Positions 1-64,000 of a DNA stretch of 64,000 nt are shown here, one piece after another. The DNA comes from Pleurocapsa sp. PCC 7319 (GTDB taxonomy: Bacteria; Cyanobacteriota; Cyanobacteriia; Cyanobacteriales; Xenococcaceae), in contig NZ_KB235922.1 of NCBI RefSeq assembly GCF_000332195.1, positions 5,553,322 through 5,617,321 on the forward strand. Direction: 5' to 3'. The notes below the pieces were generated by a model. The model saw nothing but the letters and a program-made list of their open reading frames with translations, made no database searches and was not told the origin of the DNA. The position numbers and the translations under genes are program-made. Each line of letters opens with the position of its first letter. Position 1 is the stretch's first letter.

Positions 1-776
1 TCAGCGCGAGGGAAACCAAAGAAGATTTAGTAGGGGAAGATTTACCACTCAAATTTTTAGAAGTAGATGAAGAACGTAATCGATTAGTTCTTAGTCATCG
101 TCGAGCCTTAGTAGAGCGTAAGATGAATGGCTTAGAAGTAGGTCAGGTCGTCAAAGGTTCTGTGCGTGGTATCAAGCCTTATGGTGCATTTATTGACATT
201 GGTGGGGTTAGCGGATTACTTCATATTTCCGAGATATCTCACGATCATATCGATACTCCCCACAGCGTATTTGGTGTGAATGATGAGCTAAAAGTAATGA
301 TTATCGACCTAGATGCCGAAAGAGGTCGTATATCTCTTTCCACTAAGCAGCTAGAGCCAGAACCTGGTGATATGCTCAAAAATAGAGAGATAGTATTTGA
401 AAAAGCCGAAGAAATGGCTGAAAAGTATCGCCAGAAACTATTGGCTGAAGCGGAAGGAATTACTCTAGAAGAAGAGATTCCCTCAGCATCGGAAGAGCCT
501 GTTGTAGCAGAAGATGCCGAGGAGACAGTAGTAAATGAGACTACAGATACAGAAGATGTAGAGGAAACAGTAGACGAAACTACAGAGGAAACAGTAGACG
601 AAACTACAGAGGAAACAGTAGACGAAACTACAGAGGAAACAGTAGACGAAACTACAGAGGAAACAGTAGACGAAACTACAGAGGAAACAGTAGACGAAAC
701 TACAGAGGAAACAGTAGCAGTGGATTCTACCGAAGATTCTGAAGGAGAGATGGTAGGTGCTGCGGCAGAAGAATAA
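1..776 (+). CDS. rpsA: 30S ribosomal protein S1, 3' part (5' end outside window)
   Basis: The reading frame is already open at the first bases of the window (codons in phase with position 3), so the N-terminal S1 domains lie upstream and the ATG at 123 is internal. S1 binds mRNA on the 30S subunit. What is seen is the end of one OB-fold S1 domain (ending near VLSHRRALVERK) followed by a complete S1 domain with the hallmark stretches VGQVVKGSVRGI, YGAFIDIGG and GLLHISEIS. After the last domain comes an alpha-helical segment and a very acidic tail built from six perfect copies of an eight-residue unit (EETVDETT), ending in GAAAEE. Cyanobacterial S1 has three S1 domains plus a variable tail; this tail is unusually repetitive. 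A strong hairpin terminator follows. Confidence 0.85.
   Translation, partial: SARETKEDLVGEDLPLKFLEVDEERNRLVLSHRRALVERKMNGLEVGQVVKGSVRGIKPYGAFIDIGGVSGLLHISEISHDHIDTPHSVFGVNDELKVMIIDLDAERGRISLSTKQLEPEPGDMLKNREIVFEKAEEMAEKYRQKLLAEAEGITLEEEIPSASEEPVVAEDAEETVVNETTDTEDVEETVDETTEETVDETTEETVDETTEETVDETTEETVDETTEETVDETTEETVAVDSTEDSEGEMVGAAAEE
561..717 (+). repeat. in-frame 24-bp minisatellite in the rpsA tail
   Basis: Six identical copies of a 24-bp unit (gaggaaacagtagacgaaac plus taca) run from 561 to 704, with a 13-bp partial seventh copy. The unit is a multiple of three and encodes EETVDETT, so gain or loss of units changes the length of the acidic tail without a frameshift. Perfect identity at the DNA level points to recent expansion or ongoing homogenisation. 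Confidence 0.95.
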
Positions 777-808
777 GTTTTATTGTGATTAGTTGCAAAA
801 TAGTATTT

Positions 809-835
809 AGAGAGGATTATTTTCCTCTCTTTTTT
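809..835 (+). terminator. rho-independent-type terminator after rpsA
   Basis: An 8-bp perfect stem (AGAGAGGA / TCCTCTCT) with a TTATTT loop is followed directly by a T run. It sits 33 bases after the rpsA stop and before the next gene. Confidence 0.8.
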
Positions 836-863
836 ATTAACTGTTTATCATAGGAGAAAGCCC

Positions 864-1616
864 TTGTCGATCGCGATCGCTTGCCAAGATCTAAAATTTG
901 AAGACATATCTGCCATTATTTTTGATAAAGATGGTACTTTAGAAAATTCTTTAGTTTTTTGGCGAGAAGTAGGTATTAGAAGAGCCCGTATAATTGATGC
1001 TCAGATTCCAGGGGTGGGAGAGCCTTTGCTGATGTCATTTGGCATTCAGGACAATGCCTTAGATCCTACAGGTTTGTTAGCAGTTGGTAGCCGACAGGAA
1101 AATGAAATTGCGGCCGCAGCTTACATTGCTGAGACAGGACGAAGCTGGTTCGAGGCGAAACAAATTGCTCAAGAGGCGTTTAGAGAAGTATCAGAATCCA
1201 AATATTTGATTAAAAATCCTGAATCTGCCCCATTATTTCCTGAAGTGAGAGCAACACTTGAATTTTTAGCTAGTAAAGGTTTAAAATTGGGAATTCTATC
1301 TGCAGATTCAACGGAGGAAGTGACAAACTTTGTAGTCAATCATCAGCTTGAGGACTACATCAAGCTAAATATGGGAGTAGACGATGAAATTACTAAGCCA
1401 GATCCCAGACTGTTTATAGAAGCTTGCCAAGCACTAGAGGTTAGTCCTAGTCAAACCCTTATGGTTGGAGATTCTCAAGTAGACATTGCTTTGGGGATAT
1501 CGGCAAATGCCGCCGGGACGATCGCGGTTTGTCGTCACGGAAATCTGGAATTATCTCAAGCAAATATTCAAATTTCTAATCTTTCAGAAATTCAAACTTT
1601 GTCATCCTCAAATTAA
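864..1616 (+). CDS. HAD-superfamily hydrolase (phosphoglycolate-phosphatase-like)
   Basis: This 250-residue protein has all four HAD motifs: the nucleophile/acid pair DKDGT at residues 21-25, ILSAD for motif II, the lysine in ITKPDPRLF and the acidic MVGDSQVDI. The helical insert between motifs I and II indicates a C1-cap (subfamily IA) enzyme like phosphoglycolate phosphatases, so it probably removes phosphate from a small metabolite. The substrate cannot be read from sequence. The start is a TTG placed 6 bases after a good AGGAGA ribosome-binding site (852-857); no ATG lies near it. The first codons overlap a HIP1 octamer. It lies between rpsA and metK in the same orientation but is separated from rpsA by a terminator, so it may be co-transcribed with metK. 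Confidence 0.8.
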   Translation: MSIAIACQDLKFEDISAIIFDKDGTLENSLVFWREVGIRRARIIDAQIPGVGEPLLMSFGIQDNALDPTGLLAVGSRQENEIAAAAYIAETGRSWFEAKQIAQEAFREVSESKYLIKNPESAPLFPEVRATLEFLASKGLKLGILSADSTEEVTNFVVNHQLEDYIKLNMGVDDEITKPDPRLFIEACQALEVSPSQTLMVGDSQVDIALGISANAAGTIAVCRHGNLELSQANIQISNLSEIQTLSSSN

Positions 1617-1696
1617 AACTGTATTATGTAGCTTAATCTCGGATGTTGGGATCAACTCCAGCATCATCATAACATTTCATAGAGGGTTATACTGAA

Positions 1697-2950
1697 TTGT
1701 CTCGCAACTACTTATTTACCTCCGAATCAGTCACAGAAGGTCATCCCGATAAAATTTGTGATCAAATTTCCGACACTATTTTAGATGCTTTATTATCCCA
1801 AGACCCTTTAAGTCGCGTTGCGGCAGAGGTGGTAGTAAATACCGGCTTAGTTTTAGTCACGGGAGAAATTACTACTAAAGCTCAGGTCAATTATGTAGAT
1901 TTAGTCAGAGAAAAAATTGCTGAAATTGGCTATACTCATGCAGAAAATGGGTTCTCGGCTAATAGTTGTTCTATATTAATTGCTCTAGATGAACAATCCC
2001 CAGATATTTCTCAGGGAGTAACCTCTGCTCAAGAGCAACGGGAAAATATGAGCGATCATGAGCTAGATCAAATTGGGGCTGGCGATCAGGGAATTATGTT
2101 CGGGTTTGCTTGCAATGAAACTCCTGAATTGATGCCCATGCCCATTAGTTTGGCTCACCGTATGTCTCGTCGTTTGGCATTTGTACGTAAGCAAGGAAAT
2201 TTAGACTATCTTCGTCCTGATGGTAAAACTCAGGTTTCGGTTCAATATGAAGATGGCAAACCTGTGGGAATTGACACTATTTTAATCTCTACTCAGCATA
2301 CTGAAACCATCGGCGATCTATCTGAAGGTAGTTCTGTGCAGAAAAAAATCAAAGACGATCTCTGGTCAGCAGTAGTTCAACCAATATTTGCTGATTTAGA
2401 GTTAAAACCTGATGATAAAACACGTTTTCTCGTGAATCCTACAGGTAAGTTTGTAGTTGGTGGTCCTCAAGGTGATTCTGGTCTGACGGGTCGCAAAATT
2501 ATTGTTGATACTTATGGTGGTTATTCACGTCATGGTGGTGGTGCTTTTTCTGGAAAAGATCCCACTAAAGTAGATCGTAGTGCCTCATATGCCTGCCGTT
2601 ATGTTGCTAACAATATAGTAGCAGCTGGATTAGCAGATAAATGTGAAGTACAAGTTAGTTATGCCATTGGTGTGGCAAAACCAGTGAGTATTTTTGTAGA
2701 AACTTTTAACACTGCTAAGATTGCCGAAGAAAAGTTGTTAGAACTAGTTCAGCAATACTTTGAATTGCGTCCCGCGGGTATTATCCAGACTCTCAATCTA
2801 AGGAATTTACCTCAAGAAAGAAGCGGTCGTTTTTATCAGGATGTAGCTGCATACGGACACTTCGGCAGAACCGATTTAGATTTGCCTTGGGAAAAAACTG
2901 ACAAAGCCCAACAGCTAAAAGAAGCTACATTATCAACTACTGCTGCTTAA
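1697..2950 (+). CDS. metK: S-adenosylmethionine synthase
   Basis: MetK condenses ATP and methionine to S-adenosylmethionine, the cell's methyl donor, in the cytosol. The 417-residue length is normal for cyanobacteria. The N-terminus [21 protein letters not shown], the ATP-binding [12 protein letters not shown] and the P-loop-like [17 protein letters not shown] are all intact. The start is TTG (1697), the most upstream codon giving the usual [10 protein letters not shown] beginning; an ATG is absent. The gene ends before a clear terminator at 2986. Its product would supply, among others, the CobJ methyltransferase domain encoded at 4024. Confidence 0.95.
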
Positions 2951-2985
2951 GACTATCAGAGAATTAAGCATATTAATTATTGGTG

Positions 2986-3014
2986 GGAGTTTAGTAACAC
3001 TAGACTCCTTTCTT
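2986..3014 (+). terminator. terminator after metK
   Basis: A 10-bp stem (GGAGTTTAGT pairing with ACTAGACTCC, with one G-U wobble), an AAC loop and a following TTTCTT tract lie 35 bases past the metK stop. Confidence 0.75.
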
Positions 3015-3071
3015 ATAAGTAACTGTTTAAAAAATCATCTAAGTTAAAGGTTAGGATTAAACCGCTTTTCG

Positions 3072-3100
3072 GTTAGCTATTAGCTCTTAGCCGTTAGCTT
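3072..3100. repeat. short TTAGCTA-type heptamer run
   Basis: About four degenerate units (ttagcta, ttagctc, ttagccg, ttagctt) occur in tandem. They are the reverse-complement family of the large ATGGCTA array at 59964-60474. Confidence 0.7.
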
Positions 3101-3215
3101 TGTTAAAACGTTTAAATTGAAAATTAATCTGTTTCTTGGGAGAATTAGGAAAATTAAATTTGCTAGAAGTATTGTGATATCTTATCTATTTTTTCTCGTT
3201 CAATTGTATCCAAGT

Positions 3216-3336
3216 TAAGTAGGTAAGCAGAATAATTTATAAACCCATACTATTAAGCTGTTTCTCTATTCCCTATTCCCTGTTCCCTATTCCCCTGCCG
3301 TAGGCATTTTATTATTTAATTACACCCACCTACTTA
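3216..3336. mobile_element. possible MITE-like element with imperfect terminal inverted repeats
   Basis: The ends are TAAGTAGGT (3216-3224) and ACCTACTTA (3328-3336), a perfect 9-bp inverted pair. Similarity continues inward with mismatches for roughly 25 bases. The 121-bp body contains a TTCCCTA/TTCCCTG heptamer repeat at 3265-3295 and no open frame. A non-autonomous miniature transposable element is one reading; a structured repeat unit is another. No clear target-site duplication is visible. Confidence 0.4.
3265..3295. repeat. TTCCCTA/TTCCCTG heptanucleotide repeat
   Basis: About four tandem 7-bp units alternate between ttcccta and ttccctg. A related run of the same family is at 18374-18400. 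Confidence 0.85.
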
Positions 3337-3622
3337 GTAATTTAATTGATTAATTTAAAGTAAAGATGATTTGACTTCTAAAACAAATTGAAATAAATAA
3401 TTTACCAAATAGATAATAATCAGTGAATTTATGACTAATTTTAATATTCAGGCTAGATTTACCTGAATATTAATGATAATTTTTAAATCAGAAAAACTTA
3501 GATAATGCCAACTAATATATTGAGAAATATAGCAAATTATATTTCAATCTAGTTGCTCATCTTTTTTCTTGGATTATTAGTTTATAGCATTAACTATATA
3601 TAAAATTTAAAATAGTAGAGTC

Positions 3623-3931
3623 ATGAAAAAAGTTTTATTTGGTAGTTTTACATCTTTATTAGTTCTACTTGCTGCCCCAGGAATAGCAACTGAAGTAACC
3701 CCTTCCAATCTTGTGTTTCAAGGTTATCAGGGTCGCCTAGCTAGTGAAGGAATTCCTGGTTATGCCACTTTTCTACAAGCAGTTCATTTGGGTAAAATTG
3801 ATGCCACGACATTAGTTGATGGTGCAATTTCTCAAGGAAAACTTGAGCCTAAAACTGCTCAGAATGAAAGCTATTTACGACAAGTTAAATCCTCCTTGTT
3901 TCTCCTTAGAGTTGGTGGGGGAAGTCGTTAA
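3623..3931 (+). CDS. small secreted protein of unknown function
   Basis: I do not recognise this 102-residue protein. Residues 1-22 form a classic signal peptide (KK, then a leucine-rich core) with a likely cleavage after GIA, so the mature product of about 80 residues should be periplasmic or exported. The mature part contains no cysteine and no known motif; it ends in a glycine-rich VGGGSR. The ATG at 3623 is the only start giving the signal peptide. It stands alone between a long repeat-bearing spacer and cbiG-cobJ, without an obvious operon partner. Confidence 0.6.
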   Translation: MKKVLFGSFTSLLVLLAAPGIATEVTPSNLVFQGYQGRLASEGIPGYATFLQAVHLGKIDATTLVDGAISQGKLEPKTAQNESYLRQVKSSLFLLRVGGGSR

Positions 3932-4023
3932 TTTTAGAGTTGAATATAGCTCTTGAATAAAATCTGCAAGTTGGAGTAGATTCATTTGCTCAATTAGCAA
4001 GATTGTTATAGTGTTTATACTTA

Positions 4024-5970
4024 TTGGTTCACCCTAAGGAAAGCAGCATTTTGGATAATTCTTGTTTTAACCAGTTTTCTCCTCTTGCAGCGATCGCAAC
4101 TCATACCCAAGCAGCGCAAGTTCTTAAGCCTCTATCTCAAAACGCTGAGATTCAATTATGGTTGCCTTCCTCGGTAGAGCAGCAAGAAAATTCTCAACAC
4201 TACGACAGTTCACTTAAACAACATCTAGAATCTATTTGGACAAAAAATCGAGCTTTGATCTTTTGTCTAGCTACAGGTGCAGTAGTGAGGTTGATTGCAC
4301 CCCTGCTGCAAAATAAGTCGCAAGACCCTGCTGTAGTGGTAATTGATGCTCAAGGTGACTATGTAATTAGCCTTTGTAGTGGACATCAGGGTAAAGCTGA
4401 TTTACTTGCTCAGTTAGTAGCTAGTCAAATTGGCGCAACCGCAATTATTACGGGAGCATCTCATAACTTATCATTACCTGCTATTGATGTTTTGGGATTT
4501 ACTTATGGTTGGCGCAAAGGTTCGGGTGATTGGTTAGGAGTAATGTCAGCGATCGCTAGACAAGAATCTGTCCAGGTAATTCAAGAATCTGGTTCAACTT
4601 TATGGCAAGAACATCTACCTGAAAAACATCCATTTAATTTCAACTGTTCTGAATCGCAACGAACTTTAACCAAAAGTACTGCTGCTGAAAACCAGTTAAC
4701 AAATGACTCTCAACTAAAAAATGTTAGTCCCCAAGCTCGAATTTGGATTAGCCATACGAAAAAAAAATTTGCACCTCGCTCAGATTTTCCTGAGGTACAA
4801 TGGCATCCCAAAGTATTATGGATAGGGGTTGGTTGCGAACGAGGAACATCCAGACAGTTAATTGAGACAGCCATAGATGAAACTTGTAGAACTTATCATT
4901 TGTCTATTGAAGCGATCGCCGGAATTGCCAGTATCGATCTCAAAGCTGACGAAACAGGAATTCTGGAAGTATGTCGTCGCCGTAATTTAGCTTTTAAAAC
5001 TTTTGATGCTAGCCAATTAAATCAAGTTGAAGTGCCCACTCCATCAAAAGTAGTTGCCCAAGAAGTTGGAACACCCAGTGTTGCGGAAGCTGCTGCCATT
5101 CTGGTAGGAGATATTTTACTAGTATCAAAACAAATATTTAAATCCGACAGTCAACCAGGAGCTGTGACAGTAGCAGTTTCCCAATCTAATCTAGAGTATA
5201 TTGGTCGGACAGGTAAGTTATACTTGGTCGGTATCGGTCCTGGGAACTTAGGACAAATTACCCCTGCTGCCCAAACGGCTATTGTCCAAGCAGATGTTGT
5301 AATCGGTTACAGTCTATATACCGATCTAATCAAATCATTACATCGACCAGGACAAATAATTGAATCTTCCCCCATCACCCAAGAGCAACAAAGGGCTCAA
5401 CGAGCCATAGAACTAGCCCAGTGGGGTTTAACTGTAGCAGTAGTTTCCTCTGGAGACTGTGGTATTTATGGGATGGCAGGCTTAGTATTAGAAGAATTAC
5501 AGGCAACAGGATGGCAAGGTAAGACCCCCCAAGTACAAGTTTTTCCTGGTATCTCAGCCCTTCAATCAGCAGCTTCTCGAGTCGGTGCACCTTTAATGCA
5601 TGACTTTTGCGCCATAAGTCTGAGTGATTTATTAACCTCTTGGGAGGTGATTGAAAAACGATTAACGGCAGCAGCCAGTGGCGATTTTATTACTGCTCTT
5701 TATAATCCGCGATCGCAAAAACGCCAGCAACAAATAATTATCGCTCAAGAAATATTTTCTCAGCATCGTCAGCCAGATACTCCAGTAGCGATCGTTCATG
5801 GAGCCTATCGCGAGGATGAACAAGTCATTCTCACTACTCTAGATAAAATGTTAGACCAGCCTATAGATATGTTAACTACGGTAATTATCGGCAACACTAA
5901 CACCCGCAACTATGCCAATTGGATGATTACTCCTAGGGGATATTTTGACCAGAAAAACGATGCAGAATGA
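4024..5970 (+). CDS. cobJ: fused CbiG / precorrin-3B C17-methyltransferase (CobJ)
   Basis: This is a 648-residue bifunctional enzyme of the corrin (vitamin B12) pathway. Residues about 20-180 match the CbiG N-terminal domain (ALIFCLATGAVVRLIAPLL; VISLCSGHQGKADLLAQ). Residues 264-365 match the CbiG C-terminal domain (GVGCERGTSRQLIETAI; VGTPSVAEAAAI). From about 397 comes a tetrapyrrole methylase domain (LYLVGIGPGNLGQITPAA; SSGDCGIYGMAGLVLEEL) typical of CobJ/CbiH, which methylates C17 and drives ring contraction using S-adenosylmethionine. CbiG normally opens the delta-lactone in the cobalt-early pathway; this fusion is common in cyanobacteria. The start is a TTG at 4024 with no good alternative. 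A low-complexity linker near residues 200-250 separates the two CbiG parts. Confidence 0.9.
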   Translation: MVHPKESSILDNSCFNQFSPLAAIATHTQAAQVLKPLSQNAEIQLWLPSSVEQQENSQHYDSSLKQHLESIWTKNRALIFCLATGAVVRLIAPLLQNKSQDPAVVVIDAQGDYVISLCSGHQGKADLLAQLVASQIGATAIITGASHNLSLPAIDVLGFTYGWRKGSGDWLGVMSAIARQESVQVIQESGSTLWQEHLPEKHPFNFNCSESQRTLTKSTAAENQLTNDSQLKNVSPQARIWISHTKKKFAPRSDFPEVQWHPKVLWIGVGCERGTSRQLIETAIDETCRTYHLSIEAIAGIASIDLKADETGILEVCRRRNLAFKTFDASQLNQVEVPTPSKVVAQEVGTPSVAEAAAILVGDILLVSKQIFKSDSQPGAVTVAVSQSNLEYIGRTGKLYLVGIGPGNLGQITPAAQTAIVQADVVIGYSLYTDLIKSLHRPGQIIESSPITQEQQRAQRAIELAQWGLTVAVVSSGDCGIYGMAGLVLEELQATGWQGKTPQVQVFPGISALQSAASRVGAPLMHDFCAISLSDLLTSWEVIEKRLTAAASGDFITALYNPRSQKRQQQIIIAQEIFSQHRQPDTPVAIVHGAYREDEQVILTTLDKMLDQPIDMLTTVIIGNTNTRNYANWMITPRGYFDQKNDAE

Positions 5971-6017
5971 AATATTTATGTATGAATATGAGTTTTATTG
6001 GTCACTTCTTACAGAAA

Positions 6018-6593
6018 TTAAGCAGTAGGAGCAAAATTGCGCATCGAATTAATTAAGCGTTCAAAATATGGTTCCAAGTCACTTTGTCGATCTGCTGGAA
6101 ATTTTTGCAGACTAAAAAGTTTTAATTGTTCCAAACCTAAAACCATCGCGTCTAACGGAACTGCTAGTTCTTGATAAAGTTGTTCCATATAGCCTAAACC
6201 GCGATCGCTAGTATAATCTACTGACTGACCGCTAATGCCATAGCTAATACAGCGCATAAAATGCCAAAAGTCGCGCCAACAAGCCTCAGCTCGGCTCGGA
6301 GGATACAGACCTCCTCCAGGTTCAGTAATCTGCGGATTGGCAGCTAGAACCACTTCTCTTGCTTGGGAAACGATGTCCACAACATGATCTCGTAAAACTT
6401 TTCCCTGAGCCAAACCGTCAGATAAGCCAGGAACCAAAGTTTTTATCTGTTTAATATCCTCATCTGTCAGATACCGTCCCTCATCATCTGCTTGCTGAAA
6501 AATTTTAATTACTTCTGGTGGATAATCTTGCCAATTATCAAAGCTAACAATACGGGACTTTTTAATTAATTCTTTGACTTGTTCACTGAGCAT
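6018..6593 (-). CDS. phycobiliprotein-like protein with conserved bilin cysteine
   Basis: The 191-residue product has the globin-like phycobilisome fold. ADDEGRYLTDEDI near residue 35 matches the helix following the N-terminal helices of phycocyanin alpha, and EACWRDFWHFMRCISYG (103-119) aligns with the chromophore region, keeping Cys105, Arg107 and Asp108 at the positions of Cys84, Arg86 and Asp87. It is not a normal antenna subunit: it has an extra N-terminal segment of about 30 residues, is longer than 160-175, and stands alone rather than in a cpc or apc operon. It resembles the AplA-type allophycocyanin-like proteins, thought to act in sensing or regulation rather than light harvesting (family knowledge; assignment is inferred). 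It is divergently transcribed from a HEAT-repeat gene of the lyase-like class. Confidence 0.75.
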   Translation of the reverse strand: MLSEQVKELIKKSRIVSFDNWQDYPPEVIKIFQQADDEGRYLTDEDIKQIKTLVPGLSDGLAQGKVLRDHVVDIVSQAREVVLAANPQITEPGGGLYPPSRAEACWRDFWHFMRCISYGISGQSVDYTSDRGLGYMEQLYQELAVPLDAMVLGLEQLKLFSLQKFPADRQSDLEPYFERLINSMRNFAPTA

Positions 6594-6696
6594 TTTAATT
6601 CTAAAAGATAAGGACTTAACTATATATCTTCCTCAAGACTGCTGATCGTTAGCCAAAATGTAAAGTAAAGTAAAGTTGTAATTTAATTTTCAGCTC

Positions 6697-7353
6697 ATGG
6701 ATATCGATCAAATCAAAAATGCTTTAGAAGATTCCGATCCGCAACAGAGAATGAAAGGAATTAGAGAATTACGTCATTACGAAGTAGATATTGCTACTCC
6801 ACTACTTTTAGCCCATGTCGATGATCGAGAATTTTTAGTGCGTTCTTTTGTGGCAATGGGATTGGGCAAAAAACGAAATTCCCAGTCTTTTGCTGGATTA
6901 CTCACAATGATGGAGTTCGATAGCGATCCCAATGTAAGGGCAGAAGCAGCCAATTCCTTATCCTTTTTTGGAGCAAAAGCTATTGCTCATCTCAGACAAA
7001 TGTATGAGCAAGACGATCATTGGTTAGTACGTCGTAGTATTATTGCCGCTTTAGCAGATTTAGATTGCCCTCAAGAACTCTGGGAAGTCTGTGCTATTGG
7101 TTTAAGAGGCGATGATTTGCCCGTCAAAGAATCTTGTATTAGTTGTCTAGGTCTTTTAGCAAAAACAGAATTACAGGAAGAAGGATTAAAATCGCTTTTA
7201 TCTTTAGTAGAAGATCGATCTTGGCGTATCAGAGTTCAAGTTGCCAAATCACTAGGCAAATATAATCATCCTGATGCCATTACTGCATTAAATAAGCTTA
7301 AGGCAGATCAAGACCATCGAGTAGTGGGAGCAGTTCTCGAAAGTCTGGTCTAA
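6697..7353 (+). CDS. HEAT-repeat protein of the CpcE/NblB type
   Basis: This 218-residue protein consists almost entirely of HEAT/PBS-lyase repeats of about 31 residues (for example DPQQRMKGIRELRHYEVDIATPLLLAHVDD; DPNVRAEAANSLSFFG; DHWLVRRSIIAALADLD; DRSWRIRVQVAKSLGKYNHPDAI; DHRVVGAVLESL). Such proteins act as bilin lyase or isomerase subunits (CpcE/CpcF), in phycobilisome breakdown (NblB) or in related tetrapyrrole handling. The length fits the single-subunit NblB-like group better than CpcE. The divergent neighbour is a bilin-site phycobiliprotein homologue, which supports a partner relationship. Which substrate it serves cannot be told from sequence. Confidence 0.7.
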   Translation: MDIDQIKNALEDSDPQQRMKGIRELRHYEVDIATPLLLAHVDDREFLVRSFVAMGLGKKRNSQSFAGLLTMMEFDSDPNVRAEAANSLSFFGAKAIAHLRQMYEQDDHWLVRRSIIAALADLDCPQELWEVCAIGLRGDDLPVKESCISCLGLLAKTELQEEGLKSLLSLVEDRSWRIRVQVAKSLGKYNHPDAITALNKLKADQDHRVVGAVLESLV

Positions 7354-7453
7354 GATTCGATTAGCTAACCTTTCTACAATTAATATGAACAAACAAAAGA
7401 CTCTTTGATAATATTATTAGAGAAACATTAAAAAATATTACAAAATTCCTTAA

Positions 7454-8437
7454 ATGAAATTATTGGTAGTGGGTGCGACTGGCACGTTAGGTAGACAGGT
7501 AGCACGCCAGGCTTTAGACGAAAATCATGAAGTACTTTGTTTAGTCCGCAACCCTAACAAAGCGACTTTCCTCAAAGAATGGGGTGCAGAATTAATTAAA
7601 GGTGATTTATGTGACAAATCAACTCTTCCTAGAGCTTTAGAGGGTGTAGATGCTGTTATAGATGCTGCTACCGCCAGAATTACCGATAATCTTAGTGTCA
7701 GGGAAGTAGATTGGGAAGGAAAAGTAAATTTGATTCAAGCTACAAAAGCTGCGGGAGTTGACAGATATATCTTTTTCTCAATTTTGAATGCCGAAAAACA
7801 TCCAGAAGTCCCTCTAATGGATATTAAGCGTTGTACTGAACTATTTTTGGCTGAATCTGGTTTAAATTACACAGTTCTGCAACTCGGCGGCTTTATGCAA
7901 GGCTTGATTGCCCAGTATGCAATTCCCATCCTTGAAGAGCAAGTCGTCTGGATAACAGGAGAAACTACTCCTATTGCCTATATGAATACTCAAGACATCG
8001 CTAAATTCGCTGTTCGGGCTTTGACAGTACCTGCTACTGAAAAGAAAACTTTTCCAGTTGTGGGAACAAAAGCTTGGGGTGCTTATGAGATTATGAACCT
8101 CTGCGAAAATTTGTCGGGTAAAACTGCTAGAATATCTCGCGTCTCTTTGACCGTGTTGGGTTTAATGCGCCGTATTACTCGTTTCTGTGAATGGGGACAA
8201 AATACGGCAGATCGTCTGACTTTTGCCGAAGTATTAGCTAGTGGTCAACCCTTAGATGCCCCAATGGAAGAAGTATATGAAACTTTTGGTCTAGATCCTC
8301 AAGAAACTACTACTCTCGAAGAATATATGGAGGAGTATTTTAGTCGGATCATGAAAAAACTCAAGGAAATCGATTACGAGAAAAACAAAGGCAAGAAGAA
8401 AAAGAAAGGTAAAATACCTTATCGTAACCAATTCTAA
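7454..8437 (+). CDS. ycf39: Ycf39-type atypical SDR, photosystem II assembly factor
   Basis: The 327-residue length equals that typical for Ycf39. The N-terminus MKLLVVGATGTLGRQVARQAL is a Rossmann NAD(P) motif, followed by LVRNPNKATFLKEWGAELIKGDL. The catalytic Tyr-Lys pair of classical SDRs is absent, as in this NmrA-like group. Ycf39 (HCF244 in plants) helps deliver chlorophyll to newly made D1 during photosystem II assembly with high-light-inducible proteins. The C-terminus has a lysine-rich stretch (KKKKKGK) before the end. It is a single gene starting at a clear ATG, followed by a hairpin. Confidence 0.9.
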   Translation: MKLLVVGATGTLGRQVARQALDENHEVLCLVRNPNKATFLKEWGAELIKGDLCDKSTLPRALEGVDAVIDAATARITDNLSVREVDWEGKVNLIQATKAAGVDRYIFFSILNAEKHPEVPLMDIKRCTELFLAESGLNYTVLQLGGFMQGLIAQYAIPILEEQVVWITGETTPIAYMNTQDIAKFAVRALTVPATEKKTFPVVGTKAWGAYEIMNLCENLSGKTARISRVSLTVLGLMRRITRFCEWGQNTADRLTFAEVLASGQPLDAPMEEVYETFGLDPQETTTLEEYMEEYFSRIMKKLKEIDYEKNKGKKKKKGKIPYRNQF

Positions 8438-8486
8438 ATAGGTATTAGAGTTTGACTGCTCACCGCCTTGAAAGGTCGGTGATTCT

Positions 8487-8511
8487 AGCTATTAGCCATT
8501 AGCCATTAGCT
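8487..8511. repeat. TTAGCCA heptamer run
   Basis: Three to four tandem units (agctatt, agccatt, agccatt, agcta) are the exact reverse complement of the ATGGCTA unit that makes the 511-bp array at 59964-60474. Confidence 0.75.
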
Positions 8512-8635
8512 ACCTTCGGTTTTTGCCGTTGAGCAGCTAGATTACTTAGCTACGCAGGTAGCAATCTAAAGCTAAAAGCTAAAAGCTAACGAAAAGTCTT
8601 CCTAAAAGGAAGAAGCTTTAAACCCAGAGCGACGG

Positions 8636-8680
8636 TAAAAACGTTTAATATGAATAAGCTTTGTTCATGTTAAACGTTTT
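8636..8680. other. long hairpin (18-bp stem)
   Basis: The arms at 8636-8653 (AAAAACGTTTAATATGAA) and 8663-8680 (TTCATGTTAAACGTTTTT) pair over 18 positions with only one G-U wobble, enclosing a 9-base loop. A-rich and T-rich ends make it a bidirectional terminator candidate, although no gene converges on it; a small RNA or mobile-repeat remnant is possible. Confidence 0.6.
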
Positions 8681-8802
8681 TAAGATATGGTTTGTTAGCT
8701 TCTTGAAGATCTACGAGCCTGCAAAGTGTCTATAAGTCATTTATCTCTAGTTTTTCACGATTCATTTTTAGGATCTAGTCATAGATACAAACGAGGTACA
8801 TT

Positions 8803-9387
8803 ATGACTGCGTTAACTGTTAGGAAAGCTACCCAACAAGATGTAGAACCAATAATTGATTCGATTGTACTGGCTTTTAGTACTGATCCTTTAGTTCGCTG
8901 GATGTATCCTTCAGCCCATCAATATTTAAAAAGTTTTCCAGATTTCGTAAGCACTTTTGGTAGTCGGGCATTCAACTCTCAAACTATTTACTACGCCGAA
9001 AATTATTCTGGCGCAGCTGTGTGGTTTCCTCCTCAGATTGAGCCGGACACAGATTTATTAATAGAAGTTATCCTGCAAACAGTATCTCAGTCGCAGCAAG
9101 ATGAAATATCTAGTTTACTAGAAAAGACGAGCCATTTTCATCCCCGCGATCCTCATTGGTATTTAGGAATCTTGGGTGTAGAATCAACTCAACAGAAAAA
9201 GGGATATGGTTCAGCGTTAATTAAACAGGTGCTAACCATTTGCGATCGCGATCATCAAATTGCTTATCTGGAATCCTCTAATCCTGCCAACAATAAGTTT
9301 TACGAACAACATGGGTTTGAAATTATCGATCAGATTCAAGTTGGACAGTCGCCAACTATTTTCCCCATGTTGCGCTATCCACAATAA
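8803..9387 (+). CDS. GNAT-family N-acetyltransferase
   Basis: This 194-residue protein has the Gcn5-related fold. An N-terminal VRKATQQDVEPIIDSIVLAF leads into motif A, LGILGVESTQQKKGYGSAL, with the Q-x-x-G-x-G acetyl-CoA pyrophosphate loop, and then a C-terminal NPANNKFYEQHGFEIID of motif B type. It should transfer an acetyl group from acetyl-CoA to an amine; the substrate is unknown. A single ATG at 8803 gives a full-length product. A second, decayed GNAT gene is present at about 19848-20136. Confidence 0.8.
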   Translation: MTALTVRKATQQDVEPIIDSIVLAFSTDPLVRWMYPSAHQYLKSFPDFVSTFGSRAFNSQTIYYAENYSGAAVWFPPQIEPDTDLLIEVILQTVSQSQQDEISSLLEKTSHFHPRDPHWYLGILGVESTQQKKGYGSALIKQVLTICDRDHQIAYLESSNPANNKFYEQHGFEIIDQIQVGQSPTIFPMLRYPQ

Positions 9388-9544
9388 ATTACTTAATTGA
9401 AATATGCGGCGATCGCCTGATGTATTAGATACATAAGCCATAGTTAGAAATAATTTAGGATACTCAATTAAATTTCTAAAGCTAGTTCTGCTGCTGTAGA
9501 TTAATGTTCTGGACAAAACTGGTTAAAAATTGCGATCGCTGAGT

Positions 9545-10762
9545 ATGGTTTATCATTTGATTTCACTGTTTGGGTTAATTGTCTTCATTGGAATTGGCTA
9601 TCTATTTTCTCAAAATCGACGATTGATTCCCTGGCAGACAGTACTTTGGGGAGTTGCTTTACAGTTGATTTTAGGAGTCCTGATACTTAAAAGTGAAATT
9701 GGTTTAACCGTTTTTCAATTTCTGGGTTCGCTCATCAGTCAGTTTTTAGACTTTTCCGATCAAGGTGCCAAGTTAGTATTTGGTGATGGCTTTGAAGAGC
9801 ATTTCATTGCCTTTAAAATTTTGCCGACGATTATCTTTTTTTCGGCATTTATTTCTTTGCTCTATCATTACAATATTTTGCCTCGCATTGTGGCAATGAT
9901 GGGCTGGATAATGATGCGAACCATGAAAACCTCAGGGGCAGAATCATTGAGTTGTGCTGCTAATATTTTTGTGGGACAAACCGAAGCTCCCTTAATGATT
10001 AAACCCTATCTATCCCAGTTAACTAAGTCTGAACTACATTCAGTGATGACGGGGGGATTTGCCACCATCGCCGGTGGAGTTATGGCAGCATATATTGCTT
10101 TTGGCATTCCCGCAGAACATCTACTCTCTGCTTCTGTGATGTCTGCCCCCGCAGCTTTAGCTGTCTCTAAACTTCTTTATCCAGAAACCGAAAAACCCCA
10201 GACTCAAAACAGGATTAATACTCTACCTCAATCAAACTACGTAAATGGCATTGATGCGATCGCTACGGGCACAATTGAAGGATTAAAATTAGCTCTCAAT
10301 GTAGGAGCGATGTTAATTGCTTTTTTGGGCTTAACAGCTCTGGTAAATTCCCTATTAGCATTTGTTGGCAATCTCACGGGAATTCCCTTTTTATCATTAG
10401 AGTGGATTTTTTCTTATGCCATGTATCCCATAGCTTGGTTGATGGGTACTCCTTTAGCTGACTGTCACCAAATAGCTGTTTTGTTAGGCAAGAAACTGAT
10501 TCTCAACGAATTTTTAGCATATCTAGATTTAAAAGAATTAATTTCTGAAGAATCGCCAGCTATTTCTGAACGAGCCAAAATTATTGCTACTTATGCCCTT
10601 TGTGGTTTTTCTAATCTCGGCTCGATTGGTATCCAGATCGGCGGCATCAGTGCGATCGCCCCTTCTCGTCAACAAGATTTAGCTCAATTAAGTATTAGTG
10701 CATTGGTTGCTGGTTCCATTGCTTGTTTTATGACAGCTTGTATAGCGGGAATTTTGATTTAA
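9545..10762 (+). CDS. concentrative nucleoside transporter (NupC/CNT family)
   Basis: An integral inner-membrane protein of 405 residues with about ten hydrophobic segments. The CNT signature GKKLILNEFLAYL is intact, as are EAPLMIKPYL and GFATIAGGVMAAYIAFGIP. CNT proteins import nucleosides with Na+ or H+. I chose ATG 9545 rather than the in-frame TTG at 9530, because the protein then begins directly with the first membrane helix (MVYHLISLFGLIVFIGIGYLF). No nucleoside-metabolism gene is adjacent. Confidence 0.88.
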   Translation: MVYHLISLFGLIVFIGIGYLFSQNRRLIPWQTVLWGVALQLILGVLILKSEIGLTVFQFLGSLISQFLDFSDQGAKLVFGDGFEEHFIAFKILPTIIFFSAFISLLYHYNILPRIVAMMGWIMMRTMKTSGAESLSCAANIFVGQTEAPLMIKPYLSQLTKSELHSVMTGGFATIAGGVMAAYIAFGIPAEHLLSASVMSAPAALAVSKLLYPETEKPQTQNRINTLPQSNYVNGIDAIATGTIEGLKLALNVGAMLIAFLGLTALVNSLLAFVGNLTGIPFLSLEWIFSYAMYPIAWLMGTPLADCHQIAVLLGKKLILNEFLAYLDLKELISEESPAISERAKIIATYALCGFSNLGSIGIQIGGISAIAPSRQQDLAQLSISALVAGSIACFMTACIAGILI

Positions 10763-11119
10763 ACTTCTGGGCAATTTAGTAATTTCTACTTGCTGATTCA
10801 GAATCTCGATCAGTTTTTAGGTTGATGAGGATGTCAAGGATCAAATTCATCTCTAGTTATTCTCGATTGTTATTTAGTTTACATACAAGTATCAACAGAG
10901 CAAGATCATGAATTTTTCTCAGACTAATCAAATAAGTCAACTCAATTTAGCTTTGCAGAATTTTAATAGTCTAAAGGTTGAAGGCATCTTCTATTTCGTC
11001 GTCGATTTAGGTATTCAGGGGAAACAACGTTGGAAAACTGATGGTACTGCTAAGGGAACAGTTTTTGTTGCCAATATTTAATTTGATTTTCATCACTTAA
11101 GTGCACGAGGAACGACAAT
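10763..11119. other. spacer with a small ORF remnant
   Basis: Apart from the 57-codon frame at 10908-11081 (separate entry) the spacer is non-coding. A weak hairpin (CTGAT at 10793, ATCAG at 10809, then five Ts) follows the CNT gene. Confidence 0.5.
10908..11081 (+). pseudogene. 57-codon fragment resembling an ELWxxDGT repeat protein
   Basis: An ATG-to-TAA frame encodes 57 residues. Its C-terminal half ends with QRWKTDGTAKGTVFVANI, close to the repeated ELWxxDGTxxGTxxV motif of secreted beta-propeller proteins. The rest of such a gene (normally many repeats) is absent. No convincing ribosome-binding site precedes it. It is probably a gene remnant; a genuine small protein cannot be excluded. 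Confidence 0.4.
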
Positions 11120-11548
11120 ATGGAGAGTACAGAATTATTGCAACAATATGCCACTGGTAGGCGCAACTTCATCAACATAAAATGCCGCGATCGCGACCTT
11201 AGTTGGGAAGATTTAAGTGGAATCGATCTGAGTCATGCAGATCTTAGTATTTCAATACTAGAAGGCATCGATTTGGCTGCTGCCAACCTCATCGAAACCG
11301 ATTTATCTCGTACCGATCTAACTGCTGCCAATTTATACCAAGCTAATTTGTGTGGTGCTAACTTATTTGGTGCCGATTTACGAGGTGCAGAACTAACTGG
11401 TGCTAACTTACTAGGAGCAGATTTACGGGGTGTCAGCCTAGCTGGAGCAGATTTAAGTGGTGCAATTATACCCAATGGAACAATCATGCCAGAGAGGACG
11501 ATTATTCGACGCAGGCTGAAAATTACTTTTAATAGCTTTAATTATTAA
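11120..11548 (+). CDS. pentapeptide-repeat protein
   Basis: The 142-residue protein is built from A(D/N)LxX units from about residue 30 to 120 (LSHADLSISILEGIDLAAANLIETDLSRTDLTAANL and onward), which should fold into a right-handed quadrilateral beta-helix. Function in this large cyanobacterial family is mostly unknown; some members mimic DNA. The start is supported by a GAGG ribosome-binding site at 11107-11110. No signal peptide is seen, so it is likely cytosolic. Confidence 0.85.
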   Translation: MESTELLQQYATGRRNFINIKCRDRDLSWEDLSGIDLSHADLSISILEGIDLAAANLIETDLSRTDLTAANLYQANLCGANLFGADLRGAELTGANLLGADLRGVSLAGADLSGAIIPNGTIMPERTIIRRRLKITFNSFNY

Positions 11549-11718
11549 TAATTACTAGAATTACGAGCAACAACAACATAAAAAGATTAGAATTCAACAC
11601 TAACAGACTTTTTAGAGCTTTTTGGGCTGATAATTTTCATAATAATTGAATCAATACTGAAGACCAAAATTAGCAAAATCAACTTTAATAATTTCATTTT
11701 TTATAAGTTCGAGTACTC

Positions 11719-13113
11719 ATGATCAAAAAATCGCTAAGTTATTTGGCTCTGGCGATCGCTACTTTAATACTAGCTGTTGCTTGTAATTCTGATACCAATT
11801 TAATAACGACCCAAGTTAATAAAACAGTCAACCCAAACCAGGAAAAGGTTCTAAAACTTTGGTGGGACAAAGGTTTTAATCCAGAAGAAGATGAAGCACT
11901 ACAAAAACTAGTTAAAAACTGGGAGCAAGAGACTGGTAATAAAGTACAAATTCATTTTTATACTTTAGACGATCGCACCAATAAGCCAAAAAGATATCTT
12001 CAAGGAGGAGTTTCTCCCGATATCTTTATGAGTTTTAAAGCAGAAAGTACTCTTAATCCTAGTTTGGCATGGGAGAACAAATTAATAGATGTTAGTGATA
12101 TCATTGAGCCGGTCAAAGAAGTCTACAATCCTCAAGCTTTAGAAACAGCCTATTACTACAATAATGTTGCTCAAAAGCATAGTTATTATGCAGTTCCCAT
12201 TCATCGAGCCGCACTGCATATCTACTACTGGAAAGATTTAGTCGAAAAAACCGGTCGTACCGAAGCAGATATTCCTCAAGATTGGGATGATTTTTGGCAA
12301 TTTTGGCTGGACATTGGAGAAGATTTAAAAACTAAACATCAACAAGATATTTTCCCCATCGGCTTACCCATGTCTACGGAAGCAGGAGATACCTATCAGG
12401 CTTTTGAGCATATTTTGGAAGCCTATAATGTCAAAATTGTCGACTCCGAGGGTAATTTATTAGTTGATAGTCCTCAAGTGCGTCAAGGAATTATCAACTG
12501 TTTAGATTGGTATACTCAGTTTTATTTGCAGGGATATACACCTCAAGAAGCATTAGATTGGACTAATTCCGATAACAATCGCTTATTTCTTAATCGCGAA
12601 ATCTTGATGACAACTAATGCGACCCTCTCTATTCCTGCTGCATTACGTCACGATCCAAATGCTTATAGTAGTAAATTGGGTATTGTCGAATTACCAAATA
12701 AACCTAACGGCGAACCAATGCAACATATATTTTTGGTAGAACAAGCCGTAATTTTTAATGATGCAGAACATCCACAATTAGCCAAAGACTTCCTTGCTTA
12801 TCTAGTCCAGCCAAAAGTTATCAATAGTTTTCTCAAAGAGTCAGGAAGACATTCCCCTGCTCACACAAGTGCTTACCAAGATTCATATTGGACCAACCCC
12901 AAAGATCCTCATACTTCTGAGGTAACTAAAACTCTAACCAAAAGCCAAATTCGCTCTATTTATCCTTCTAATAGCCCAGCTTATAGCGTTGTACTTAAAG
13001 AAAATGTCTGGGGTCAGAGTTTGGAAAAAATTGCGCTCAATGGCTTGACTCCAGAACAGGCAGCTGATGAAGCTATAACCAGAATCAAAGAAATTTTTGC
13101 TGCCTGGAAATAG
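11719..13113 (+). CDS. extracellular solute-binding lipoprotein (sugar type), copy 1
   Basis: A 464-residue family 1 solute-binding protein of an ABC importer. The N-terminus is a lipoprotein signal (hydrophobic core, lipobox AVAC at about residue 22), so the mature protein is tethered by lipid outside the inner membrane. The mature domain begins VLKLWWDKGFNPEEDEAL and shows the usual lobes (GGVSPDIFMSF; YYAVPIHRAALHIYYWKDLV; IPQDWDDFWQFW). Family knowledge suggests a sugar or oligosaccharide ligand. It is the first of a tandem array of close paralogues (next copy 7 bases after its stop). No permease or ATPase gene is adjacent, so its transporter must be encoded elsewhere or it acts as a sensor. 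Confidence 0.85.
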   Translation: MIKKSLSYLALAIATLILAVACNSDTNLITTQVNKTVNPNQEKVLKLWWDKGFNPEEDEALQKLVKNWEQETGNKVQIHFYTLDDRTNKPKRYLQGGVSPDIFMSFKAESTLNPSLAWENKLIDVSDIIEPVKEVYNPQALETAYYYNNVAQKHSYYAVPIHRAALHIYYWKDLVEKTGRTEADIPQDWDDFWQFWLDIGEDLKTKHQQDIFPIGLPMSTEAGDTYQAFEHILEAYNVKIVDSEGNLLVDSPQVRQGIINCLDWYTQFYLQGYTPQEALDWTNSDNNRLFLNREILMTTNATLSIPAALRHDPNAYSSKLGIVELPNKPNGEPMQHIFLVEQAVIFNDAEHPQLAKDFLAYLVQPKVINSFLKESGRHSPAHTSAYQDSYWTNPKDPHTSEVTKTLTKSQIRSIYPSNSPAYSVVLKENVWGQSLEKIALNGLTPEQAADEAITRIKEIFAAWK

Positions 13114-13120
13114 AGAAACG

Positions 13121-14515
13121 ATGATTATAAAACTAGTTAAGTATTTTACTCTGGCGATCGCCATTTTCTTGCTGACTGTTGCTTGTAATTCCGACACTCA
13201 ACTACAACATACTCCGGGTACTAAGTCGCGATCGCCAAATCAAGAAAACGTTTTACAAATCTGGTGGGATAAAGGCTACTATCCCGAAGAAGATGAAGCA
13301 CTACGCGCAGTTGTCAGTCAGTGGGAACAGCAAACTGGTAATCAGGTTCAACTAGGTTTTTATACTAATGATGAACTGTCACAAAAGACTCAGAGAGCAA
13401 TTCAGGCTGGTAATCCTCCAGATATTTTGATGAATGATGGTGGCGATCGCACTATAGGCTCTCTAGCATGGTCGGGACAACTAGCTGATGTGTCTGAAGT
13501 CATCGAACCGGCAAAGAGCTTACTTGATGACACCATGTTATCCAGCGTTAGTCTGTATAACAATGTTGCCCAAAAACAAGGTTACTATGCTGTACCGATT
13601 CACGTGAGCATACCCCACATATTTTATTGGCGAGATTTGCTACTAAAGATCGGAAAAAACGAGCAAGATATCCCTCAAGATTGGAACGGTTTTTGGCAGT
13701 TTTGGCAACAAGCGCAAATAGCTCTACAAGCTAAACAAAAAGAAACAATCTATGGAATTGGTTTACCTTTGTGTGAGGCAGCAGTTGATACTTATGAAAT
13801 TTTTGAGCAAATTTTAGAAGCCTATGACGTTGTTACAGTTGATTCTAACGGCAATTTACAAGTCGATCTTCCTGAAATACGCCAGGGAATCGTTAATTGT
13901 TTAGATTGGTATGCTGGATTTTACCTTCAGGGGTATGTTCCACCAGAGGCAGTGAGATGGCTGAACCCAGACAATAATCGCAGCCTTTTAAACTACCAAG
14001 TAGCCATGACTCCGAATAATTCCCTGTCTATTCCGGCAGCTCTTGGCAGAGATTCAGATGAATATAAAAATAAATTGGTAACAGCCCCATATCCCAATAA
14101 ACCAAGTGGTGAGCCAATGAAATATATAGCTTTGGTTAGACAAGCAATTATTTTGGCTGATGCACCAAATCAGAAATTAGCTAAAGAGTTTCTCTCCTAT
14201 TTAATTCAACCCGAAATTATTGGAGATTATCTCAAGGCTGCAGGAGGTCGTTTTTTTCCTGTTAATAATAAATCATGGTCAGACCCATTTTGGACAGATC
14301 CTTCCGACCCTCATATTTCCACAGCAGCACAACCTTTTCTTAATCAACAAACTAGACTTTCTTATACATCTTTAAATCCTGCTTATAGTTTGGTCTTAAA
14401 AGAAGGCATTTGGGGTCAAGCTCTTAATCGCATAGCTGTAGATAAAATATCGCCTGAGCAAGCAGGAGATGAAGCAATTTCCCAAATCAAAGAAATTTTT
14501 GCTGCCTGGAAATAA
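13121..14515 (+). CDS. extracellular solute-binding lipoprotein, copy 2
   Basis: Paralogue of the preceding gene along its whole length: lipobox LTVAC followed by NSDTQ, then VLQIWWDKGYYPEEDEALRAVVSQWEQQTGNQ, IPQDWNGFWQFW and the C-terminal WGQALNRIAVDKISPEQAGDEAI. ATG 13121, 7 bases past the stop of copy 1, gives a normal lipoprotein signal; the upstream in-frame TTG at 13097 would overlap copy 1 and put polar residues before it. Ligand-facing regions (for example DGGDRTIGSLAWSGQ) differ more than the flanks, suggesting that the copies have diverged in specificity. Confidence 0.85.
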   Translation: MIIKLVKYFTLAIAIFLLTVACNSDTQLQHTPGTKSRSPNQENVLQIWWDKGYYPEEDEALRAVVSQWEQQTGNQVQLGFYTNDELSQKTQRAIQAGNPPDILMNDGGDRTIGSLAWSGQLADVSEVIEPAKSLLDDTMLSSVSLYNNVAQKQGYYAVPIHVSIPHIFYWRDLLLKIGKNEQDIPQDWNGFWQFWQQAQIALQAKQKETIYGIGLPLCEAAVDTYEIFEQILEAYDVVTVDSNGNLQVDLPEIRQGIVNCLDWYAGFYLQGYVPPEAVRWLNPDNNRSLLNYQVAMTPNNSLSIPAALGRDSDEYKNKLVTAPYPNKPSGEPMKYIALVRQAIILADAPNQKLAKEFLSYLIQPEIIGDYLKAAGGRFFPVNNKSWSDPFWTDPSDPHISTAAQPFLNQQTRLSYTSLNPAYSLVLKEGIWGQALNRIAVDKISPEQAGDEAISQIKEIFAAWK

Positions 14516-14618
14516 ATTCAAATTATCGGCAAAACTTCCCTAGTTTTTCCCGATTAAAGTTTAAGCTATGCGAGATTTAAGGATGTCCTGACAACTTAAT
14601 TGCTAATTGCTTTTTAGT

Positions 14619-16037
14619 ATGGGGAGCAACTTTCGTTTACGCTTCAAAGTGAGATATTGGTCGCTCGTTATAGCGATCGCGATTATTTTTATCTCCATAG
14701 CTTGCTCGAATTTTCTTCAAAACAATTCTTCTGTAACTACTAAATCAGCACAAGAAACAACTGAACTTAATATCTGGTGGGAACAGGGTTTTAATCTCGA
14801 AGAAGATGAAGCTCTTAGGACTGTAGTCAATAACTGGCAAGAACAAACTGGCAACAAAGCTAAGTTGTCTTTTTTTACTCTTGACGAGTTGACAGCCAAA
14901 GTAGAAAGAGCGGTTAAAGTGGGACATACTCCAGACATAATGATGAACCTAAAAGCAGAGAGGATTCTCTATCCGCGTTTAGCTTGGCAAGGAGAACTAG
15001 AGGATGTTGCCGATATTATCGAGCCAATAAAAGATGCTTATTCCGATAACACTCTGAGAGCAATTACCTATTACAATGCTAGTGAGAATAAACGTAGCTA
15101 TTATGGAGTTCCTCTCGATCAAGCTACGATGTTTATTTATTACTGGCAGAAGCTATTAGCTTCAGTTAGTTTAGACTCGAGAGATATTCCCCAAGATTGG
15201 GATGGTTTTTGGCAGTTTTGGCTGCAAGCGCAGGAAAAACTCAAAACAGAGCAAAATCAAGAAATTTTCGGTTTGGGATTAACCCTTTCCGATAATAAAA
15301 GTACAAACGATACTCATAATCTCTTCGAGCAAGTTTTAGAAGCATATGATGTTGATTTATTTAATGAGCAAGAGAAGTTAGATCTGGATAACCCAAAAGT
15401 GCGTCAGGGAATTATTGACTGTCTCAATTGGTATGTTCAACTGTATAAGCTAGGTTGTATTCCACCAGATGCAGCGAAATGGTCGAATATTGATAATAAC
15501 CGCAATTTACTTAACAAATTGGTGTTGATGACCCCCAACAACACTTTGTCTATTCCTGCAACTGTGCGTCAAGATCCGGAAACTTATTACAATCAACTGG
15601 GAATCCTTGAATTCCCTCATAAACCTAGTGGGGAACCAATGCGCTATTTAATTTTTGTGAGACAAGCAGTTATTTTTAAAAATTCAACTCACAAATTTTT
15701 AGCCAAAGACTTTTTACGTTATTTAATCCAGCCAGAAGTTACCATCAGTTTTCTTAAAGCCACTGGAAATAGGTATCAGCCAGTACAAACCGCTATCTTG
15801 TCTGACCCTTTTTGGCAAGATACTTCAGATCCCTATATTGCTACTGCTACCAAAATATTAACCGCAGGACATACACGTTTATCTTATATCGTTTCTCATC
15901 CAGCTTATAGCCAAGTTTTGGCAGAAAATATCTGGGGTCAAGCTCTGACTCAAGTAACTGTTGAACAAATCAATCCCGAAATAGCAGCAGACGAAGCTAT
16001 AGAAAGGATTAGAGAGATTTTTGAAGAATGGAGGTAG
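14619..16037 (+). CDS. extracellular solute-binding lipoprotein, copy 3
   Basis: Third full-length paralogue, with a lipobox-like ISIAC after a long hydrophobic segment and the family landmarks LNIWWEQGFNLEEDEALRTVV, GHTPDIMMNLKAERIL, IPQDWDGFWQFW and WGQALTQVTVEQINPEIAADEAI. I chose ATG 14619 over the in-frame TTG 14607. It is separated from copy 2 by about 100 bases. A truncated fourth copy begins immediately after its stop codon. Confidence 0.85.
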   Translation: MGSNFRLRFKVRYWSLVIAIAIIFISIACSNFLQNNSSVTTKSAQETTELNIWWEQGFNLEEDEALRTVVNNWQEQTGNKAKLSFFTLDELTAKVERAVKVGHTPDIMMNLKAERILYPRLAWQGELEDVADIIEPIKDAYSDNTLRAITYYNASENKRSYYGVPLDQATMFIYYWQKLLASVSLDSRDIPQDWDGFWQFWLQAQEKLKTEQNQEIFGLGLTLSDNKSTNDTHNLFEQVLEAYDVDLFNEQEKLDLDNPKVRQGIIDCLNWYVQLYKLGCIPPDAAKWSNIDNNRNLLNKLVLMTPNNTLSIPATVRQDPETYYNQLGILEFPHKPSGEPMRYLIFVRQAVIFKNSTHKFLAKDFLRYLIQPEVTISFLKATGNRYQPVQTAILSDPFWQDTSDPYIATATKILTAGHTRLSYIVSHPAYSQVLAENIWGQALTQVTVEQINPEIAADEAIERIREIFEEWR

Positions 16038-16578
16038 ACCTGATCGATCGCTCTTGATGACTCCTAATCCATCCCTATCGATTCCTGGTACTGTGCGTCA
16101 AGATGCAGAAACCTATCGCGATCGCTTGGGAATTTTAGATTTTCCTCTTAAGCCCAATGGCAAGCCCATGAGCCATTTAGTTACAGTGACTCAGGCGGTA
16201 GTATTTGCCGATTCTCCCCGACAGCAATTAGCAAAAGACTTTCTCTCTTATTTAACTCAACCCGAAATTATTGCTAGTTATCTAAAAGCTTCAGGCGATC
16301 GCAATTTACCAGTCCATAAATCAGTATGGCAAGATCCATACTGGACTAATCCCAAAAATCCTCATCTGGCTCATGCTGCGAAGATATTAACCACAGAACC
16401 AACTCGTCCTTTTTACATAGCTCAAAATCCTGCTTACTCAATAGTTTTACAAGAAAATATTTGGGGTCAAGCTCTCAATCGAATAGCGATTGACAATCTA
16501 TCTCCCGAACAAGCAGCAGACGAAGCCATTAGCAAAATCAAAGAGATTTTTAATCAATGGGATGGTGGGGATAAATAG
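16038..16578 (+). pseudogene. truncated fourth solute-binding protein copy (C-terminal third)
   Basis: The open frame corresponds only to the last ~175 of about 465 residues of the three upstream paralogues, starting at the PDRSLLMTPNPSLSIPGTV stretch, which equals PDNNRSLLN...MTPNNSLSIP of copy 2. The signal peptide, the N-lobe and half of the C-lobe are missing. The homology begins within a few bases of the copy 3 stop codon, consistent with a deletion between tandem copies. The remaining frame has no stop or frameshift, so loss may be recent. A short cytosolic product from ATG 16057 is conceivable but would not be exported. Confidence 0.8.
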
Positions 16579-16621
16579 TGTGGTTAACTGGTAGAGTTAG
16601 ACCTAAGTAAGAAATAAGAAG

Positions 16622-17644
16622 TTAACGATTAATATCGCGCTCAATTTTTTCGAGATCTAATTGCACAGGATTAAATGGTTGTTGATTACCATTGCGATTA
16701 ACATTTTGGGAAATTACTGACTGTACTCCTTCGATAGTGGAAATCATACTGCGAGGGTCCATAAACATCACCTTACTACTATCGCTATTACCAATTTCTT
16801 TACCCATTTCTAAATAGTTTTGTGCCAAAAGAAACTGTAAAGCTTCGCGAGCATTGGGATCATGTTTTAGCTTATCCATTACAATTTTCATCGCTTCGGC
16901 AGTAGCTTCGGCTTTGAGGATTTGTTCTTGGCGTTCGCCTTCTGCTTTGAGTATGATTGCTTGCTGTTCGGCTTCAGCTCTCAGAATTGAAGCTTTTTTG
17001 TCGGCTTCAGCTTCTAATAATTTAGCTTGAGCATCCCCTTGAGCCGAGTTGATGGCTGAATCGCGATGTCCTTCCGAAGTTAAAATATTAGCCCGTTTTT
17101 GCCTTTCCGCTGCCATCTGTAATTCCATCGAATCCTGCACAGCTTTTGAGGGCATAATATCTCTCAGTTCTACCCTAGTTACTTTGACACCCCAAGGATC
17201 GGTGGCAATATCTAGCTCCCTCAATAAAATTTCGTTGATTTCAGTACGGGCGGTAAAAGTTTGATCTAGCTCCAATTTCCCCATTTCTGAGCGAATTTGA
17301 GTTAAGACCATATTCACCATCGCATCACGCAGACTTTCTACTTTGTAAAAAGCTTTATACATATCCATGATGCGCCAGTAAACTACTGCATCAACCGTGA
17401 TACTAACGTTGTCGCGAGTAATACAAGATTGGGCAGGAACATCTAAAACTTTTTCTTTGACTGTATCCTTGTAAACTACTTTATCGATAAAAGGAGTGAC
17501 AAAGTTTAGCCCTGGTTCTAGTTTCTTTCTATAGCTACCTAAACTTTCAATTAGATATTCTTCTTTTTCTTTAACAATTTTGACTGAACCTGCAAGTCCA
17601 GAACCAAAAAACGCAATTAAAACTAAAGTTAAAAATTGACCCAT
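16622..17644 (-). CDS. SPFH/band 7 membrane protein (stomatin-like, QmcA/paraslipin type)
   Basis: The 340-residue protein has one N-terminal membrane anchor, the SPFH domain ([55 protein letters not shown]) and a long alanine/glutamate coiled coil ([22 protein letters not shown]) ending in a polar tail. Such proteins oligomerise into membrane microdomain scaffolds and modulate proteases and membrane quality control. It lies 97 bases downstream of an NfeD-like gene on the same strand, the classic partnership of this family. Confidence 0.9.
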
Positions 17645-17741
17645 AATTTATTTCTCCAAGTTAAATCTAAATTAAAAATTTAAATATTGCTTTAGTTATA
17701 ACTTTTCTCCCAAGATATTGAATTAATTTACAATACTGTAC

Positions 17742-18176
17742 TTAATCTTGATCCAACATTTGGTTGGGTAGCACAATTAAGGTATTTCCTTGCTTACGAA
17801 CTACATAAACAGCTTCATTAGGGGCAATATCTCTAGATTCATCAGCACATTTAGCTCGCCAAGAATTACCTTCATATAGAACCCTACCTGTACTTCCTGC
17901 TGGAATACCACCAATGGCCGTGGCTTCTACATCATCTCCTGTAATTGATATTCTGCGCTTGGGTGTAAAGAAACGACGAGAAAGAATAATTAATCCAGTA
18001 GAAAAAACCAACCACAAACCCATCAATACCGTATATTGTGGCAAAACTAGAGATACTGCTGCCACTAGAAAAGCTGCAACACCCATCATAAAACTAACAA
18101 ATGCTGTAGGGAAAACAAATTCCATTAAACAGAGAATACTTCCTGCAATTATCCAGAAAAGAGTGGGATTAACCAT
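17742..18176 (-). CDS. NfeD-like membrane protein
   Basis: A 144-residue short-form NfeD: two to three transmembrane helices (LFWIIAGSILCLMEFVFPTAFVSFMMG; VLMGLWLVFSTGLIILS) followed by a C-terminal OB-fold (GSTGRVLYEGNSWRAKC). It lacks the protease domain of long NfeD proteins. It probably forms a complex with the SPFH protein encoded just downstream. I use the ATG whose complement is at 18174-18176; an upstream in-frame TTG adds only two residues. Confidence 0.85.
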   Translation of the reverse strand: MVNPTLFWIIAGSILCLMEFVFPTAFVSFMMGVAAFLVAAVSLVLPQYTVLMGLWLVFSTGLIILSRRFFTPKRRISITGDDVEATAIGGIPAGSTGRVLYEGNSWRAKCADESRDIAPNEAVYVVRKQGNTLIVLPNQMLDQD

Positions 18177-18373
18177 AAGCAATTGATTATTTATCTTGGG
18201 AAAATTTAAAAATCATAAATATCGATTTGTTTAATAATTATTCAGGAGAATATAATAATTGTAGCTATTCTGCGTCTCAAGATACATATAATTCATCAAA
18301 GAAACACATTGTTTGATGTGGCCTTTCTCAAATCGGTGAGGTACAAATATAAACTTAGTCAAAAACCTTAAAA

Positions 18374-18400
18374 CCCCTGTTCCCTGTTCCCTGTTCCCCA
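18374..18400. repeat. CCCTGTT heptanucleotide repeat
   Basis: Three to four tandem units of cctgttc occur in the spacer between nfeD-like and mqo. They belong to the same family as the run at 3265-3295. The spacer (18177-18480) otherwise shows nothing I can identify. Confidence 0.85.
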
Positions 18401-18480
18401 ACTCCACCAAGGTATATCTCATTAATACAAGAAACGCTATAGTTTTATAACTACTTTTATAGTTCAACTAACATTTTCCC

Positions 18481-19803
18481 TCAGTCACTCAGATCGGCCA
18501 TAAACCGCTCACGATCAAACTGATAATTATGGTCTAGAAAATCAATGATTCTTTCTGTATCTTCTAGGGCATTCTGTAAACAAGTAGATGCTCCAGGAGA
18601 TGGAGTGATATTAAAGATAATTTGATCCCCCAAAATTTTCGCTTCTCCCATTTCTAAAGCTTTGGTATTCAGATTGACAATTTGTGGTCTAACCCCACCA
18701 TAGCCTCTGGCATAGGTAAGATCCTCCAACTTAATTGAGGGTATTATTTTTCTCACTTCTTTGATAAATAATCGCTTACCAATAATAGGAAAATCATAAA
18801 CAAAATTAAGCGCAATATATTTAAAAATGATCGGGTCAGAGAGGATTTTAAGAAAGCTACTCACTGCTTTCAAACTTAACCCGGCAGTTTGAAAATATTC
18901 GATGATACTAGAATACTTATGACGTTCTAGCATTGGTAAAACTTTGGCAGTTGGACCAAAACGGGCGATCGCCTTATCATGCACTTCTGGATCGCCATGT
19001 ATGGCAGCAAATGGTAATTTTTGACGCTGCACCGTGTACACCTTGCCATTTAACAACTGTGGCGCAAAATAAAAACTTCCTGCCACGCTAAGTAAAGCAT
19101 AATCCAACCCGTAACCTAAAGATTTAGCAAATAATAAACTGTGTGCGCCAGCCGCGATCGCCACTACCTTTGCCTGAATACTTTTGTGTTTAGTTTTTAT
19201 GTGATATGAGTGGTTCTCTCGCGTTATCTTCGTAACTTTTGTATCAAACATCAAATTAATATCTTTTCCTGAAATATCAAGAGAATTGTCTAAAAAAGAT
19301 TCAGACAGAAGTTTGAAATCAACTGTATAACCTTCATGAGTAAATAGAGCGATAATTTCTTCTTCTGTTCTTCTTGCTTCTAATACTCTTGGTTCTTTTT
19401 TTACTATTTCAGCTCGATCAAGTATTTTTAAATCTGGAAAAAGTTGTTTAAATTCTTGATATCTATCTCTGAGTTTTTCAGCTTGTTCTTTACCTACACC
19501 CAAGACCATTTTATGGTACTTGGTATAAATCTCTTGCTTTTGATCCTTGTTTAGCAAATAATTCTTGACTAAGCTCGCTCCGGCATTAACCTTGGTCGCT
19601 TTAGTCAAAGTGTAATTAGTCTCAATGTCACCAAAATGTAGAGTTTGGCTATTACTATGTTTAGCAGAATTAATGAGAGCAACATCAGACTCTTTTTCAA
19701 TTAAAACAATATTATTAATATTAGTATAGTTGCTTAAAGTATATAGTAGTGCTGTTCCACAAACACCGCCACCGATTATAGCAACTTCATAAGTGTTTTC
19801 CAT
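18481..19803 (-). CDS. mqo: FAD-dependent malate:quinone oxidoreductase, Helicobacter/Campylobacter type
   Basis: This 440-residue enzyme starts with a dinucleotide-binding fold (EVAIIGGGVCGTALLYTLS) and carries NSQTLHFGDIETNYT, LSVAGSFYFAPQLLNGKVYTVQ, KLPFAAIHGDPEVHDKAIARFGPTA and ITPSPGASTCLQNALED. These stretches closely follow the 450-residue MQO of epsilonproteobacteria as I remember it, rather than the longer E. coli Mqo. It would oxidise malate to oxaloacetate at the membrane and pass electrons to quinone. Other members of this FAD family (2-hydroxyglutarate oxidases) are related, so substrate needs testing. It is a single gene; a decayed GNAT gene lies directly upstream on the opposite strand. 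Confidence 0.75.
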   Translation of the reverse strand: MENTYEVAIIGGGVCGTALLYTLSNYTNINNIVLIEKESDVALINSAKHSNSQTLHFGDIETNYTLTKATKVNAGASLVKNYLLNKDQKQEIYTKYHKMVLGVGKEQAEKLRDRYQEFKQLFPDLKILDRAEIVKKEPRVLEARRTEEEIIALFTHEGYTVDFKLLSESFLDNSLDISGKDINLMFDTKVTKITRENHSYHIKTKHKSIQAKVVAIAAGAHSLLFAKSLGYGLDYALLSVAGSFYFAPQLLNGKVYTVQRQKLPFAAIHGDPEVHDKAIARFGPTAKVLPMLERHKYSSIIEYFQTAGLSLKAVSSFLKILSDPIIFKYIALNFVYDFPIIGKRLFIKEVRKIIPSIKLEDLTYARGYGGVRPQIVNLNTKALEMGEAKILGDQIIFNITPSPGASTCLQNALEDTERIIDFLDHNYQFDRERFMADLSD

Positions 19804-19847
19804 ATTTTTTACTGGTTAATATTTAATTTATAAGAGATAAATATCGA

Positions 19848-20136
19848 ATTGGGTTAGCGGGATTTGCTGAATTATCATCATTAAACGAACTAGAAAATTC
19901 AGCAGCCATAGTATTTCAGGATACTAATTACGCTTTGAAAGTTAACTAAGCACCTTGGCCTCTACAACTTTTACAAAAATAGAGAAATAAGATTTACTTT
20001 GGGTGGCAGCTAAAGTAAACAATCAATTAGTTGGTTTTGCTGTTGTTCTTATTATAGATAAATCACCCATCACCATGAATTGTCAGTTATTCCCCAAGAT
20101 TCTAGATAAGAAATTGGTACTAAACGCCTAATGTGA
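19848..20136 (+). pseudogene. decayed GNAT acetyltransferase gene
   Basis: Three short segments in three frames read as consecutive parts of one GNAT protein. Frame 3 (19866-19946) gives AELSSLNELENSAAIVFQDTNYAL, the typical N-terminal helix region. Frame 2 (20000-20060) gives WVAAKVNNQLVGFAVVLIID, the beta-strand pair. Frame 1 (20074-20133) gives HELSVIPQDSR, a stop, then EIGTKRLM, which is motif A with its acetyl-CoA loop. At least two frameshifts and several stops intervene, so the gene is dead. The downstream motif B region is missing. Confidence 0.7.
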
Positions 20137-20154
20137 ATTAAAAAACTTAAAGAT

Positions 20155-20380
20155 AGCATTAGTAGCTATCAGCTATCAGCTCTTTAGATAAAGAAACGGC
20201 TACGCCGTAGCTATTAGCTATTAGCTATTAGCTCTTAGCTCTTAGTTCTTAGCTTCAATCAAATAGAGTCTTAAACTCTACCTGATTGTCGACGACCTAA
20301 GAGGTCGGAGTCTTAAACTCAATTACGCTTTTAGCAGTCAAACCAAGGCTAAAAGCTAAAGGCTAAAGGCTTTAAGCTTT
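20155..20380. repeat. repeat block with TTAGCTA heptamers and small hairpins
   Basis: Tandem agctatc and agctatt/agctctt units (about 20166-20256), a palindromic GCTACGCCGTAGC, two copies of GAGTCTTAAACTC (about 20264 and 20308), a GACCT-aag-AGGTC hairpin and an AAGGCTAAAGGCT run at the far end in the opposite sense. The heptamers match the family at 3072, 8487 and 59964. Confidence 0.75.
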
Positions 20381-20592
20381 AAGATAATAATCTAAGTGCA
20401 GCTCACAAACTCCTCAACTCATTGAAGTTTGTGAGAGATAATAGCTAAATTTGCTGGAAAGTGCGAATTTTGTGCTTGTTTCTCTATTTTCTTGATTTAT
20501 ACATCTACTAACAATTTTTAATTGCTAGGATATATGCGACCAAGGGATAGGTCTTCTGCCTTTTCTTACTGATTGTTTACCAGCATAATCAA

Positions 20593-22146
20593 ATGAATAG
20601 ACGAAAATCTACATTAGCTTTCCGAAAGCTAGAGGGAAAATGCTTCAACAGGGTACTACTTACGGCTAGTATTCTTTTTATTTTATATGTCACACTTTTC
20701 CCTTTCGATTTTGCAACTAGAGTTAACCCTGGGTTTGATTTTAGGCTTGTCAAACCAGATTCTTTAGGTGATTGGCTGAGAAATATAATTTTGTTTATTC
20801 CTTTTGGGTTTGGATTTAGTTACCTAAAGTTCAAAAGCAAGGAGCAAGAAGCAGCTTTACTAATAGGAGTCTTAATTCTTAGTTTTGGTTTGTCATTCCT
20901 AGTAGAAATACTACAATTATTCTTACCAGAAAGAACCTCTATGCTAACTGACATTTTTGCCAATACTTTTGGTGGTTTAGTAGGTTTTCTCTGCTTTCGT
21001 CTAGGGAGGGACAAAATCACTGCTCTAGTTGCTAGATTAATATTTAAAATTCAAAACTCGCTCAATCTTTCGAGGTTAATATTTATATTCGTTGCTTATT
21101 TAACATTAACTTTTCTACTGTCAGGCTACTTGCAAAATACTACAAATTTAAGTAATTGGAACTCTGATTTTCCGTTATTGCTAGGTAATGAAAAAACAGG
21201 GGATCGTCCTTGGCAAGGAAAGGTTTCTCAGCTTTCTATTGCGACCCGAGCTCTTTCCCCCTCAGAGGTAGAATATGTCTTATCTCAACATAATCCTATG
21301 ACTGCAATCCAGGATTCTCTGGTAGCTTCATACCAGTTGCGGGGTCAAGGAAGTTACTCCGATGGTAAAGGTAATCTACCAGACTTAACTTGGAGAGGAG
21401 CACCACCGAATTCCCTCGATGGTAAGGGTATACTTTTGACTTCTAATCATTGGCTGAAAACTTCAGCTTCACCAGCTTTATTAACCCAGAGAATTAGTGA
21501 TAGTTCTCAATTCACATTGATCGCTAGGGTTGCTACCAATGATACCAGCCAGACTGGTCCAGCCCGAATTATTTCACTTTCAGCGAATCCCTTACAACGC
21601 AATTTTACTCTGGGACAGGAGGGAACTAATCTGGATTTTCGCTTGCGAACTCCTCTGACTGGTAACAATGGCTCTAAACCCTCACTAACTATTCCCAATA
21701 TTTTTGCAGATACTAACCCTCATGATTTAATTATTACTTACGATGGATCGATTGTTAAAATCTCTCTGGATGATTTGACCCGATCATATTCCCTAGAACT
21801 TCATCCTGGATCCCGTCTATTTTGGAATTTTATGCCACCTCACTCTAATGGTTTGAGCAATAAACTCAGTAAAATTTTCTATTATGGACTAATATTTGTT
21901 CCATTAGGCTTTATTTTTGGATTAATAGTCAAACTATCGAGACTAAGAACTCACCATACTAGATTGTTGATTTTTACAGGGTTACTATCTTCGTGCGGTA
22001 TTTTTGAAGTACTTCTAAGTACAGTGAGTGGTAAATTCATGAGTCTAGAAAATTTATTGCTTAGTTTAATAATTATGGTTAGCGGAATCCTGCTAACAGA
22101 CTTAATATTCATACCTACCTCAAGCTCACTTAGAATTGAGGATTAA
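20593..22146 (+). CDS. VanZ-like membrane protein with an inserted LamG-type domain
   Basis: The 517-residue protein starts with a VanZ-like module of about four helices (NIILFIPFGFGFSYL; LSFLVEILQLFLPERTSMLTD and FANTFGGLVGFL, keeping the family E, Q, R, D and N residues). A further helix at about 158-178 is followed by a ~210-residue non-membrane region that looks like a LamG/concanavalin sandwich (KVSQLSIATRALSPSEVEYVL; SSQFTLIARVATND; LIITYDGSIVKISLD). Three more helices close the protein. VanZ proteins are linked to glycopeptide resistance and cell-envelope processes; the LamG part probably faces outside and binds glycan. The domain assignment is mine; function is unknown. Confidence 0.7.
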   Translation: MNRRKSTLAFRKLEGKCFNRVLLTASILFILYVTLFPFDFATRVNPGFDFRLVKPDSLGDWLRNIILFIPFGFGFSYLKFKSKEQEAALLIGVLILSFGLSFLVEILQLFLPERTSMLTDIFANTFGGLVGFLCFRLGRDKITALVARLIFKIQNSLNLSRLIFIFVAYLTLTFLLSGYLQNTTNLSNWNSDFPLLLGNEKTGDRPWQGKVSQLSIATRALSPSEVEYVLSQHNPMTAIQDSLVASYQLRGQGSYSDGKGNLPDLTWRGAPPNSLDGKGILLTSNHWLKTSASPALLTQRISDSSQFTLIARVATNDTSQTGPARIISLSANPLQRNFTLGQEGTNLDFRLRTPLTGNNGSKPSLTIPNIFADTNPHDLIITYDGSIVKISLDDLTRSYSLELHPGSRLFWNFMPPHSNGLSNKLSKIFYYGLIFVPLGFIFGLIVKLSRLRTHHTRLLIFTGLLSSCGIFEVLLSTVSGKFMSLENLLLSLIIMVSGILLTDLIFIPTSSSLRIED

Positions 22147-22186
22147 TAATTCCAACTTAAGTAATCAGCACAGATTCTCAATTCTT

Positions 22187-23023
22187 TTATTTAACCTTTT
22201 TCTCTGTCACCAAGGTACAGCTAACCCAATTCCCTTTTTTGTTGTAGCTGCGGATAATCCTCTGCCTAATCGTAGGCTCTAATAGCCATCCCATCTCCAA
22301 AACAAAATTATGACCCAATTTGACTTTTAAAGGACAATTACAAGATGCTCCATCAGGTAATAAGAGAATTTGCGCTGGTAAATCACTATCTTCAAATAAC
22401 AATCTTGAACCCTCTATTCTGGCGCTAGAAGTAATAGTGCGATCGCCAAAGGACAAACTTTGCTCGATGTGATTACTGTCTTTCTGTTTAATTTTTAGAT
22501 AGCTAGAAAAAGTATCAGGGTTTCTTAGATCGGCGTACATACTAACCGCTTCTCCCTGCCATTCTCCCAGTAAGCTAGAGACTTTCAATTGTGGTCTTTC
22601 AGGAATATTACTATCGGGAAGTTTTTCTCTAATTAAGACAACTCTCTCTAACTGAGAAGAACTATTATAAAGTTCTACCATCCGTAGTCGGCGATCGCCG
22701 TTACCAAAATCGTTATCAATCAAGCCAAACTCACCACCGAAAGTGCTATATGGTCCCCATTGCATACTACCCTGAGAAAAAGCACCATTTTCAAAAAAAA
22801 GAATACTACGATTAAGAGAGTCATAATCGACGACCACATCACGAGCAGGTTCATCTGGTGGTAGATAGCGAACTACTTGATGGACGTTTTGATTGTCATT
22901 CAATCCTTCTAAGGTAACTAAGGTCGGAGTATCGGCTATTTCTTCTCCTTGAGGCGAAAAACGAGTAAATGAACCATGCCATGCACCTAAATTCTTCAGA
23001 AAACAATCCCATTGAGAAAGCAT
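22187..23023 (-). CDS. DUF3598-family protein
   Basis: A 278-residue soluble protein of a family found mainly in cyanobacteria and plastids. The start WDCFLKNLGAWHGSFTRFSPQGEE and later VSSLLGEWQGEAVSMYADLRNP mark two lipocalin-like beta-barrel halves. The family has no settled function that I know; a relationship to bilin-binding lipocalins (CpcS-like) has been suggested by fold. I chose the ATG with complement at 23021-23023 over an upstream in-frame TTG. It is divergent from dnaG by about 80 bases. Confidence 0.7.
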   Translation of the reverse strand: MLSQWDCFLKNLGAWHGSFTRFSPQGEEIADTPTLVTLEGLNDNQNVHQVVRYLPPDEPARDVVVDYDSLNRSILFFENGAFSQGSMQWGPYSTFGGEFGLIDNDFGNGDRRLRMVELYNSSSQLERVVLIREKLPDSNIPERPQLKVSSLLGEWQGEAVSMYADLRNPDTFSSYLKIKQKDSNHIEQSLSFGDRTITSSARIEGSRLLFEDSDLPAQILLLPDGASCNCPLKVKLGHNFVLEMGWLLEPTIRQRIIRSYNKKGNWVSCTLVTEKKVK

Positions 23024-23103
23024 ATTCTTAGTAATCAATAATCAGTAATTATTAAAATTTACTATGATATGAGCTAGGCAATATTTGAACTAGCGAAATT
23101 TGA

Positions 23104-25062
23104 GTGAAAGTTCCCCGTCTTCATCCAGACACCATTGAAGAAGTCCAACACAGGATTGATATTGTCGATATCATCTCTGAGCATATCGTTTTACGTAAGC
23201 GAGGTAAAGATTATCTGGGTTTGTGTCCATTTCACAATGAAAAGACACCTAGTTTTAGTGTGAGTCAGGATAAGCAGGTCTATTACTGTTTTGGCTGTGG
23301 AGAAGGGGGCAACGTCTTTAAGTTTTTAATGGAGACAGGAAAACAATCTTTTGCTGAAGTAGTTTTAGATCTGGCTCGTCGCTATCAGGTGCCGATTAAG
23401 ACAGTTGAACCAGAACAAAGACAGGAAATTCAACGCCAGCTAACTTTGAGGGAGCAATTATATGAAATCTTAGCCATCACCTCCAGTTTTTATGAACATG
23501 CTTTGCATCGGTCTCAAGGAGAAGCTGCTTTTCAGTATTTGCGTCACCAAAGAAAAATTGAAGAAGCTACGGTGAGTAAATTTCAATTAGGTTATGCTCC
23601 TGCGGGTTGGGAAACCCTATATAAATATCTAGTTGAACAAAAACGCTATGCGGTAAATCTGGTTGAACAAGCAGGATTAATTAAACCTCGCAAAACTGGT
23701 AGTGGATATTACGATGTATTTCGCGATCGCCTAATGATTCCGATCAAGGATCTTCAGGGCAGAATCATCGGCTTTGGTAGCCGTAGTCTCAAAGATGAAG
23801 ATCAGCCGAAATATTTAAACTCTCCTGAAACCCCTTTGTTTGATAAAAGCAAAACTTTATTTGCCCTCGATCAAGCACGTAGTCAGATTGCTCAAGAGGA
23901 TTGTGCGGTAGTAGTAGAAGGCTATTTCGATGCGATCGCTCTCCATGAAGCTGGTATTGCCAATGTCGTTGCCTCCTTAGGTACAGCCTTTACCCAAAAT
24001 CAACTTAAGCAACTATTGCGCTTTACCGCTTCTAAACAAGTAATTCTTAACTTTGACGCTGATAAAGCAGGAGAAAAGGCTACTAAAAGAGCGATTAATG
24101 AAGTGGAAGATTTAGTTTATAGCGGAGTAATACAGTTACGTATCCTCAATCTTCCTGACAGTAAAGATGCTGATGAATTTATTAAAAGCCGAGCAGAGGG
24201 AGCAGTAATTTACTATCAAGCTTTAGCTAAAGCTCCACTGTGGCTTGACTGGCTAATAAATCGCTTAATCGCCGATCAAAATCTTAAAGCTGCCGATCAA
24301 TTTCAACAGGTAGCAGCAGGAATGATTAGACTATTGAATAAATTACAAGATGCTAATCAACGCAACCATTACTTAACCCACTGTGCTGAATTATTGAGTC
24401 AGGGAGATACTAGATTAGTCTTACAGAATTTGGCTACCCTGAAGTCACAGATTAAAACTGCTCGTCCCAGATATCAGAATAATTACTCCACTAAGAAAAA
24501 TAATTCTTCTGTGGCGCAACTGGCTTTTAAAATTGCTACCAACCCTGAAAGCGAACTCTTGGAACAGGCAGAGGCTTTATTATTGAGGATCTATATTCAC
24601 TATCCTCGATACCGAAACCAAATTATTGAGCAGTTAGAAACCAGAGACTTATTATTTAATGTCGTTGCTCATCGGTTTCTGTGGCAACAAATAATAGGGA
24701 TTGAAGCAGAAATTGCTGAAAAATCGACAGTAGGATTAAATCCTTTGTTAAGCGAATTATATAATCGTAGTCTAGATTTTCCCGAAAATATGATTTCTGT
24801 TACAAGATTATTTCATTTAGATGAAAAAACTCAAGAAGATGTTTTTCGTGCCGATGTACGCATAGCCGAGGCGATCGCATCTTTAGAACAGGTAAACTAT
24901 CAAAAGCGTCATTTTTACTGCATAAAACAGTTACAAAATCTCAACCCTACCAAGGATCTGGAACTGATGAAATATTACTATCAGGAAATTCAAACTACCG
25001 TAGAAAAAATCAACCAGCTAGAACAAATACGTCGAACATTTGCTCAAGACCCCGTGTTATGA
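23104..25062 (+). CDS. dnaG: DNA primase
   Basis: DnaG makes RNA primers for DNA replication. The 652-residue protein has the N-terminal zinc ribbon (Cys41, His44, Cys62, Cys65 in CPFHNEKTPSF and YYCFGCGEGGN), the RNAP domain (YLNSPETPLFDKSKTLFAL), the TOPRIM core (VVVEGYFDAIALHEAGI; LNFDADKAGEKAT) and a C-terminal helicase-binding region. It begins with GTG, the only start that gives the canonical LHPDTIEEVQHRIDIVDII. The length is typical for cyanobacteria. Confidence 0.95.
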   Translation: MKVPRLHPDTIEEVQHRIDIVDIISEHIVLRKRGKDYLGLCPFHNEKTPSFSVSQDKQVYYCFGCGEGGNVFKFLMETGKQSFAEVVLDLARRYQVPIKTVEPEQRQEIQRQLTLREQLYEILAITSSFYEHALHRSQGEAAFQYLRHQRKIEEATVSKFQLGYAPAGWETLYKYLVEQKRYAVNLVEQAGLIKPRKTGSGYYDVFRDRLMIPIKDLQGRIIGFGSRSLKDEDQPKYLNSPETPLFDKSKTLFALDQARSQIAQEDCAVVVEGYFDAIALHEAGIANVVASLGTAFTQNQLKQLLRFTASKQVILNFDADKAGEKATKRAINEVEDLVYSGVIQLRILNLPDSKDADEFIKSRAEGAVIYYQALAKAPLWLDWLINRLIADQNLKAADQFQQVAAGMIRLLNKLQDANQRNHYLTHCAELLSQGDTRLVLQNLATLKSQIKTARPRYQNNYSTKKNNSSVAQLAFKIATNPESELLEQAEALLLRIYIHYPRYRNQIIEQLETRDLLFNVVAHRFLWQQIIGIEAEIAEKSTVGLNPLLSELYNRSLDFPENMISVTRLFHLDEKTQEDVFRADVRIAEAIASLEQVNYQKRHFYCIKQLQNLNPTKDLELMKYYYQEIQTTVEKINQLEQIRRTFAQDPVL

Positions 25063-25151
25063 ATCAGGGCGAACGCATCTAAATCAGAGGAAAAAAGTAG
25101 TTAGGATAAATCTATTAAATTTCACCTAGACGTGCTTTTGGGTAGAGAAAA

Positions 25152-28100
25152 TTAAGCTAGTTTATGGCAATCCATAAAGTCTCTGATCATATCTTGTTCT
25201 CGGAGATAACGAAGATTATCCTGACCTCCTTTTTGGGAGAAATCTCTCAGTCGGATCTCTAAATAAGATTTTAGTTTTTGGCTTAACTCCTGTTTCAGTT
25301 TTGGAGTTTCCGCTGCTTCTAGCTTTTCTGCTAATTTGCGTTCCAGCTCTTGTCGATCTCGGCGACAATCAGGAAGCTCTAAAACTTGTACGGCATTTTC
25401 CCAATTTGAAGCCAAAGTAACTTTTTCCTGTTTTCCTTTATTTATCGTTGAATAACAGATGACATTTTGCTTGGTATTTTGATTAATTTCTGATTTTAAA
25501 ATCTCTAAAGTCCGAAGAATTAAGACTATTTTTTCGGTATCTTTGTTTGGGGGTATAAAATCCCAAAAGATTATTTCTTGTTGCAGATGTACTGATGGGG
25601 GTAAATCTACTTGTTGTCCCCTAAGTCTTGCTCTTTCTGCCATAATTCTTTGTCCTCGCCAATTTTGATAAGCGCGACGAAGTTGCTCTGTTCCTTGGAG
25701 GCAACGAAGAGAAAATCCACCTACTTCCTGAACGGCAAGGATTTTATGCCTTTCTTTGGTGGTAATTGGCGCGATCGCTTCTTCATCCGAGAAGTATTTA
25801 CGCAGTATCTCGACTTGTTTGATTGCTGCGATTTCTGTGGGATTGTCACCACCAATTAAGCCAGCCTTGGCTAGATTAATATAGTTAAATTGAGACGATT
25901 GGGGAATATTGCGATCTAATCGGACTAAAGGTTGAGACTGCTCGAATAATTCACGAATACGTGTGTCTCGATCTGCTTCTGTGGAAAATCTTTGCATAAA
26001 GCGGGTACAGGCATCAGCATCTTGATATAGTTTGGTGTTGACTCCTGCTTTTTCCAAGCAAAGCAAAGTATGTTGATAGACAATTTTTTCAAAATCAGGA
26101 TATTGAATCTCAGGAATTTTTTCAATATCCAATAGACGAAATACCTCCTGTGCTCGACGAGAGTTTTGCCATAAGGACGTACTGGCATTTAATATTACCT
26201 GGCTTAATTGTTGAGCCATTACTTCTAATCCTCTTTGAGCAGGATTTTCCAGATTAGCTTCTTGATCGCCGTTAGTTTTTGTCAAAAAATCTTCATAAAT
26301 TTCGTTAAGTCTAGCTCGCTCAAAAAGTTTTTCCCCAACAATTTCTAAGGCATCGGCTTTATTAGCTTGTTGGTTAGCAAGTTCTTGAAATTTGGCTTGA
26401 GATTGGGAAACTCTCTGCTGCCAGATGTTTAACTGATGGCGCAGTTCTACTAAATATTCTTTGAGGCGACGGAGAATTCCCACGGCGACAATTCTTGATT
26501 TACGTTCCAGGAGTGAATTTAGGGCTTGACCCAGATTGTTGAGAGCTAGATCGCACTCTTGATTGATCTTTGATTGTTTGGTTAAACCCCACAAATCCTT
26601 ATATTCGTGTAGTCGGAATAAAGCCGCTTCATATTCTTGCCAGGCTGCTTGCTCCACCACCAGCCAAGTTTTTTCAGCTTCTCGCTCCATTTTGGCAATA
26701 TTACGTTCAAAGCTATCTTCCATTAAATCTAGCTCTAATTGAAGAAACTTCAGTCCTAAATTGCGATCGACAAGCACGGTGTAAAGTCGTTCTTGTAATT
26801 CCCCTATTGCTTGATTAATCAAGCGATCGCGATTGTCATAAATTACTTTAAAAAAGTCACCGTGAGTTCGCTCATCATTTTGCGGTTCTCGCAAATGATC
26901 CTGCAAATATTCCTCTACCTTTGGTCTGAGGTAGCCGTCAACAAACTCAAGTATCTGACCGGTTTCACGACTAAAGACTTTAACAACACCATCTGCTCGA
27001 CACTCCAGCAAGTTTTCAGTTGTAATTTCTTGACGAATTTTTCCCAGCCATTGCTGAATTACAACTTGATAAGGATAGGAACGATCTGTCGTTTGTAAAA
27101 TTGCTCGACGCAATTCATTACCCAACAAATTCATGCTTCTCAGGCGGGCATAAACTATGGTTTGAGGTTCCACAGGTAAAGGAACTGAGCTATTGAGCCA
27201 CCATTTACATAAATCTGTAGCTAGAAGATAAGCTAAATAATGGCGAATATGATGAATCGGAACTTCAACAGTTGCTATGCCAAAACTCATAAAGTTGCGC
27301 GGATAACTCCTGCCCTGGGGAGGTAGATCGTTTTGTCCTGCTGCTGCCCGAACGATATTATCTCTAATAGAACGTTTATAAGCAGAAAAATCGGAGACTA
27401 AATCGAGAAAGATATTTTGAGCCATCGATTCTCTAACAGCATCTAAAGTCAGGTTGACACCGTGTTCGTTAGTAGTACCAGTGAGGTAAATATAGTCGTA
27501 GGGCGGCTGTTGCGACTCAATAGCCGAACCACCAGTAACACCATACTGGGCAGAAAAAGTGGTGTTTTGATCGCAGTAATAGTTTAGTTCCATTAAGGCA
27601 GCATAACCATTACACTTAACACGATCATTAGCACTAATACTGCTAAAACCATCAGGAGTCGAAATTATCGCGGTAGTTTGAACTCCCTGTTCTCCTTCAA
27701 ACCAGCGTTGGAGCAAATACCCCAGATCGATCACCATGCCACTACCCGTACCTCCAGCAATGGAACAAACCACAAATATATTTAGTTTTGGCTTGACCTG
27801 AAGACTGTAATTTTGGGACATGAAAGCGATATTTTCCCCTCGGCAAATTTTTCTCTTGGCATTCTGACAGGCATCACTAATGCGATCGCAGTTAAAAAAT
27901 AAGGAAAAGCGTCCGCAGGCTCGAATTTGCCCTGCTCCTGTTTCGGAGACTAATAGTCGAGGATTATTAATCAGTTCCGTTGGGAGCCACTGGTGATACC
28001 AAGGATAGATTTCTGGATGATGGACGATTTTTTGGGCTTCGGCTAAAGCTACCTGGGAAAGATATTTTTCTGATGCTTCCAAAGTATCTCCTGACATCAG

Positions 28101-28280
28101 AGGATTACTGGGCTTGGCTTCACGGTCAGTATCGATGTGTAAAAAACCAGCAATGGGAAAGTTAGCCAAATCGCCATAGGATTCTCTAATTAAACGCCGA
28201 ACTCGGGAAATTACTTCTAATCCCGTACCGCCAAGTCCGATAACTAAGGTAGGAACAATGGTTTTTCTATCTTCTCGCAT
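25152..28280 (-). CDS. large tubulin/FtsZ-like GTPase (Tubulin_2 / FtsZ-like family)
   Basis: This 1042-residue protein begins with a Rossmann-like nucleotide strand (VPTLVIGLGGTGLEVISRVRRLI) and has GAGQIRACGRF at 115-125 and the tubulin G-box IAGGTGSGMVIDLG at 174-187, the counterpart of GGGTGTG in FtsZ. Further GTPase-domain elements follow (AIISTPDGF; YDYIYLTGTTNEHGV). The region from about 500 to 1040 is largely helical and coiled-coil (EREAEKTWLVVEQAAWQEYE and similar). It is far longer than FtsZ (about 400). Such large tubulin-like proteins have been linked by gene neighbourhood to vWA proteins and membrane remodelling; here a vWA gene lies 45 bases upstream in the same operon. Polymerisation and GTPase activity are inferred. 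Confidence 0.85.
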   Translation of the reverse strand: MREDRKTIVPTLVIGLGGTGLEVISRVRRLIRESYGDLANFPIAGFLHIDTDREAKPSNPLMSGDTLEASEKYLSQVALAEAQKIVHHPEIYPWYHQWLPTELINNPRLLVSETGAGQIRACGRFSLFFNCDRISDACQNAKRKICRGENIAFMSQNYSLQVKPKLNIFVVCSIAGGTGSGMVIDLGYLLQRWFEGEQGVQTTAIISTPDGFSSISANDRVKCNGYAALMELNYYCDQNTTFSAQYGVTGGSAIESQQPPYDYIYLTGTTNEHGVNLTLDAVRESMAQNIFLDLVSDFSAYKRSIRDNIVRAAAGQNDLPPQGRSYPRNFMSFGIATVEVPIHHIRHYLAYLLATDLCKWWLNSSVPLPVEPQTIVYARLRSMNLLGNELRRAILQTTDRSYPYQVVIQQWLGKIRQEITTENLLECRADGVVKVFSRETGQILEFVDGYLRPKVEEYLQDHLREPQNDERTHGDFFKVIYDNRDRLINQAIGELQERLYTVLVDRNLGLKFLQLELDLMEDSFERNIAKMEREAEKTWLVVEQAAWQEYEAALFRLHEYKDLWGLTKQSKINQECDLALNNLGQALNSLLERKSRIVAVGILRRLKEYLVELRHQLNIWQQRVSQSQAKFQELANQQANKADALEIVGEKLFERARLNEIYEDFLTKTNGDQEANLENPAQRGLEVMAQQLSQVILNASTSLWQNSRRAQEVFRLLDIEKIPEIQYPDFEKIVYQHTLLCLEKAGVNTKLYQDADACTRFMQRFSTEADRDTRIRELFEQSQPLVRLDRNIPQSSQFNYINLAKAGLIGGDNPTEIAAIKQVEILRKYFSDEEAIAPITTKERHKILAVQEVGGFSLRCLQGTEQLRRAYQNWRGQRIMAERARLRGQQVDLPPSVHLQQEIIFWDFIPPNKDTEKIVLILRTLEILKSEINQNTKQNVICYSTINKGKQEKVTLASNWENAVQVLELPDCRRDRQELERKLAEKLEAAETPKLKQELSQKLKSYLEIRLRDFSQKGGQDNLRYLREQDMIRDFMDCHKLA

Positions 28281-28325
28281 TTTTATTTCTTTATAAATCT
28301 GTTAATTACCAATGAAAGCTTGTGG

Positions 28326-29204
28326 TCAGCATCCTTGTAATGCGGGCAATCCCATCCACCAAAAGGTCATCATTGTCCAAAAAACAGCATTAAACAAAGC
28401 AATTCTGCCTGCATGGTCAAAGCGGATCTGCAGAAAGTTTTGTAATAGTCTGTCTAGAGGAAAGAGCAACATCCACATTAGAGAAATCAGGGCCAGACTC
28501 AAGAAAAATTTGACAAATTTCGAGTTAGAACTAAATTTCTGTCTCAGTCGATTGGTAATTAAAGATTGAATATTTTGCACGTCAGCAGACAAAGCTAGTC
28601 CGCCAGTATCGCGTGCTGCTTGAGCCAAATTATGGGGAATAGTCTGACTCACAATCAAAAAATTTAGTTTGACCCGATGAGACTGGGCACGCAAAATTTG
28701 TGTGGGACTTAAATTTGCTGCTCCATCGGTAACCACCAGCATTTCTTTGCAGCGCTCGAGCTGGCTGGAAAGGGAATTTATACCCGATTCTACTGCTAGA
28801 GTTAGATTCGTTCCTCCTCCGACTTGCTTGAAGATATTTGCCTGTACTGCCTGCTCTAATGCAGTTGCGATCGCCTCAGAATCAGCAGAGAAATTATTAG
28901 TAATCGGCTGCACTAGATCGGCAAATCCAGCTAGAGATAAGTTATTGGGGTTGGGCGATAGAGCGTTTTCTTTAGCGTAGGCTTTGACTGCTTCAATTTC
29001 AGCTGCCATCAAACTTTTCCCACTTTTAAAGTCCCGATCATAAGTACTACTACTAAGATCGAGCATCATCTGTACGGAAACAGGGGGAGAAAACCAGCCC
29101 AAAGTATTAGTAAGCAAAGAAACGACGAGGAATACTAAAACTAAGAAGCCGGAAAGTTGCAAAATTGGATAACGCCAAGGGGAAGAAGGATAGGATAAAG
29201 TCAT
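28326..29204 (-). CDS. membrane-anchored von Willebrand A (vWA) protein
   Basis: The 292-residue protein has an N-terminal helix (about 15-35), a vWA domain with a complete MIDAS metal site (DLSSS at 49-53, GGGTNLTLAVES, VVTDGAAN), and two C-terminal helices (FFLSLALISLMWMLLFPLD; LFNAVFWTMMTFWWMGLP). The layout is like BatA/BatB proteins. vWA domains bind partner proteins through the metal. It lies between the receptor gene and the tubulin-like gene with short spacers (85 and 45 bases), so all are probably co-transcribed and may assemble at the membrane. Confidence 0.85.
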   Translation of the reverse strand: MTLSYPSSPWRYPILQLSGFLVLVFLVVSLLTNTLGWFSPPVSVQMMLDLSSSTYDRDFKSGKSLMAAEIEAVKAYAKENALSPNPNNLSLAGFADLVQPITNNFSADSEAIATALEQAVQANIFKQVGGGTNLTLAVESGINSLSSQLERCKEMLVVTDGAANLSPTQILRAQSHRVKLNFLIVSQTIPHNLAQAARDTGGLALSADVQNIQSLITNRLRQKFSSNSKFVKFFLSLALISLMWMLLFPLDRLLQNFLQIRFDHAGRIALFNAVFWTMMTFWWMGLPALQGC

Positions 29205-29224
29205 GGTATGGGGGAATATTTATT

Positions 29225-29256
29225 AATGGACAATGGATAATTGGCAATGGACAATT
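29225..29256. repeat. short ATGGACA/ATGGATA repeat within the operon
   Basis: Degenerate tandem units (aatggac, aatggat, aattggc, aatggac) occupy most of the spacer between the receptor and vWA genes. Confidence 0.5.
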
Positions 29257-29289
29257 AGATTAATGTCAGAGAAAAAAGCACTGGTTACG

Positions 29290-30966
29290 TTAATGTTCGA
29301 TTAATTTGAATCCGTTAATCATTTCTCTTGGTTTACCTAGCGCACCTGGTGCGATTTGCACGAGAACGCCATCTCCAGACCTTTCTCCATTCGTAAAAGA
29401 AAGTGGTTCGCCAGATGTTTCACTGGAGACAAGATTAACCAGCCGTAAATTTTGTTCTACAGAAGATCTAGTAGGATTGGGGCTTGCAGCTATAGCTTTG
29501 AGTAGGGCTTGTGTCGCATCATAACTAGCAGCAGTCCGCCAGTTCACCGTACCCATCCAGCGTTGATTAGCTTGTTCGGCATAGGGTTGATTGGTGGCAA
29601 ACCAGGGAACTGCAATTACTAGATCGTCTACCGCCGAACCACCATTATTCAGAGTTTGAGAACTGTATAAAGCATCCCCTCCTATCATCGGTAATTTTTG
29701 TGCAGACAATTCTGTATTTGCTCTGGCAATACCAATTGCGACAGAAGTAGTGTTGGTATTAGGAAATAAAGCGATCGCATCTATCCTTCCTTGAAGTGCT
29801 TGAATTTGTTGTCTAGGATCGAAATTAGAATCGCTAAGATCGATTGAACCTGATACTTTCCCACCTAGCTTTTGGAAATGAGCTTCAAATGCGTTTTGTA
29901 GGCTTTTACTATAACTACTGTGAGGATTGTAAAAAACTGCAACTCGATTAATACCCGTTTGGTCAGCATATTGAGCCAGCTTCTTACCAGTTATTTCGTC
30001 TGAAGGGACGGTTCTATAGAAATAATTACTCTTTAAAGAAGTACTGGTACTGGTAGGGGAAATAATCGCTAAATTAGCTTTTTCATATTCAAAGAGTGCT
30101 ATTTCACTGGCACTGCTGGAATTATGTCCAATTATCCCCAAAATATTAAGATCGCTAGCTAATTTTTGGGCAATAGTTTGAGCTCGTTGAGGCTCATTAC
30201 CATCGTTAGCAATATCTACTTGTACTAATTTTCCCCCTGCTCCGCCCGCATAATTAAATTGAGTTTGAGCATCTGCTATTCCCCTCAACATTTCTTTGGC
30301 AGAAGTTTCTTTATTTTCTACAGGAACTACTACTGCTATTTTCAGTGGAGAGCCTTGAAAAGAAGCTTGGGCGTTGTTGAGATAGATTTGTACTTCTGGA
30401 TCGCTGCGATCGCTGAAAACAGCTTTTTCTAAATTTTTGATCGCGACAGCATAATTACCCTGCTTAAAGGCTTCAATGCCATTATCTCGATACTTATTAC
30501 TGTTACCTTTAAATAAAACGCGATCGCTTTGACTAATCCATTCGGGATTGAAAGGAATAGGTGTAGTTAAAGTATTATTATTAGTCCGTGGTACTAAGTT
30601 TATCTGGTCGGTTGAATTCCCAGGTGCAGAACCTTGAGACTCGGGCTTATCAATAACGGAACAAGTGCCATTAAGCTTTTCTTGACCTTCTGGACAGGGC
30701 TTGAATTTTTGCCATAGATACAATCCGCTTCCTAGACTAGCGACGATAGCTAAAGCTATTCCCAGAATGGGTTTAAGTTTTCTATCATTACTTGAAGGAG
30801 AAATGCTTTTAGCTTTAGATAAATCTTCTCGATTATTTTTACAGCCTGGGAACATACAACTATCTCCCCAGTTTTCAATTTCTGGATGAGAATTAGCCGA
30901 AATTCCCTGACATATCCAAGGGGCAGAATTTCTGGTGGTGTCCGAATTATTTGGTGATTCTATCAT
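29290..30966 (-). CDS. membrane receptor: Cys-rich N-terminus, TM, TPR-like, type I periplasmic-binding domain
   Basis: With the ATG whose complement is at 30964-30966 the protein has 558 residues. Residues 18-45 hold Cys19, His27, Cys37 and Cys42, possibly a small zinc-binding unit on the cytosolic side. A single transmembrane helix (about 66-86) follows, then CPEGQEKLNGTC, a TPR-like repeat (IEAFKQGNYAVAIKNLEKAVF) and a full leucine/isoleucine/valine-type binding domain (LKIAVVVPVENKETSAKEMLRGIADAQ; ILGIIGHNSSSASEIAL; SPTSTSTSL; YFYRTVPSDE). It is not a lipoprotein or free binding protein, and no permease is near, so a sensor role is inferred. The gene at 53564 is a paralogue. An in-frame GTG at 31014 would add 16 residues. 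Confidence 0.75.
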   Translation of the reverse strand: MIESPNNSDTTRNSAPWICQGISANSHPEIENWGDSCMFPGCKNNREDLSKAKSISPSSNDRKLKPILGIALAIVASLGSGLYLWQKFKPCPEGQEKLNGTCSVIDKPESQGSAPGNSTDQINLVPRTNNNTLTTPIPFNPEWISQSDRVLFKGNSNKYRDNGIEAFKQGNYAVAIKNLEKAVFSDRSDPEVQIYLNNAQASFQGSPLKIAVVVPVENKETSAKEMLRGIADAQTQFNYAGGAGGKLVQVDIANDGNEPQRAQTIAQKLASDLNILGIIGHNSSSASEIALFEYEKANLAIISPTSTSTSLKSNYFYRTVPSDEITGKKLAQYADQTGINRVAVFYNPHSSYSKSLQNAFEAHFQKLGGKVSGSIDLSDSNFDPRQQIQALQGRIDAIALFPNTNTTSVAIGIARANTELSAQKLPMIGGDALYSSQTLNNGGSAVDDLVIAVPWFATNQPYAEQANQRWMGTVNWRTAASYDATQALLKAIAASPNPTRSSVEQNLRLVNLVSSETSGEPLSFTNGERSGDGVLVQIAPGALGKPREMINGFKLIEH

Positions 30967-31140
30967 TGGTATTACAAATCGAAAAAAAAGGCTGGCAAAG
31001 TGACGATAAATCACTTAACCAGCCTCGTAGTGGATTTTCCCACTCTCTTGACTAGACATAGTATTCTATTTATTCTTGGAGAATCTCGATCTCCATTAAC
31101 CAGCGGTTGTTATAACCTGCTTGGCACTGAGTATCCTCAT

Positions 31141-31518
31141 TTATTCCAGAGAATATCTATAGGAATGAGTTACACGACAGACTAAAGTTTTCTTTTTATC
31201 TTTAGTAAAACTAATATCAATCGAGCCAAATCCAGTTTTGTTGATTATTTTCAATAGATTATTGCGAAAAATCTGGTTAGCTTTAGTTTTAAATACCGGG
31301 GAGCAGTCTAAAAAATTCTGAAATTCCTCTTTAGGAAAGGCAAATGGAGCTTCTATTAAATTTTTGGCGTTAATTTTTAAATGTTCTTTACCGCCAATTC
31401 CAGGATGCATTTGAATATCAAGGCAAATACCTCCTGTTCCACAGGCTTCATATCTAGATATGGCAGAACTGAGAGATTTAAATGACTTATCAAGAGAGTG
31501 TGAATTTGGAGAGTTCAT
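31141..31518 (-). CDS. unknown 125-residue protein, first gene of the receptor/vWA/tubulin-like operon
   Basis: I do not recognise it. It has no signal peptide or membrane helix and contains EACGTGGICLDIQ, IGGKEHLKINAKNLIEAP and GFGSIDISFTKDKKKTLVCRVTH, giving an alternating alpha/beta impression. Three of its four cysteines are close to Gly residues. The start is a clear ATG. It is on the same strand as the receptor gene but 175 bases away, so co-transcription is plausible but not certain. It is divergent from the NB-ARC/WD40 gene with 220 bases between them. Confidence 0.5.
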   Translation of the reverse strand: MNSPNSHSLDKSFKSLSSAISRYEACGTGGICLDIQMHPGIGGKEHLKINAKNLIEAPFAFPKEEFQNFLDCSPVFKTKANQIFRNNLLKIINKTGFGSIDISFTKDKKKTLVCRVTHSYRYSLE

Positions 31519-31738
31519 TTCTGTATTAGTTGTTTTACTCTACATTCAATCAAAAGTATCAAATTGATAACTAATTGTATAAAGAATATATCTAATTTAT
31601 ATATCTCTTGTCAAGAAAGTTCTATTTTTGTCAGCCCCTATTTGGTAGGGTTTGTACGACTTAGATTTGAGCTTCAGACTGATAAACTATAGATATAAGC
31701 TCACTATTGATAAGTTGGTTGTGTAATTATTTATCTTT

Positions 31739-34700
31739 ATGTTCAAAATCTCCGAAGACTTGTTGCAGGCGATCGCCCTAGAGCAGAATATTTCGCAAAT
31801 AGAATTAGGAACTCTAAAATTGGCTCTGTTGGGTAAATCGGCTATAGAAATTGCCACAGTTCTAGATGTGAGTGCAGTGGCAGTTAGAAAGAGATTGGGT
31901 TCGGTATATCAAAAGTTCGACCTGCCAGGAAAGAGTCCAGGTAAATTGGTAGCTCTGAAAAATATTCTTACGGAGAGATCTCAACAACTATCACAAGTAA
32001 AGCAGGTTCAATTTACACAAGACTGGGGTGACGCGATTGATGTCGCCGATTTTTATGGCAGAGAATTGGAGTTAGAACATATAGAAAAGTGGGCAATTGA
32101 AGAGCATTGTCGCTTGATAACTCTTCTGGGTATGGGAGGGATTGGAAAAACAACTTTATCGATTAAGTTGGCACAAAAGATTGCCCCGAAATTCGATTTT
32201 GTAGTCTGGAGAAGTCTGCGCAGTGCTCCAGCAATAACCGATGTGGTTGAAGATATTTATAATTCTTTATCTCAACAACAACAAGATTTACCAGCCAATG
32301 TTGGCGATCGCACTAAGATTTTACTAAACGAATATTTACGCCAATATCGTTGTCTGATTGTTTTAGACAATTTAGAGTCTATTCTCCAAAGTGAGACTCG
32401 TGCGGGAGCCTATCGTCCAGGATGCGAAGATTATGGGGAATTTTTACGGCAAATAGGCGAAATCCCTCACTCAAGCTGTGTGGTTCTAACTAGTAGAGAG
32501 CTACCGAAAGAAGTTGCCTTATTAGCAGGAAATACCAAACCGATAAAAATTTGGCGCTTGCAAGGATTACAAACAGCAGGAAAGAGTATTCTCCAAGCCG
32601 AAGGTTTATTTGGTTCTGAGACCAAGCTGCAAGAATTAATCGATAACTATGCTGGAAATCCTCTAGCTTTAAGAATTGCTGCCACGACGATTAAAAATCT
32701 ATTTGGGGGCAACATCGATGGATTTCTCGCCCAAAAAGTAATTACTTTTGGGGATATTAGCGACTTGCTTCGGGAACAGTTAGTACGGTTATCAGACCTA
32801 GAACGGGAGATTATGTACTGGCTAGCAATTGAACGGGAGCCAGCTACCCTAAATCAGTTGCAATCGAATTTTGTGATCGCGCCAACAATTCCCCAACTCC
32901 TAGAGGCGATCGAGTCATTAACCCGTAGGTCTTTAGTGGAAGTAGAGGAAAGGGAAAGTAAGTTTACCCTGCAAAATGTCATCGTTGAATATCTTTATGA
33001 TCGCCTAATTGAATCAATTTGCCAGGAAATTACTGCCCAAAAAAGTGAATTTCTGAACAATTACGCTCTACTTCAAGCTACAGCCAAGGAATATATCAGA
33101 GATGCTCAAGCCCATTTGCTGCTTGAGCCTGTCAAAAATCGATTGCTCGCTCTTTTAGGCGATCGTAGCCAAGTTGAGTCCCAGCTAAAGCAAATTATAG
33201 CAACTTGGCGACAAAAAACAGAATCTACCCCCAGAGCTGGATACACGGCAGGAAACATACTCAATTTACTCTGTCAATTACAATCCGATCTCCGAAAATA
33301 CGATTTTTCTCATCTGGCAATTCGTCAAGCATATTTGCAGAATATCAATTTACCAGAAGTTAATTTTGCCTATTCTCATTTTTCCCAGTGCGTTTTCTCA
33401 AAAATTTTTGGTGGTGTTTTATCCGTAGCCTATAGTCCTGATGGTCAGTATCTTGCCACAGGAGATACCAATGGAGAAATAATACTTTGGGAAGTTAATC
33501 AAGGTAGGCTTAAATCGAGAATCAGAGCAGATAGCAATTGGATTCGTTCCGTAGCATTTAGTCCAAACGGTCAATTTCTTGCCAGCACGGGGGAAAATCA
33601 AACCATTAAAATTTGGTCGATGGTTGATGACTCATGTATACAAATGATAAATGATGTTCAAAATCAAGTTTGGGTCGTCAGCTTTAGCCCCGACGGTTCC
33701 ACAATTGTCAGTGCTGGTGAAGATAAAACTGTAAAAATTTGGTCAGTGGAAAGCGGACAATGCCTTAAAACTTTTGTTGGTCATAGTGATTGTGTTCGTT
33801 CGGTAGCGTTTAGTCTTGATGGTCAGTATCTTGCTAGTGGTAGTGAAGATAAAACCGTTAAGATTTGGTCAGTGGCAAGCGGACAGTGCCTTAATACTTT
33901 TACTGGTCATAACAACTGGATTCGAGCCGTAGCGTTTAGTCTTGATGGTCAGTATCTTGCTAGTGGTAGTGAAGATAAAACCGTCAAGATTTGGTCAGTG
34001 GCAAGCGGACAGTGCCTTGATACTTTTACTGGTCATAACAATTGGGTTTGGTCTTTAGCATATAGCCCTGATGGTCAATATCTTGCCAGCGGTAGTGCTG
34101 ATCGCACCATCAAGATTTGGCACTTAGCTACCAGTCAATGTCAACAAACTTTAGCAGGCCACCAAAACTGGGTTCAATCAATAGCCTATAGTCCTGATGG
34201 TCAATATCTTGCTAGCGGTAGCACAGATCGCACAGTCAAAATTTGGCACTTAGCTACCAGTCAATGTCAACAAACCTTACAAGGTCATAGTATTTGGATG
34301 AGAGCCATAGCCTATAGTCCTGATGGTCAGTATCTTGTTAGCGGAGGAGAAGATAAAACTGTCAAGATTTGGTTGGTAGAAAACGGTCAATGCCTGAAAA
34401 ATTTTGTTGGACACAGTAATTGGGTTCAGTCAGTAGCATATAGCCCCGATGGTCAATACATTGCTAGTAGTAGTCCCGATCGTACGATCGAGATATGGGA
34501 ACTTAAAAGTGGTAAATCTCAAGAGATATTGGAAACAAACGGTAACTGGAGTAGAACCCTAGCATTTAGCCCCGATAGTAAAACTCTTGTCAGTGGAAAT
34601 GAAGATTCAACGGTTAAGATCTGGTCGGTAAAAAGTGGTCAATGCCTTGCCACTTTCACTGGTCATGAAAACTGGGTGAGTTCGGTGGCATATAGCCCAG

Positions 34701-35269
34701 ATTGTCAATACATCGCTAGTGGTAGCTCAGATCGAACTATTAAAATCTGGGAAATCAAAAGCGGTCAATGCCTTAATACTTTTAGTCATGAAAACTGGGT
34801 GAGTTCAGTAGCATATAGTCCTGATGGTCAATACATTGCTAGTAGTAGCTCAGATCGAACTATTAAAATCTGGGAAATCAAAAGCGGTCAGTGCCGTACC
34901 ACTTTCAGCGAGCATGAAAACCATATATCATCAGTGGCATATAGTCCTAATGGTCAATATCTTGCCAGTGGTAGTGAAGACCAAACTATTAAAATTTGGG
35001 AGCTAAAAAGCGATCGCTGTATTAATACTCTTTCAGGTCATAGTAACTGGGTAAGTTCGGTAGCGTTTAGTCCCGATAGCAAATATCTTGCCAGTACCAG
35101 TATCGATGAAACAATTAAGTTATGGGATTTAACATCAGGTCATTGCCTTAAAACTATGCGCTCTACTCGACCTTATGAAGCAATGAACATTTATGGTGCT
35201 AAGGGATTAAGTACAACTCAAATAGCTGTTTTGCAAGCCTTAGGAGCAAAGTTAGAATCTAATTTATGA
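31739..35269 (+). CDS. STAND ATPase: N-terminal HTH, NB-ARC, 14 WD40 repeats
   Basis: The 1176-residue protein opens with a helix-turn-helix-like domain (LGKSAIEIATVLDVSAVAVRKRLGSVYQKF). Next comes an NB-ARC ATPase with P-loop GMGGIGKTT at 131-139, Walker B CLIVLDNLES and a GNPLALRIAA motif. About 14 WD40 units (residues about 555-1145) would form two seven-bladed propellers. STAND proteins are switches that oligomerise when the repeat domain senses a ligand; in bacteria some act in antiphage defence or regulated death. Several neighbouring WD40 units (4 and 5, 6 and 7, 11 and 12) are nearly identical, and unit 11 lacks one residue before its His. It is divergent from the tubulin-like operon. 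Confidence 0.88.
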   Translation: MFKISEDLLQAIALEQNISQIELGTLKLALLGKSAIEIATVLDVSAVAVRKRLGSVYQKFDLPGKSPGKLVALKNILTERSQQLSQVKQVQFTQDWGDAIDVADFYGRELELEHIEKWAIEEHCRLITLLGMGGIGKTTLSIKLAQKIAPKFDFVVWRSLRSAPAITDVVEDIYNSLSQQQQDLPANVGDRTKILLNEYLRQYRCLIVLDNLESILQSETRAGAYRPGCEDYGEFLRQIGEIPHSSCVVLTSRELPKEVALLAGNTKPIKIWRLQGLQTAGKSILQAEGLFGSETKLQELIDNYAGNPLALRIAATTIKNLFGGNIDGFLAQKVITFGDISDLLREQLVRLSDLEREIMYWLAIEREPATLNQLQSNFVIAPTIPQLLEAIESLTRRSLVEVEERESKFTLQNVIVEYLYDRLIESICQEITAQKSEFLNNYALLQATAKEYIRDAQAHLLLEPVKNRLLALLGDRSQVESQLKQIIATWRQKTESTPRAGYTAGNILNLLCQLQSDLRKYDFSHLAIRQAYLQNINLPEVNFAYSHFSQCVFSKIFGGVLSVAYSPDGQYLATGDTNGEIILWEVNQGRLKSRIRADSNWIRSVAFSPNGQFLASTGENQTIKIWSMVDDSCIQMINDVQNQVWVVSFSPDGSTIVSAGEDKTVKIWSVESGQCLKTFVGHSDCVRSVAFSLDGQYLASGSEDKTVKIWSVASGQCLNTFTGHNNWIRAVAFSLDGQYLASGSEDKTVKIWSVASGQCLDTFTGHNNWVWSLAYSPDGQYLASGSADRTIKIWHLATSQCQQTLAGHQNWVQSIAYSPDGQYLASGSTDRTVKIWHLATSQCQQTLQGHSIWMRAIAYSPDGQYLVSGGEDKTVKIWLVENGQCLKNFVGHSNWVQSVAYSPDGQYIASSSPDRTIEIWELKSGKSQEILETNGNWSRTLAFSPDSKTLVSGNEDSTVKIWSVKSGQCLATFTGHENWVSSVAYSPDCQYIASGSSDRTIKIWEIKSGQCLNTFSHENWVSSVAYSPDGQYIASSSSDRTIKIWEIKSGQCRTTFSEHENHISSVAYSPNGQYLASGSEDQTIKIWELKSDRCINTLSGHSNWVSSVAFSPDSKYLASTSIDETIKLWDLTSGHCLKTMRSTRPYEAMNIYGAKGLSTTQIAVLQALGAKLESNL

Positions 35270-35328
35270 TATTTATCGAACAGAAATTGTTCCCGTTTTA
35301 AATTTATTTCACTAATTTTAGCCAACGT

Positions 35329-36522
35329 TTGTACAATCAATTGAAGAACAATCTCACTTTGCAAATTGACGATTCTGAATGGAAATACTATCTCGACCGC
35401 GAAGTACCTTTGCAGAATTATCCCCAATATCCATGGCAATTAAAGCGCGATCAAGCTGGAAATCCTATCTTCAAGAATTTACCCACAATCTCTCGGCATT
35501 TATTCAAGAACCAAAGTGGCGATGTATGTCCATTTGGCGATCTTCCTTCTCCAGTAGCTTGTCTGGAAAAAACCGAAGCATTACAAGATGTGAAAAATGC
35601 CTATTTAATTTCTGCTCTTAGATTTGAATTAAATCCCTATAAAAATACTCAGCCAGGAATGAGTAATCAGCTTCGGGGAATACCTCAACCCTTGAAGGAA
35701 TTACATGAGAAATTAACATTCTATTCGCCTCGGTTGCATGTAGATAAAATACTAAAGTCTTCTTCTCAGAATGAATTTGATTCGGCTTTGAATCAAATGC
35801 AGCAGCAAGCTCGCTTTTGGTATGTTCGCGAACTAATACCAAAAATGAATGCCAATCCCTTTGCACCCCAACTCCACAATTATGAGCTTCCAGCAGATAA
35901 TACGCGACGACTCATAGCAGCTAATTCACCTCAGAAAAATTTGCCGTTTACTTATCCCTATTCTTATATAACTAAGCTAAAACCATCAATGATTCGCGAT
36001 CTGACTCAATATGTCCGCTTGCAAAATAGTCCTTATCTGTTTTTTGACTTGATGCAGTGGTTGGAAAGAGATGTTTTACGGTGGCAATGGCAGTCTTTAA
36101 AGCAAGGGAGGAAGATTGGTAATCAAGAGGGAATGATTAAAGTTATGACCGATTGGCACGATCAAGACGGCAAGAAGCGCGAAGAGCCTATTATTTTTCC
36201 TATAGGTGTTCCTATCGACTATATTCAATTTACTCGGAGACAAAATATACCATTCATAACTGTAGAATTTGCTAAAACTACCCATGGTAAAATGACTCAC
36301 TGGCTTCAAGAGCACATCTGGCAACGCTTTTGCTATCAGTACCCTGATCGGCATCATCTCTATCCCTCTGAATTCTTCACCGACCTAGGGCAAGTTCATC
36401 CTGCCTTTGCTGATTCTATTTATGAATTTCATGTGCCCAATATAGTCAATCCTGCCAATACTCATTTTTGGTATATCTTGCAACATTATCTGCCAATGCT
36501 CGAGATCGTCGAAAATGCATGA
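35329..36522 (+). CDS. unrecognised 397-residue soluble protein
   Basis: I cannot assign a family. The protein is rich in aromatic residues and proline and shows no signal peptide, membrane helix or nucleotide-binding motif. Notable stretches are VCPFGDLPSPVACLEK, ARFWYVRELIPKMNANPFAPQLHNYELP and HIWQRFCYQYPDRHHLYPS. No ATG is available near the 5' end: the frame is closed by a stop at 35299, so translation must start at TTG 35329 or another weak codon, or else the gene is truncated. It begins 59 bases after the NB-ARC/WD40 gene on the same strand and may be its partner. Confidence 0.6.
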   Translation: MYNQLKNNLTLQIDDSEWKYYLDREVPLQNYPQYPWQLKRDQAGNPIFKNLPTISRHLFKNQSGDVCPFGDLPSPVACLEKTEALQDVKNAYLISALRFELNPYKNTQPGMSNQLRGIPQPLKELHEKLTFYSPRLHVDKILKSSSQNEFDSALNQMQQQARFWYVRELIPKMNANPFAPQLHNYELPADNTRRLIAANSPQKNLPFTYPYSYITKLKPSMIRDLTQYVRLQNSPYLFFDLMQWLERDVLRWQWQSLKQGRKIGNQEGMIKVMTDWHDQDGKKREEPIIFPIGVPIDYIQFTRRQNIPFITVEFAKTTHGKMTHWLQEHIWQRFCYQYPDRHHLYPSEFFTDLGQVHPAFADSIYEFHVPNIVNPANTHFWYILQHYLPMLEIVENA

Positions 36523-36635
36523 TGTTGTGATTGGCTGATTTATCAATAAATACGAATTTGGTATAAATATTTGATAATACGACAGCACTTTAAAAAGTCT
36601 ATAACACTACTGTTATGAATCTTGATGAATTTTCT

Positions 36636-39170
36636 TTAGTCAGCAACGTACAGACAAGCTTGATTCCTTCCTTGCTCTTTTGCTTCATATAGGGCTTTAT
36701 CCGCCAAAGCAACCAACAACTCAGGACTAAATTCTCCGCTAGGAATCAAACTATGTACTCCTAAACTAATGGTTACATATTCACTGACTGAAGATTGTTG
36801 ATGAACAATATGCAGTTGATTAACACTAATCGCAATCTTTTGCGCCACTTTTAAAGCTTTTTCTCCACTAAGATGAGGCAAAATAATGCCAAACTCTTCT
36901 CCACCATAACGAGCTACTAAACCGGGTATTGATTCAATGACACATTCAATAGCTAATGCTACTTGTTGTAGACAGGAATCACCGATAGGATGACCATAGG
37001 TATCGTTATAAAGCTTGAAATAGTCAATATCGCACAAAATCAGAGCCAGAGGAGCTTGTTCCTGTCTCAATTTTTGCCACTCCTGAATTAGATAATCATC
37101 AAACCGACGGCGATTAGCTACCTGAGTCAAACTGTCCAATACACTTAACTTTTCTAATTCCCGATTGGCTAAACGGAGTGCAGCTTGGGCTTTTTGACGA
37201 TCGCAAATTTCATTGTGTAGCTGGGATTCAACTAAATCAGCATGTTCAGTAGTGTTATCCAGCATGATTTCTAAATCAGCTTTTTCCAGTTTTAGCTCTT
37301 CTAATTCTTGGCGAAGATGTTCAATTTGGAACAATAATTGCTCTTTGGCAATTTGTTCATCTAAAAGTAAGCGATAATCTTCTGAAGCTATTGGTTTGGG
37401 ATTAGCAATTTCAGTAGTAATTATATTTTCTAAAATATTTTTATCCAAAGGTTTAGATAAAAAATACCCTTGACCATATTGGCATTTTAATGCCTTTAAT
37501 TGTGCTAACTGATTTACTGTTTCGATACCTTCGGCAATGGTGTCCATACCCAAATTACGAGCTAAAGTGACGATAGCTCGCACAATACCTAATTTTTCGA
37601 CATTATTTCCAATACTACTGACAAAAGAGCGATCAATTTTAAGTGTGTCAAAAGGAAATTGATGCAGGTAACTCAAGGAAGAATAACCAGTACCAAAATC
37701 ATCTAAAGAAAACTCAATTCCCAGAGCCTTAAGCTCGGTAAGAATTATGATAGTCGATTTAGCATCCTCGACTAAGGAGCTTTCAGTAATCTCCAATTTT
37801 AAATTATGGGGATCTAGGTGAGTTTCCCGTAAAATTTGTTTGACCTGAGCCACAAAATTGGGTAAGGCTAACTGTTTGCTGGAAATATTAACGCTTACTT
37901 TCCAATCAATTAAGCCCCCAAACTTAGTCTGCCAAGTATACATTTGTTGGCAAGCTTCTCTAAGTACCCAAAAACCTAGGGGGACAATTAATCCCGTTTC
38001 TTCAGCTAAAGAAATAAATTTTCCCGGAGCAATTAACCCCTTCTCGGGATGTCGCCAGCGCACCAGTACTTCAAAGCCTTTAATCTGATTATCCACTAGA
38101 GATATAATCGGCTGGTAATGAAGAATGAATTCTTCTCGTTTAATTGCTCTTCTTAAATCGTTTTCTAATTGCAGCAGAGTTAAAGCCTTGCCGCGCATTG
38201 ATTGATTAAATATTTGATAAGGAAATTTATTTTGTCTTCTGACATCAGATACTGCTAATTCAGCGTCGCGCAACAAGTTTTCAGGTTGAGCATATTCTCG
38301 ATCTCCTAGAGCAATGCCAATACTAGCTTCGATGAATACCTCGTATTCGCCAATATTAAACGGCACAGTTAATTTCCGATAAATTCTTTCGGCAACATTG
38401 GTAGTATATTCAAGATGCTCAACATTACTCAGCAAGATGGCAAATTCATCATTTCCCAGCCGAGCAATAAAATCTTGCGATCGCAAACAAGTTTTTAATC
38501 TATCAGAAATTGCCACTAATAAGCGATCTGCTAAAATTCTGCCTAAACTACTATTAATTACTTTGAAACGGTTAATATCTATAAATAAAACGGCAAATGT
38601 ATAGCTTGGTTCTTGCCGAGAAAACACAATTTCCTTATCAATATATTCTAATAGTAAGTTGTGGTTTGGTAAGCCAGTGAGTCGATCATAACTACCAACA
38701 TGAGGGACTATTTCTTCTAACCCGGAATAATCATGCTTAGAAAGATAATTCTTAGAAAGATAATTAGGTTTAATCTTATGCCCTCTAATAGGCAAAGGCT
38801 TATGATTATCCAATTTTTGCCAGTAATCATCAGAAATATCTAGCTTACTAACTAATATTTCTAAATCATCAAGTACTTGTCCACAAATTGATGTTATTGT
38901 CTCAGGTAATTCTTGCGCTTTATAGGCAATTGCCTCTTTTTGCACTATATTCTGTGTTCTACAGCGAATCCAATCTCCCAAAATTGAAATATCTGAGCGA
39001 TCGCCTAAAATCTTTTCAGCAGCGTAATTTAAAAATAAGCAATTCTTAATATCATCAAAAATAATAACCGCATTACTAATATTATCTAAAGTTGAAATAG
39101 AGTCAGCAGAAAAATCAGCCTCAACTAGAAGAGCTGTTTTTCTGGGTTTGAATTGCATTTCATAGAACAT
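36636..39170 (-). CDS. GGDEF-EAL-GGDEF protein (cyclic di-GMP turnover)
   Basis: The 844-residue cytosolic protein has a PAS-like N-terminus (about 25-110). A first GGDEF domain has a degenerate site (RLGNDEF, 237-243). An EAL domain (about 335-575) keeps the catalytic glutamate as EVL, plus DDFGTGYSSL and IKIDRSF-type and AEGIET motifs. A coiled coil precedes a second GGDEF domain with an intact GGEEF at 756-760. So it probably both makes and breaks c-di-GMP, with the degenerate domain possibly binding GTP as a regulator. A second diguanylate cyclase after an EAL domain is an uncommon order. Two 12-bp direct repeats precede the gene. Confidence 0.9.
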   Translation of the reverse strand: MFYEMQFKPRKTALLVEADFSADSISTLDNISNAVIIFDDIKNCLFLNYAAEKILGDRSDISILGDWIRCRTQNIVQKEAIAYKAQELPETITSICGQVLDDLEILVSKLDISDDYWQKLDNHKPLPIRGHKIKPNYLSKNYLSKHDYSGLEEIVPHVGSYDRLTGLPNHNLLLEYIDKEIVFSRQEPSYTFAVLFIDINRFKVINSSLGRILADRLLVAISDRLKTCLRSQDFIARLGNDEFAILLSNVEHLEYTTNVAERIYRKLTVPFNIGEYEVFIEASIGIALGDREYAQPENLLRDAELAVSDVRRQNKFPYQIFNQSMRGKALTLLQLENDLRRAIKREEFILHYQPIISLVDNQIKGFEVLVRWRHPEKGLIAPGKFISLAEETGLIVPLGFWVLREACQQMYTWQTKFGGLIDWKVSVNISSKQLALPNFVAQVKQILRETHLDPHNLKLEITESSLVEDAKSTIIILTELKALGIEFSLDDFGTGYSSLSYLHQFPFDTLKIDRSFVSSIGNNVEKLGIVRAIVTLARNLGMDTIAEGIETVNQLAQLKALKCQYGQGYFLSKPLDKNILENIITTEIANPKPIASEDYRLLLDEQIAKEQLLFQIEHLRQELEELKLEKADLEIMLDNTTEHADLVESQLHNEICDRQKAQAALRLANRELEKLSVLDSLTQVANRRRFDDYLIQEWQKLRQEQAPLALILCDIDYFKLYNDTYGHPIGDSCLQQVALAIECVIESIPGLVARYGGEEFGIILPHLSGEKALKVAQKIAISVNQLHIVHQQSSVSEYVTISLGVHSLIPSGEFSPELLVALADKALYEAKEQGRNQACLYVAD

Positions 39171-39189
39171 CTTAATTAGCTATCAAGTC

Positions 39190-39221
39190 AAAATATTGGT
39201 TGTCTATAAAAAATATTGGTT
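39190..39221 (-). promoter_or_regulatory. two 12-bp direct repeats upstream of the GGDEF-EAL-GGDEF gene
   Basis: AAAATATTGGTT occurs at 39190-39201 and again at 39210-39221, a 20-bp period (about two helix turns), 20-51 bases upstream of the start codon of the minus-strand gene. The spacing suits a DNA-binding protein acting on one face of the helix. The binding protein is unknown. Confidence 0.45.
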
Positions 39222-39273
39222 AAATCAAGTAAATAGCTCTTTTATAAGTTAAAACGACAGTATGCAAAATAGC

Positions 39274-39289
39274 TGTGATTCAGATCAAA
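39274..39289. promoter_or_regulatory. imperfect CRP-like site
   Basis: TGTGA-N6-TCAAA at 39274-39289 differs by one base from the cyanobacterial cAMP-receptor consensus TGTGA-N6-TCACA. It lies about 100 bases from the c-di-GMP gene start and 250 from the porin start. Confidence 0.35.
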
Positions 39290-39539
39290 ATTATTAACAG
39301 CATCTCTAAATTTAAAAATACATTCAAAGATCACCTTAGGCTTGATTAAGTAGTGTTGCCTAATGTTTTGAGAATATATAAAACATAATCCTTAATAATA
39401 CTGAAAGTCAAAACATTGAATTACCAAGCTTTGAGACCAATCTCAGTTTTTTTATCTAGAAATTGTTTCTTTCTCAGCAGAAATGGGAACTATAAATGGG
39501 TGGTTTTCCCGCTGATGATCAGCGAGGTTGAGGAGAGAA

Positions 39540-41300
39540 ATGAAAACGATTAATCTAATCAAGGCTCAATATTTACAAGGGCCGACAAATATCGACTTAA
39601 TTAGATCTCATAAACTTTTGGCTTTGGGCACAAAGCTTGGTGTTACTTTGGGAACGGCTGGGCTATTATTTTCTGGAATAACAACTGCTGCTTATTCTCA
39701 AACAGCAGAATCTTTACCTAATAATGACAGTTTACTAGAGCAAATTGATCGCTATGCTATTCCTACAAAGGATGATGCTCTGGGTCAAGTCAATAATATT
39801 TCACAACTGAAAGATGTCTCTCCTACAGACTGGGCTTATGAGGCTCTTCGCGGTTTAGTAGATCGTTATGGCTGTATCGCTGGCTATCCCAATCAGACAT
39901 TTCGCGGTAATCAGGCTCTTACCCGCTATGAATTTGCTGCTGGTTTAAATGCTTGTCTGAATCAAATTGAACGTTTGATTGCTTCTTTGGATTCAGTTAG
40001 TGCTGAAGATTTAGAAATTGCACGACAGCTAGCACAAGAGTTCGAAGCTGAATTAGCGACTCTTAATGAACGAGTTGACGATCTTGAAGGTCGTACCGCC
40101 TTTTTAGAAGATCATCAATTCTCCACAACAACTAAATTAACTGGAGAATCAGTCTTTAGTTTGGGTCATATCTTTACTGGAGATCAGATCACTAGATCTG
40201 GAGATGATGTCAATAGAAGTAATGTCAATAATCAAGAAATTGACAGTGAGGTCGTATTTGGTCAAAGAGCCCGTCTAGGTTTTAATACTAGTTTTACGGG
40301 CAAAGACTTGCTGTTTACTCAGTTTACTGCTGGTAATTTTCCCTTTTTTAGTGAAAGAACAGGAACTTTTGAAGGAGATTTAGGCTTAATTGCTGACAAT
40401 GGCAATGAGCTAGATCTGCTGGTCGCACTTTATTCATTTCCTCTTGGAGATCGCACTACAGTTGTACTGGAGGGATTTGGCGGTATTGCCTATGATTTTG
40501 CCGATACTATTAGTCCTCTAGATCACTATAATGACAGTGCCAGTGGTTCTATTTCCGCTTTTGGGGTGCGTAATCCTATTTACAATCAGGTTGTTGGGGC
40601 AGGAGTTGGGATCAGAAGTGAACTAAGTGATAGTTTTGAGCTGAGTGCAGGATATTTAGCACCCGATGCCCAGAATCCCCGCAATGGCAATGGTTTATTT
40701 AATGGTGCCTATTCTTTGTTAGGACAACTAGTATTTAAACCAGGCGATCGCTTTAAGCTAGGTTTAACCTATGTTAATTCCTATAACAGTAGTGATACCT
40801 TTACTGGTAGTAATCTCGCCAATTTAAATACCCTTGCTTTCGGTGAAGTAGGTGAAACAGTTCCCATTACCAGTAATTCTTATGGTGTTCAAGCATCCTT
40901 TTCTTTAAGCGATCGCTTTATTATCAGTGGTTGGGGTGGATATACTACTAGTCGCGTTTTAAGTTCTGTGACGGCAAATGGAGTAAATGTTAGTCGAGGT
41001 GATCAAGATATTTGGAATTGGGCAGTTACTCTAGCCTTCCCCGATCTGCTTAAAGAAGGTAATTTAGGTGGAATTGTTGTCGGGATGGAACCCAAAGTCA
41101 CAGATTCTAGTATTAATATTTCAAGCGTAACTGATAATACTGATCGGGATACTTCCCTCCACGTTGAGGCTTTTTACCAATATCAGTTATCAGATAACAT
41201 TGCTGTTACTCCTGGTGCAATTTGGATTACTGCTCCAGATCATGACAGTCGAAATGATGATGTAGTTATTGGTACCCTAAGAACGACTTTCACCTTCTAG
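39540..41300 (+). CDS. SLH-domain outer-membrane porin (iron-uptake / OprB type)
   Basis: A signal-like hydrophobic segment (LGVTLGTAGLLFSGITTAAYS) is followed by an SLH domain (LKDVSPTDWAYEALRGLVDRYGCIAGYP) that binds the peptidoglycan polymer, a coiled coil (AQEFEAELATLNERVDDLEGRTAFLEDH) and a ~420-residue beta-barrel ending in aromatic TFTF. This is the usual cyanobacterial major porin layout; the family is annotated as carrying inorganic ions including iron. ATG 39540 follows an excellent GAGGAGA site; the upstream TTG is not needed. A strong terminator follows. Confidence 0.9.
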   Translation: MKTINLIKAQYLQGPTNIDLIRSHKLLALGTKLGVTLGTAGLLFSGITTAAYSQTAESLPNNDSLLEQIDRYAIPTKDDALGQVNNISQLKDVSPTDWAYEALRGLVDRYGCIAGYPNQTFRGNQALTRYEFAAGLNACLNQIERLIASLDSVSAEDLEIARQLAQEFEAELATLNERVDDLEGRTAFLEDHQFSTTTKLTGESVFSLGHIFTGDQITRSGDDVNRSNVNNQEIDSEVVFGQRARLGFNTSFTGKDLLFTQFTAGNFPFFSERTGTFEGDLGLIADNGNELDLLVALYSFPLGDRTTVVLEGFGGIAYDFADTISPLDHYNDSASGSISAFGVRNPIYNQVVGAGVGIRSELSDSFELSAGYLAPDAQNPRNGNGLFNGAYSLLGQLVFKPGDRFKLGLTYVNSYNSSDTFTGSNLANLNTLAFGEVGETVPITSNSYGVQASFSLSDRFIISGWGGYTTSRVLSSVTANGVNVSRGDQDIWNWAVTLAFPDLLKEGNLGGIVVGMEPKVTDSSINISSVTDNTDRDTSLHVEAFYQYQLSDNIAVTPGAIWITAPDHDSRNDDVVIGTLRTTFTF

Positions 41301-41345
41301 AAATTATATTTTTTTAATTACTTTTGTAAATTAGTAAATTAATTA

Positions 41346-41380
41346 AGTCTCTGAATATCATATTTCAGAGACTTTCTTTT
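41346..41380 (+). terminator. terminator after the porin
   Basis: A perfect 10-bp stem (AGTCTCTGAA / TTCAGAGACT) with an 8-base loop is followed by TTCTTTT. Confidence 0.8.
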
Positions 41381-41419
41381 AAGTATATTTTCGGATAAAA
41401 TTACCTGACGAAATAATAT

Positions 41420-41435
41420 TGTGATTACGATCACA
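41420..41435. promoter_or_regulatory. perfect CRP-type palindrome
   Basis: TGTGA-TTACGA-TCACA at 41420-41435 matches the cAMP-receptor-protein consensus TGTGA-N6-TCACA exactly, in a non-coding region between the porin terminator and the next gene (start 41773). The inner TTACGA also continues the dyad partly (T...A). It is about 340 bases from the start codon, so an unusually long leader or upstream activation would be needed. Confidence 0.55.
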
Positions 41436-41772
41436 GCGTAACTTCTTTTAAATCAAAATAATATATATATCACTAAGCATTTTATATAGTTTTAATAATA
41501 AGTCTGAGCAACTAAGTAAATCTTCGTAAGTTTAGTAAAGACTCAAGTCGAAACTGAAAATATATACTTCTCAACATACTTTTTTGTTAGTTAAATATAT
41601 TTTTTTATCTCATTTATTTGATTTAGTCAATGATCGAAGTCTTCGAGATCTTGGTTTGAAATCACAGTTGGTATTTTAAATTCCACAGATAATTGCCATA
41701 ACAAGAGAACTAAAAAATTTCTTTCTAATGAACTCTTAGATAAATATATTTAAATCGTAAAGTTATATAACT

Positions 41773-42702
41773 ATGGCAACTTTTTCTGAAGATTTTTTCC
41801 ACGATCTGTTTGATTTCGAGCAAATTGAAAGAACAGTTACCTCTACTGTTCGTTTAGCTATCAAAGATCCCGTTGCTCTTTATTTATTCTTCCAAAGATA
41901 TAGTCATTTTAATGGCTATGCTTCAGCAATGATCTCTCGATTAGCTAGTACAATTGGGCTTTCCCGTTATACTTTTTCTAATCCTGAACTGATAGTCAAA
42001 GAAGAAGCAGATCGGGGTATGGATATTGCCGCTCAAGTCATGTCTGCCGCAGCCGATGAAGGAGCAAATGGTACACCTGTGCATCGAGCATTAGCCCAGT
42101 TAACTGTTAAAACCGTTGGTGACTATGCTGAGTTAACAGATCAAGAACGCAATACATTTGCCAAAATTCCTAGTTGGTTACAGGAAATTGTGAGGGATGT
42201 AATCTCAAACTATGAAGGGAAAATCAATGATGAAGCGGCTCTAATTAAAGCCATGGGATTTCATATGGCTTCTGAAATGTTAGGCGATCGCGAATACGCT
42301 TTGCTGGACATGGTAGTACGTTATGAGAATAAGGGCATTGGTTTTGACCGCTACCTCAAACAAGAAGCAAAACCCGTTTTAATTAACGATCATCGCTATA
42401 CTCCTTGGTCATGGGTTTTAATTCATAGTAGACATGATGGTTCGGGTGTAGAAGTTGAACATAGTGAATTTGCAATATCTGCATTAAACATGGCTGTCAG
42501 ATACGGTTCCGCTTCCGAAAAACAAATGAAAATTTGGGCGCAAGCAGGTTTCCGTGCCTTTGTCGAATTGCAACAACGCCTACTCAGAGAGATTCGTCGT
42601 GAATGTTTAGAACTTGCTCAAGAAAAAGCAATATCTTCAATTCCGCCTTCTAGGAGTACTAAAGCTAGAAAAACTAAGAAAATCGATAGTTTATCTTTCT
42701 AA
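41773..42702 (+). CDS. all-helical protein, possibly heme-oxygenase-like diiron enzyme
   Basis: I do not recognise the 309-residue protein with certainty. It is predicted almost fully helical and soluble. The arrangement of acidic residues and histidines (KEEADRGMDIAAQVMSAAADEGANGTPVH; FHMASEMLGDREYALLDM; LIHSRHDGSGVEVEHSEFAISAL) recalls heme-oxygenase-like diiron oxidases, in which Glu, His and H-x3-D residues on four helices hold two irons. Here LIHSRHD fits H-x3-D but the expected second His is displaced. It lies 42 bases upstream of a fatty-acid desaturase, another diiron enzyme, suggesting joint action on a lipid or acyl substrate. The tail is basic and polar. Confidence 0.45.
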   Translation: MATFSEDFFHDLFDFEQIERTVTSTVRLAIKDPVALYLFFQRYSHFNGYASAMISRLASTIGLSRYTFSNPELIVKEEADRGMDIAAQVMSAAADEGANGTPVHRALAQLTVKTVGDYAELTDQERNTFAKIPSWLQEIVRDVISNYEGKINDEAALIKAMGFHMASEMLGDREYALLDMVVRYENKGIGFDRYLKQEAKPVLINDHRYTPWSWVLIHSRHDGSGVEVEHSEFAISALNMAVRYGSASEKQMKIWAQAGFRAFVELQQRLLREIRRECLELAQEKAISSIPPSRSTKARKTKKIDSLSF

Positions 42703-42744
42703 CTTTGATTAAAATCTAACATTTTAACTGAGGAACTTTTCACA

Positions 42745-43758
42745 GTGACTATTGCTACCCCTACATCCGTTAATCTTCGCACCTATGTAAGTAAGCAAAA
42801 AGCGTTTTGGAACGAAATTGCCATTACCTATACTTTCTTGGGATACGTAGGTGGGATAGCGTTACTCTTTTTGACTAATACTTGGCTGAATATTGTAGGT
42901 GTTGTCTTATTAACTCATAGCCTCATTTATTCAGCATATCTTAGTCATGAATTTATGCACGGTACGATTTTTAAAGATCGTCGTCGAAACGTTATCTTCG
43001 GTCAACTAATGGTGTGGCTTAATGGAGGTTGTTACTATGGCTTACAGGCTTTAACTCTCCAACATATAGCTCATCATATAGACAGAGTTGATGTTTTTAC
43101 CTTTGACATTCCCGCTGCAATCCAGAAATTATCTACCCCAGTCCGTAAAATAATTTTTGCCTTGGAATGGTGCTACTTTCCCATCGTTTCTTTTTGGTCG
43201 CGTTGGCGAGCAATCTGGAAAAACTGGCAAAAACCAGAACAAACTCAACGAATCACTTGCATTTTGGCAATTAGATTAACTGCTTTTATTTTAATCGGCA
43301 TAATTTCTTTTAAAGCTTTATTGTTATATTTTTTATCCTATGTGGGAATGATTACAGTATTGCGCTGGATAGATGCATTCCAACATACCTACGAGGCTTT
43401 TCCTGTGGGTACGCAACTACCTAAGCGCGATCGCGATCATGAACAACTACATACTTATTCTAATCTGATATCTCGTCGTTATCCTTGGCTCAATTTACTA
43501 GTATTAAATTTTGGTTATCACAATGCCCACCATGCAGTAATGAAATGCCCTTGGCATAGCATACCTGAATTAGATAATGAACTAGCTCAAGATAAAAACG
43601 TGAACTATATCTCTCTATCTCAACAATTAGTTAATTTTCACCGCTACCGTGTATCTCGTCTTATTTCAGGACAAGGAGATACAAATGGTGAAATGGGAAA
43701 TCGTAACTACGAGCAATTTTTTGGCGCAGTAGATGTTTCTTTTATCACTCTGTACTAA
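42745..43758 (+). CDS. fatty-acid-desaturase-family membrane diiron enzyme
   Basis: The 337-residue integral membrane protein has the three histidine boxes of the family: SHEFMHG (H-x3-H), LQHIAHHIDR (H-x2-HH) and YHNAHHAV (H-x2-HH), with four main hydrophobic segments. Such enzymes desaturate or hydroxylate acyl chains using O2 and ferredoxin. The boxes are closer to the broad desaturase/hydroxylase group than to DesA-D, so the substrate is not assigned. The start is GTG 42745, preceded by GAGGA. It probably forms an operon with the genes on either side. Confidence 0.85.
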   Translation: MTIATPTSVNLRTYVSKQKAFWNEIAITYTFLGYVGGIALLFLTNTWLNIVGVVLLTHSLIYSAYLSHEFMHGTIFKDRRRNVIFGQLMVWLNGGCYYGLQALTLQHIAHHIDRVDVFTFDIPAAIQKLSTPVRKIIFALEWCYFPIVSFWSRWRAIWKNWQKPEQTQRITCILAIRLTAFILIGIISFKALLLYFLSYVGMITVLRWIDAFQHTYEAFPVGTQLPKRDRDHEQLHTYSNLISRRYPWLNLLVLNFGYHNAHHAVMKCPWHSIPELDNELAQDKNVNYISLSQQLVNFHRYRVSRLISGQGDTNGEMGNRNYEQFFGAVDVSFITLY

Positions 43759-43828
43759 ATTATCTGAGATCTGCAATTTTTTGATTATTTTTCTCTTATT
43801 GGCTACTATTTTCTAGAAAGAACTAAGT

Positions 43829-44431
43829 ATGATTCAATTGCAACTTATTTTCGGTTTACTTGGAAGTATATTTACAGTTCTTTGTTTTATTCCTTATATT
43901 GCTACTACTTTACAAGGTAAAACTAAACCTAATCGTGCAACATGGTGGGTTTGGGGAATAAACGGCTCTGTCTTGTGCTTAGGAAATCTAGCTGCTGGTG
44001 CAGATTACACAATGTTACCTTTAATTTGTGCTGTAGTCGCACAATTGTGTATTGCTATCTTGTCAATTAAACATGGAGAAGGTGGATGGAATTGTTTTGA
44101 TCGTAGATGTTTAATTGCCTCTGGTATTAGTTTTATACTATGGCGAATTTTAAGCTATGACATAATAGCAATTATCTTGCCTCTATTGATTGATATTTTA
44201 GCAGCATTACCGACTTTGAAAAAATCTTACTTTGAGCCAGATTCAGAAGATTTACTTACGTATGTACTTTATACAGTCGGTGGATTATTTACAGTATTAG
44301 CTGTTACAAATTGGTCGTTTGAAATTGCTATCACTCCCTTATATGTATTATTCATTAATGCAATGATTGTTCTCCTACTAACACGTCATAAAACTCAATT
44401 TATTCTCAGCACTTATAGAAAAAAAATATAG
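43829..44431 (+). CDS. PQ-loop-like multi-pass membrane protein
   Basis: The 200-residue protein has six to seven hydrophobic helices. Its first segment, LGSIFTVLCFIPYIATTLQGKTKPNRATWWVWG, resembles the PQ-loop/SWEET-type repeat, with PY replacing the PQ pair. Related small transporters move sugars, amino acids or lipids. It starts 70 bases after the desaturase gene and is closed by a strong terminator, so the three genes from 41773 probably form one unit. The exact role is unknown. Confidence 0.6.
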   Translation: MIQLQLIFGLLGSIFTVLCFIPYIATTLQGKTKPNRATWWVWGINGSVLCLGNLAAGADYTMLPLICAVVAQLCIAILSIKHGEGGWNCFDRRCLIASGISFILWRILSYDIIAIILPLLIDILAALPTLKKSYFEPDSEDLLTYVLYTVGGLFTVLAVTNWSFEIAITPLYVLFINAMIVLLLTRHKTQFILSTYRKKI

Positions 44432-44498
44432 TATCAACTATTATAGTTGAGCTTAATATTTAAACTTATTTAATTGGTATTAAATTAATATTGTTTTG

Positions 44499-44540
44499 TG
44501 GGAAGAGAATATATTTCTCTTCCCATATTTATTTTTTTGG
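44499..44540 (+). terminator. terminator after the desaturase gene group
   Basis: A perfect 11-bp stem (TGGGAAGAGAA / TTCTCTTCCCA) with a TATAT loop is followed by a T-rich tract. Confidence 0.85.
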
Positions 44541-44643
44541 TTAATTTGGGAATTATAGAAATATCTATTTATTTTTAATCGCTTACTTTATATCTCATAT
44601 ACCGCTCGATAATCAAAAAACTATTTATATTAATAGAACCCCT

Positions 44644-47457
44644 ATGCTTTCTTATTCAGACAAAACTTCTGCTCAAAATTCTTCTATCACCAAACAATCT
44701 CAAAAAATACCTTTACGTTTAATGCTAGTGCTTCCATTTGTAGCGCAAATTTTTGCAGCCGTTGGTTTAACAGGGTATTTATCTTTACGCAATGGACAAA
44801 AGGCAGTAAATGATTTAGCTAGTAAGTTACGTAACGAAGTAAGTGGACGTATTGATTTGCACCTAGATAGTTATATGGCAGTACCTCATATGGTGGTACA
44901 AAATAATTGGGATGCTATTGACCAAGGATTTCTTGATATGGAAGATACAGAGAAATTAGGTCACTTTTTTTGGCGACAACTCCAAGCGTTTAAAATTCCT
45001 TATATTCTTTATGGTTTTGATTCAGGAAATCTTGCCTCAGCAGGATTTAATTATGAAGGAGATTTGATAACCATTGATGAAGTTAATCAAGAAAAAAATG
45101 GTAATGCTCATCTATTAAACTGGGGTACGGATAGCGAAGGACAACGCACAGAAATTCTTCAGGATTGGGGAGAATTTCCCATGAAGAAAGAAGGTTGGTA
45201 TGCCGAGGCAGTAAAACGAGGAAAAACTGTTTGGAGTCCTGTCTACAATTGGGAAGTTCCTCCTTACGCATTGTCTGTGGCTGTAAGCCGTCCTATTTAT
45301 AAAGACAACGGTCAGTTACATGGAGTGATTGCAGTAGAACAAAGATTATCTCAAATTAGCGATTTTTTAAGAGGCGAAGAAATTAGTCCATCTGGCAAAA
45401 CTTTTATTTTGGAAAGAAATGGTTTTCTCATTGGTACTTCTACAGATGAACAGCCTTTCATAGTTGATGATGATAAACCTCAACGTATCAAAGCTATAGA
45501 CAGTCAAGATTCTCTAATTAAAGCTGCATCTCAAAACTTAGTTCAATACTTTGGTGATTTACATAATATTAAGTCTGCTAAACAACTAGATTTTAAACTT
45601 GACGGAGAACGTCAATTTCTCCAGGTAACGCCTTGGCAAGATGAATTAGGTTTAGATTGGCTAGTAGTTGTAGCTGTACCTGAATCAGATTTTATGGCGC
45701 AGATTAACGCCAATACTCGCTCCACAATTATGTTGTGTCTCTTGGCTTTAGGAGTGGCGATCGCTTCTGGTTTCTATACTTCTCGTTGGATTACTAAACC
45801 TGTTCTTCAATTAAATCAGGCTTCAGAGTCGATCGCCAATGGTGAACTAGATCAAAAAGTAGATGAAGAGTTTAAAGTCGATGAATTAAGTGTCCTGGCT
45901 CAATCATTTAACCGTATGGCGGGACAGTTGCGCTCCTCATTTACTGCCTTAGCTGAAACCAATGCTGAACTAGAAAATCGTGTCCAAGAAAGGACCAATG
46001 AGCTACAAGATGCCAAGGAAATGGCTGATTCTGCTAACCAAGCAAAAAGCGAATTCCTGGCAAATATGAGTCATGAGTTAAGAACTCCCCTCAATGGTAT
46101 TTTGGGCTATGCTCAGATTCTCAAGCAATCTCGATCTATTGAGGGCAAAGAAAAAAAAGGAGTTGATATTATCAATCAATGTGGCACACATTTGCTGACT
46201 TTGATTAATGATATCCTCGATCTTTCCAAAATTGAAGCTCGCAAAATGGAACTGCATCCCGTAGAGTTGCATCTTCCTTCCTTTGTTCAAGGAGTTGTGG
46301 AAATTTGTAAGATTAAAGCTGAGCAAAAGGGGATTGATTTCATTTATGAACCAGATTCTCGCTTACCAATGGGAGTCGAGGCTGATGAAAAAATGTTGCG
46401 TCAAGTCTTAATGAACTTATTAAGTAACGCAATTAAGTTTACGGAAAAAGGAGCGGTTAAGCTAGGAGTCCAAAATCAATCAACTAGTTTTTCAGAATCT
46501 ACAGTCCATCGTATTCGTTTTGAAGTGGAAGATAGTGGAATTGGTATGAACCCCGAAGATATCGAAAAAATATTTTTACCCTTTGAGCAGGTAGGAAGTG
46601 TCAAAAAACAAGCAGAGGGAACTGGTTTAGGACTAGCTATCAGCCAAAAAATTGTCGGCATGATGGGTGGAGATTTGTCGGCTACTAGTCAGCTCAATCA
46701 AGGTACTACTTTTTGGTTTGAAATAGAGCTAAAAGAAACTACACAATGGAGTGAAACTACTCGCCTAGCTGGGCTAAAAGGAAAAGTTATCGGTTTTCAA
46801 GGTACTAAACGCAAGATTTTAGTAGTTGATGATCGTTGGGAAAATAGCTCTGTGGTAGTTAACTTATTAGAACCTCTGGGCTTTGAGATGATGGAAGCAG
46901 AAAATGGTCAAGAGGGTTTAACTAAAGCACTGGAGTGGCAACCAGATTTGATTATTACTGATTTAGCCATGCCTGTGATGGATGGTCATGAAATGCTTGG
47001 CGAACTGCGTAAGTCTTCTGAGATAGCTTCTGATCTAGTTGTGATTGTATCCTCTGCCAGCGTCTTTGAGAGTGATCGCCAGAAAAGCTTACAGGCAGGA
47101 GCCAATGATTTCCTCCCCAAACCAATCCAGAAAGAAGTTTTATTGCAGTCTTTGCAAAAGCATTTAAACCTGGAGTGGATATACGAAGAAGAGACTGAGT
47201 CTAGTCAACACACTACAACATCAGTTGACAAGAAAACCGAAGTCGCTCCAGAAGTTGAAATTATTCCTCCTTCAGCAGAAGATGTAGCCTTACTTCATGA
47301 TTTGAGTCGCAAGGGTTTGATTAACGATTTACTCAAAGAGATTGAACGGATTGAAGATTTAGACCCCAAATTTGTACCTTTTGTGCAGGAACTTCAGGAA
47401 CTAGCTAGGGGATTTAAATTAAGACAAATTAAGTCTTTTATTGAACAATACCTTTAA
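44644..47457 (+). CDS. hybrid sensor histidine kinase (Cache-like sensor, HAMP, HisKA, HATPase, REC)
   Basis: The 937-residue inner-membrane protein has a first helix at about 25-47 ([23 protein letters not shown]), a ~310-residue extracytoplasmic Cache-like domain, a second helix ([17 protein letters not shown]), HAMP, a coiled coil, and HisKA with the phospho-His in [14 protein letters not shown]. HATPase_c boxes follow ([35 protein letters not shown]). Last come a receiver ([12 protein letters not shown], phospho-Asp in [15 protein letters not shown]) and an unassigned helical C-terminus of about 100 residues. It likely senses an external small molecule. A remnant of a duplicate lies 59 bases downstream. 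Confidence 0.92.
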
Positions 47458-47515
47458 AAATTAAAAGTCTCTCTGACTAAATGTAGCTATCAAATCATTC
47501 ACTGGATCAACTTCC

Positions 47516-47716
47516 ATGGTATCGAAACTCAGTGTGCTCAAAACTCAACGACATCGGGAACTACAGAAAACAGCTCAATTGCGAAGCGTTCTTGTAATTC
47601 CCTTTGTGAGCCAAATTTTTGCGGTAGTCGGAGTAACTGGATATTTATCTTTGCGTAATGGTCAAAAGTCAGTCGATGATTTGGTCAGTCACTTGCGTCA
47701 AAAAGTCAATTTATAA
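47516..47716 (+). pseudogene. N-terminal remnant of a duplicated sensor kinase
   Basis: This 66-codon frame matches residues about 24-65 of the preceding kinase: [35 protein letters not shown] against [34 protein letters not shown]. It then ends at a stop codon. The sensor, HAMP and kinase parts are absent. It is therefore the stub of a tandem gene copy, most of which has been deleted. A one-helix membrane peptide could still be made from ATG 47516. Confidence 0.75.
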
Positions 47717-47783
47717 AAATATGGTGGTTGCTGGAGATTGTTGAATATTGTAAAAAACATTTTAAATTAGCGGGGTATTACAA

Positions 47784-49994
47784 GTGACTGAAAATGCAAA
47801 TTCCCACAGTATCTTGATTGTGGACGATAATCATAATAATTTAGAGGTTCTCTCCGAAACCTTGACTAGAGCGGGGTTTCAAGTTGCTGTAGCAATTGAC
47901 GGAGAGAATGCTTTAGAGCAAATACAGTATTATAAGCCCGAGCTAATTCTGTTAGATGTAATGATGCCTGGCATCGATGGTTATCAAACTTGTCAGAAGA
48001 TTAAAGCCAATCCTGATACTTTTGATATTCCGGTCATTTTCATGACAGCTTTGTCTGATACTGGACATAAGGTTAAGGGTTTTGCGATCGGTGCAGTTGA
48101 CTATATAACTAAACCATTTCAGCGAGAAGAGGTATTAGCTAGGGTTAGGGTACAGTTACAACTGCGTAATTTAGCCCGAACTTTGGAAGAGCAGAATAGA
48201 ATGCTCAAAAAAGAAATTCTCCAACGGGAGCGTGTCGAAGGCTCTATATTGAAGTTGAATCAAGAACTCGAAAAAAGAGTCGAAGAACGTACCAATAAAC
48301 TTTCTCGTACCCTTAAAACCTTGCGGCAGGCTCAAGTAGAACTGGTAGAACAAAAAAAAGATTTAGAGATTCGTGTCAGAGAACGTACGGCAGAATTAGC
48401 TAAGAGCATGACTGAAGCCGAAAAAGCCAATCAGGCTAAAAGTCAATTTCTGGCTAATATGAGTCATGAATTGAGGACTCCGATGAATGCCATTATCGGC
48501 TATAGCGAGATGCTAATGGAAGAAGCGGAAGATATTGGACAAGAAGACTTTATACCTGATTTACGTAAAATACACAGTGCAGGTAAACATCTTCTCAATT
48601 TAATTAATGATATTCTCGACCTCTCGAAAATCGAAGCTGGTCGGATGGAACTTTATTTAGAAACTTTTGATATTAAGAACCTGATTCAAGAAACTGTATC
48701 CACTATTCGCCCATTAATTGAAAATAACAATAATACTTTAGAATTTAATCTGGCAGAAAATCTGGATATGATGCACGCAGATTTAACTAAGGTGCGTCAA
48801 AGTTTGTTCAATCTACTGAGTAATGCCAGTAAGTTTACTAAAAATGGCAAGATTACTCTGGATGTTACCTCTTTTACTGGTGAAAGCAGCGATTGGATAA
48901 CCTTTAAGGTCGCTGATACAGGAATTGGGATGAGTCCCGAACAAATTAGTAAGCTATTTCAGGCTTTTACCCAGGCTGATGCTTCTACTACCCGTAAATA
49001 TGGCGGCACGGGTTTGGGTTTGGCAATTACGAAAAAGTTTTGTCTAATGATGGGAGGGGATATTAGCGTTGTTAGTGAATCAGGAGAGGGTTCAACCTTC
49101 ACAATTCGTCTTCCAGTTCAGGTAGTAGACCCAACTACACAATCACAATTATCAAATCAATCTTTAGAAGACCTACAATCTCAGTCTAGTGATGATTCCC
49201 ATCGCAAAAATACTATTTTGGTTATCGATGATGATCCCACAATTCACGATTTACTGAAACGCTTTTTAGGCAAAAAAGGATTTGAGGTCAAAACAGCCAT
49301 CAGTGGCGCAGAGGGAATTAGTTTAGCCAAACAACTCCAACCTGAAGCTATTACTCTTGATGTCATGATGCCTGGGATGGATGGCTGGTCGGTATTAACA
49401 GCCCTCAAAGCTAATCCCCAGACGGCAGACATTCCCGTAGTCATGATGAGTATGATCGATGATCAAAATCTAGGTTATGCTCTGGGAGCTGCGGAATATT
49501 TACTTAAACCAGTTAACAATAAACAATTAGAAAGCATCCTCGATAAATTTAAGCCAGTCTCCAATTCTGATTCTATTTTAGTCGTAGAAGATGATCCTGG
49601 TGTTCGAGAAATGTTGTGTCGCCAGTTGAGGAAAGAAGATTGGCGGGTTATCGAAGCAGAAAACGGACGAGAAGCATTGCTTAAACTAAGTAATCATTCT
49701 CCGGGAATTATTCTGTCTGATCTGATGATGCCAGAAATGGATGGTTTTGAATTGGTTTATAAACTACGGCAACATGAAAAATGGCGTTCTATTCCGGTGA
49801 TTATTTTAACAGCGAAAAGTATTACTACCGAAGAACGTCAAATGTTAAATGGAGGAGTTAGCAAAATTTTTGAGAAAGGCTCCTATCAACGCTCAGTACT
49901 ATTTAACGAAGTAAATCATTTACTTAACGAAGCAATTGCTCGCCAGAAAAATCCCGAAATCAGTCAGTCAATTTCTACTACCGTTTCTGCATAG
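47784..49994 (+). CDS. soluble hybrid histidine kinase (REC, HisKA, HATPase, REC, REC)
   Basis: The 736-residue cytosolic protein starts with a receiver ([26 protein letters not shown]). A long coiled coil follows, then HisKA ([23 protein letters not shown]) and HATPase_c ([34 protein letters not shown]). Two further receivers complete it: TILVIDDDP...[14 protein letters not shown] and SILVVEDDP...[14 protein letters not shown]. Three receivers indicate a phosphorelay hub. The GTG start at 47784 follows a GGGG-type site. No membrane helix is present, so input probably comes through the N-terminal receiver, possibly from the kinase encoded upstream. Confidence 0.92.
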
Positions 49995-50058
49995 ATGCAT
50001 CAATATCTGCATCTCAATAATTATCTAGTGTCATAGCCAGTTTTATTTTTTCAAAACC

Positions 50059-50427
50059 ATGCCCAAAATCTTATTAGTTGAAGATAACGAAATGAATCGA
50101 GATATGCTTTCTCGAAGGTTAAAACGTCGCGGATACGAAGTCGTTATTGCGGTAAATGGGGCTGATGGAGTAGAGATGGCCAGTTCAGAAGTACCGGATT
50201 TAATTTTGATGGATATGAGCTTACCTGTAATGGATGGTTGGGAGGCTACTAAAAATATTAAAGCAGCCCCTGCTACTGGATCTATTCCGATTATTGCCCT
50301 GACAGCTCATGCGATGTCTGGCGATCGCGAAAAGGCTCTAGCTGCTGGTTGTGATGATTACGACACCAAACCGATCGAACTATCTAGATTATTAATCAAA
50401 ATTCAGTCTTTTGTCGCAGCAACCTAG
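50059..50427 (+). CDS. stand-alone response-regulator receiver (CheY-like)
   Basis: A 122-residue single receiver domain: acidic pair and Asp in ILLVEDNEMNRDML and DLILMDMSLPVMDGW, the Thr in IIALTAHAM and the Lys in DTKPIE. There is no output domain, so it relays phosphate or acts by binding partners. It lies 64 bases after the hybrid kinase and 87 before the RsbU-like gene, so it is a natural carrier between them. Confidence 0.92.
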   Translation: MPKILLVEDNEMNRDMLSRRLKRRGYEVVIAVNGADGVEMASSEVPDLILMDMSLPVMDGWEATKNIKAAPATGSIPIIALTAHAMSGDREKALAAGCDDYDTKPIELSRLLIKIQSFVAAT

Positions 50428-50514
50428 ACTGATAAATTTTACCGTATCAATAAGACATAGCAGTTATGGTAATTGCACAATATTAACTTAGTCCTCATCG
50501 CACACTTAATCTCA

Positions 50515-52269
50515 ATGACCACAGATAGCCAATCTCAAATATCTTTACTTGCTCATCTACGCCATGAACTGCGTACGCCGATCAATGCCATTATTGGCTA
50601 TAGTGAAATGATCCTCGAAGAACTGGAAGAGACAGAGCATCAAGTAGAGTATTTAAATGAGCTGGAGCAAATCCGAGAATGTGGTGTTCAATTACTGGCT
50701 TCAATTAATACTTTTTTAAATCCGCCAGCACTACCTCATAGTCAGCTAAATCTGTCAAAAATTCTGGCTAATCCAGACTTAAAAGTCAAATTGCAACAAC
50801 CAACTAAAGTAGTGATTAATCACTGTCAGGAGCTAATTCCGCTGATTGAGGCAGATTTTATTACCGATTTAAACAAGATTAACACTGCTGCGAATAAGCT
50901 TCTACAAGAAATTGATGATTTACTGGAAATTTCACCTCAGTCAGAAAATAGTATTTCTCTCGATAGTTTTCCCAAGGGAACCACAACTCAATCATCAGAA
51001 ATCGACATCATCATTGATACAGGCAGTCTTATAGCTGCGAACCTTGACCAATCTCTAGAAACTAGTGACTATACTATTTTGATCGTAGATGATAACCCTA
51101 CCAATCGGGATTTACTTTATCGTCAGGTTGAAGCACAAGGTTATCAAGCCGTCACAGCAGCAAATGGCAGACAAGCCATAGAAATGATTCAAACCGGAAA
51201 TTATGATCTAATCCTGTTGGATATCATTATGCCAGAAATTAATGGTTATCAAGTCTTAAAGTGGATTCGTTCTGGCTCTTGGCGACATATTCCCACGATC
51301 ATGATCTCGGCTCTCGATGAAATTGATAGTGTGGTTAAGTGTATCGAACTGGGAGCAGCAGATTACTTAGCTAAACCCTTCAACCCGACATTGTTAAAAG
51401 CTAGATTGGGAGCTTGTTTAGAACAAAAAAGGCTCAGAGATCAAGAATCATCTTATTTGGAACAGCTTGCTATTGCCAATGAGGAGATCAGTCAGCTTAA
51501 TAATGGTTTACAAGCCGAAAATATGCGCCTCAGTACAGAGTTAGAGATTACTCAGCGTCTACAGATGATGCTGTTGCCCAAAGAAAAAGAGCTAAGTGAA
51601 ATCGAAGGTCTAGAAATTGCTGGATTTATGGAACCTGCCGATGAAGTTGGGGGCGATTACTACGATGTTTTGCAGCACCATGGGCGGATAACTATCGGTA
51701 TAGGAGATGTAACAGGTCATGGTTTAGAAAGTGGTGTCTTGATGCTAATGGTACAGACCGCCGTTCGTACTCTCATGGAGAACAATGAGACCGATCCTAA
51801 AAAGTTTTTTGAGGTACTTAATCGTACCATTTACAAGAACGTTCAACGCATGGATTCGGATAAAAACCTTTCTCTATGTTTAGTTGATTATCACGAAGGT
51901 GTTCTTAGTTTAAGTGGTCAACATGAAGAAATGGTTGTGGTTCGTTCTGGGGGAACAATAGAAAGAGTAGACACAATTGATTTAGGATTTCCGATTGGGT
52001 TAGAAGAAACTATCGAAGATTTTGTCTTTCAAGCACAAATTCATTTAAATCAAGATGACGTAGTCATCCTCTATACCGATGGGATTACAGAAGCAGAAAA
52101 CCATCTGGGTGAACATTATGGACTAGAGCAATTATGCCGCATTGTGCAACAAAACTGGCAGCAGTCAGCCCAGAATATTCGACTTGCAGTTATTCAAGAT
52201 TTGCGATCGCATATTGGTGTAGAAAAAGTATACGACGACATTACATTGGTAGTACTAAAACAAAAATAG
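50515..52269 (+). CDS. RsbU-like PP2C phosphatase with orphan HisKA and receiver domains
   Basis: From ATG 50515 the product has 584 residues. It starts with a HisKA-type dimerisation helix with an intact histidine ([23 protein letters not shown]) but no ATPase domain. A receiver follows (TILIVDDNPTNRDLL; LILLDIIMPEINGY), then a coiled coil and a SpoIIE/PP2C phosphatase with its metal-binding acids (EVGGDYYDV; GIGDVTGHG; LYTDGITEAEN). RsbU-type phosphatases remove phosphate from a STAS anti-anti-sigma-like protein; a STAS gene lies three genes downstream. The upstream TTG at 50473 is a less likely start. Confidence 0.88.
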   Translation: MTTDSQSQISLLAHLRHELRTPINAIIGYSEMILEELEETEHQVEYLNELEQIRECGVQLLASINTFLNPPALPHSQLNLSKILANPDLKVKLQQPTKVVINHCQELIPLIEADFITDLNKINTAANKLLQEIDDLLEISPQSENSISLDSFPKGTTTQSSEIDIIIDTGSLIAANLDQSLETSDYTILIVDDNPTNRDLLYRQVEAQGYQAVTAANGRQAIEMIQTGNYDLILLDIIMPEINGYQVLKWIRSGSWRHIPTIMISALDEIDSVVKCIELGAADYLAKPFNPTLLKARLGACLEQKRLRDQESSYLEQLAIANEEISQLNNGLQAENMRLSTELEITQRLQMMLLPKEKELSEIEGLEIAGFMEPADEVGGDYYDVLQHHGRITIGIGDVTGHGLESGVLMLMVQTAVRTLMENNETDPKKFFEVLNRTIYKNVQRMDSDKNLSLCLVDYHEGVLSLSGQHEEMVVVRSGGTIERVDTIDLGFPIGLEETIEDFVFQAQIHLNQDDVVILYTDGITEAENHLGEHYGLEQLCRIVQQNWQQSAQNIRLAVIQDLRSHIGVEKVYDDITLVVLKQK

Positions 52270-52319
52270 TATTGAGCCAAAACTAAAAATTAGATTGAAT
52301 CCATACACTAAGCATTTAT

Positions 52320-52922
52320 ATGAATACTAGTAAAATCGCTGTTAATCAAATATTAGGCGACTTTATTCAAAATTTACCTCCGAGCCAAGAATATTTAATA
52401 CTGAGTTTTTCTCCTGGCTCAATTCCCCTACGAAAAAGATGGCGCAATAATTGTTTATCGGCAGATTTTTTGGCTGATTATCTGAGTACCTTTTTTCTGA
52501 GTGATGACCTTCAGCAAGCAGATGCGGGAAAGCAGGCAGAGGTTAAAAGTGCGGTCAGCTACATTGCTAATGAGCTATTGGAAAATGCGATGAAATATGG
52601 CGTGGAGATGTCTCCCTTTCCAATTAGTATTCAAATTCACTTAAATCCCGACCTAATTATTTTTCAGCTAACAAACAGTATTCATCCCCAGCGAACAAAA
52701 GAGTTTCAGGCTCAGATAGAAACTTTACTTAATTCAGATCCCGGAGAATTATATATTTCTCAGCTGGAAAAAAATGCTTTAGATGAGGAGGATCAAGAAT
52801 CTGGTTTGGGATTATTAACTATGCTTTATGATTATGGGGCCAAACTAGGTTGGAAATTTGAATCTTTTCCTCAAAATTCTACGGAAATAGCGGTGACGAC
52901 AATGGTTCAACTAGCAATTTAA
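52320..52922 (+). CDS. RsbW-like serine kinase / anti-sigma-type ATPase
   Basis: The 200-residue protein has the GHKL ATP-binding boxes typical of RsbW/SpoIIAB: N box in YIANELLENAMKYG and G2-like ESGLGLLTMLYDYG. It has no HisKA domain. Such proteins phosphorylate the serine of a STAS partner and hold a target in check. It starts 50 bases after the RsbU-like gene, and the STAS gene follows. A sigma factor target is not encoded here, so the output could be another regulator. Confidence 0.82.
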   Translation: MNTSKIAVNQILGDFIQNLPPSQEYLILSFSPGSIPLRKRWRNNCLSADFLADYLSTFFLSDDLQQADAGKQAEVKSAVSYIANELLENAMKYGVEMSPFPISIQIHLNPDLIIFQLTNSIHPQRTKEFQAQIETLLNSDPGELYISQLEKNALDEEDQESGLGLLTMLYDYGAKLGWKFESFPQNSTEIAVTTMVQLAI

Positions 52923-53072
52923 CTCTTATTCTTTTAGGGGCTAAATAATTTTGGATAAATAATCTTTTCAAGGCTAAGATAACTTATGAATGATTACTTT
53001 TTTCTTGATGTCTGTAATCTGAAGTCATAAATGAATGATTGAGTTGATTAGTCCGAATATTTGTTTTTTAGA

Positions 53073-53423
53073 ATGAAAATGGAAATAAAAACTGAAAACT
53101 ACAACGTCATATATGATGAGACATCTCACAATATTGTTTTTGATGGTTCTCTGCGTTTAAACGGAACTGCCGAATATGCTTCTATTTCTGAATTATTGAA
53201 TCATGTTGCTCAACAAGAACCTGAGAAAATTGTTTTAGATCTTAAGGAATTGAGCTTTCTCAATAGTTCTGGAATCAGTATTCTCTCAAAGTTTGTGATT
53301 AATGTTCGCAAGCGCAAAAATATCCAGATGGTAGTAATTGGAGCGCAGAAAAATCCTTGGCAAGGAAAATCTCTGAAGAATTTGCAGAGGTTAATGCCTT
53401 CTTTAAAGCTAGAGTTAGAGTAG
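53073..53423 (+). CDS. STAS-domain protein (anti-anti-sigma-factor-like)
   Basis: This protein of about 116 residues has the STAS fold, with the phosphorylatable serine in the conserved loop LKELSFLNSSGISILSKF. It would be phosphorylated by the RsbW-like kinase and dephosphorylated by the RsbU-like phosphatase encoded just upstream, forming a partner-switching unit. I chose ATG 53073; a second ATG two codons later and a TTG at 53061 are alternatives. Confidence 0.82.
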   Translation: MKMEIKTENYNVIYDETSHNIVFDGSLRLNGTAEYASISELLNHVAQQEPEKIVLDLKELSFLNSSGISILSKFVINVRKRKNIQMVVIGAQKNPWQGKSLKNLQRLMPSLKLELE

Positions 53424-53460
53424 TAGTCTGCCAATTTTGAAATGATTGATGGTAAAAAAG

Positions 53461-53502
53461 TTCGGAATTCGGAATTCGGAATTATAGGTTATAGGTTATA
53501 GG
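53461..53502. repeat. compound heptanucleotide repeat
   Basis: Three perfect units of ttcggaa (53461-53481) are followed at once by three units of a different heptamer, aggttat. A degenerate ttccgaa relative is near 60590. Confidence 0.9.
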
Positions 53503-53563
53503 TTTATTCGGAGTCAAAAGATTTACCCTTCAATTCAAACTTGTTAGAGTAGTAGTCAGATAG

Positions 53564-54970
53564 TTACTTGACTGGAACAAAATCATAACCAAAGGGAGAA
53601 CGATTTCCCGGTTTCACTGTAACTAGTTGTACCGACTGACTGCGATCGCCTGAAGCCAAAAATTTAACCGTGCCGGATGCACCTTCGAAAGAAAAGTTGG
53701 CATCAGATAAAGTCTGTTGTATACCCTGACGAGTAGGATCATTAGTAATTCCCGCAATCAAGGATTTTGTAGCATCATAAGCCATTGCTGTACGCCAGTT
53801 AACATCTCCTCCCCAAAGACGACGTGCTGCGGTAGGAAAATTAGAGCTAGTATTTCCTAAGATATGCCAAGGTACACTCAACACCAAATCCACAGCATTC
53901 TGACCCACCACCTGTAATGTCTGGGGTTTATACATACTATCTCCACCTAACATAGGCAACTGACGATTATTAACTTGCATCAGCAAATAAGCCTTATTTG
54001 CAGTTGTTGAGTCATTCAAGAAAATTAAGGCTTCTGCACCTTGACTACGTGCTTTCTGAATTATATCGGCAGGATTAAAATTACTTTGAGATAAGTCGAC
54101 TTCCGTGGCGATTAATCCTCCATTACTCAAAATGTCAGTGGTAAAGGTATTTTTAAGGGAATTACTATAATCGCTTTGGGAATTATAAATCACCGCAGCT
54201 TGACGCTGATTAAGTTTTTCCAAAAAATATTTTGCCAAAACACTACTAGTAAAGCGATCGCTTGGAACAGTACGAAAGATATAGTTTCCCGCGTCAGACA
54301 GAGAGATAGAAGTGCTAGTGGCAGAAATAGCAACCAAGCCATTTTCTTGATAAATAGGTGCTGTAGCTAAAGTCACACCACTAGAAAAATGTCCAACAAC
54401 ACCTAAAATATCCCGATGAGCAACTAACTTATGAGCGATTTTTTTGGCAACTTCAGGATTATTATTATCATCAGCTAAAAAAACTTTGAGAGGTTCACCG
54501 TTAATCCCTCCTTGCTGATTGATTTCATTCTGAGCTTGAGCAACACCTCTAAGTATTTCCTGAGCTGTTGTCATCTCGGTGCCAATTGGTACAGGGACAG
54601 CAATACTATGGGATCTAACATCTCCAATACGAGCATTATTCAAATAAATGAGAGCTTCAGGATCGTTAGGTTGTTTGCTTAAAGATTTTTCCAGTAGCAA
54701 TACTGCTTCAGGCTCATTACCCTGGGCGAGTGCCTTGGTAGCAAGTTGTTTTTCGGGAGTAATATTTTGACTAATTAAAATGTTGTTTCCCGTACTAATT
54801 TGTTCTGGCGTTAAATTGGTTGATGTTTTAGCAGTGTTATCTAAATTAGAAGTAGATGAATTCAAGGAATTATTTGTCTTGGTAGTCAACCACCATAAAC
54901 CACCTGCTATTGCACCTATAGTTATCAGTAACGACAATAACAATACTGTGGTTTCTCTTTTCTGGTTCAT
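53564..54970 (-). CDS. membrane-anchored type I periplasmic-binding receptor
   Basis: The 468-residue protein has an N-terminal uncleaved-looking anchor (TTVLLLSLLITIGAIAGGLWWL), a TPR-like segment (KALAQGNEPEAVLLLEKSLSKQPNDPEALIYLNNA) and a leucine/isoleucine/valine-type binding domain (IAVPVPIGTEMTTAQEILRGVAQAQ; ILGVVGHFSSGVTLATAP; TSTSISLSDAGNYIFRTVPSDR). It is a paralogue of the receptor at 29290 but lacks the cytosolic Cys-rich part. No ABC permease is near. Next to it are a lipoprotein and a Ser/Thr kinase, suggesting a sensor role (inferred). Confidence 0.8.
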   Translation of the reverse strand: MNQKRETTVLLLSLLITIGAIAGGLWWLTTKTNNSLNSSTSNLDNTAKTSTNLTPEQISTGNNILISQNITPEKQLATKALAQGNEPEAVLLLEKSLSKQPNDPEALIYLNNARIGDVRSHSIAVPVPIGTEMTTAQEILRGVAQAQNEINQQGGINGEPLKVFLADDNNNPEVAKKIAHKLVAHRDILGVVGHFSSGVTLATAPIYQENGLVAISATSTSISLSDAGNYIFRTVPSDRFTSSVLAKYFLEKLNQRQAAVIYNSQSDYSNSLKNTFTTDILSNGGLIATEVDLSQSNFNPADIIQKARSQGAEALIFLNDSTTANKAYLLMQVNNRQLPMLGGDSMYKPQTLQVVGQNAVDLVLSVPWHILGNTSSNFPTAARRLWGGDVNWRTAMAYDATKSLIAGITNDPTRQGIQQTLSDANFSFEGASGTVKFLASGDRSQSVQLVTVKPGNRSPFGYDFVPVK

Positions 54971-55179
54971 CTTTTTTTAAGCTAATTTTGATAACTTTGT
55001 ACGATCCTACTAATCCACTTTAGCCTTGACAAATTCAAGTTTTCTAATTCACTTATGATTGTATCTCAGGGAGAATTGTTATATTAGATACAGTTTTGGT
55101 ATGTATATTTAGCCCAAGTAATTGAGCCTAAGTAAAAATATTCACTAAAAACAAATCTATTGTTTTTTTTTACTAAGTT

Positions 55180-55860
55180 ATGAAAACTATTATTTACAAT
55201 TTATATTTGACGATTCTTAAACCTACTTTGGGAGGTATCGCTGTTCTGATACTAGTGTCTGGCTGTGGTGCGAATGAAAACCTAAAGTCATCAACTTCTG
55301 AAGTAGAAGAAGGGGTTGATATTAATAAAGACCCTTTATCAGCTATTCAAAAAGTAGTTAAGTTAGGTGAAAACGCTAGTAATATTCAGCAAGAAATAGC
55401 CAACAAAGAACCTGTAGAACCAATTACTTTTAAAGAACTACTTAAGTATTTACCTCAAGCACCAAAAGGTTGGCAAGCAGATAAACCCAAAGGGGAAACA
55501 AATTCTTTTGGTAACTATAGTATTACCCAAGTTAATCAAAGATATTCTCGAGGGGATAAAAAAATGACCGTTAGTATATTTGATTGGGCTTTTAATTCTG
55601 CTTTGTACGTACCTTTTTTATTAACTACAGAATTTAGTCAAGAATCAACTGAAGGCTATAATAAGGGGATTAAAATAGGTAATATTCCAGGAAGAGAAGA
55701 ATATTCTTACTCTAGTAAGCAAGGAACTTTAAACTTGCTAGTTAACAACCGATTTTTTGTGCAAATTGAGGGCAATAATATTGAAGACAGTGAATTGCAA
55801 GAATGGTGGCAACTATTTGATCAAAAGTCTTTAACTAAAATTAGTAAAAAGCAATCTTAG
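55180..55860 (+). CDS. lipoprotein of unknown function
   Basis: The 226-residue protein has a lipoprotein signal ending in the lipobox LVSGC. After a polar linker comes a compact domain of about 140 residues (FKELLKYLPQAPKGWQADKPKGETNSFGNYSITQVNQRY; GNIPGREEYSYSSKQGTLNLLVNNRFFVQIEG), which looks beta-rich. I do not recognise a named family. It converges with the Ser/Thr kinase gene, with only 5 bases between the two stop codons, and diverges from the receptor gene with a 209-bp spacer. Confidence 0.6.
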   Translation: MKTIIYNLYLTILKPTLGGIAVLILVSGCGANENLKSSTSEVEEGVDINKDPLSAIQKVVKLGENASNIQQEIANKEPVEPITFKELLKYLPQAPKGWQADKPKGETNSFGNYSITQVNQRYSRGDKKMTVSIFDWAFNSALYVPFLLTTEFSQESTEGYNKGIKIGNIPGREEYSYSSKQGTLNLLVNNRFFVQIEGNNIEDSELQEWWQLFDQKSLTKISKKQS

Positions 55861-55865
55861 TATTA

Positions 55866-57266
55866 TCAATATTTACTTTCTTTTTTTTCATATTTAGCTA
55901 ATAAATTAGTAGCAATTTCATACCAGATTTGGCGATAGCTTCGATGTTTATTTTTGTCGGTTAGCTGTACACCTTCTAATTCTGGATATTGCTGGTGAAA
56001 AATAGTGTCTACTTGTCTATAAAAAGCTCCAGCATCAAGGTTTAAAGCTTGAATTTGCTGGTATATTTCCTGTTGTAATGTTTGTTCACTTTGACTAAGA
56101 GAAGTATTGGATACGCTAGTATCGGAGTTAGAATTACCATCCTGAGGAATTTTGGTTTTGATCACCGCAAAACTAATTAAACCAGGAATAAAAATTACTC
56201 CCGCAGTAATTAATCCCCAATGCCAGGTCTTAATTTTTTTCAGCTCTTCCCGAGTGGGAATATGAGTAACCTGGTGGGTAATAGTCATAGCTTTAGTAGA
56301 TATACGGGAAATATGGCTATGGATTTGAGAGGCAAAACTAGTAGGAGATGTCGTGTTTTCTAGGTTCCCTGGTGCAACTATTAAAGTACGTACACGAGAG
56401 ATAAAACTATTAACCCGAGAATTGTTTTCTTTACTCAACTGCTGGTGAACTTTGTCCGCCGATTGATAGCGATCGCAAGGTCGATAAGCCAGCATTTTAT
56501 TTAAGATTTTTTTGAGTGAAGAACTGACTTTAAGCTCTGATTCCCAGTTCCATTTCCCTTGATGACTGTCGTATAAATCCTCGGGCTGTTTGCCAGTTAA
56601 CAAAACTACTGCCGTAGCTGCTAATGAATACAGATCGCTACAGGGAAAAGCTTGACCACGACGTAGTTGTTCATCTGGAGAGTAACCTTTTTTGCCAATC
56701 AAAGTAAGCGACTGTCCGGTTGATTTTGACACAGCGTTAGCGGCTAACTTGACACAGCCAAAATCAATTAACACAGTTTTGCCGTCTACTTCCCGACGAA
56801 TTAAATTATCGGGGGAGATATCACGATGAATTAACTGAGAGTCATGAATATAATCTAATACAGGAAGAATATCCCACATCATATTCGTAACTTCAGTTTC
56901 AGTTAATTGACCCTTTCGTTTAAGTAATTCCCAATAACTTTCCCCTTCAATATATTCTTGAACCAGAAACAGCGATCGCTTTCCATCAACCCGAGTTTGT
57001 AAGAGAGCCTCAAATTTAGGAATTTGTTTATGCTGAAGTTTATAGAGAATTCCTGCTTCCCGTTCAAATAAATCTTCTGCTTGGCGTAATTCGCGATCGC
57101 TTTCTACTTGGGGAGCAAATTCCTTGAGGACACATAATTCTCGGTAACGATGTGTATCTTCAGCTAAATAAGCTCTGCCAAAGCCTCCTCTACCAACCTG
57201 TTTGACAATTCGGTAACGGTTATTGAGGATGATTCCATCGCGCAAAGTAGCCGAAGTTCTAGACAT
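55866..57266 (-). CDS. transmembrane serine/threonine protein kinase
   Basis: A Hanks-type kinase of 466 residues with all key motifs: glycine loop VGRGGFGRAYLAED, Lys in CVLKEF, catalytic HRDISPDNLI, DFG in LIDFGCVKL and a GKKGYSPDEQ activation region. A juxtamembrane stretch of about 75 residues, one helix (about 343-364, WGLITAGVIFIPGLISFAVI) and an external tail of about 100 residues follow. The external tail has a C-terminal domain (YRQVDTIFHQQYPELEGVQLTD) that may be a sensor. It is convergent with the lipoprotein gene. Confidence 0.92.
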   Translation of the reverse strand: MSRTSATLRDGIILNNRYRIVKQVGRGGFGRAYLAEDTHRYRELCVLKEFAPQVESDRELRQAEDLFEREAGILYKLQHKQIPKFEALLQTRVDGKRSLFLVQEYIEGESYWELLKRKGQLTETEVTNMMWDILPVLDYIHDSQLIHRDISPDNLIRREVDGKTVLIDFGCVKLAANAVSKSTGQSLTLIGKKGYSPDEQLRRGQAFPCSDLYSLAATAVVLLTGKQPEDLYDSHQGKWNWESELKVSSSLKKILNKMLAYRPCDRYQSADKVHQQLSKENNSRVNSFISRVRTLIVAPGNLENTTSPTSFASQIHSHISRISTKAMTITHQVTHIPTREELKKIKTWHWGLITAGVIFIPGLISFAVIKTKIPQDGNSNSDTSVSNTSLSQSEQTLQQEIYQQIQALNLDAGAFYRQVDTIFHQQYPELEGVQLTDKNKHRSYRQIWYEIATNLLAKYEKKESKY

Positions 57267-57422
57267 ACCTAGCTCTTATACTTCCAGAAAATAAGCATAT
57301 TGTAGCAACGGTTTTAAATAATCAACAACGAAGAATAAGTTTAAGGATATAAATACAATTTACTTTAATTACGTATAATCTTTGAGATGGTAAAAATCAG
57401 TGAACTTCTCACTACTTTATTT

Positions 57423-58523
57423 ATGGCAAACGTCAGTCTACAAGGAATTACTCGTCAATTTGGCAATGTTACGGCAATTGAAGATATTACCTTTGAAGTT
57501 CCTGATCATGCTTTTTGGGTATTAGTAGGTCCCTCAGGTTGTGGTAAATCAACAATTTTGAGGACAATCGCTGGCTTAGAATCAATTACCAAAGGCAAAC
57601 TTTATATTGGCGAGCAATTAGTTAATAATATACCTGCACGACAGCGAGATGTGGCGATGGTATTTCAGAATTATGCTCTCTATCCCCACATGACCGTAGC
57701 TGAAAACCTCGCTTTCGGCTTAAAAATGCGTCGAGAATCCCCTCAAGCGATCGCCACAAGAATTCAGACAGTAGCCCGCTCTCTAGATATTGAACATTTA
57801 TTGAAACGCAAGCCCAAACAGCTATCTGGGGGACAACAGCAGCGAGTAGCCTTGGGACGAGCGATCGCCCGTCAACCTCAAGTATTTTTACTAGATGAAC
57901 CTTTATCCAATCTAGATGTTCAACTACGGGACGACACCAGAGCCGAACTAAAGCAGTTACACCAAAACATTGGTATTACAACAATTTACGTTACCCACAA
58001 TCAAGTAGAAGCGATGACTTTAGCAGATCAGGTGGTGGTACTAAAAGATGGCAAAATACAGCAAATAGGCAGTCCTCAAACTGTATACGCTCATCCTGCC
58101 AATAGAATGGTGGCTAGTTTTTTAGGCAATCCACCGATGAATATCTTGCCTGTAATCTACGATAGTGATTGTTTAATCATTGGTCATCAGCAATCTATAT
58201 CCTTAAAGTCTGCTCTTAGGCAGCAAATAAACCCTTCCCAGGGACAACGATTTGACCTTGGCATTCGTCCCGAACATATCACTCTAAATCATTCTGAGTT
58301 AACTAGTAATGACCAAGACTCGCTGAAATTGGAAGTAAATGTTGTGGAGCCGTTAGGCAGAGAAACTTTAATTAAAGCAATGATTCCAGAAACTAATTTA
58401 GAACTTAATTTGCTAGCAGATGCTAACTGGCAGGGCAAACAAGGCGATCGCATCTCCGTAAAATTCGATTTAGAACAACTATTTATCTTTGAGCCGAATA
58501 GTGGCCTCTTAATTAACAATTAA
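57423..58523 (+). CDS. MalK/UgpC-type ABC transporter ATPase
   Basis: The 366-residue ATPase of a sugar-type importer has Walker A GPSGCGKST, the signature LSGGQQQRVALGRA, Walker B VFLLDEPLSNLD and the H-loop VTHNQ. A C-terminal OB/TOBE regulatory domain (FDLGIRPEHITL) follows. I chose ATG 57423, giving the usual MANVSLQGITRQFG start, rather than 57387. No permease or binding-protein gene is adjacent. Such shared ATPases serve several sugar importers in other bacteria, so it could power the orphan binding proteins at 11719-16037, but nothing in the sequence proves that link. It is 11 bases upstream of the amidase. Confidence 0.9.
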   Translation: MANVSLQGITRQFGNVTAIEDITFEVPDHAFWVLVGPSGCGKSTILRTIAGLESITKGKLYIGEQLVNNIPARQRDVAMVFQNYALYPHMTVAENLAFGLKMRRESPQAIATRIQTVARSLDIEHLLKRKPKQLSGGQQQRVALGRAIARQPQVFLLDEPLSNLDVQLRDDTRAELKQLHQNIGITTIYVTHNQVEAMTLADQVVVLKDGKIQQIGSPQTVYAHPANRMVASFLGNPPMNILPVIYDSDCLIIGHQQSISLKSALRQQINPSQGQRFDLGIRPEHITLNHSELTSNDQDSLKLEVNVVEPLGRETLIKAMIPETNLELNLLADANWQGKQGDRISVKFDLEQLFIFEPNSGLLINN

Positions 58524-58534
58524 CAATTTTCTCT

Positions 58535-59950
58535 ATGTCTTCCAAAAACCATCTTGATTTAGCCTTCACCCCAGCACTAGAACAAGCAAAATTAATTCGC
58601 GATCGCCAAATTACTCCCTTAGAGTTGACTCAATTATATTTATCGCGAATCGAAAAATATGATTCTCAGTTGGGTTGTTTTTATCATGTCGCCCATGAAA
58701 GTGCGATCGCCGATGCTCAACAAAAAACTGAGCAGCTAGCTCAAACGTCAGACACTAGGAAGCTGCCGCCATTTTTTGGTGTACCCATCGGGATTAAAGA
58801 TCTTAAATCTGTCGCTGATATGCCAATATCCTATGGTGTACCAGCACTCAAAGAGCAAATTGCCACTTTTGATGAAGGAGTAGTAACTAAAATAAAGCAG
58901 GCAGGGTTTATTATTTTGGGTAAGACGGCAGCTGCTCAACTAGGTTCTTTCCCCTATACAGAACCAGAGGGTTTTGCACCGACTCGTAATCCTTGGAATC
59001 GAGACTATACACCTGGTGGCTCTAGTGGTGGTTCTTCTGCTGCGGTTGCTGCTGGCTTATGTCCTATTGCTCTGGGAGGAGATGGCGGTGGCTCAATTAG
59101 AGGTCCTGCAGCTTGTTGCAATTTGGTAGGAATTAAACCAAGTCGGGGCAGAATTTCCATGGCTCCTGTAGGCGATCGCATAAGTGGACTAGGAACTCAT
59201 GGTGTTTTAGCTCGTACTGTCGCCGATGCTGCGGCGTTTTTAGATGTTACTGCTGGCTACATAACAGGCGATCCTTATTGGCTACCTAATCCAGAAATTC
59301 CTTTTGTTGAGGCTACTCAACAGACATTGCCCCCTTTAAAGATTGGCTTTATTACTTCTTTATTACCTCTGGGTAAACCTACACCAGAATATCAACAAAG
59401 TGTAGCTACTATAGTCAAACAATTGGAAGCTTTAAGCCATACAATTATTCCTCAGGAAATCGATCTAACTTCTTTAATTAAACCTTTTACTACCGTTTGG
59501 GCGACAGCAGTTGCCTCTTCAGGAATTCCTTTAGAGGCATTAAGCCCGATGAATCAGTGGGTAAATACTCAATCTGGTACTGCTGGAGAATATCTACAAG
59601 CGGTGACTCAAATGCAATTATTTGCCAGGCGGTTAGTGAGTTTGTTTACTCAACTTGATGTCTTAGTCGCACCAACCTATATGCACCCAGCCATCAAGAT
59701 TGGTGAGTGGGCAGATTTAAGCCCAGAAGATACTTTTCAAAATATTGTTAATTGGATTTTTCCTTGTCCACCCTTTAACGTTACAGGTCAACCTGTGGTA
59801 AACATTCCTGCGGGATTTGATAATAATAATGTCCCTTTGGGAGTACAACTAGTTGGCAAACCCAACGACGAGGCAACAATCATTAGTTTGGCATTTCAAC
59901 TAGAACAAGCTCAACCTTGGAGTCTAATGCGTCCAGAGAAATTTGCTTAA
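58535..59950 (+). CDS. amidase-signature enzyme
   Basis: The 471-residue protein has the Ser-cisSer-Lys triad region: GVPIGIKDLKSVADMP (Lys), TPGGSSGGSSAAVAAG and GDGGGSIRGPAACCNLVG. It hydrolyses an amide or, as GatA, works on Glu-tRNA; the absence of gatB/gatC nearby and the divergent C-terminus favour a general amidase. It probably shares a transcript with the ATPase gene 11 bases upstream. A long heptamer array begins 14 bases after its stop codon. Confidence 0.85.
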   Translation: MSSKNHLDLAFTPALEQAKLIRDRQITPLELTQLYLSRIEKYDSQLGCFYHVAHESAIADAQQKTEQLAQTSDTRKLPPFFGVPIGIKDLKSVADMPISYGVPALKEQIATFDEGVVTKIKQAGFIILGKTAAAQLGSFPYTEPEGFAPTRNPWNRDYTPGGSSGGSSAAVAAGLCPIALGGDGGGSIRGPAACCNLVGIKPSRGRISMAPVGDRISGLGTHGVLARTVADAAAFLDVTAGYITGDPYWLPNPEIPFVEATQQTLPPLKIGFITSLLPLGKPTPEYQQSVATIVKQLEALSHTIIPQEIDLTSLIKPFTTVWATAVASSGIPLEALSPMNQWVNTQSGTAGEYLQAVTQMQLFARRLVSLFTQLDVLVAPTYMHPAIKIGEWADLSPEDTFQNIVNWIFPCPPFNVTGQPVVNIPAGFDNNNVPLGVQLVGKPNDEATIISLAFQLEQAQPWSLMRPEKFA

Positions 59951-60613
59951 AGTATTTTAGGTGATGGCTAATGGCTAATGGCTAATGGCTAATGGCTAAT
60001 GGCTAATGGCTAATGGCTAATGGCTAATGGCTAATGGCTAATGGCTAATGGCTAATGGCTAATGGCTAATGGCTAATGGCTAATGGCTAATGGCTAATGG
60101 CTAATGGCTAATGGCTAATGGCTAATGGCTAATGGCTAATGGCTAATGGCTAATGGCTAATGGCTAATGGCTAATGGCTAATGGCTAATGGCTAATGGCT
60201 AATGGCTAATGGCTAATGGCTAATGGCTAATGGCTAATGGCTAATGGCTAATGGCTAATGGCTAATGGCTAATGGCTAATGGCTAATGGCTAATGGCTAA
60301 TGGCTAATGCTTAATAGCTAATGGCTAATGGCTAATGGCTAATGGCTAATGGCTAATGGCTAATGGCTAATGGCTAATGGCTAATGGCTAATGGCTAATG
60401 GCTAATGCTTAATAGCTAATGGCTAATGGCTAATGGCTAATGGCTAATGGCTAATGGCTAATGCTTAATGGCTAGTATAATATTTGCTAGAATTTGGACA
60501 TCCTTGGCAGGGAGCTATGGGAATCTAAAAAACTGTTATTCCTATAGCTTTAGTTTTAAATCAAACCGTTCATCTAAATTTCGAACTCCGAACTAAGAAT
60601 TCCGAATTCAAGT
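59951..60613. other. intergenic region dominated by a 511-bp heptamer array
   Basis: Only 14 bases separate the amidase stop from the array, and about 140 bases lie between the array and the next (minus-strand) stop codon. That last part contains a degenerate gaactcc/gaattcc repeat. Confidence 0.9.
59964..60474. repeat. 73-unit ATGGCTA heptanucleotide array
   Basis: Exactly 73 units of 7 bp without any indel: 68 are ATGGCTA, three are ATGCTTA (60307, 60405, 60461) and two are ATAGCTA (60314, 60412). The variant pair ATGCTTA-ATAGCTA occurs twice, 98 bp (14 units) apart, and a lone ATGCTTA comes 8 units later, so a higher-order duplication is superimposed. Every 21 bp the forward strand carries an ATG and a TAA in all three frames, so it cannot encode a protein. 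Confidence 0.98.
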
Positions 60614-63445
60614 TTACTGAACTTGAACTCGAAAACGAATATACCCATAAGAGTCCGATGGTGTTCCCGAACCAGTGGCAGATGGTAGAGGATTATCCAG
60701 TTCTACCACTACCGCCCCAGTATTATTATTACTATCTACTGAAACTAGGTTGCCTGTACTAGAGTCTATTTTTTGGCAGAATGTTGGTGGCTCGGTATTG
60801 GGACTGTAAAATTGCCCTTGATCGTCATTAGCAATATTGGATAAGTCTTCAGTCGTGCCATCGAAAAATAAACTAATACCTATATCATTACCAAAATTAT
60901 TTTCGACAAAGCTCATATTGTCTGGAACTACATCACAAATTTTGACATTACTAACTTCTCCAGTGCCGTTAGATAAAAAATAAATTGTATATTCTACTTC
61001 GTCACCTGGTTGCGCATCGGAAACGTTGATTTGTCCTTGCAAAAAGTTGTTCTCCCAATTAGGGTTGTCATCCTCACTATCAGGATCGCCGTCATCAACT
61101 ACAGTAGTGAAATCGATGCTATTGGGGTTGGGCACAAGGTTAGTAATACGTTTGACGAGGATTAAATTAGGGTTGCCATTGTTGTTAGTACCAACACTAG
61201 TGGTTCTTTCAGTTGAATTAATTATCGACGTATCACTGTCAATAGTTTCCAAGAAGTTAGCGCAACGAACACTAGCACTATCAGGATCACTTTCATCAAT
61301 AGTCGTTTTTTCCCAACAAGCACTGGTATTACCATCAATACCATTAGGAGTCAGACTTATAGACTGTCCAGTAATAGAAGTGCTACCGCGTTTATCTAAT
61401 TTATCTTCATAGGTATTATCCCACTGACTCCATAAACCGGGTTCCGAATCAGGTCTAGCATTAATTGCTGTACTACTGCTGGTGTTTCGACCATAAGCGA
61501 TATAATCGATCAGCTCTGTGTTGGCATCATAAAGCCAAACATCGTCTCCATTATTGTTAAGTTTAGGATCTACATTTAACCAAGCTTGAAAAGTAGCTCC
61601 AGTAGCATTATTTACTGAATTGCTTTGACTACCAATCCAAACAACCGCATATTGCCCTGGTTCGAGACTCAAATTACCAGATTCAGTAATACCATTGCCA
61701 AAAGTATAGAATTTATCGCTACCAGCAAAATTTTCATCGTCTGCATTAGGATTTCCTGTGGCTAATAAATTTCCATCAAAGAGTTTTAAGCCACTAAGAT
61801 TGATCGTTCCATTTGAAGCATTAAACAGTTCGATAAATTCATCGTTGCCACTCGCCCCATTTCTTGTCTGAGCATATAGGACTTCGTTGATAATTAAATT
61901 TCCTGCTAATGGGGAAACGGGAAAAGGATTGACTATCAGATCGTCATCAAGGTTTTCGGCATTGATATTATTTTCGTTACTTATGTTGCTGCTATCATTC
62001 GTGTAAGTAGTAGTAGAGGCAACATCTCGGTTTGAAGTTACTTTTACGATAATCTGGCAATTAGTCTCGCCTGAAGCTAATGAACCTCCGGTTAAGGTAA
62101 TTCCCGTATCATCGATATCATCATTTATGTCAATTGTTGTCCCTGAAGAGTTCGTAAGAGTACCATTGCAAGTGTTCTCAATATCATTGTCTGCAATGAT
62201 GACATTTGTGGGAAATTCGTCGGTAAAGTTAATATCACTTCTCGCGGGATTACCAGCTATGTTAGTTATGTTAAAGGTAAGAGTAGAAACTTCAGTGGGA
62301 ACGATAGTATCTGGATCGAATACTTTAGTCAAACTACCCAGGGAATCGTAGCCAAAATTTTGATCACTTGTGGTTGAACCACCAGTAACAGATATTCCAG
62401 TCAGAGGATTAGTGGTGCCAATGGGATTACCCAAACCGTCATCATTGGGTACGAGAACTTGATAGTTACTACTAGCCGGAATATTGAGAAAGCTATACGC
62501 ACCATCCGAATTAGCTTGTCGCGAGACGATAACATCATCGTTTGTATCCGCTGTTCCTTGAGTATCGATTAAACGAACTGTTAAACCAGCAGATAATCCT
62601 GCTTCCCCTGAATCAAAATTGTCATTACTATTGCTATCGTAATATAGAGTTCCTTCGAGATTACCTACTGAAGGCAAATCACATCCTTCTAGAGCGACAT
62701 CATCTATGGCGAGATCGTTACCAAATCCACCTAGTTTATTATTGCGAATAACGAAACGAGCAGAAGTTGCAGAACCAGTATTAAATAAGAATGCAAATTG
62801 ATTCCAAGTAGGCTCTGTTGATTCGGGAATATCACCCGAACTAAAGCGAACTTCGATTTCCTGATCCTCATCTATCGTTCCATCATCATCATCATCAATT
62901 CCTGTTAAATCAATACCAAAAGAAACATTGGGATCGATATGACCACTTGGATCATCCTCCACTGTATTTAAAACATACGCTGTAAATGTGTAGTTGGTGT
63001 TAGGTGTTAATCCCGATATTACACTGCTTTGAATCATTTCTGTATCTACAATCTGATTGTTGGCATTAATAACCAAAAAACGATCAGTGGCAGTACCTGT
63101 AGTGTGTCCAGAAAAAGGATGCCAACTACCAAATCCTTCAACAGTAGTCTGAGTTGAAACAGTATATTCTCCATCCTGAGGAGGATAATCGGGATCATAA
63201 ATATATGTAGTCAAATTAGATGGTGATAATTCAAAAGTTTGATCTGCCGCAGTTCCTTCCCCAAAAGTTCCGCCGTCTGCCTCTGTAAACAAGTTTGCCG
63301 TGTTTATTGTACCGCCAATACTTTCGCAATAAGATTCTACGTGCTCAGCAGAAACAGATTTGGCTTTAACCGAAGTTAAAAATAAAGTAATAGTTCCAAT
63401 CAAAAAAGCCAGTAAATAATTGGTGGAATTTTTGTCTAAAACCAT
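60614..63445 (-). CDS. secreted multidomain surface protein (SdrD-like, DUF11-like, lamin-tail)
   Basis: The 943-residue protein starts with a signal peptide (YLLAFLIGTITLFLTSVKAKSVSA) and appears to be secreted. Seen in order are a carbohydrate-binding-like beta domain (about 60-250), an SdrD B-type repeat (LEGTLYYDSNSNDNFDSGEAGLS), a DUF11/isopeptide-like module (VPTEVSTLTFNITNIAGNPARSDINF), a lamin-tail domain (NLIINEVLYAQTRNGASGNDEFIELFNAS) and a final DUF11-like domain (GDEVEYTIYFLSNGTGEVSNVKICDVVPDN). It ends YIRFRVQVQ. Probably a cell-surface or matrix protein. A tandem paralogue lies upstream on the same strand. Confidence 0.8.
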   Translation of the reverse strand: MVLDKNSTNYLLAFLIGTITLFLTSVKAKSVSAEHVESYCESIGGTINTANLFTEADGGTFGEGTAADQTFELSPSNLTTYIYDPDYPPQDGEYTVSTQTTVEGFGSWHPFSGHTTGTATDRFLVINANNQIVDTEMIQSSVISGLTPNTNYTFTAYVLNTVEDDPSGHIDPNVSFGIDLTGIDDDDDGTIDEDQEIEVRFSSGDIPESTEPTWNQFAFLFNTGSATSARFVIRNNKLGGFGNDLAIDDVALEGCDLPSVGNLEGTLYYDSNSNDNFDSGEAGLSAGLTVRLIDTQGTADTNDDVIVSRQANSDGAYSFLNIPASSNYQVLVPNDDGLGNPIGTTNPLTGISVTGGSTTSDQNFGYDSLGSLTKVFDPDTIVPTEVSTLTFNITNIAGNPARSDINFTDEFPTNVIIADNDIENTCNGTLTNSSGTTIDINDDIDDTGITLTGGSLASGETNCQIIVKVTSNRDVASTTTYTNDSSNISNENNINAENLDDDLIVNPFPVSPLAGNLIINEVLYAQTRNGASGNDEFIELFNASNGTINLSGLKLFDGNLLATGNPNADDENFAGSDKFYTFGNGITESGNLSLEPGQYAVVWIGSQSNSVNNATGATFQAWLNVDPKLNNNGDDVWLYDANTELIDYIAYGRNTSSSTAINARPDSEPGLWSQWDNTYEDKLDKRGSTSITGQSISLTPNGIDGNTSACWEKTTIDESDPDSASVRCANFLETIDSDTSIINSTERTTSVGTNNNGNPNLILVKRITNLVPNPNSIDFTTVVDDGDPDSEDDNPNWENNFLQGQINVSDAQPGDEVEYTIYFLSNGTGEVSNVKICDVVPDNMSFVENNFGNDIGISLFFDGTTEDLSNIANDDQGQFYSPNTEPPTFCQKIDSSTGNLVSVDSNNNTGAVVVELDNPLPSATGSGTPSDSYGYIRFRVQVQ

Positions 63446-63622
63446 AGTCTATTATTCCTGCAAAATTACTGTACTAGCTATAAATCATCATTCTGCTCCT
63501 CAAAAATGATGTTTGCTTTTATTTTGATGTTCGTTATCAGCAAATTTATCTCTATCTGTCAAAAATCACCTCAGAAAAATGACTTAAAAATTCTTTAACT
63601 GGAATTGCAGAAAAATTATTTC

Positions 63623-64000
63623 TCACTGAACTTGCACCCGAAAACGAATAAATCCATAATAACTAAAGGGATTTTCAGGTTCATTAGCTGTTGGCAAAGA
63701 ACTTCCTAAATCGACAACAACCGCACCGTTAATATTATTAGCTCCATTAACATCAATTAAACTGGGAGGATTACCAGAATCGACTTTTTTGCATAAGCCA
63801 TTTGGAGGATTAGTACCTGCTTCATAGAAATTGCCTTGATCATCTCCAACCAAATTGGAGAAAGTTTGATTGGGAGTAGTCGGTAAATTTGTCTCATCTA
63901 AGGCTAATGCGATACCAAACTCGAAATCATAGCTATTTTGTACAAAAGTTGTATTGTCTGGGATAACGTCACAAATACTGACGTTTTCTGCATCACCATC
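63623..64000 (-). CDS. paralogous secreted protein, 3' end only (runs off window)
   Basis: The minus-strand frame is open from its stop at 63623 to the window edge, so only about the last 125 residues are present. They include SICDVIPDNTTFVQNSY, DDQGNFYEAGTNPPNGLCKKVDS and the terminal YYGFIRFRVQVQ, closely matching the C-terminal DUF11-like domain of the neighbour (KICDVVPDNMSFVENNF; DDQGQFYSPN; YGYIRFRVQVQ). The codon at 63851-63853 is not the true start. The two genes are a tandem duplication separated by about 180 bases. Confidence 0.8.
   Translation of the reverse strand, partial: DGDAENVSICDVIPDNTTFVQNSYDFEFGIALALDETNLPTTPNQTFSNLVGDDQGNFYEAGTNPPNGLCKKVDSGNPPSLIDVNGANNINGAVVVDLGSSLPTANEPENPFSYYGFIRFRVQVQ

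Follow-up and report, generated by a model that had tools for sequence, protein, structure and literature searches.

A cyanobacterial subfamily of giant FtsZl1/Tubulin_2 proteins (tubulin-A) strictly co-occurs with a membrane receptor that joins a constant cytosolic knuckle and membrane span to an exchangeable outer domain, and this holds even in genomes that have the genes scattered. The two genes and a gene for a vWA membrane protein form a cassette in the window, the 64,000-nucleotide stretch of the Pleurocapsa sp. PCC 7319 genome analyzed here. FtsZl1 proteins were described in 2010. The inner half of the accompanying membrane protein does not vary, and its outer half is usually one of several nutrient-binding proteins. 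This pairing suggests that a giant tubulin relative in cyanobacteria is under the control of signals from outside the cell.

Results

The cassette has three genes

The tubulin-like protein P0001 (1042 residues; 25152–28280), the vWA membrane protein P0002 (292 residues; 28326–29204), and the receptor P0003 (558 residues; 29290–30966) are encoded in a row on the minus strand, and the predicted spacers of 45 and 85 bases were confirmed. The neighbors are dnaG, encoding DNA primase, and a gene for a WD40 protein. The original prediction was a four-gene operon. All four open reading frames lie on the minus strand at the predicted places, but the fourth, a 125-residue frame (31141–31518) with no Pfam match, is not a member. 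Among 60 genomes it was found only in its own, and it is situated beyond a terminator-like hairpin and U run (30988–31026, minus strand) just before the receptor ATG. The fold of 30979–31045, which includes a neighboring hairpin, has an energy of −30.2 kcal/mol (z −6.2), and 0 of 200 shuffled sequences were as good. The four-gene operon was rejected on these two grounds, which leaves a three-gene cassette as the best description. A scan of 24900–31800 for minus-strand terminator-like sites returned none, and the same scan missed the long hairpin. Promoter-like sites were no commoner than in shuffled sequence (18 versus 16.7). The listed receptor frame opens with a GTG at 31014 (574 residues) that falls within the hairpin; the start suggested by homologs is the ATG at 30966.

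P0001 is a Tubulin_2 protein

P0001 matches Tubulin_2 (PF13809) with an E value of 7.3e-83 and 279 bits against a cut-off of 27, and its score against the canonical FtsZ/tubulin family (PF00091) is 19.5 bits, under the curated cut-off of 33. The predicted tubulin box is present as AGGTGSG, corresponding to the GGTG(S/T)G loop. The N-terminal glycine loop (G17, G18, T19, G20) and G176–G181 are invariant or nearly so in an alignment of 54 sequences, and P0001 is 37–44% identical to the main-subfamily orthologs in that alignment. The protein consists of a GTPase-type N-terminal domain (residues ~10–360), long helices (~440–700), and a mixed C-terminal part; the predicted model (pLDDT 87.3) has long coiled-coil-like helices at 509–562 and 568–644. 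Foldseek returned four matches to the model at E ≤ 0.001 with gamma-tubulin on top, all of them weak (best E 3e-4, TM 0.16/0.34), and a PDB profile search with the tubulin alignment found nothing. No T7-loop residue of P0001 could be assigned with confidence, and T6-H7 of FtsZl1 is described as unidentifiable in the text of Makarova and Koonin (PMC2875224). P0001 is a putative GTPase. The genome also encodes a conventional FtsZ (PF00091 at C7:382333, E 3.9e-50, a 425-residue frame). A viral origin was rejected: a pattern-based scan of 243 stretches in viral contigs yielded no confirmed tubulin relative.

The receptor combines a constant inner part with exchanged outer domains

P0003 has an N-terminal W-x-C-x-G...H...C..C motif (30796–30921, minus strand), followed by a single predicted membrane span at approximately 30709–30771 (minus strand; model helix 70–87, supported by hydropathy and charge counts in 41 receptors) and an outer part (29293–30495, minus strand) made of a TPR region (residues ~158–204) and an LIVBP-type domain (~208–555). 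The latter matches Peripla_BP_6 (E 1.2e-33), and LIVBP-type structures were the top Foldseek matches (3hut, 5.6e-22; 4q6b, 6.6e-22) to the predicted model (pLDDT 82.8), in agreement with the predicted transmembrane receptor with a binding domain. The ligand of this LIVBP-type version would most likely be an amino acid or similar small molecule. A Ser/Thr-rich loop aligns with 4mlc and 4q6b, which alone is no proof of specificity. The W, C, G, H, C, and C of the N-terminal motif are invariant in 22 aligned receptors; the CHCC residues are a possible zinc knuckle that would bind metal. Charge counts favor a topology with the knuckle inside and the vWA domain of P0002 outside.

The outer domain is not fixed. 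The cytosolic knuckle and span are constant, and the outer domain is exchanged among Peripla_BP_6 (LIVBP), PBP_like_2 (PstS-like), Phosphonate-bd, and, in one receptor in place of the binding domain, a Ppx/GppA-like domain. The receptors of L033 and L155 have no recognized binding domain and are coiled-coil-like. At least nine outer-domain changes map to the tubulin tree, eight when L098 is left out and five when the three solute-binding families alone are counted. A paralog in the same genome, L051, fuses the outer module to a protein kinase (Pkinase, 2.5e-33; Peripla_BP_6, 1.1e-35). In the receptor tree, P0003 clusters with paralogs as well as with the receptors from three cassettes of the main clade, a position that reflects either exchange of receptors or an unclear rooting of the tree.

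Two further observations concern the receptors. Immediately beyond the membrane, on its outer side, receptors with differing outer domains share a Cys-Pro-x-Gly-Gln...Cys motif (window, L086, L098, L119, L154, and L182, with looser forms in L101 and L155), which is missing from most of the 52 receptors compared. Receptor and tubulin distances correlate (rho 0.75, 35 loci), a value obtained with no control gene and kept out of the evidence.

The knuckle motif follows the tubulin across genomes

Co-occurrence was counted in two samples of cyanobacterial genomes. The CHCC motif was found in 18/18 genomes with a tubulin-A gene compared to 1/226 without one in the first sample (244 genomes), and in 37/38 compared to 7/156 in the second (194 genomes). 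The receptor adjoins the tubulin in the 38th tubulin-A genome. Receptor conservation was the refuting test that the original prediction set for itself, and these counts identify the receptor as a conserved partner. The samples overlap, with 14 tubulin-A genomes in common and 42 in their union. Fisher values of 2.5e-26, 6.8e-18, and 1.7e-31 overstate independence because several genera are represented many times. Tubulins below 1000 bits (including G122, G290, G142, L039, L040, and L121) were placed outside the subfamily counts, the duplicates L034 (of L077) and L035 (of L060) were dropped, the near-identical L038 and L089 were both retained, and 80 of 141 contigs were covered. Four of the seven second-sample genomes with the motif and without tubulin-A share one genus code (g21), and the motif also occurs once in an unrelated-looking protein (L185). 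The tubulin is patchily distributed inside genera, and within six genus codes (g1, g9, g17, g32, g45, and g59) tubulin and motif are jointly present or jointly absent. The idea that the receptor is a general cyanobacterial domain was rejected because the motif is present in only 19/244 genomes.

Adjacency, the count proposed in the original prediction, was determined for 53 distinct tubulin orthologs with at least 5 kb of upstream sequence. On the strand of the tubulin gene and no more than 3 kb from it, the receptor gene is present in 34/53, the vWA gene (short forms included) in 36/53, both in 31/53, and neither in 14/53. Gene order is identical in the five complete cassettes of the P0001 group (window, L108, L157 with a short vWA form, L181, and L182). 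Genomes chosen for a mostly solitary tubulin carry the motif elsewhere in 14/16 cases and lack it in 2/16. Thermosynechococcus is an example of dispersal, with its tubulin, vWA, and receptor genes at three separate sites.

The vWA domain is less constant than the receptor motif

P0002 has an N-terminal span, a vWA domain (residues ~40–215; 28560–29087, minus strand), a C-terminal membrane part, and a conserved final Cys. The MIDAS is complete, as predicted (DLSSS, GGGTN, TDG). VWA profile models do not match P0002 itself, and VWA_2 matches 16 of 30 aligned homologs at E ≤ 0.1 (best 2.3e-10). D49 is invariant in these 30 proteins, and S51, S53, and D160 are at least 90% conserved. A PDB profile search with six vWA sequences found nothing; the search with 30 sequences found the vWA structure of Bacteroides BatB (E 0.007). 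The positive-inside count in 17 homologs predicts that the vWA domain lies outside the cytoplasm. The vWA gene is missing from 5/18 tubulin-A genomes, and in short forms (L057, L058, L095, and L157) the vWA domain is cut out and the membrane spans are kept. These data show that the vWA domain is conserved less constantly than the receptor motif.

Discussion

We see an even chance that the three genes are a signal-input unit whose membrane receptor, in most cases one for a small nutrient, gates a tubulin-like GTPase. The receptor would sit in the cytoplasmic membrane with its solute-binding domain outside and the small CHCC knuckle inside. Binding of a small nutrient would close the outer domain, closure would be relayed across the single span to the knuckle, and the knuckle would contact the FtsZl1/Tubulin_2 protein and switch either the state of its nucleotide or the way it assembles at the membrane. 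Ligand control of the tubulin, as the original prediction supposed, would follow from these steps. The vWA protein would serve in that membrane as an anchor or adapter, its MIDAS domain facing outward. The co-occurrence counts, the adjacency in 34/53 orthologs, the exchange of outer domains behind an unchanging inner part, and the charge counts all favor this scheme. The kinase fusion in L051 argues for the receptor as a signal input because a kinase is a known kind of signaling output. Counted against the receptor-gated scheme are the 14/53 orthologs with no nearby partner, the coiled-coil receptors, the missing vWA genes, the motif in genomes that lack tubulin-A (1 and 7) and in L185, the 2/16 genomes that yielded no motif, the mixed grouping of P0003 in the receptor tree, and the weak structural match of the P0001 model to tubulins. 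A bolder and more tentative version is that one inner knuckle, carried on exchangeable nutrient-binding domains, switches tubulin-family assembly at the membrane. Phosphate, phosphonate, or amino acids outside the cell might then act directly on a cytoskeletal GTPase with no kinase between.

Four other explanations were weighed. Vicinity of the genes with no common function would fit the 14 orthologs with neither partner nearby, but co-occurrence in genomes with dispersed genes and the identical order of the five cassettes make it scarcely credible. A role in defense or cell death, with the outer domain as a sensor of phage or neighboring cells, would fit the patchy distribution inside genera, and vWA proteins occur in conflict systems. 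The four proteins P0001–P0004 have 0 PADLOC matches, which led to rejection of a known antiphage system; the pattern scan of viral contigs found no tubulin relative, the cassette lies beside a DNA primase gene and not in a defense island, and the outer domains belong to nutrient-binding families. Defense is very improbable.

An aid to uptake or storage is somewhat less improbable. The tethered domain would serve a transporter and be placed on the membrane by the tubulin-like protein; the outer domains do come from transporter substrate-binding families, and transport was an alternative raised by the 2010 reviewer in PMC2875224. A conventional ABC importer was rejected since no permease or ATPase gene lies in the cassette, between its members, or in the neighboring dnaG and WD40 genes. 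The domains are also fused to the inner motif, replaced once by the Ppx/GppA-like domain, and joined to a kinase in L051. Membrane remodeling is the strongest of the four, although still unlikely: the tubulin-like and vWA proteins would shape the membrane, with the receptor one of several lineage-specific regulators or cargo adapters. The FtsZl1-vWA operons and their membrane-remodeling interpretation were published by Makarova and Koonin in 2010 (PMC2875224), and the vWA gene is near most orthologs (36/53). Loss of the vWA gene in 5/18 genomes, excision of its domain in four loci, and retention of the receptor motif in 18/18 disfavor a vWA-centered mechanism because it predicts the reverse pattern. 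Receptor gating remains our preferred explanation.

Comparison with known systems

A second Tubulin_2 locus in the same genome (L041, C7:1571198; Tubulin_2 E 5e-99) belongs to another subfamily, with 26% identity to P0001. It has an OmpA-domain gene (2.9e-6) and a membrane protein that matches MotA/ExbB marginally, and it has no receptor. L051 shares the membrane-tethered TPR and Peripla_BP_6 input with P0003, but its inner part is a protein kinase, whereas P0003 has a short CHCC motif and a tubulin gene alongside. LIVBP/Peripla_BP_6 binding proteins (3hut, 4q6b, and LivK, 3td9) resemble the outer domain of P0003 in both sequence and fold; P0003 differs in being tethered by a span, in the preceding TPR and cytosolic CHCC motif, and in a cassette free of transporter genes.

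The closest system is the FtsZl1/Tubulin_2 family as presented in PMC2875224. The two agree in protein family, in an FtsZ-like N-terminus, in long helices and a C-terminal part that is helical, in the vWA gene of the operon, and in a separate conventional FtsZ. The window cassette differs in lacking an OmpA, GTPase, or kinase gene and in having the receptor as a strict partner. The pairing with a receptor had been predicted to be new. It has one forerunner in that source: in his report, the reviewer G. Jekely pointed to Arthrospira, where an FtsZl1 gene has a branched-chain amino-acid periplasmic component as its neighbor, and proposed transport or signaling, and the authors deemed such neighbors not conserved. 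A receptor with a constant inner motif is not described in the main-text passages of PMC2875224 compared here. The generality of the pairing, the co-occurrence of dispersed genes, the outer-domain exchange, and the constancy of the cytosolic CHCC part are new. The reviewer also objected that the published hypothesis did not explain how an FtsZ-like protein in the cytoplasm could work with partners in the periplasm. A membrane-spanning partner, kept wherever the cyanobacterial subfamily was found in our samples and fitted with swapped nutrient binders, is a concrete and testable answer to that objection.

Genes of the locus

The host genome is cyanobacterial (7.39 Mb in 10 contigs), and the four ORFs named by the original prediction are present in the window. 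P0001 matches Tubulin_2 in Pfam (E 7.3e-83) and the receptor P0003 contains a Peripla_BP_6 domain (1.2e-33); P0002 and P0004 had no Pfam match of weight. P0002 is a vWA protein; VWA_2 is matched by 16 of 30 P0002 homologs, and the MIDAS residues are conserved in most of them. P0004, a 125-residue orphan ORF, was found in no genome of 60 other than its own and was dropped as a fourth member of the cassette of receptor, vWA, and tubulin genes. Homologs begin just ahead of W-x-C-x-G, and the GTG at 31014 falls within a hairpin with a U run; the receptor start was therefore placed at the ATG at 30966. This strong, terminator-like hairpin (30988-31026, minus strand) ends about 15 bases before the receptor ATG, which requires either read-through transcription or hairpin action in the leader. 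It could terminate the orphan gene or serve as an attenuator in the receptor leader. The divergent neighbor of the cassette is a large WD40-repeat protein with 14 WD40 stretches (31739-35269, plus strand).

Relatives of the tubulin and their neighborhoods

P0001 has a match at E ≤ 1e-20 in 34 of 60 related genomes. Its own subfamily is a minority of these, with scores >800 bits in six besides the window, and the remaining matches belong to another Tubulin_2 subfamily. The host genome has a copy of the latter (L041, C7:1562000-1581900); its neighbors encode an OmpA-domain protein and a membrane protein that is marginally similar to MotA/ExbB. Among the best 80 of 141 relatives in a scan of genome contigs, 65 are cyanobacterial (L056-L119 and L121), counting L079, which is labeled Gracilibacteria yet is placed deep within the cyanobacterial tree. 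The matches listed contain 67 distinct orthologs scoring >1000 bits (tubulin A), and for 53 of them the upstream sequence extends to 5 kb or more. A vWA gene lies on the same strand no more than 3 kb away in 36 of these 53, a receptor in 34, and both in 31; neither is nearby in 14. At locus L155, a tandem pair of tubulin genes lies behind a single vWA gene; about 5 kb beyond, there is a pair of coiled-coil-like CHCC proteins.

In the tubulin tree, P0001 clusters with L108 and L157 with a support of 100 and long branches, and it is similar to L181 and L182. The five complete cassettes of this group all run in the order receptor, vWA, tubulin. Neither the tubulin nor the receptor motif was found in the other listed genomes of the window's genus code; therefore, the cassette was recently gained or lost. 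P0003 lies with L181, L108, and L182 in the receptor tree, and the supported set around it also includes three main-group receptors and kinase-type paralogs. This mixture points either to receptors having moved between cassettes or to an ambiguous root of the receptor tree.

The receptor is the stricter partner of the tubulin

The receptor's N-terminal CHCC motif (W-x-C-x-G...H...C..C) has six residues that are invariant across 22 aligned sequences. Its co-occurrence with tubulin A (>1000 bits) was determined in 244 genomes with a completeness of 90% or more. Tubulin A is found in 18 of them; 19 have the motif, among them all of these 18, and the vWA profile is found in 13, every one within the 18; one of the 13 (G258) matched through the membrane part alone. 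A second sample, of 194 genomes of the order, shares 14 tubulin A genomes with the first; 38 of its genomes have tubulin A, 44 have the motif, and 37 have both. The receptor of the 38th tubulin A genome (G409) directly adjoins vWA and tubulin, and its motif has diverged to a score below threshold. In seven genomes of this sample, the motif is present and the tubulin absent: four have genus code g21, the frame looks broken in G308, and the other two are weak matches. The weak match in G377 is in a protein without a recognized binding domain by the receptor profile. Loci L149 and L186 and the other g21 genomes (G380 and G388) have CHCC receptors and no subfamily-A tubulin in the genome; these receptors are possibly remnants or have changed use.

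Sixteen genomes were chosen because their tubulin is mostly without a receptor neighbor. The motif is located elsewhere in the genome in 14 and was not found in two, Nostoc sp. UCD121 and a 1.8 Mb uncultured Gloeocapsa assembly. The vWA profile is present in 12 of 14 genomes examined, in three already beside the tubulin, and Leptolyngbya PCC 7375 matched via the membrane part only. A receptor adjoins the vWA gene on a different contig from the tubulin in G061, G064, and G066, for which the tubulin contigs come from the corresponding stretches in the order sample. The receptor is a stricter partner of the tubulin than the vWA protein, and the link is far better supported than could be known when it was predicted.

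The outer domain of the receptor is exchangeable

Different outer domains are found behind the same motif and span. Pfam identifies Peripla_BP_6 in the window, L037, L057, L101, L150, L157, L181, and L182; PBP_like_2 in L084, L086, L111, and L119; Phosphonate-bd in L114 and L154; and Ppx-GppA in L103. The L154 receptor (L154:7247-9103) has a staphylococcal nuclease-like SNase domain at its end. The outer parts in L033 and L155 have no Pfam match and a coiled-coil look. The L098 receptor lies 1.9 kb downstream of the tubulin with a PsbP_2 match below cut-off. These types require nine changes on a 75-tubulin tree built with FastTree, eight without L098 and five counting the three solute-binding families alone, with some placements depending on open forks and long branches. 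Neighbors in a more distant tubulin group again pair a Cys-x-x-Cys N terminus with a binding domain (NMT1 and OmpA in L040, PBP_like_2 in L162); no such neighbor was found in L163 or L164 of this group.

Topology and proposed mechanism

Charge counts in 41 receptors (81 K/R against 28 D/E ahead of the span, 64 against 52 behind it) predict that the N terminus is inside. The corresponding counts before the first span of 17 vWA homologs, 49 and 7, predict that the vWA domain is outside; P0002 itself has only two spans above threshold. The outer part of the receptor is modeled as a Leu/Ile/Val-binding fold beside TPR. L051, a paralog in the host genome, joins this module to a protein kinase, and the module thus acts as a signaling input elsewhere. 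The window also contains a TPR-LIVBP paralog without the CHCC motif (53564-54970, Peripla_BP_6 6.8e-35); a protein kinase gene (55866-57266, Pkinase 7.9e-35) lies at a distance of about 0.9 kb, and both are on the minus strand. In the simplest reading, the inner motif would signal to the tubulin-like protein whether the receptor is bound or free; we infer the motif's metal, its contact with the tubulin, and the output. Short vWA forms of 121-152 residues in L057, L058, L095, and L157 keep three spans with the vWA domain mostly or wholly missing, which suggests that MIDAS is less important than the membrane part.

Comparison with known FtsZl1 systems

A text search found no literature on receptor-tubulin pairing in cyanobacteria, with most subscription journals outside its scope. 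Tubulin_2 sequences serve as an outgroup in PMC9871819. Makarova and Koonin (PMC2875224) list vWA, GTPase, kinase, and OmpA proteins as partners of FtsZl1 and propose membrane remodeling for these systems. Transport or signaling was proposed by the reviewer G. Jekely in the printed reviews of that paper, with cases that include FtsZl1 genes of Arthrospira, next to a branched-chain amino-acid component, and of Polaromonas, next to a TRAP-type binding protein (PMC2875224). The receptor pairing that the original prediction took to be new therefore has a published forerunner as an idea; the link itself is conserved, with the motif in 18/18 and 37/38 tubulin A genomes. The three-part unit is real and conserved, and it belongs to a known but unexplained family.
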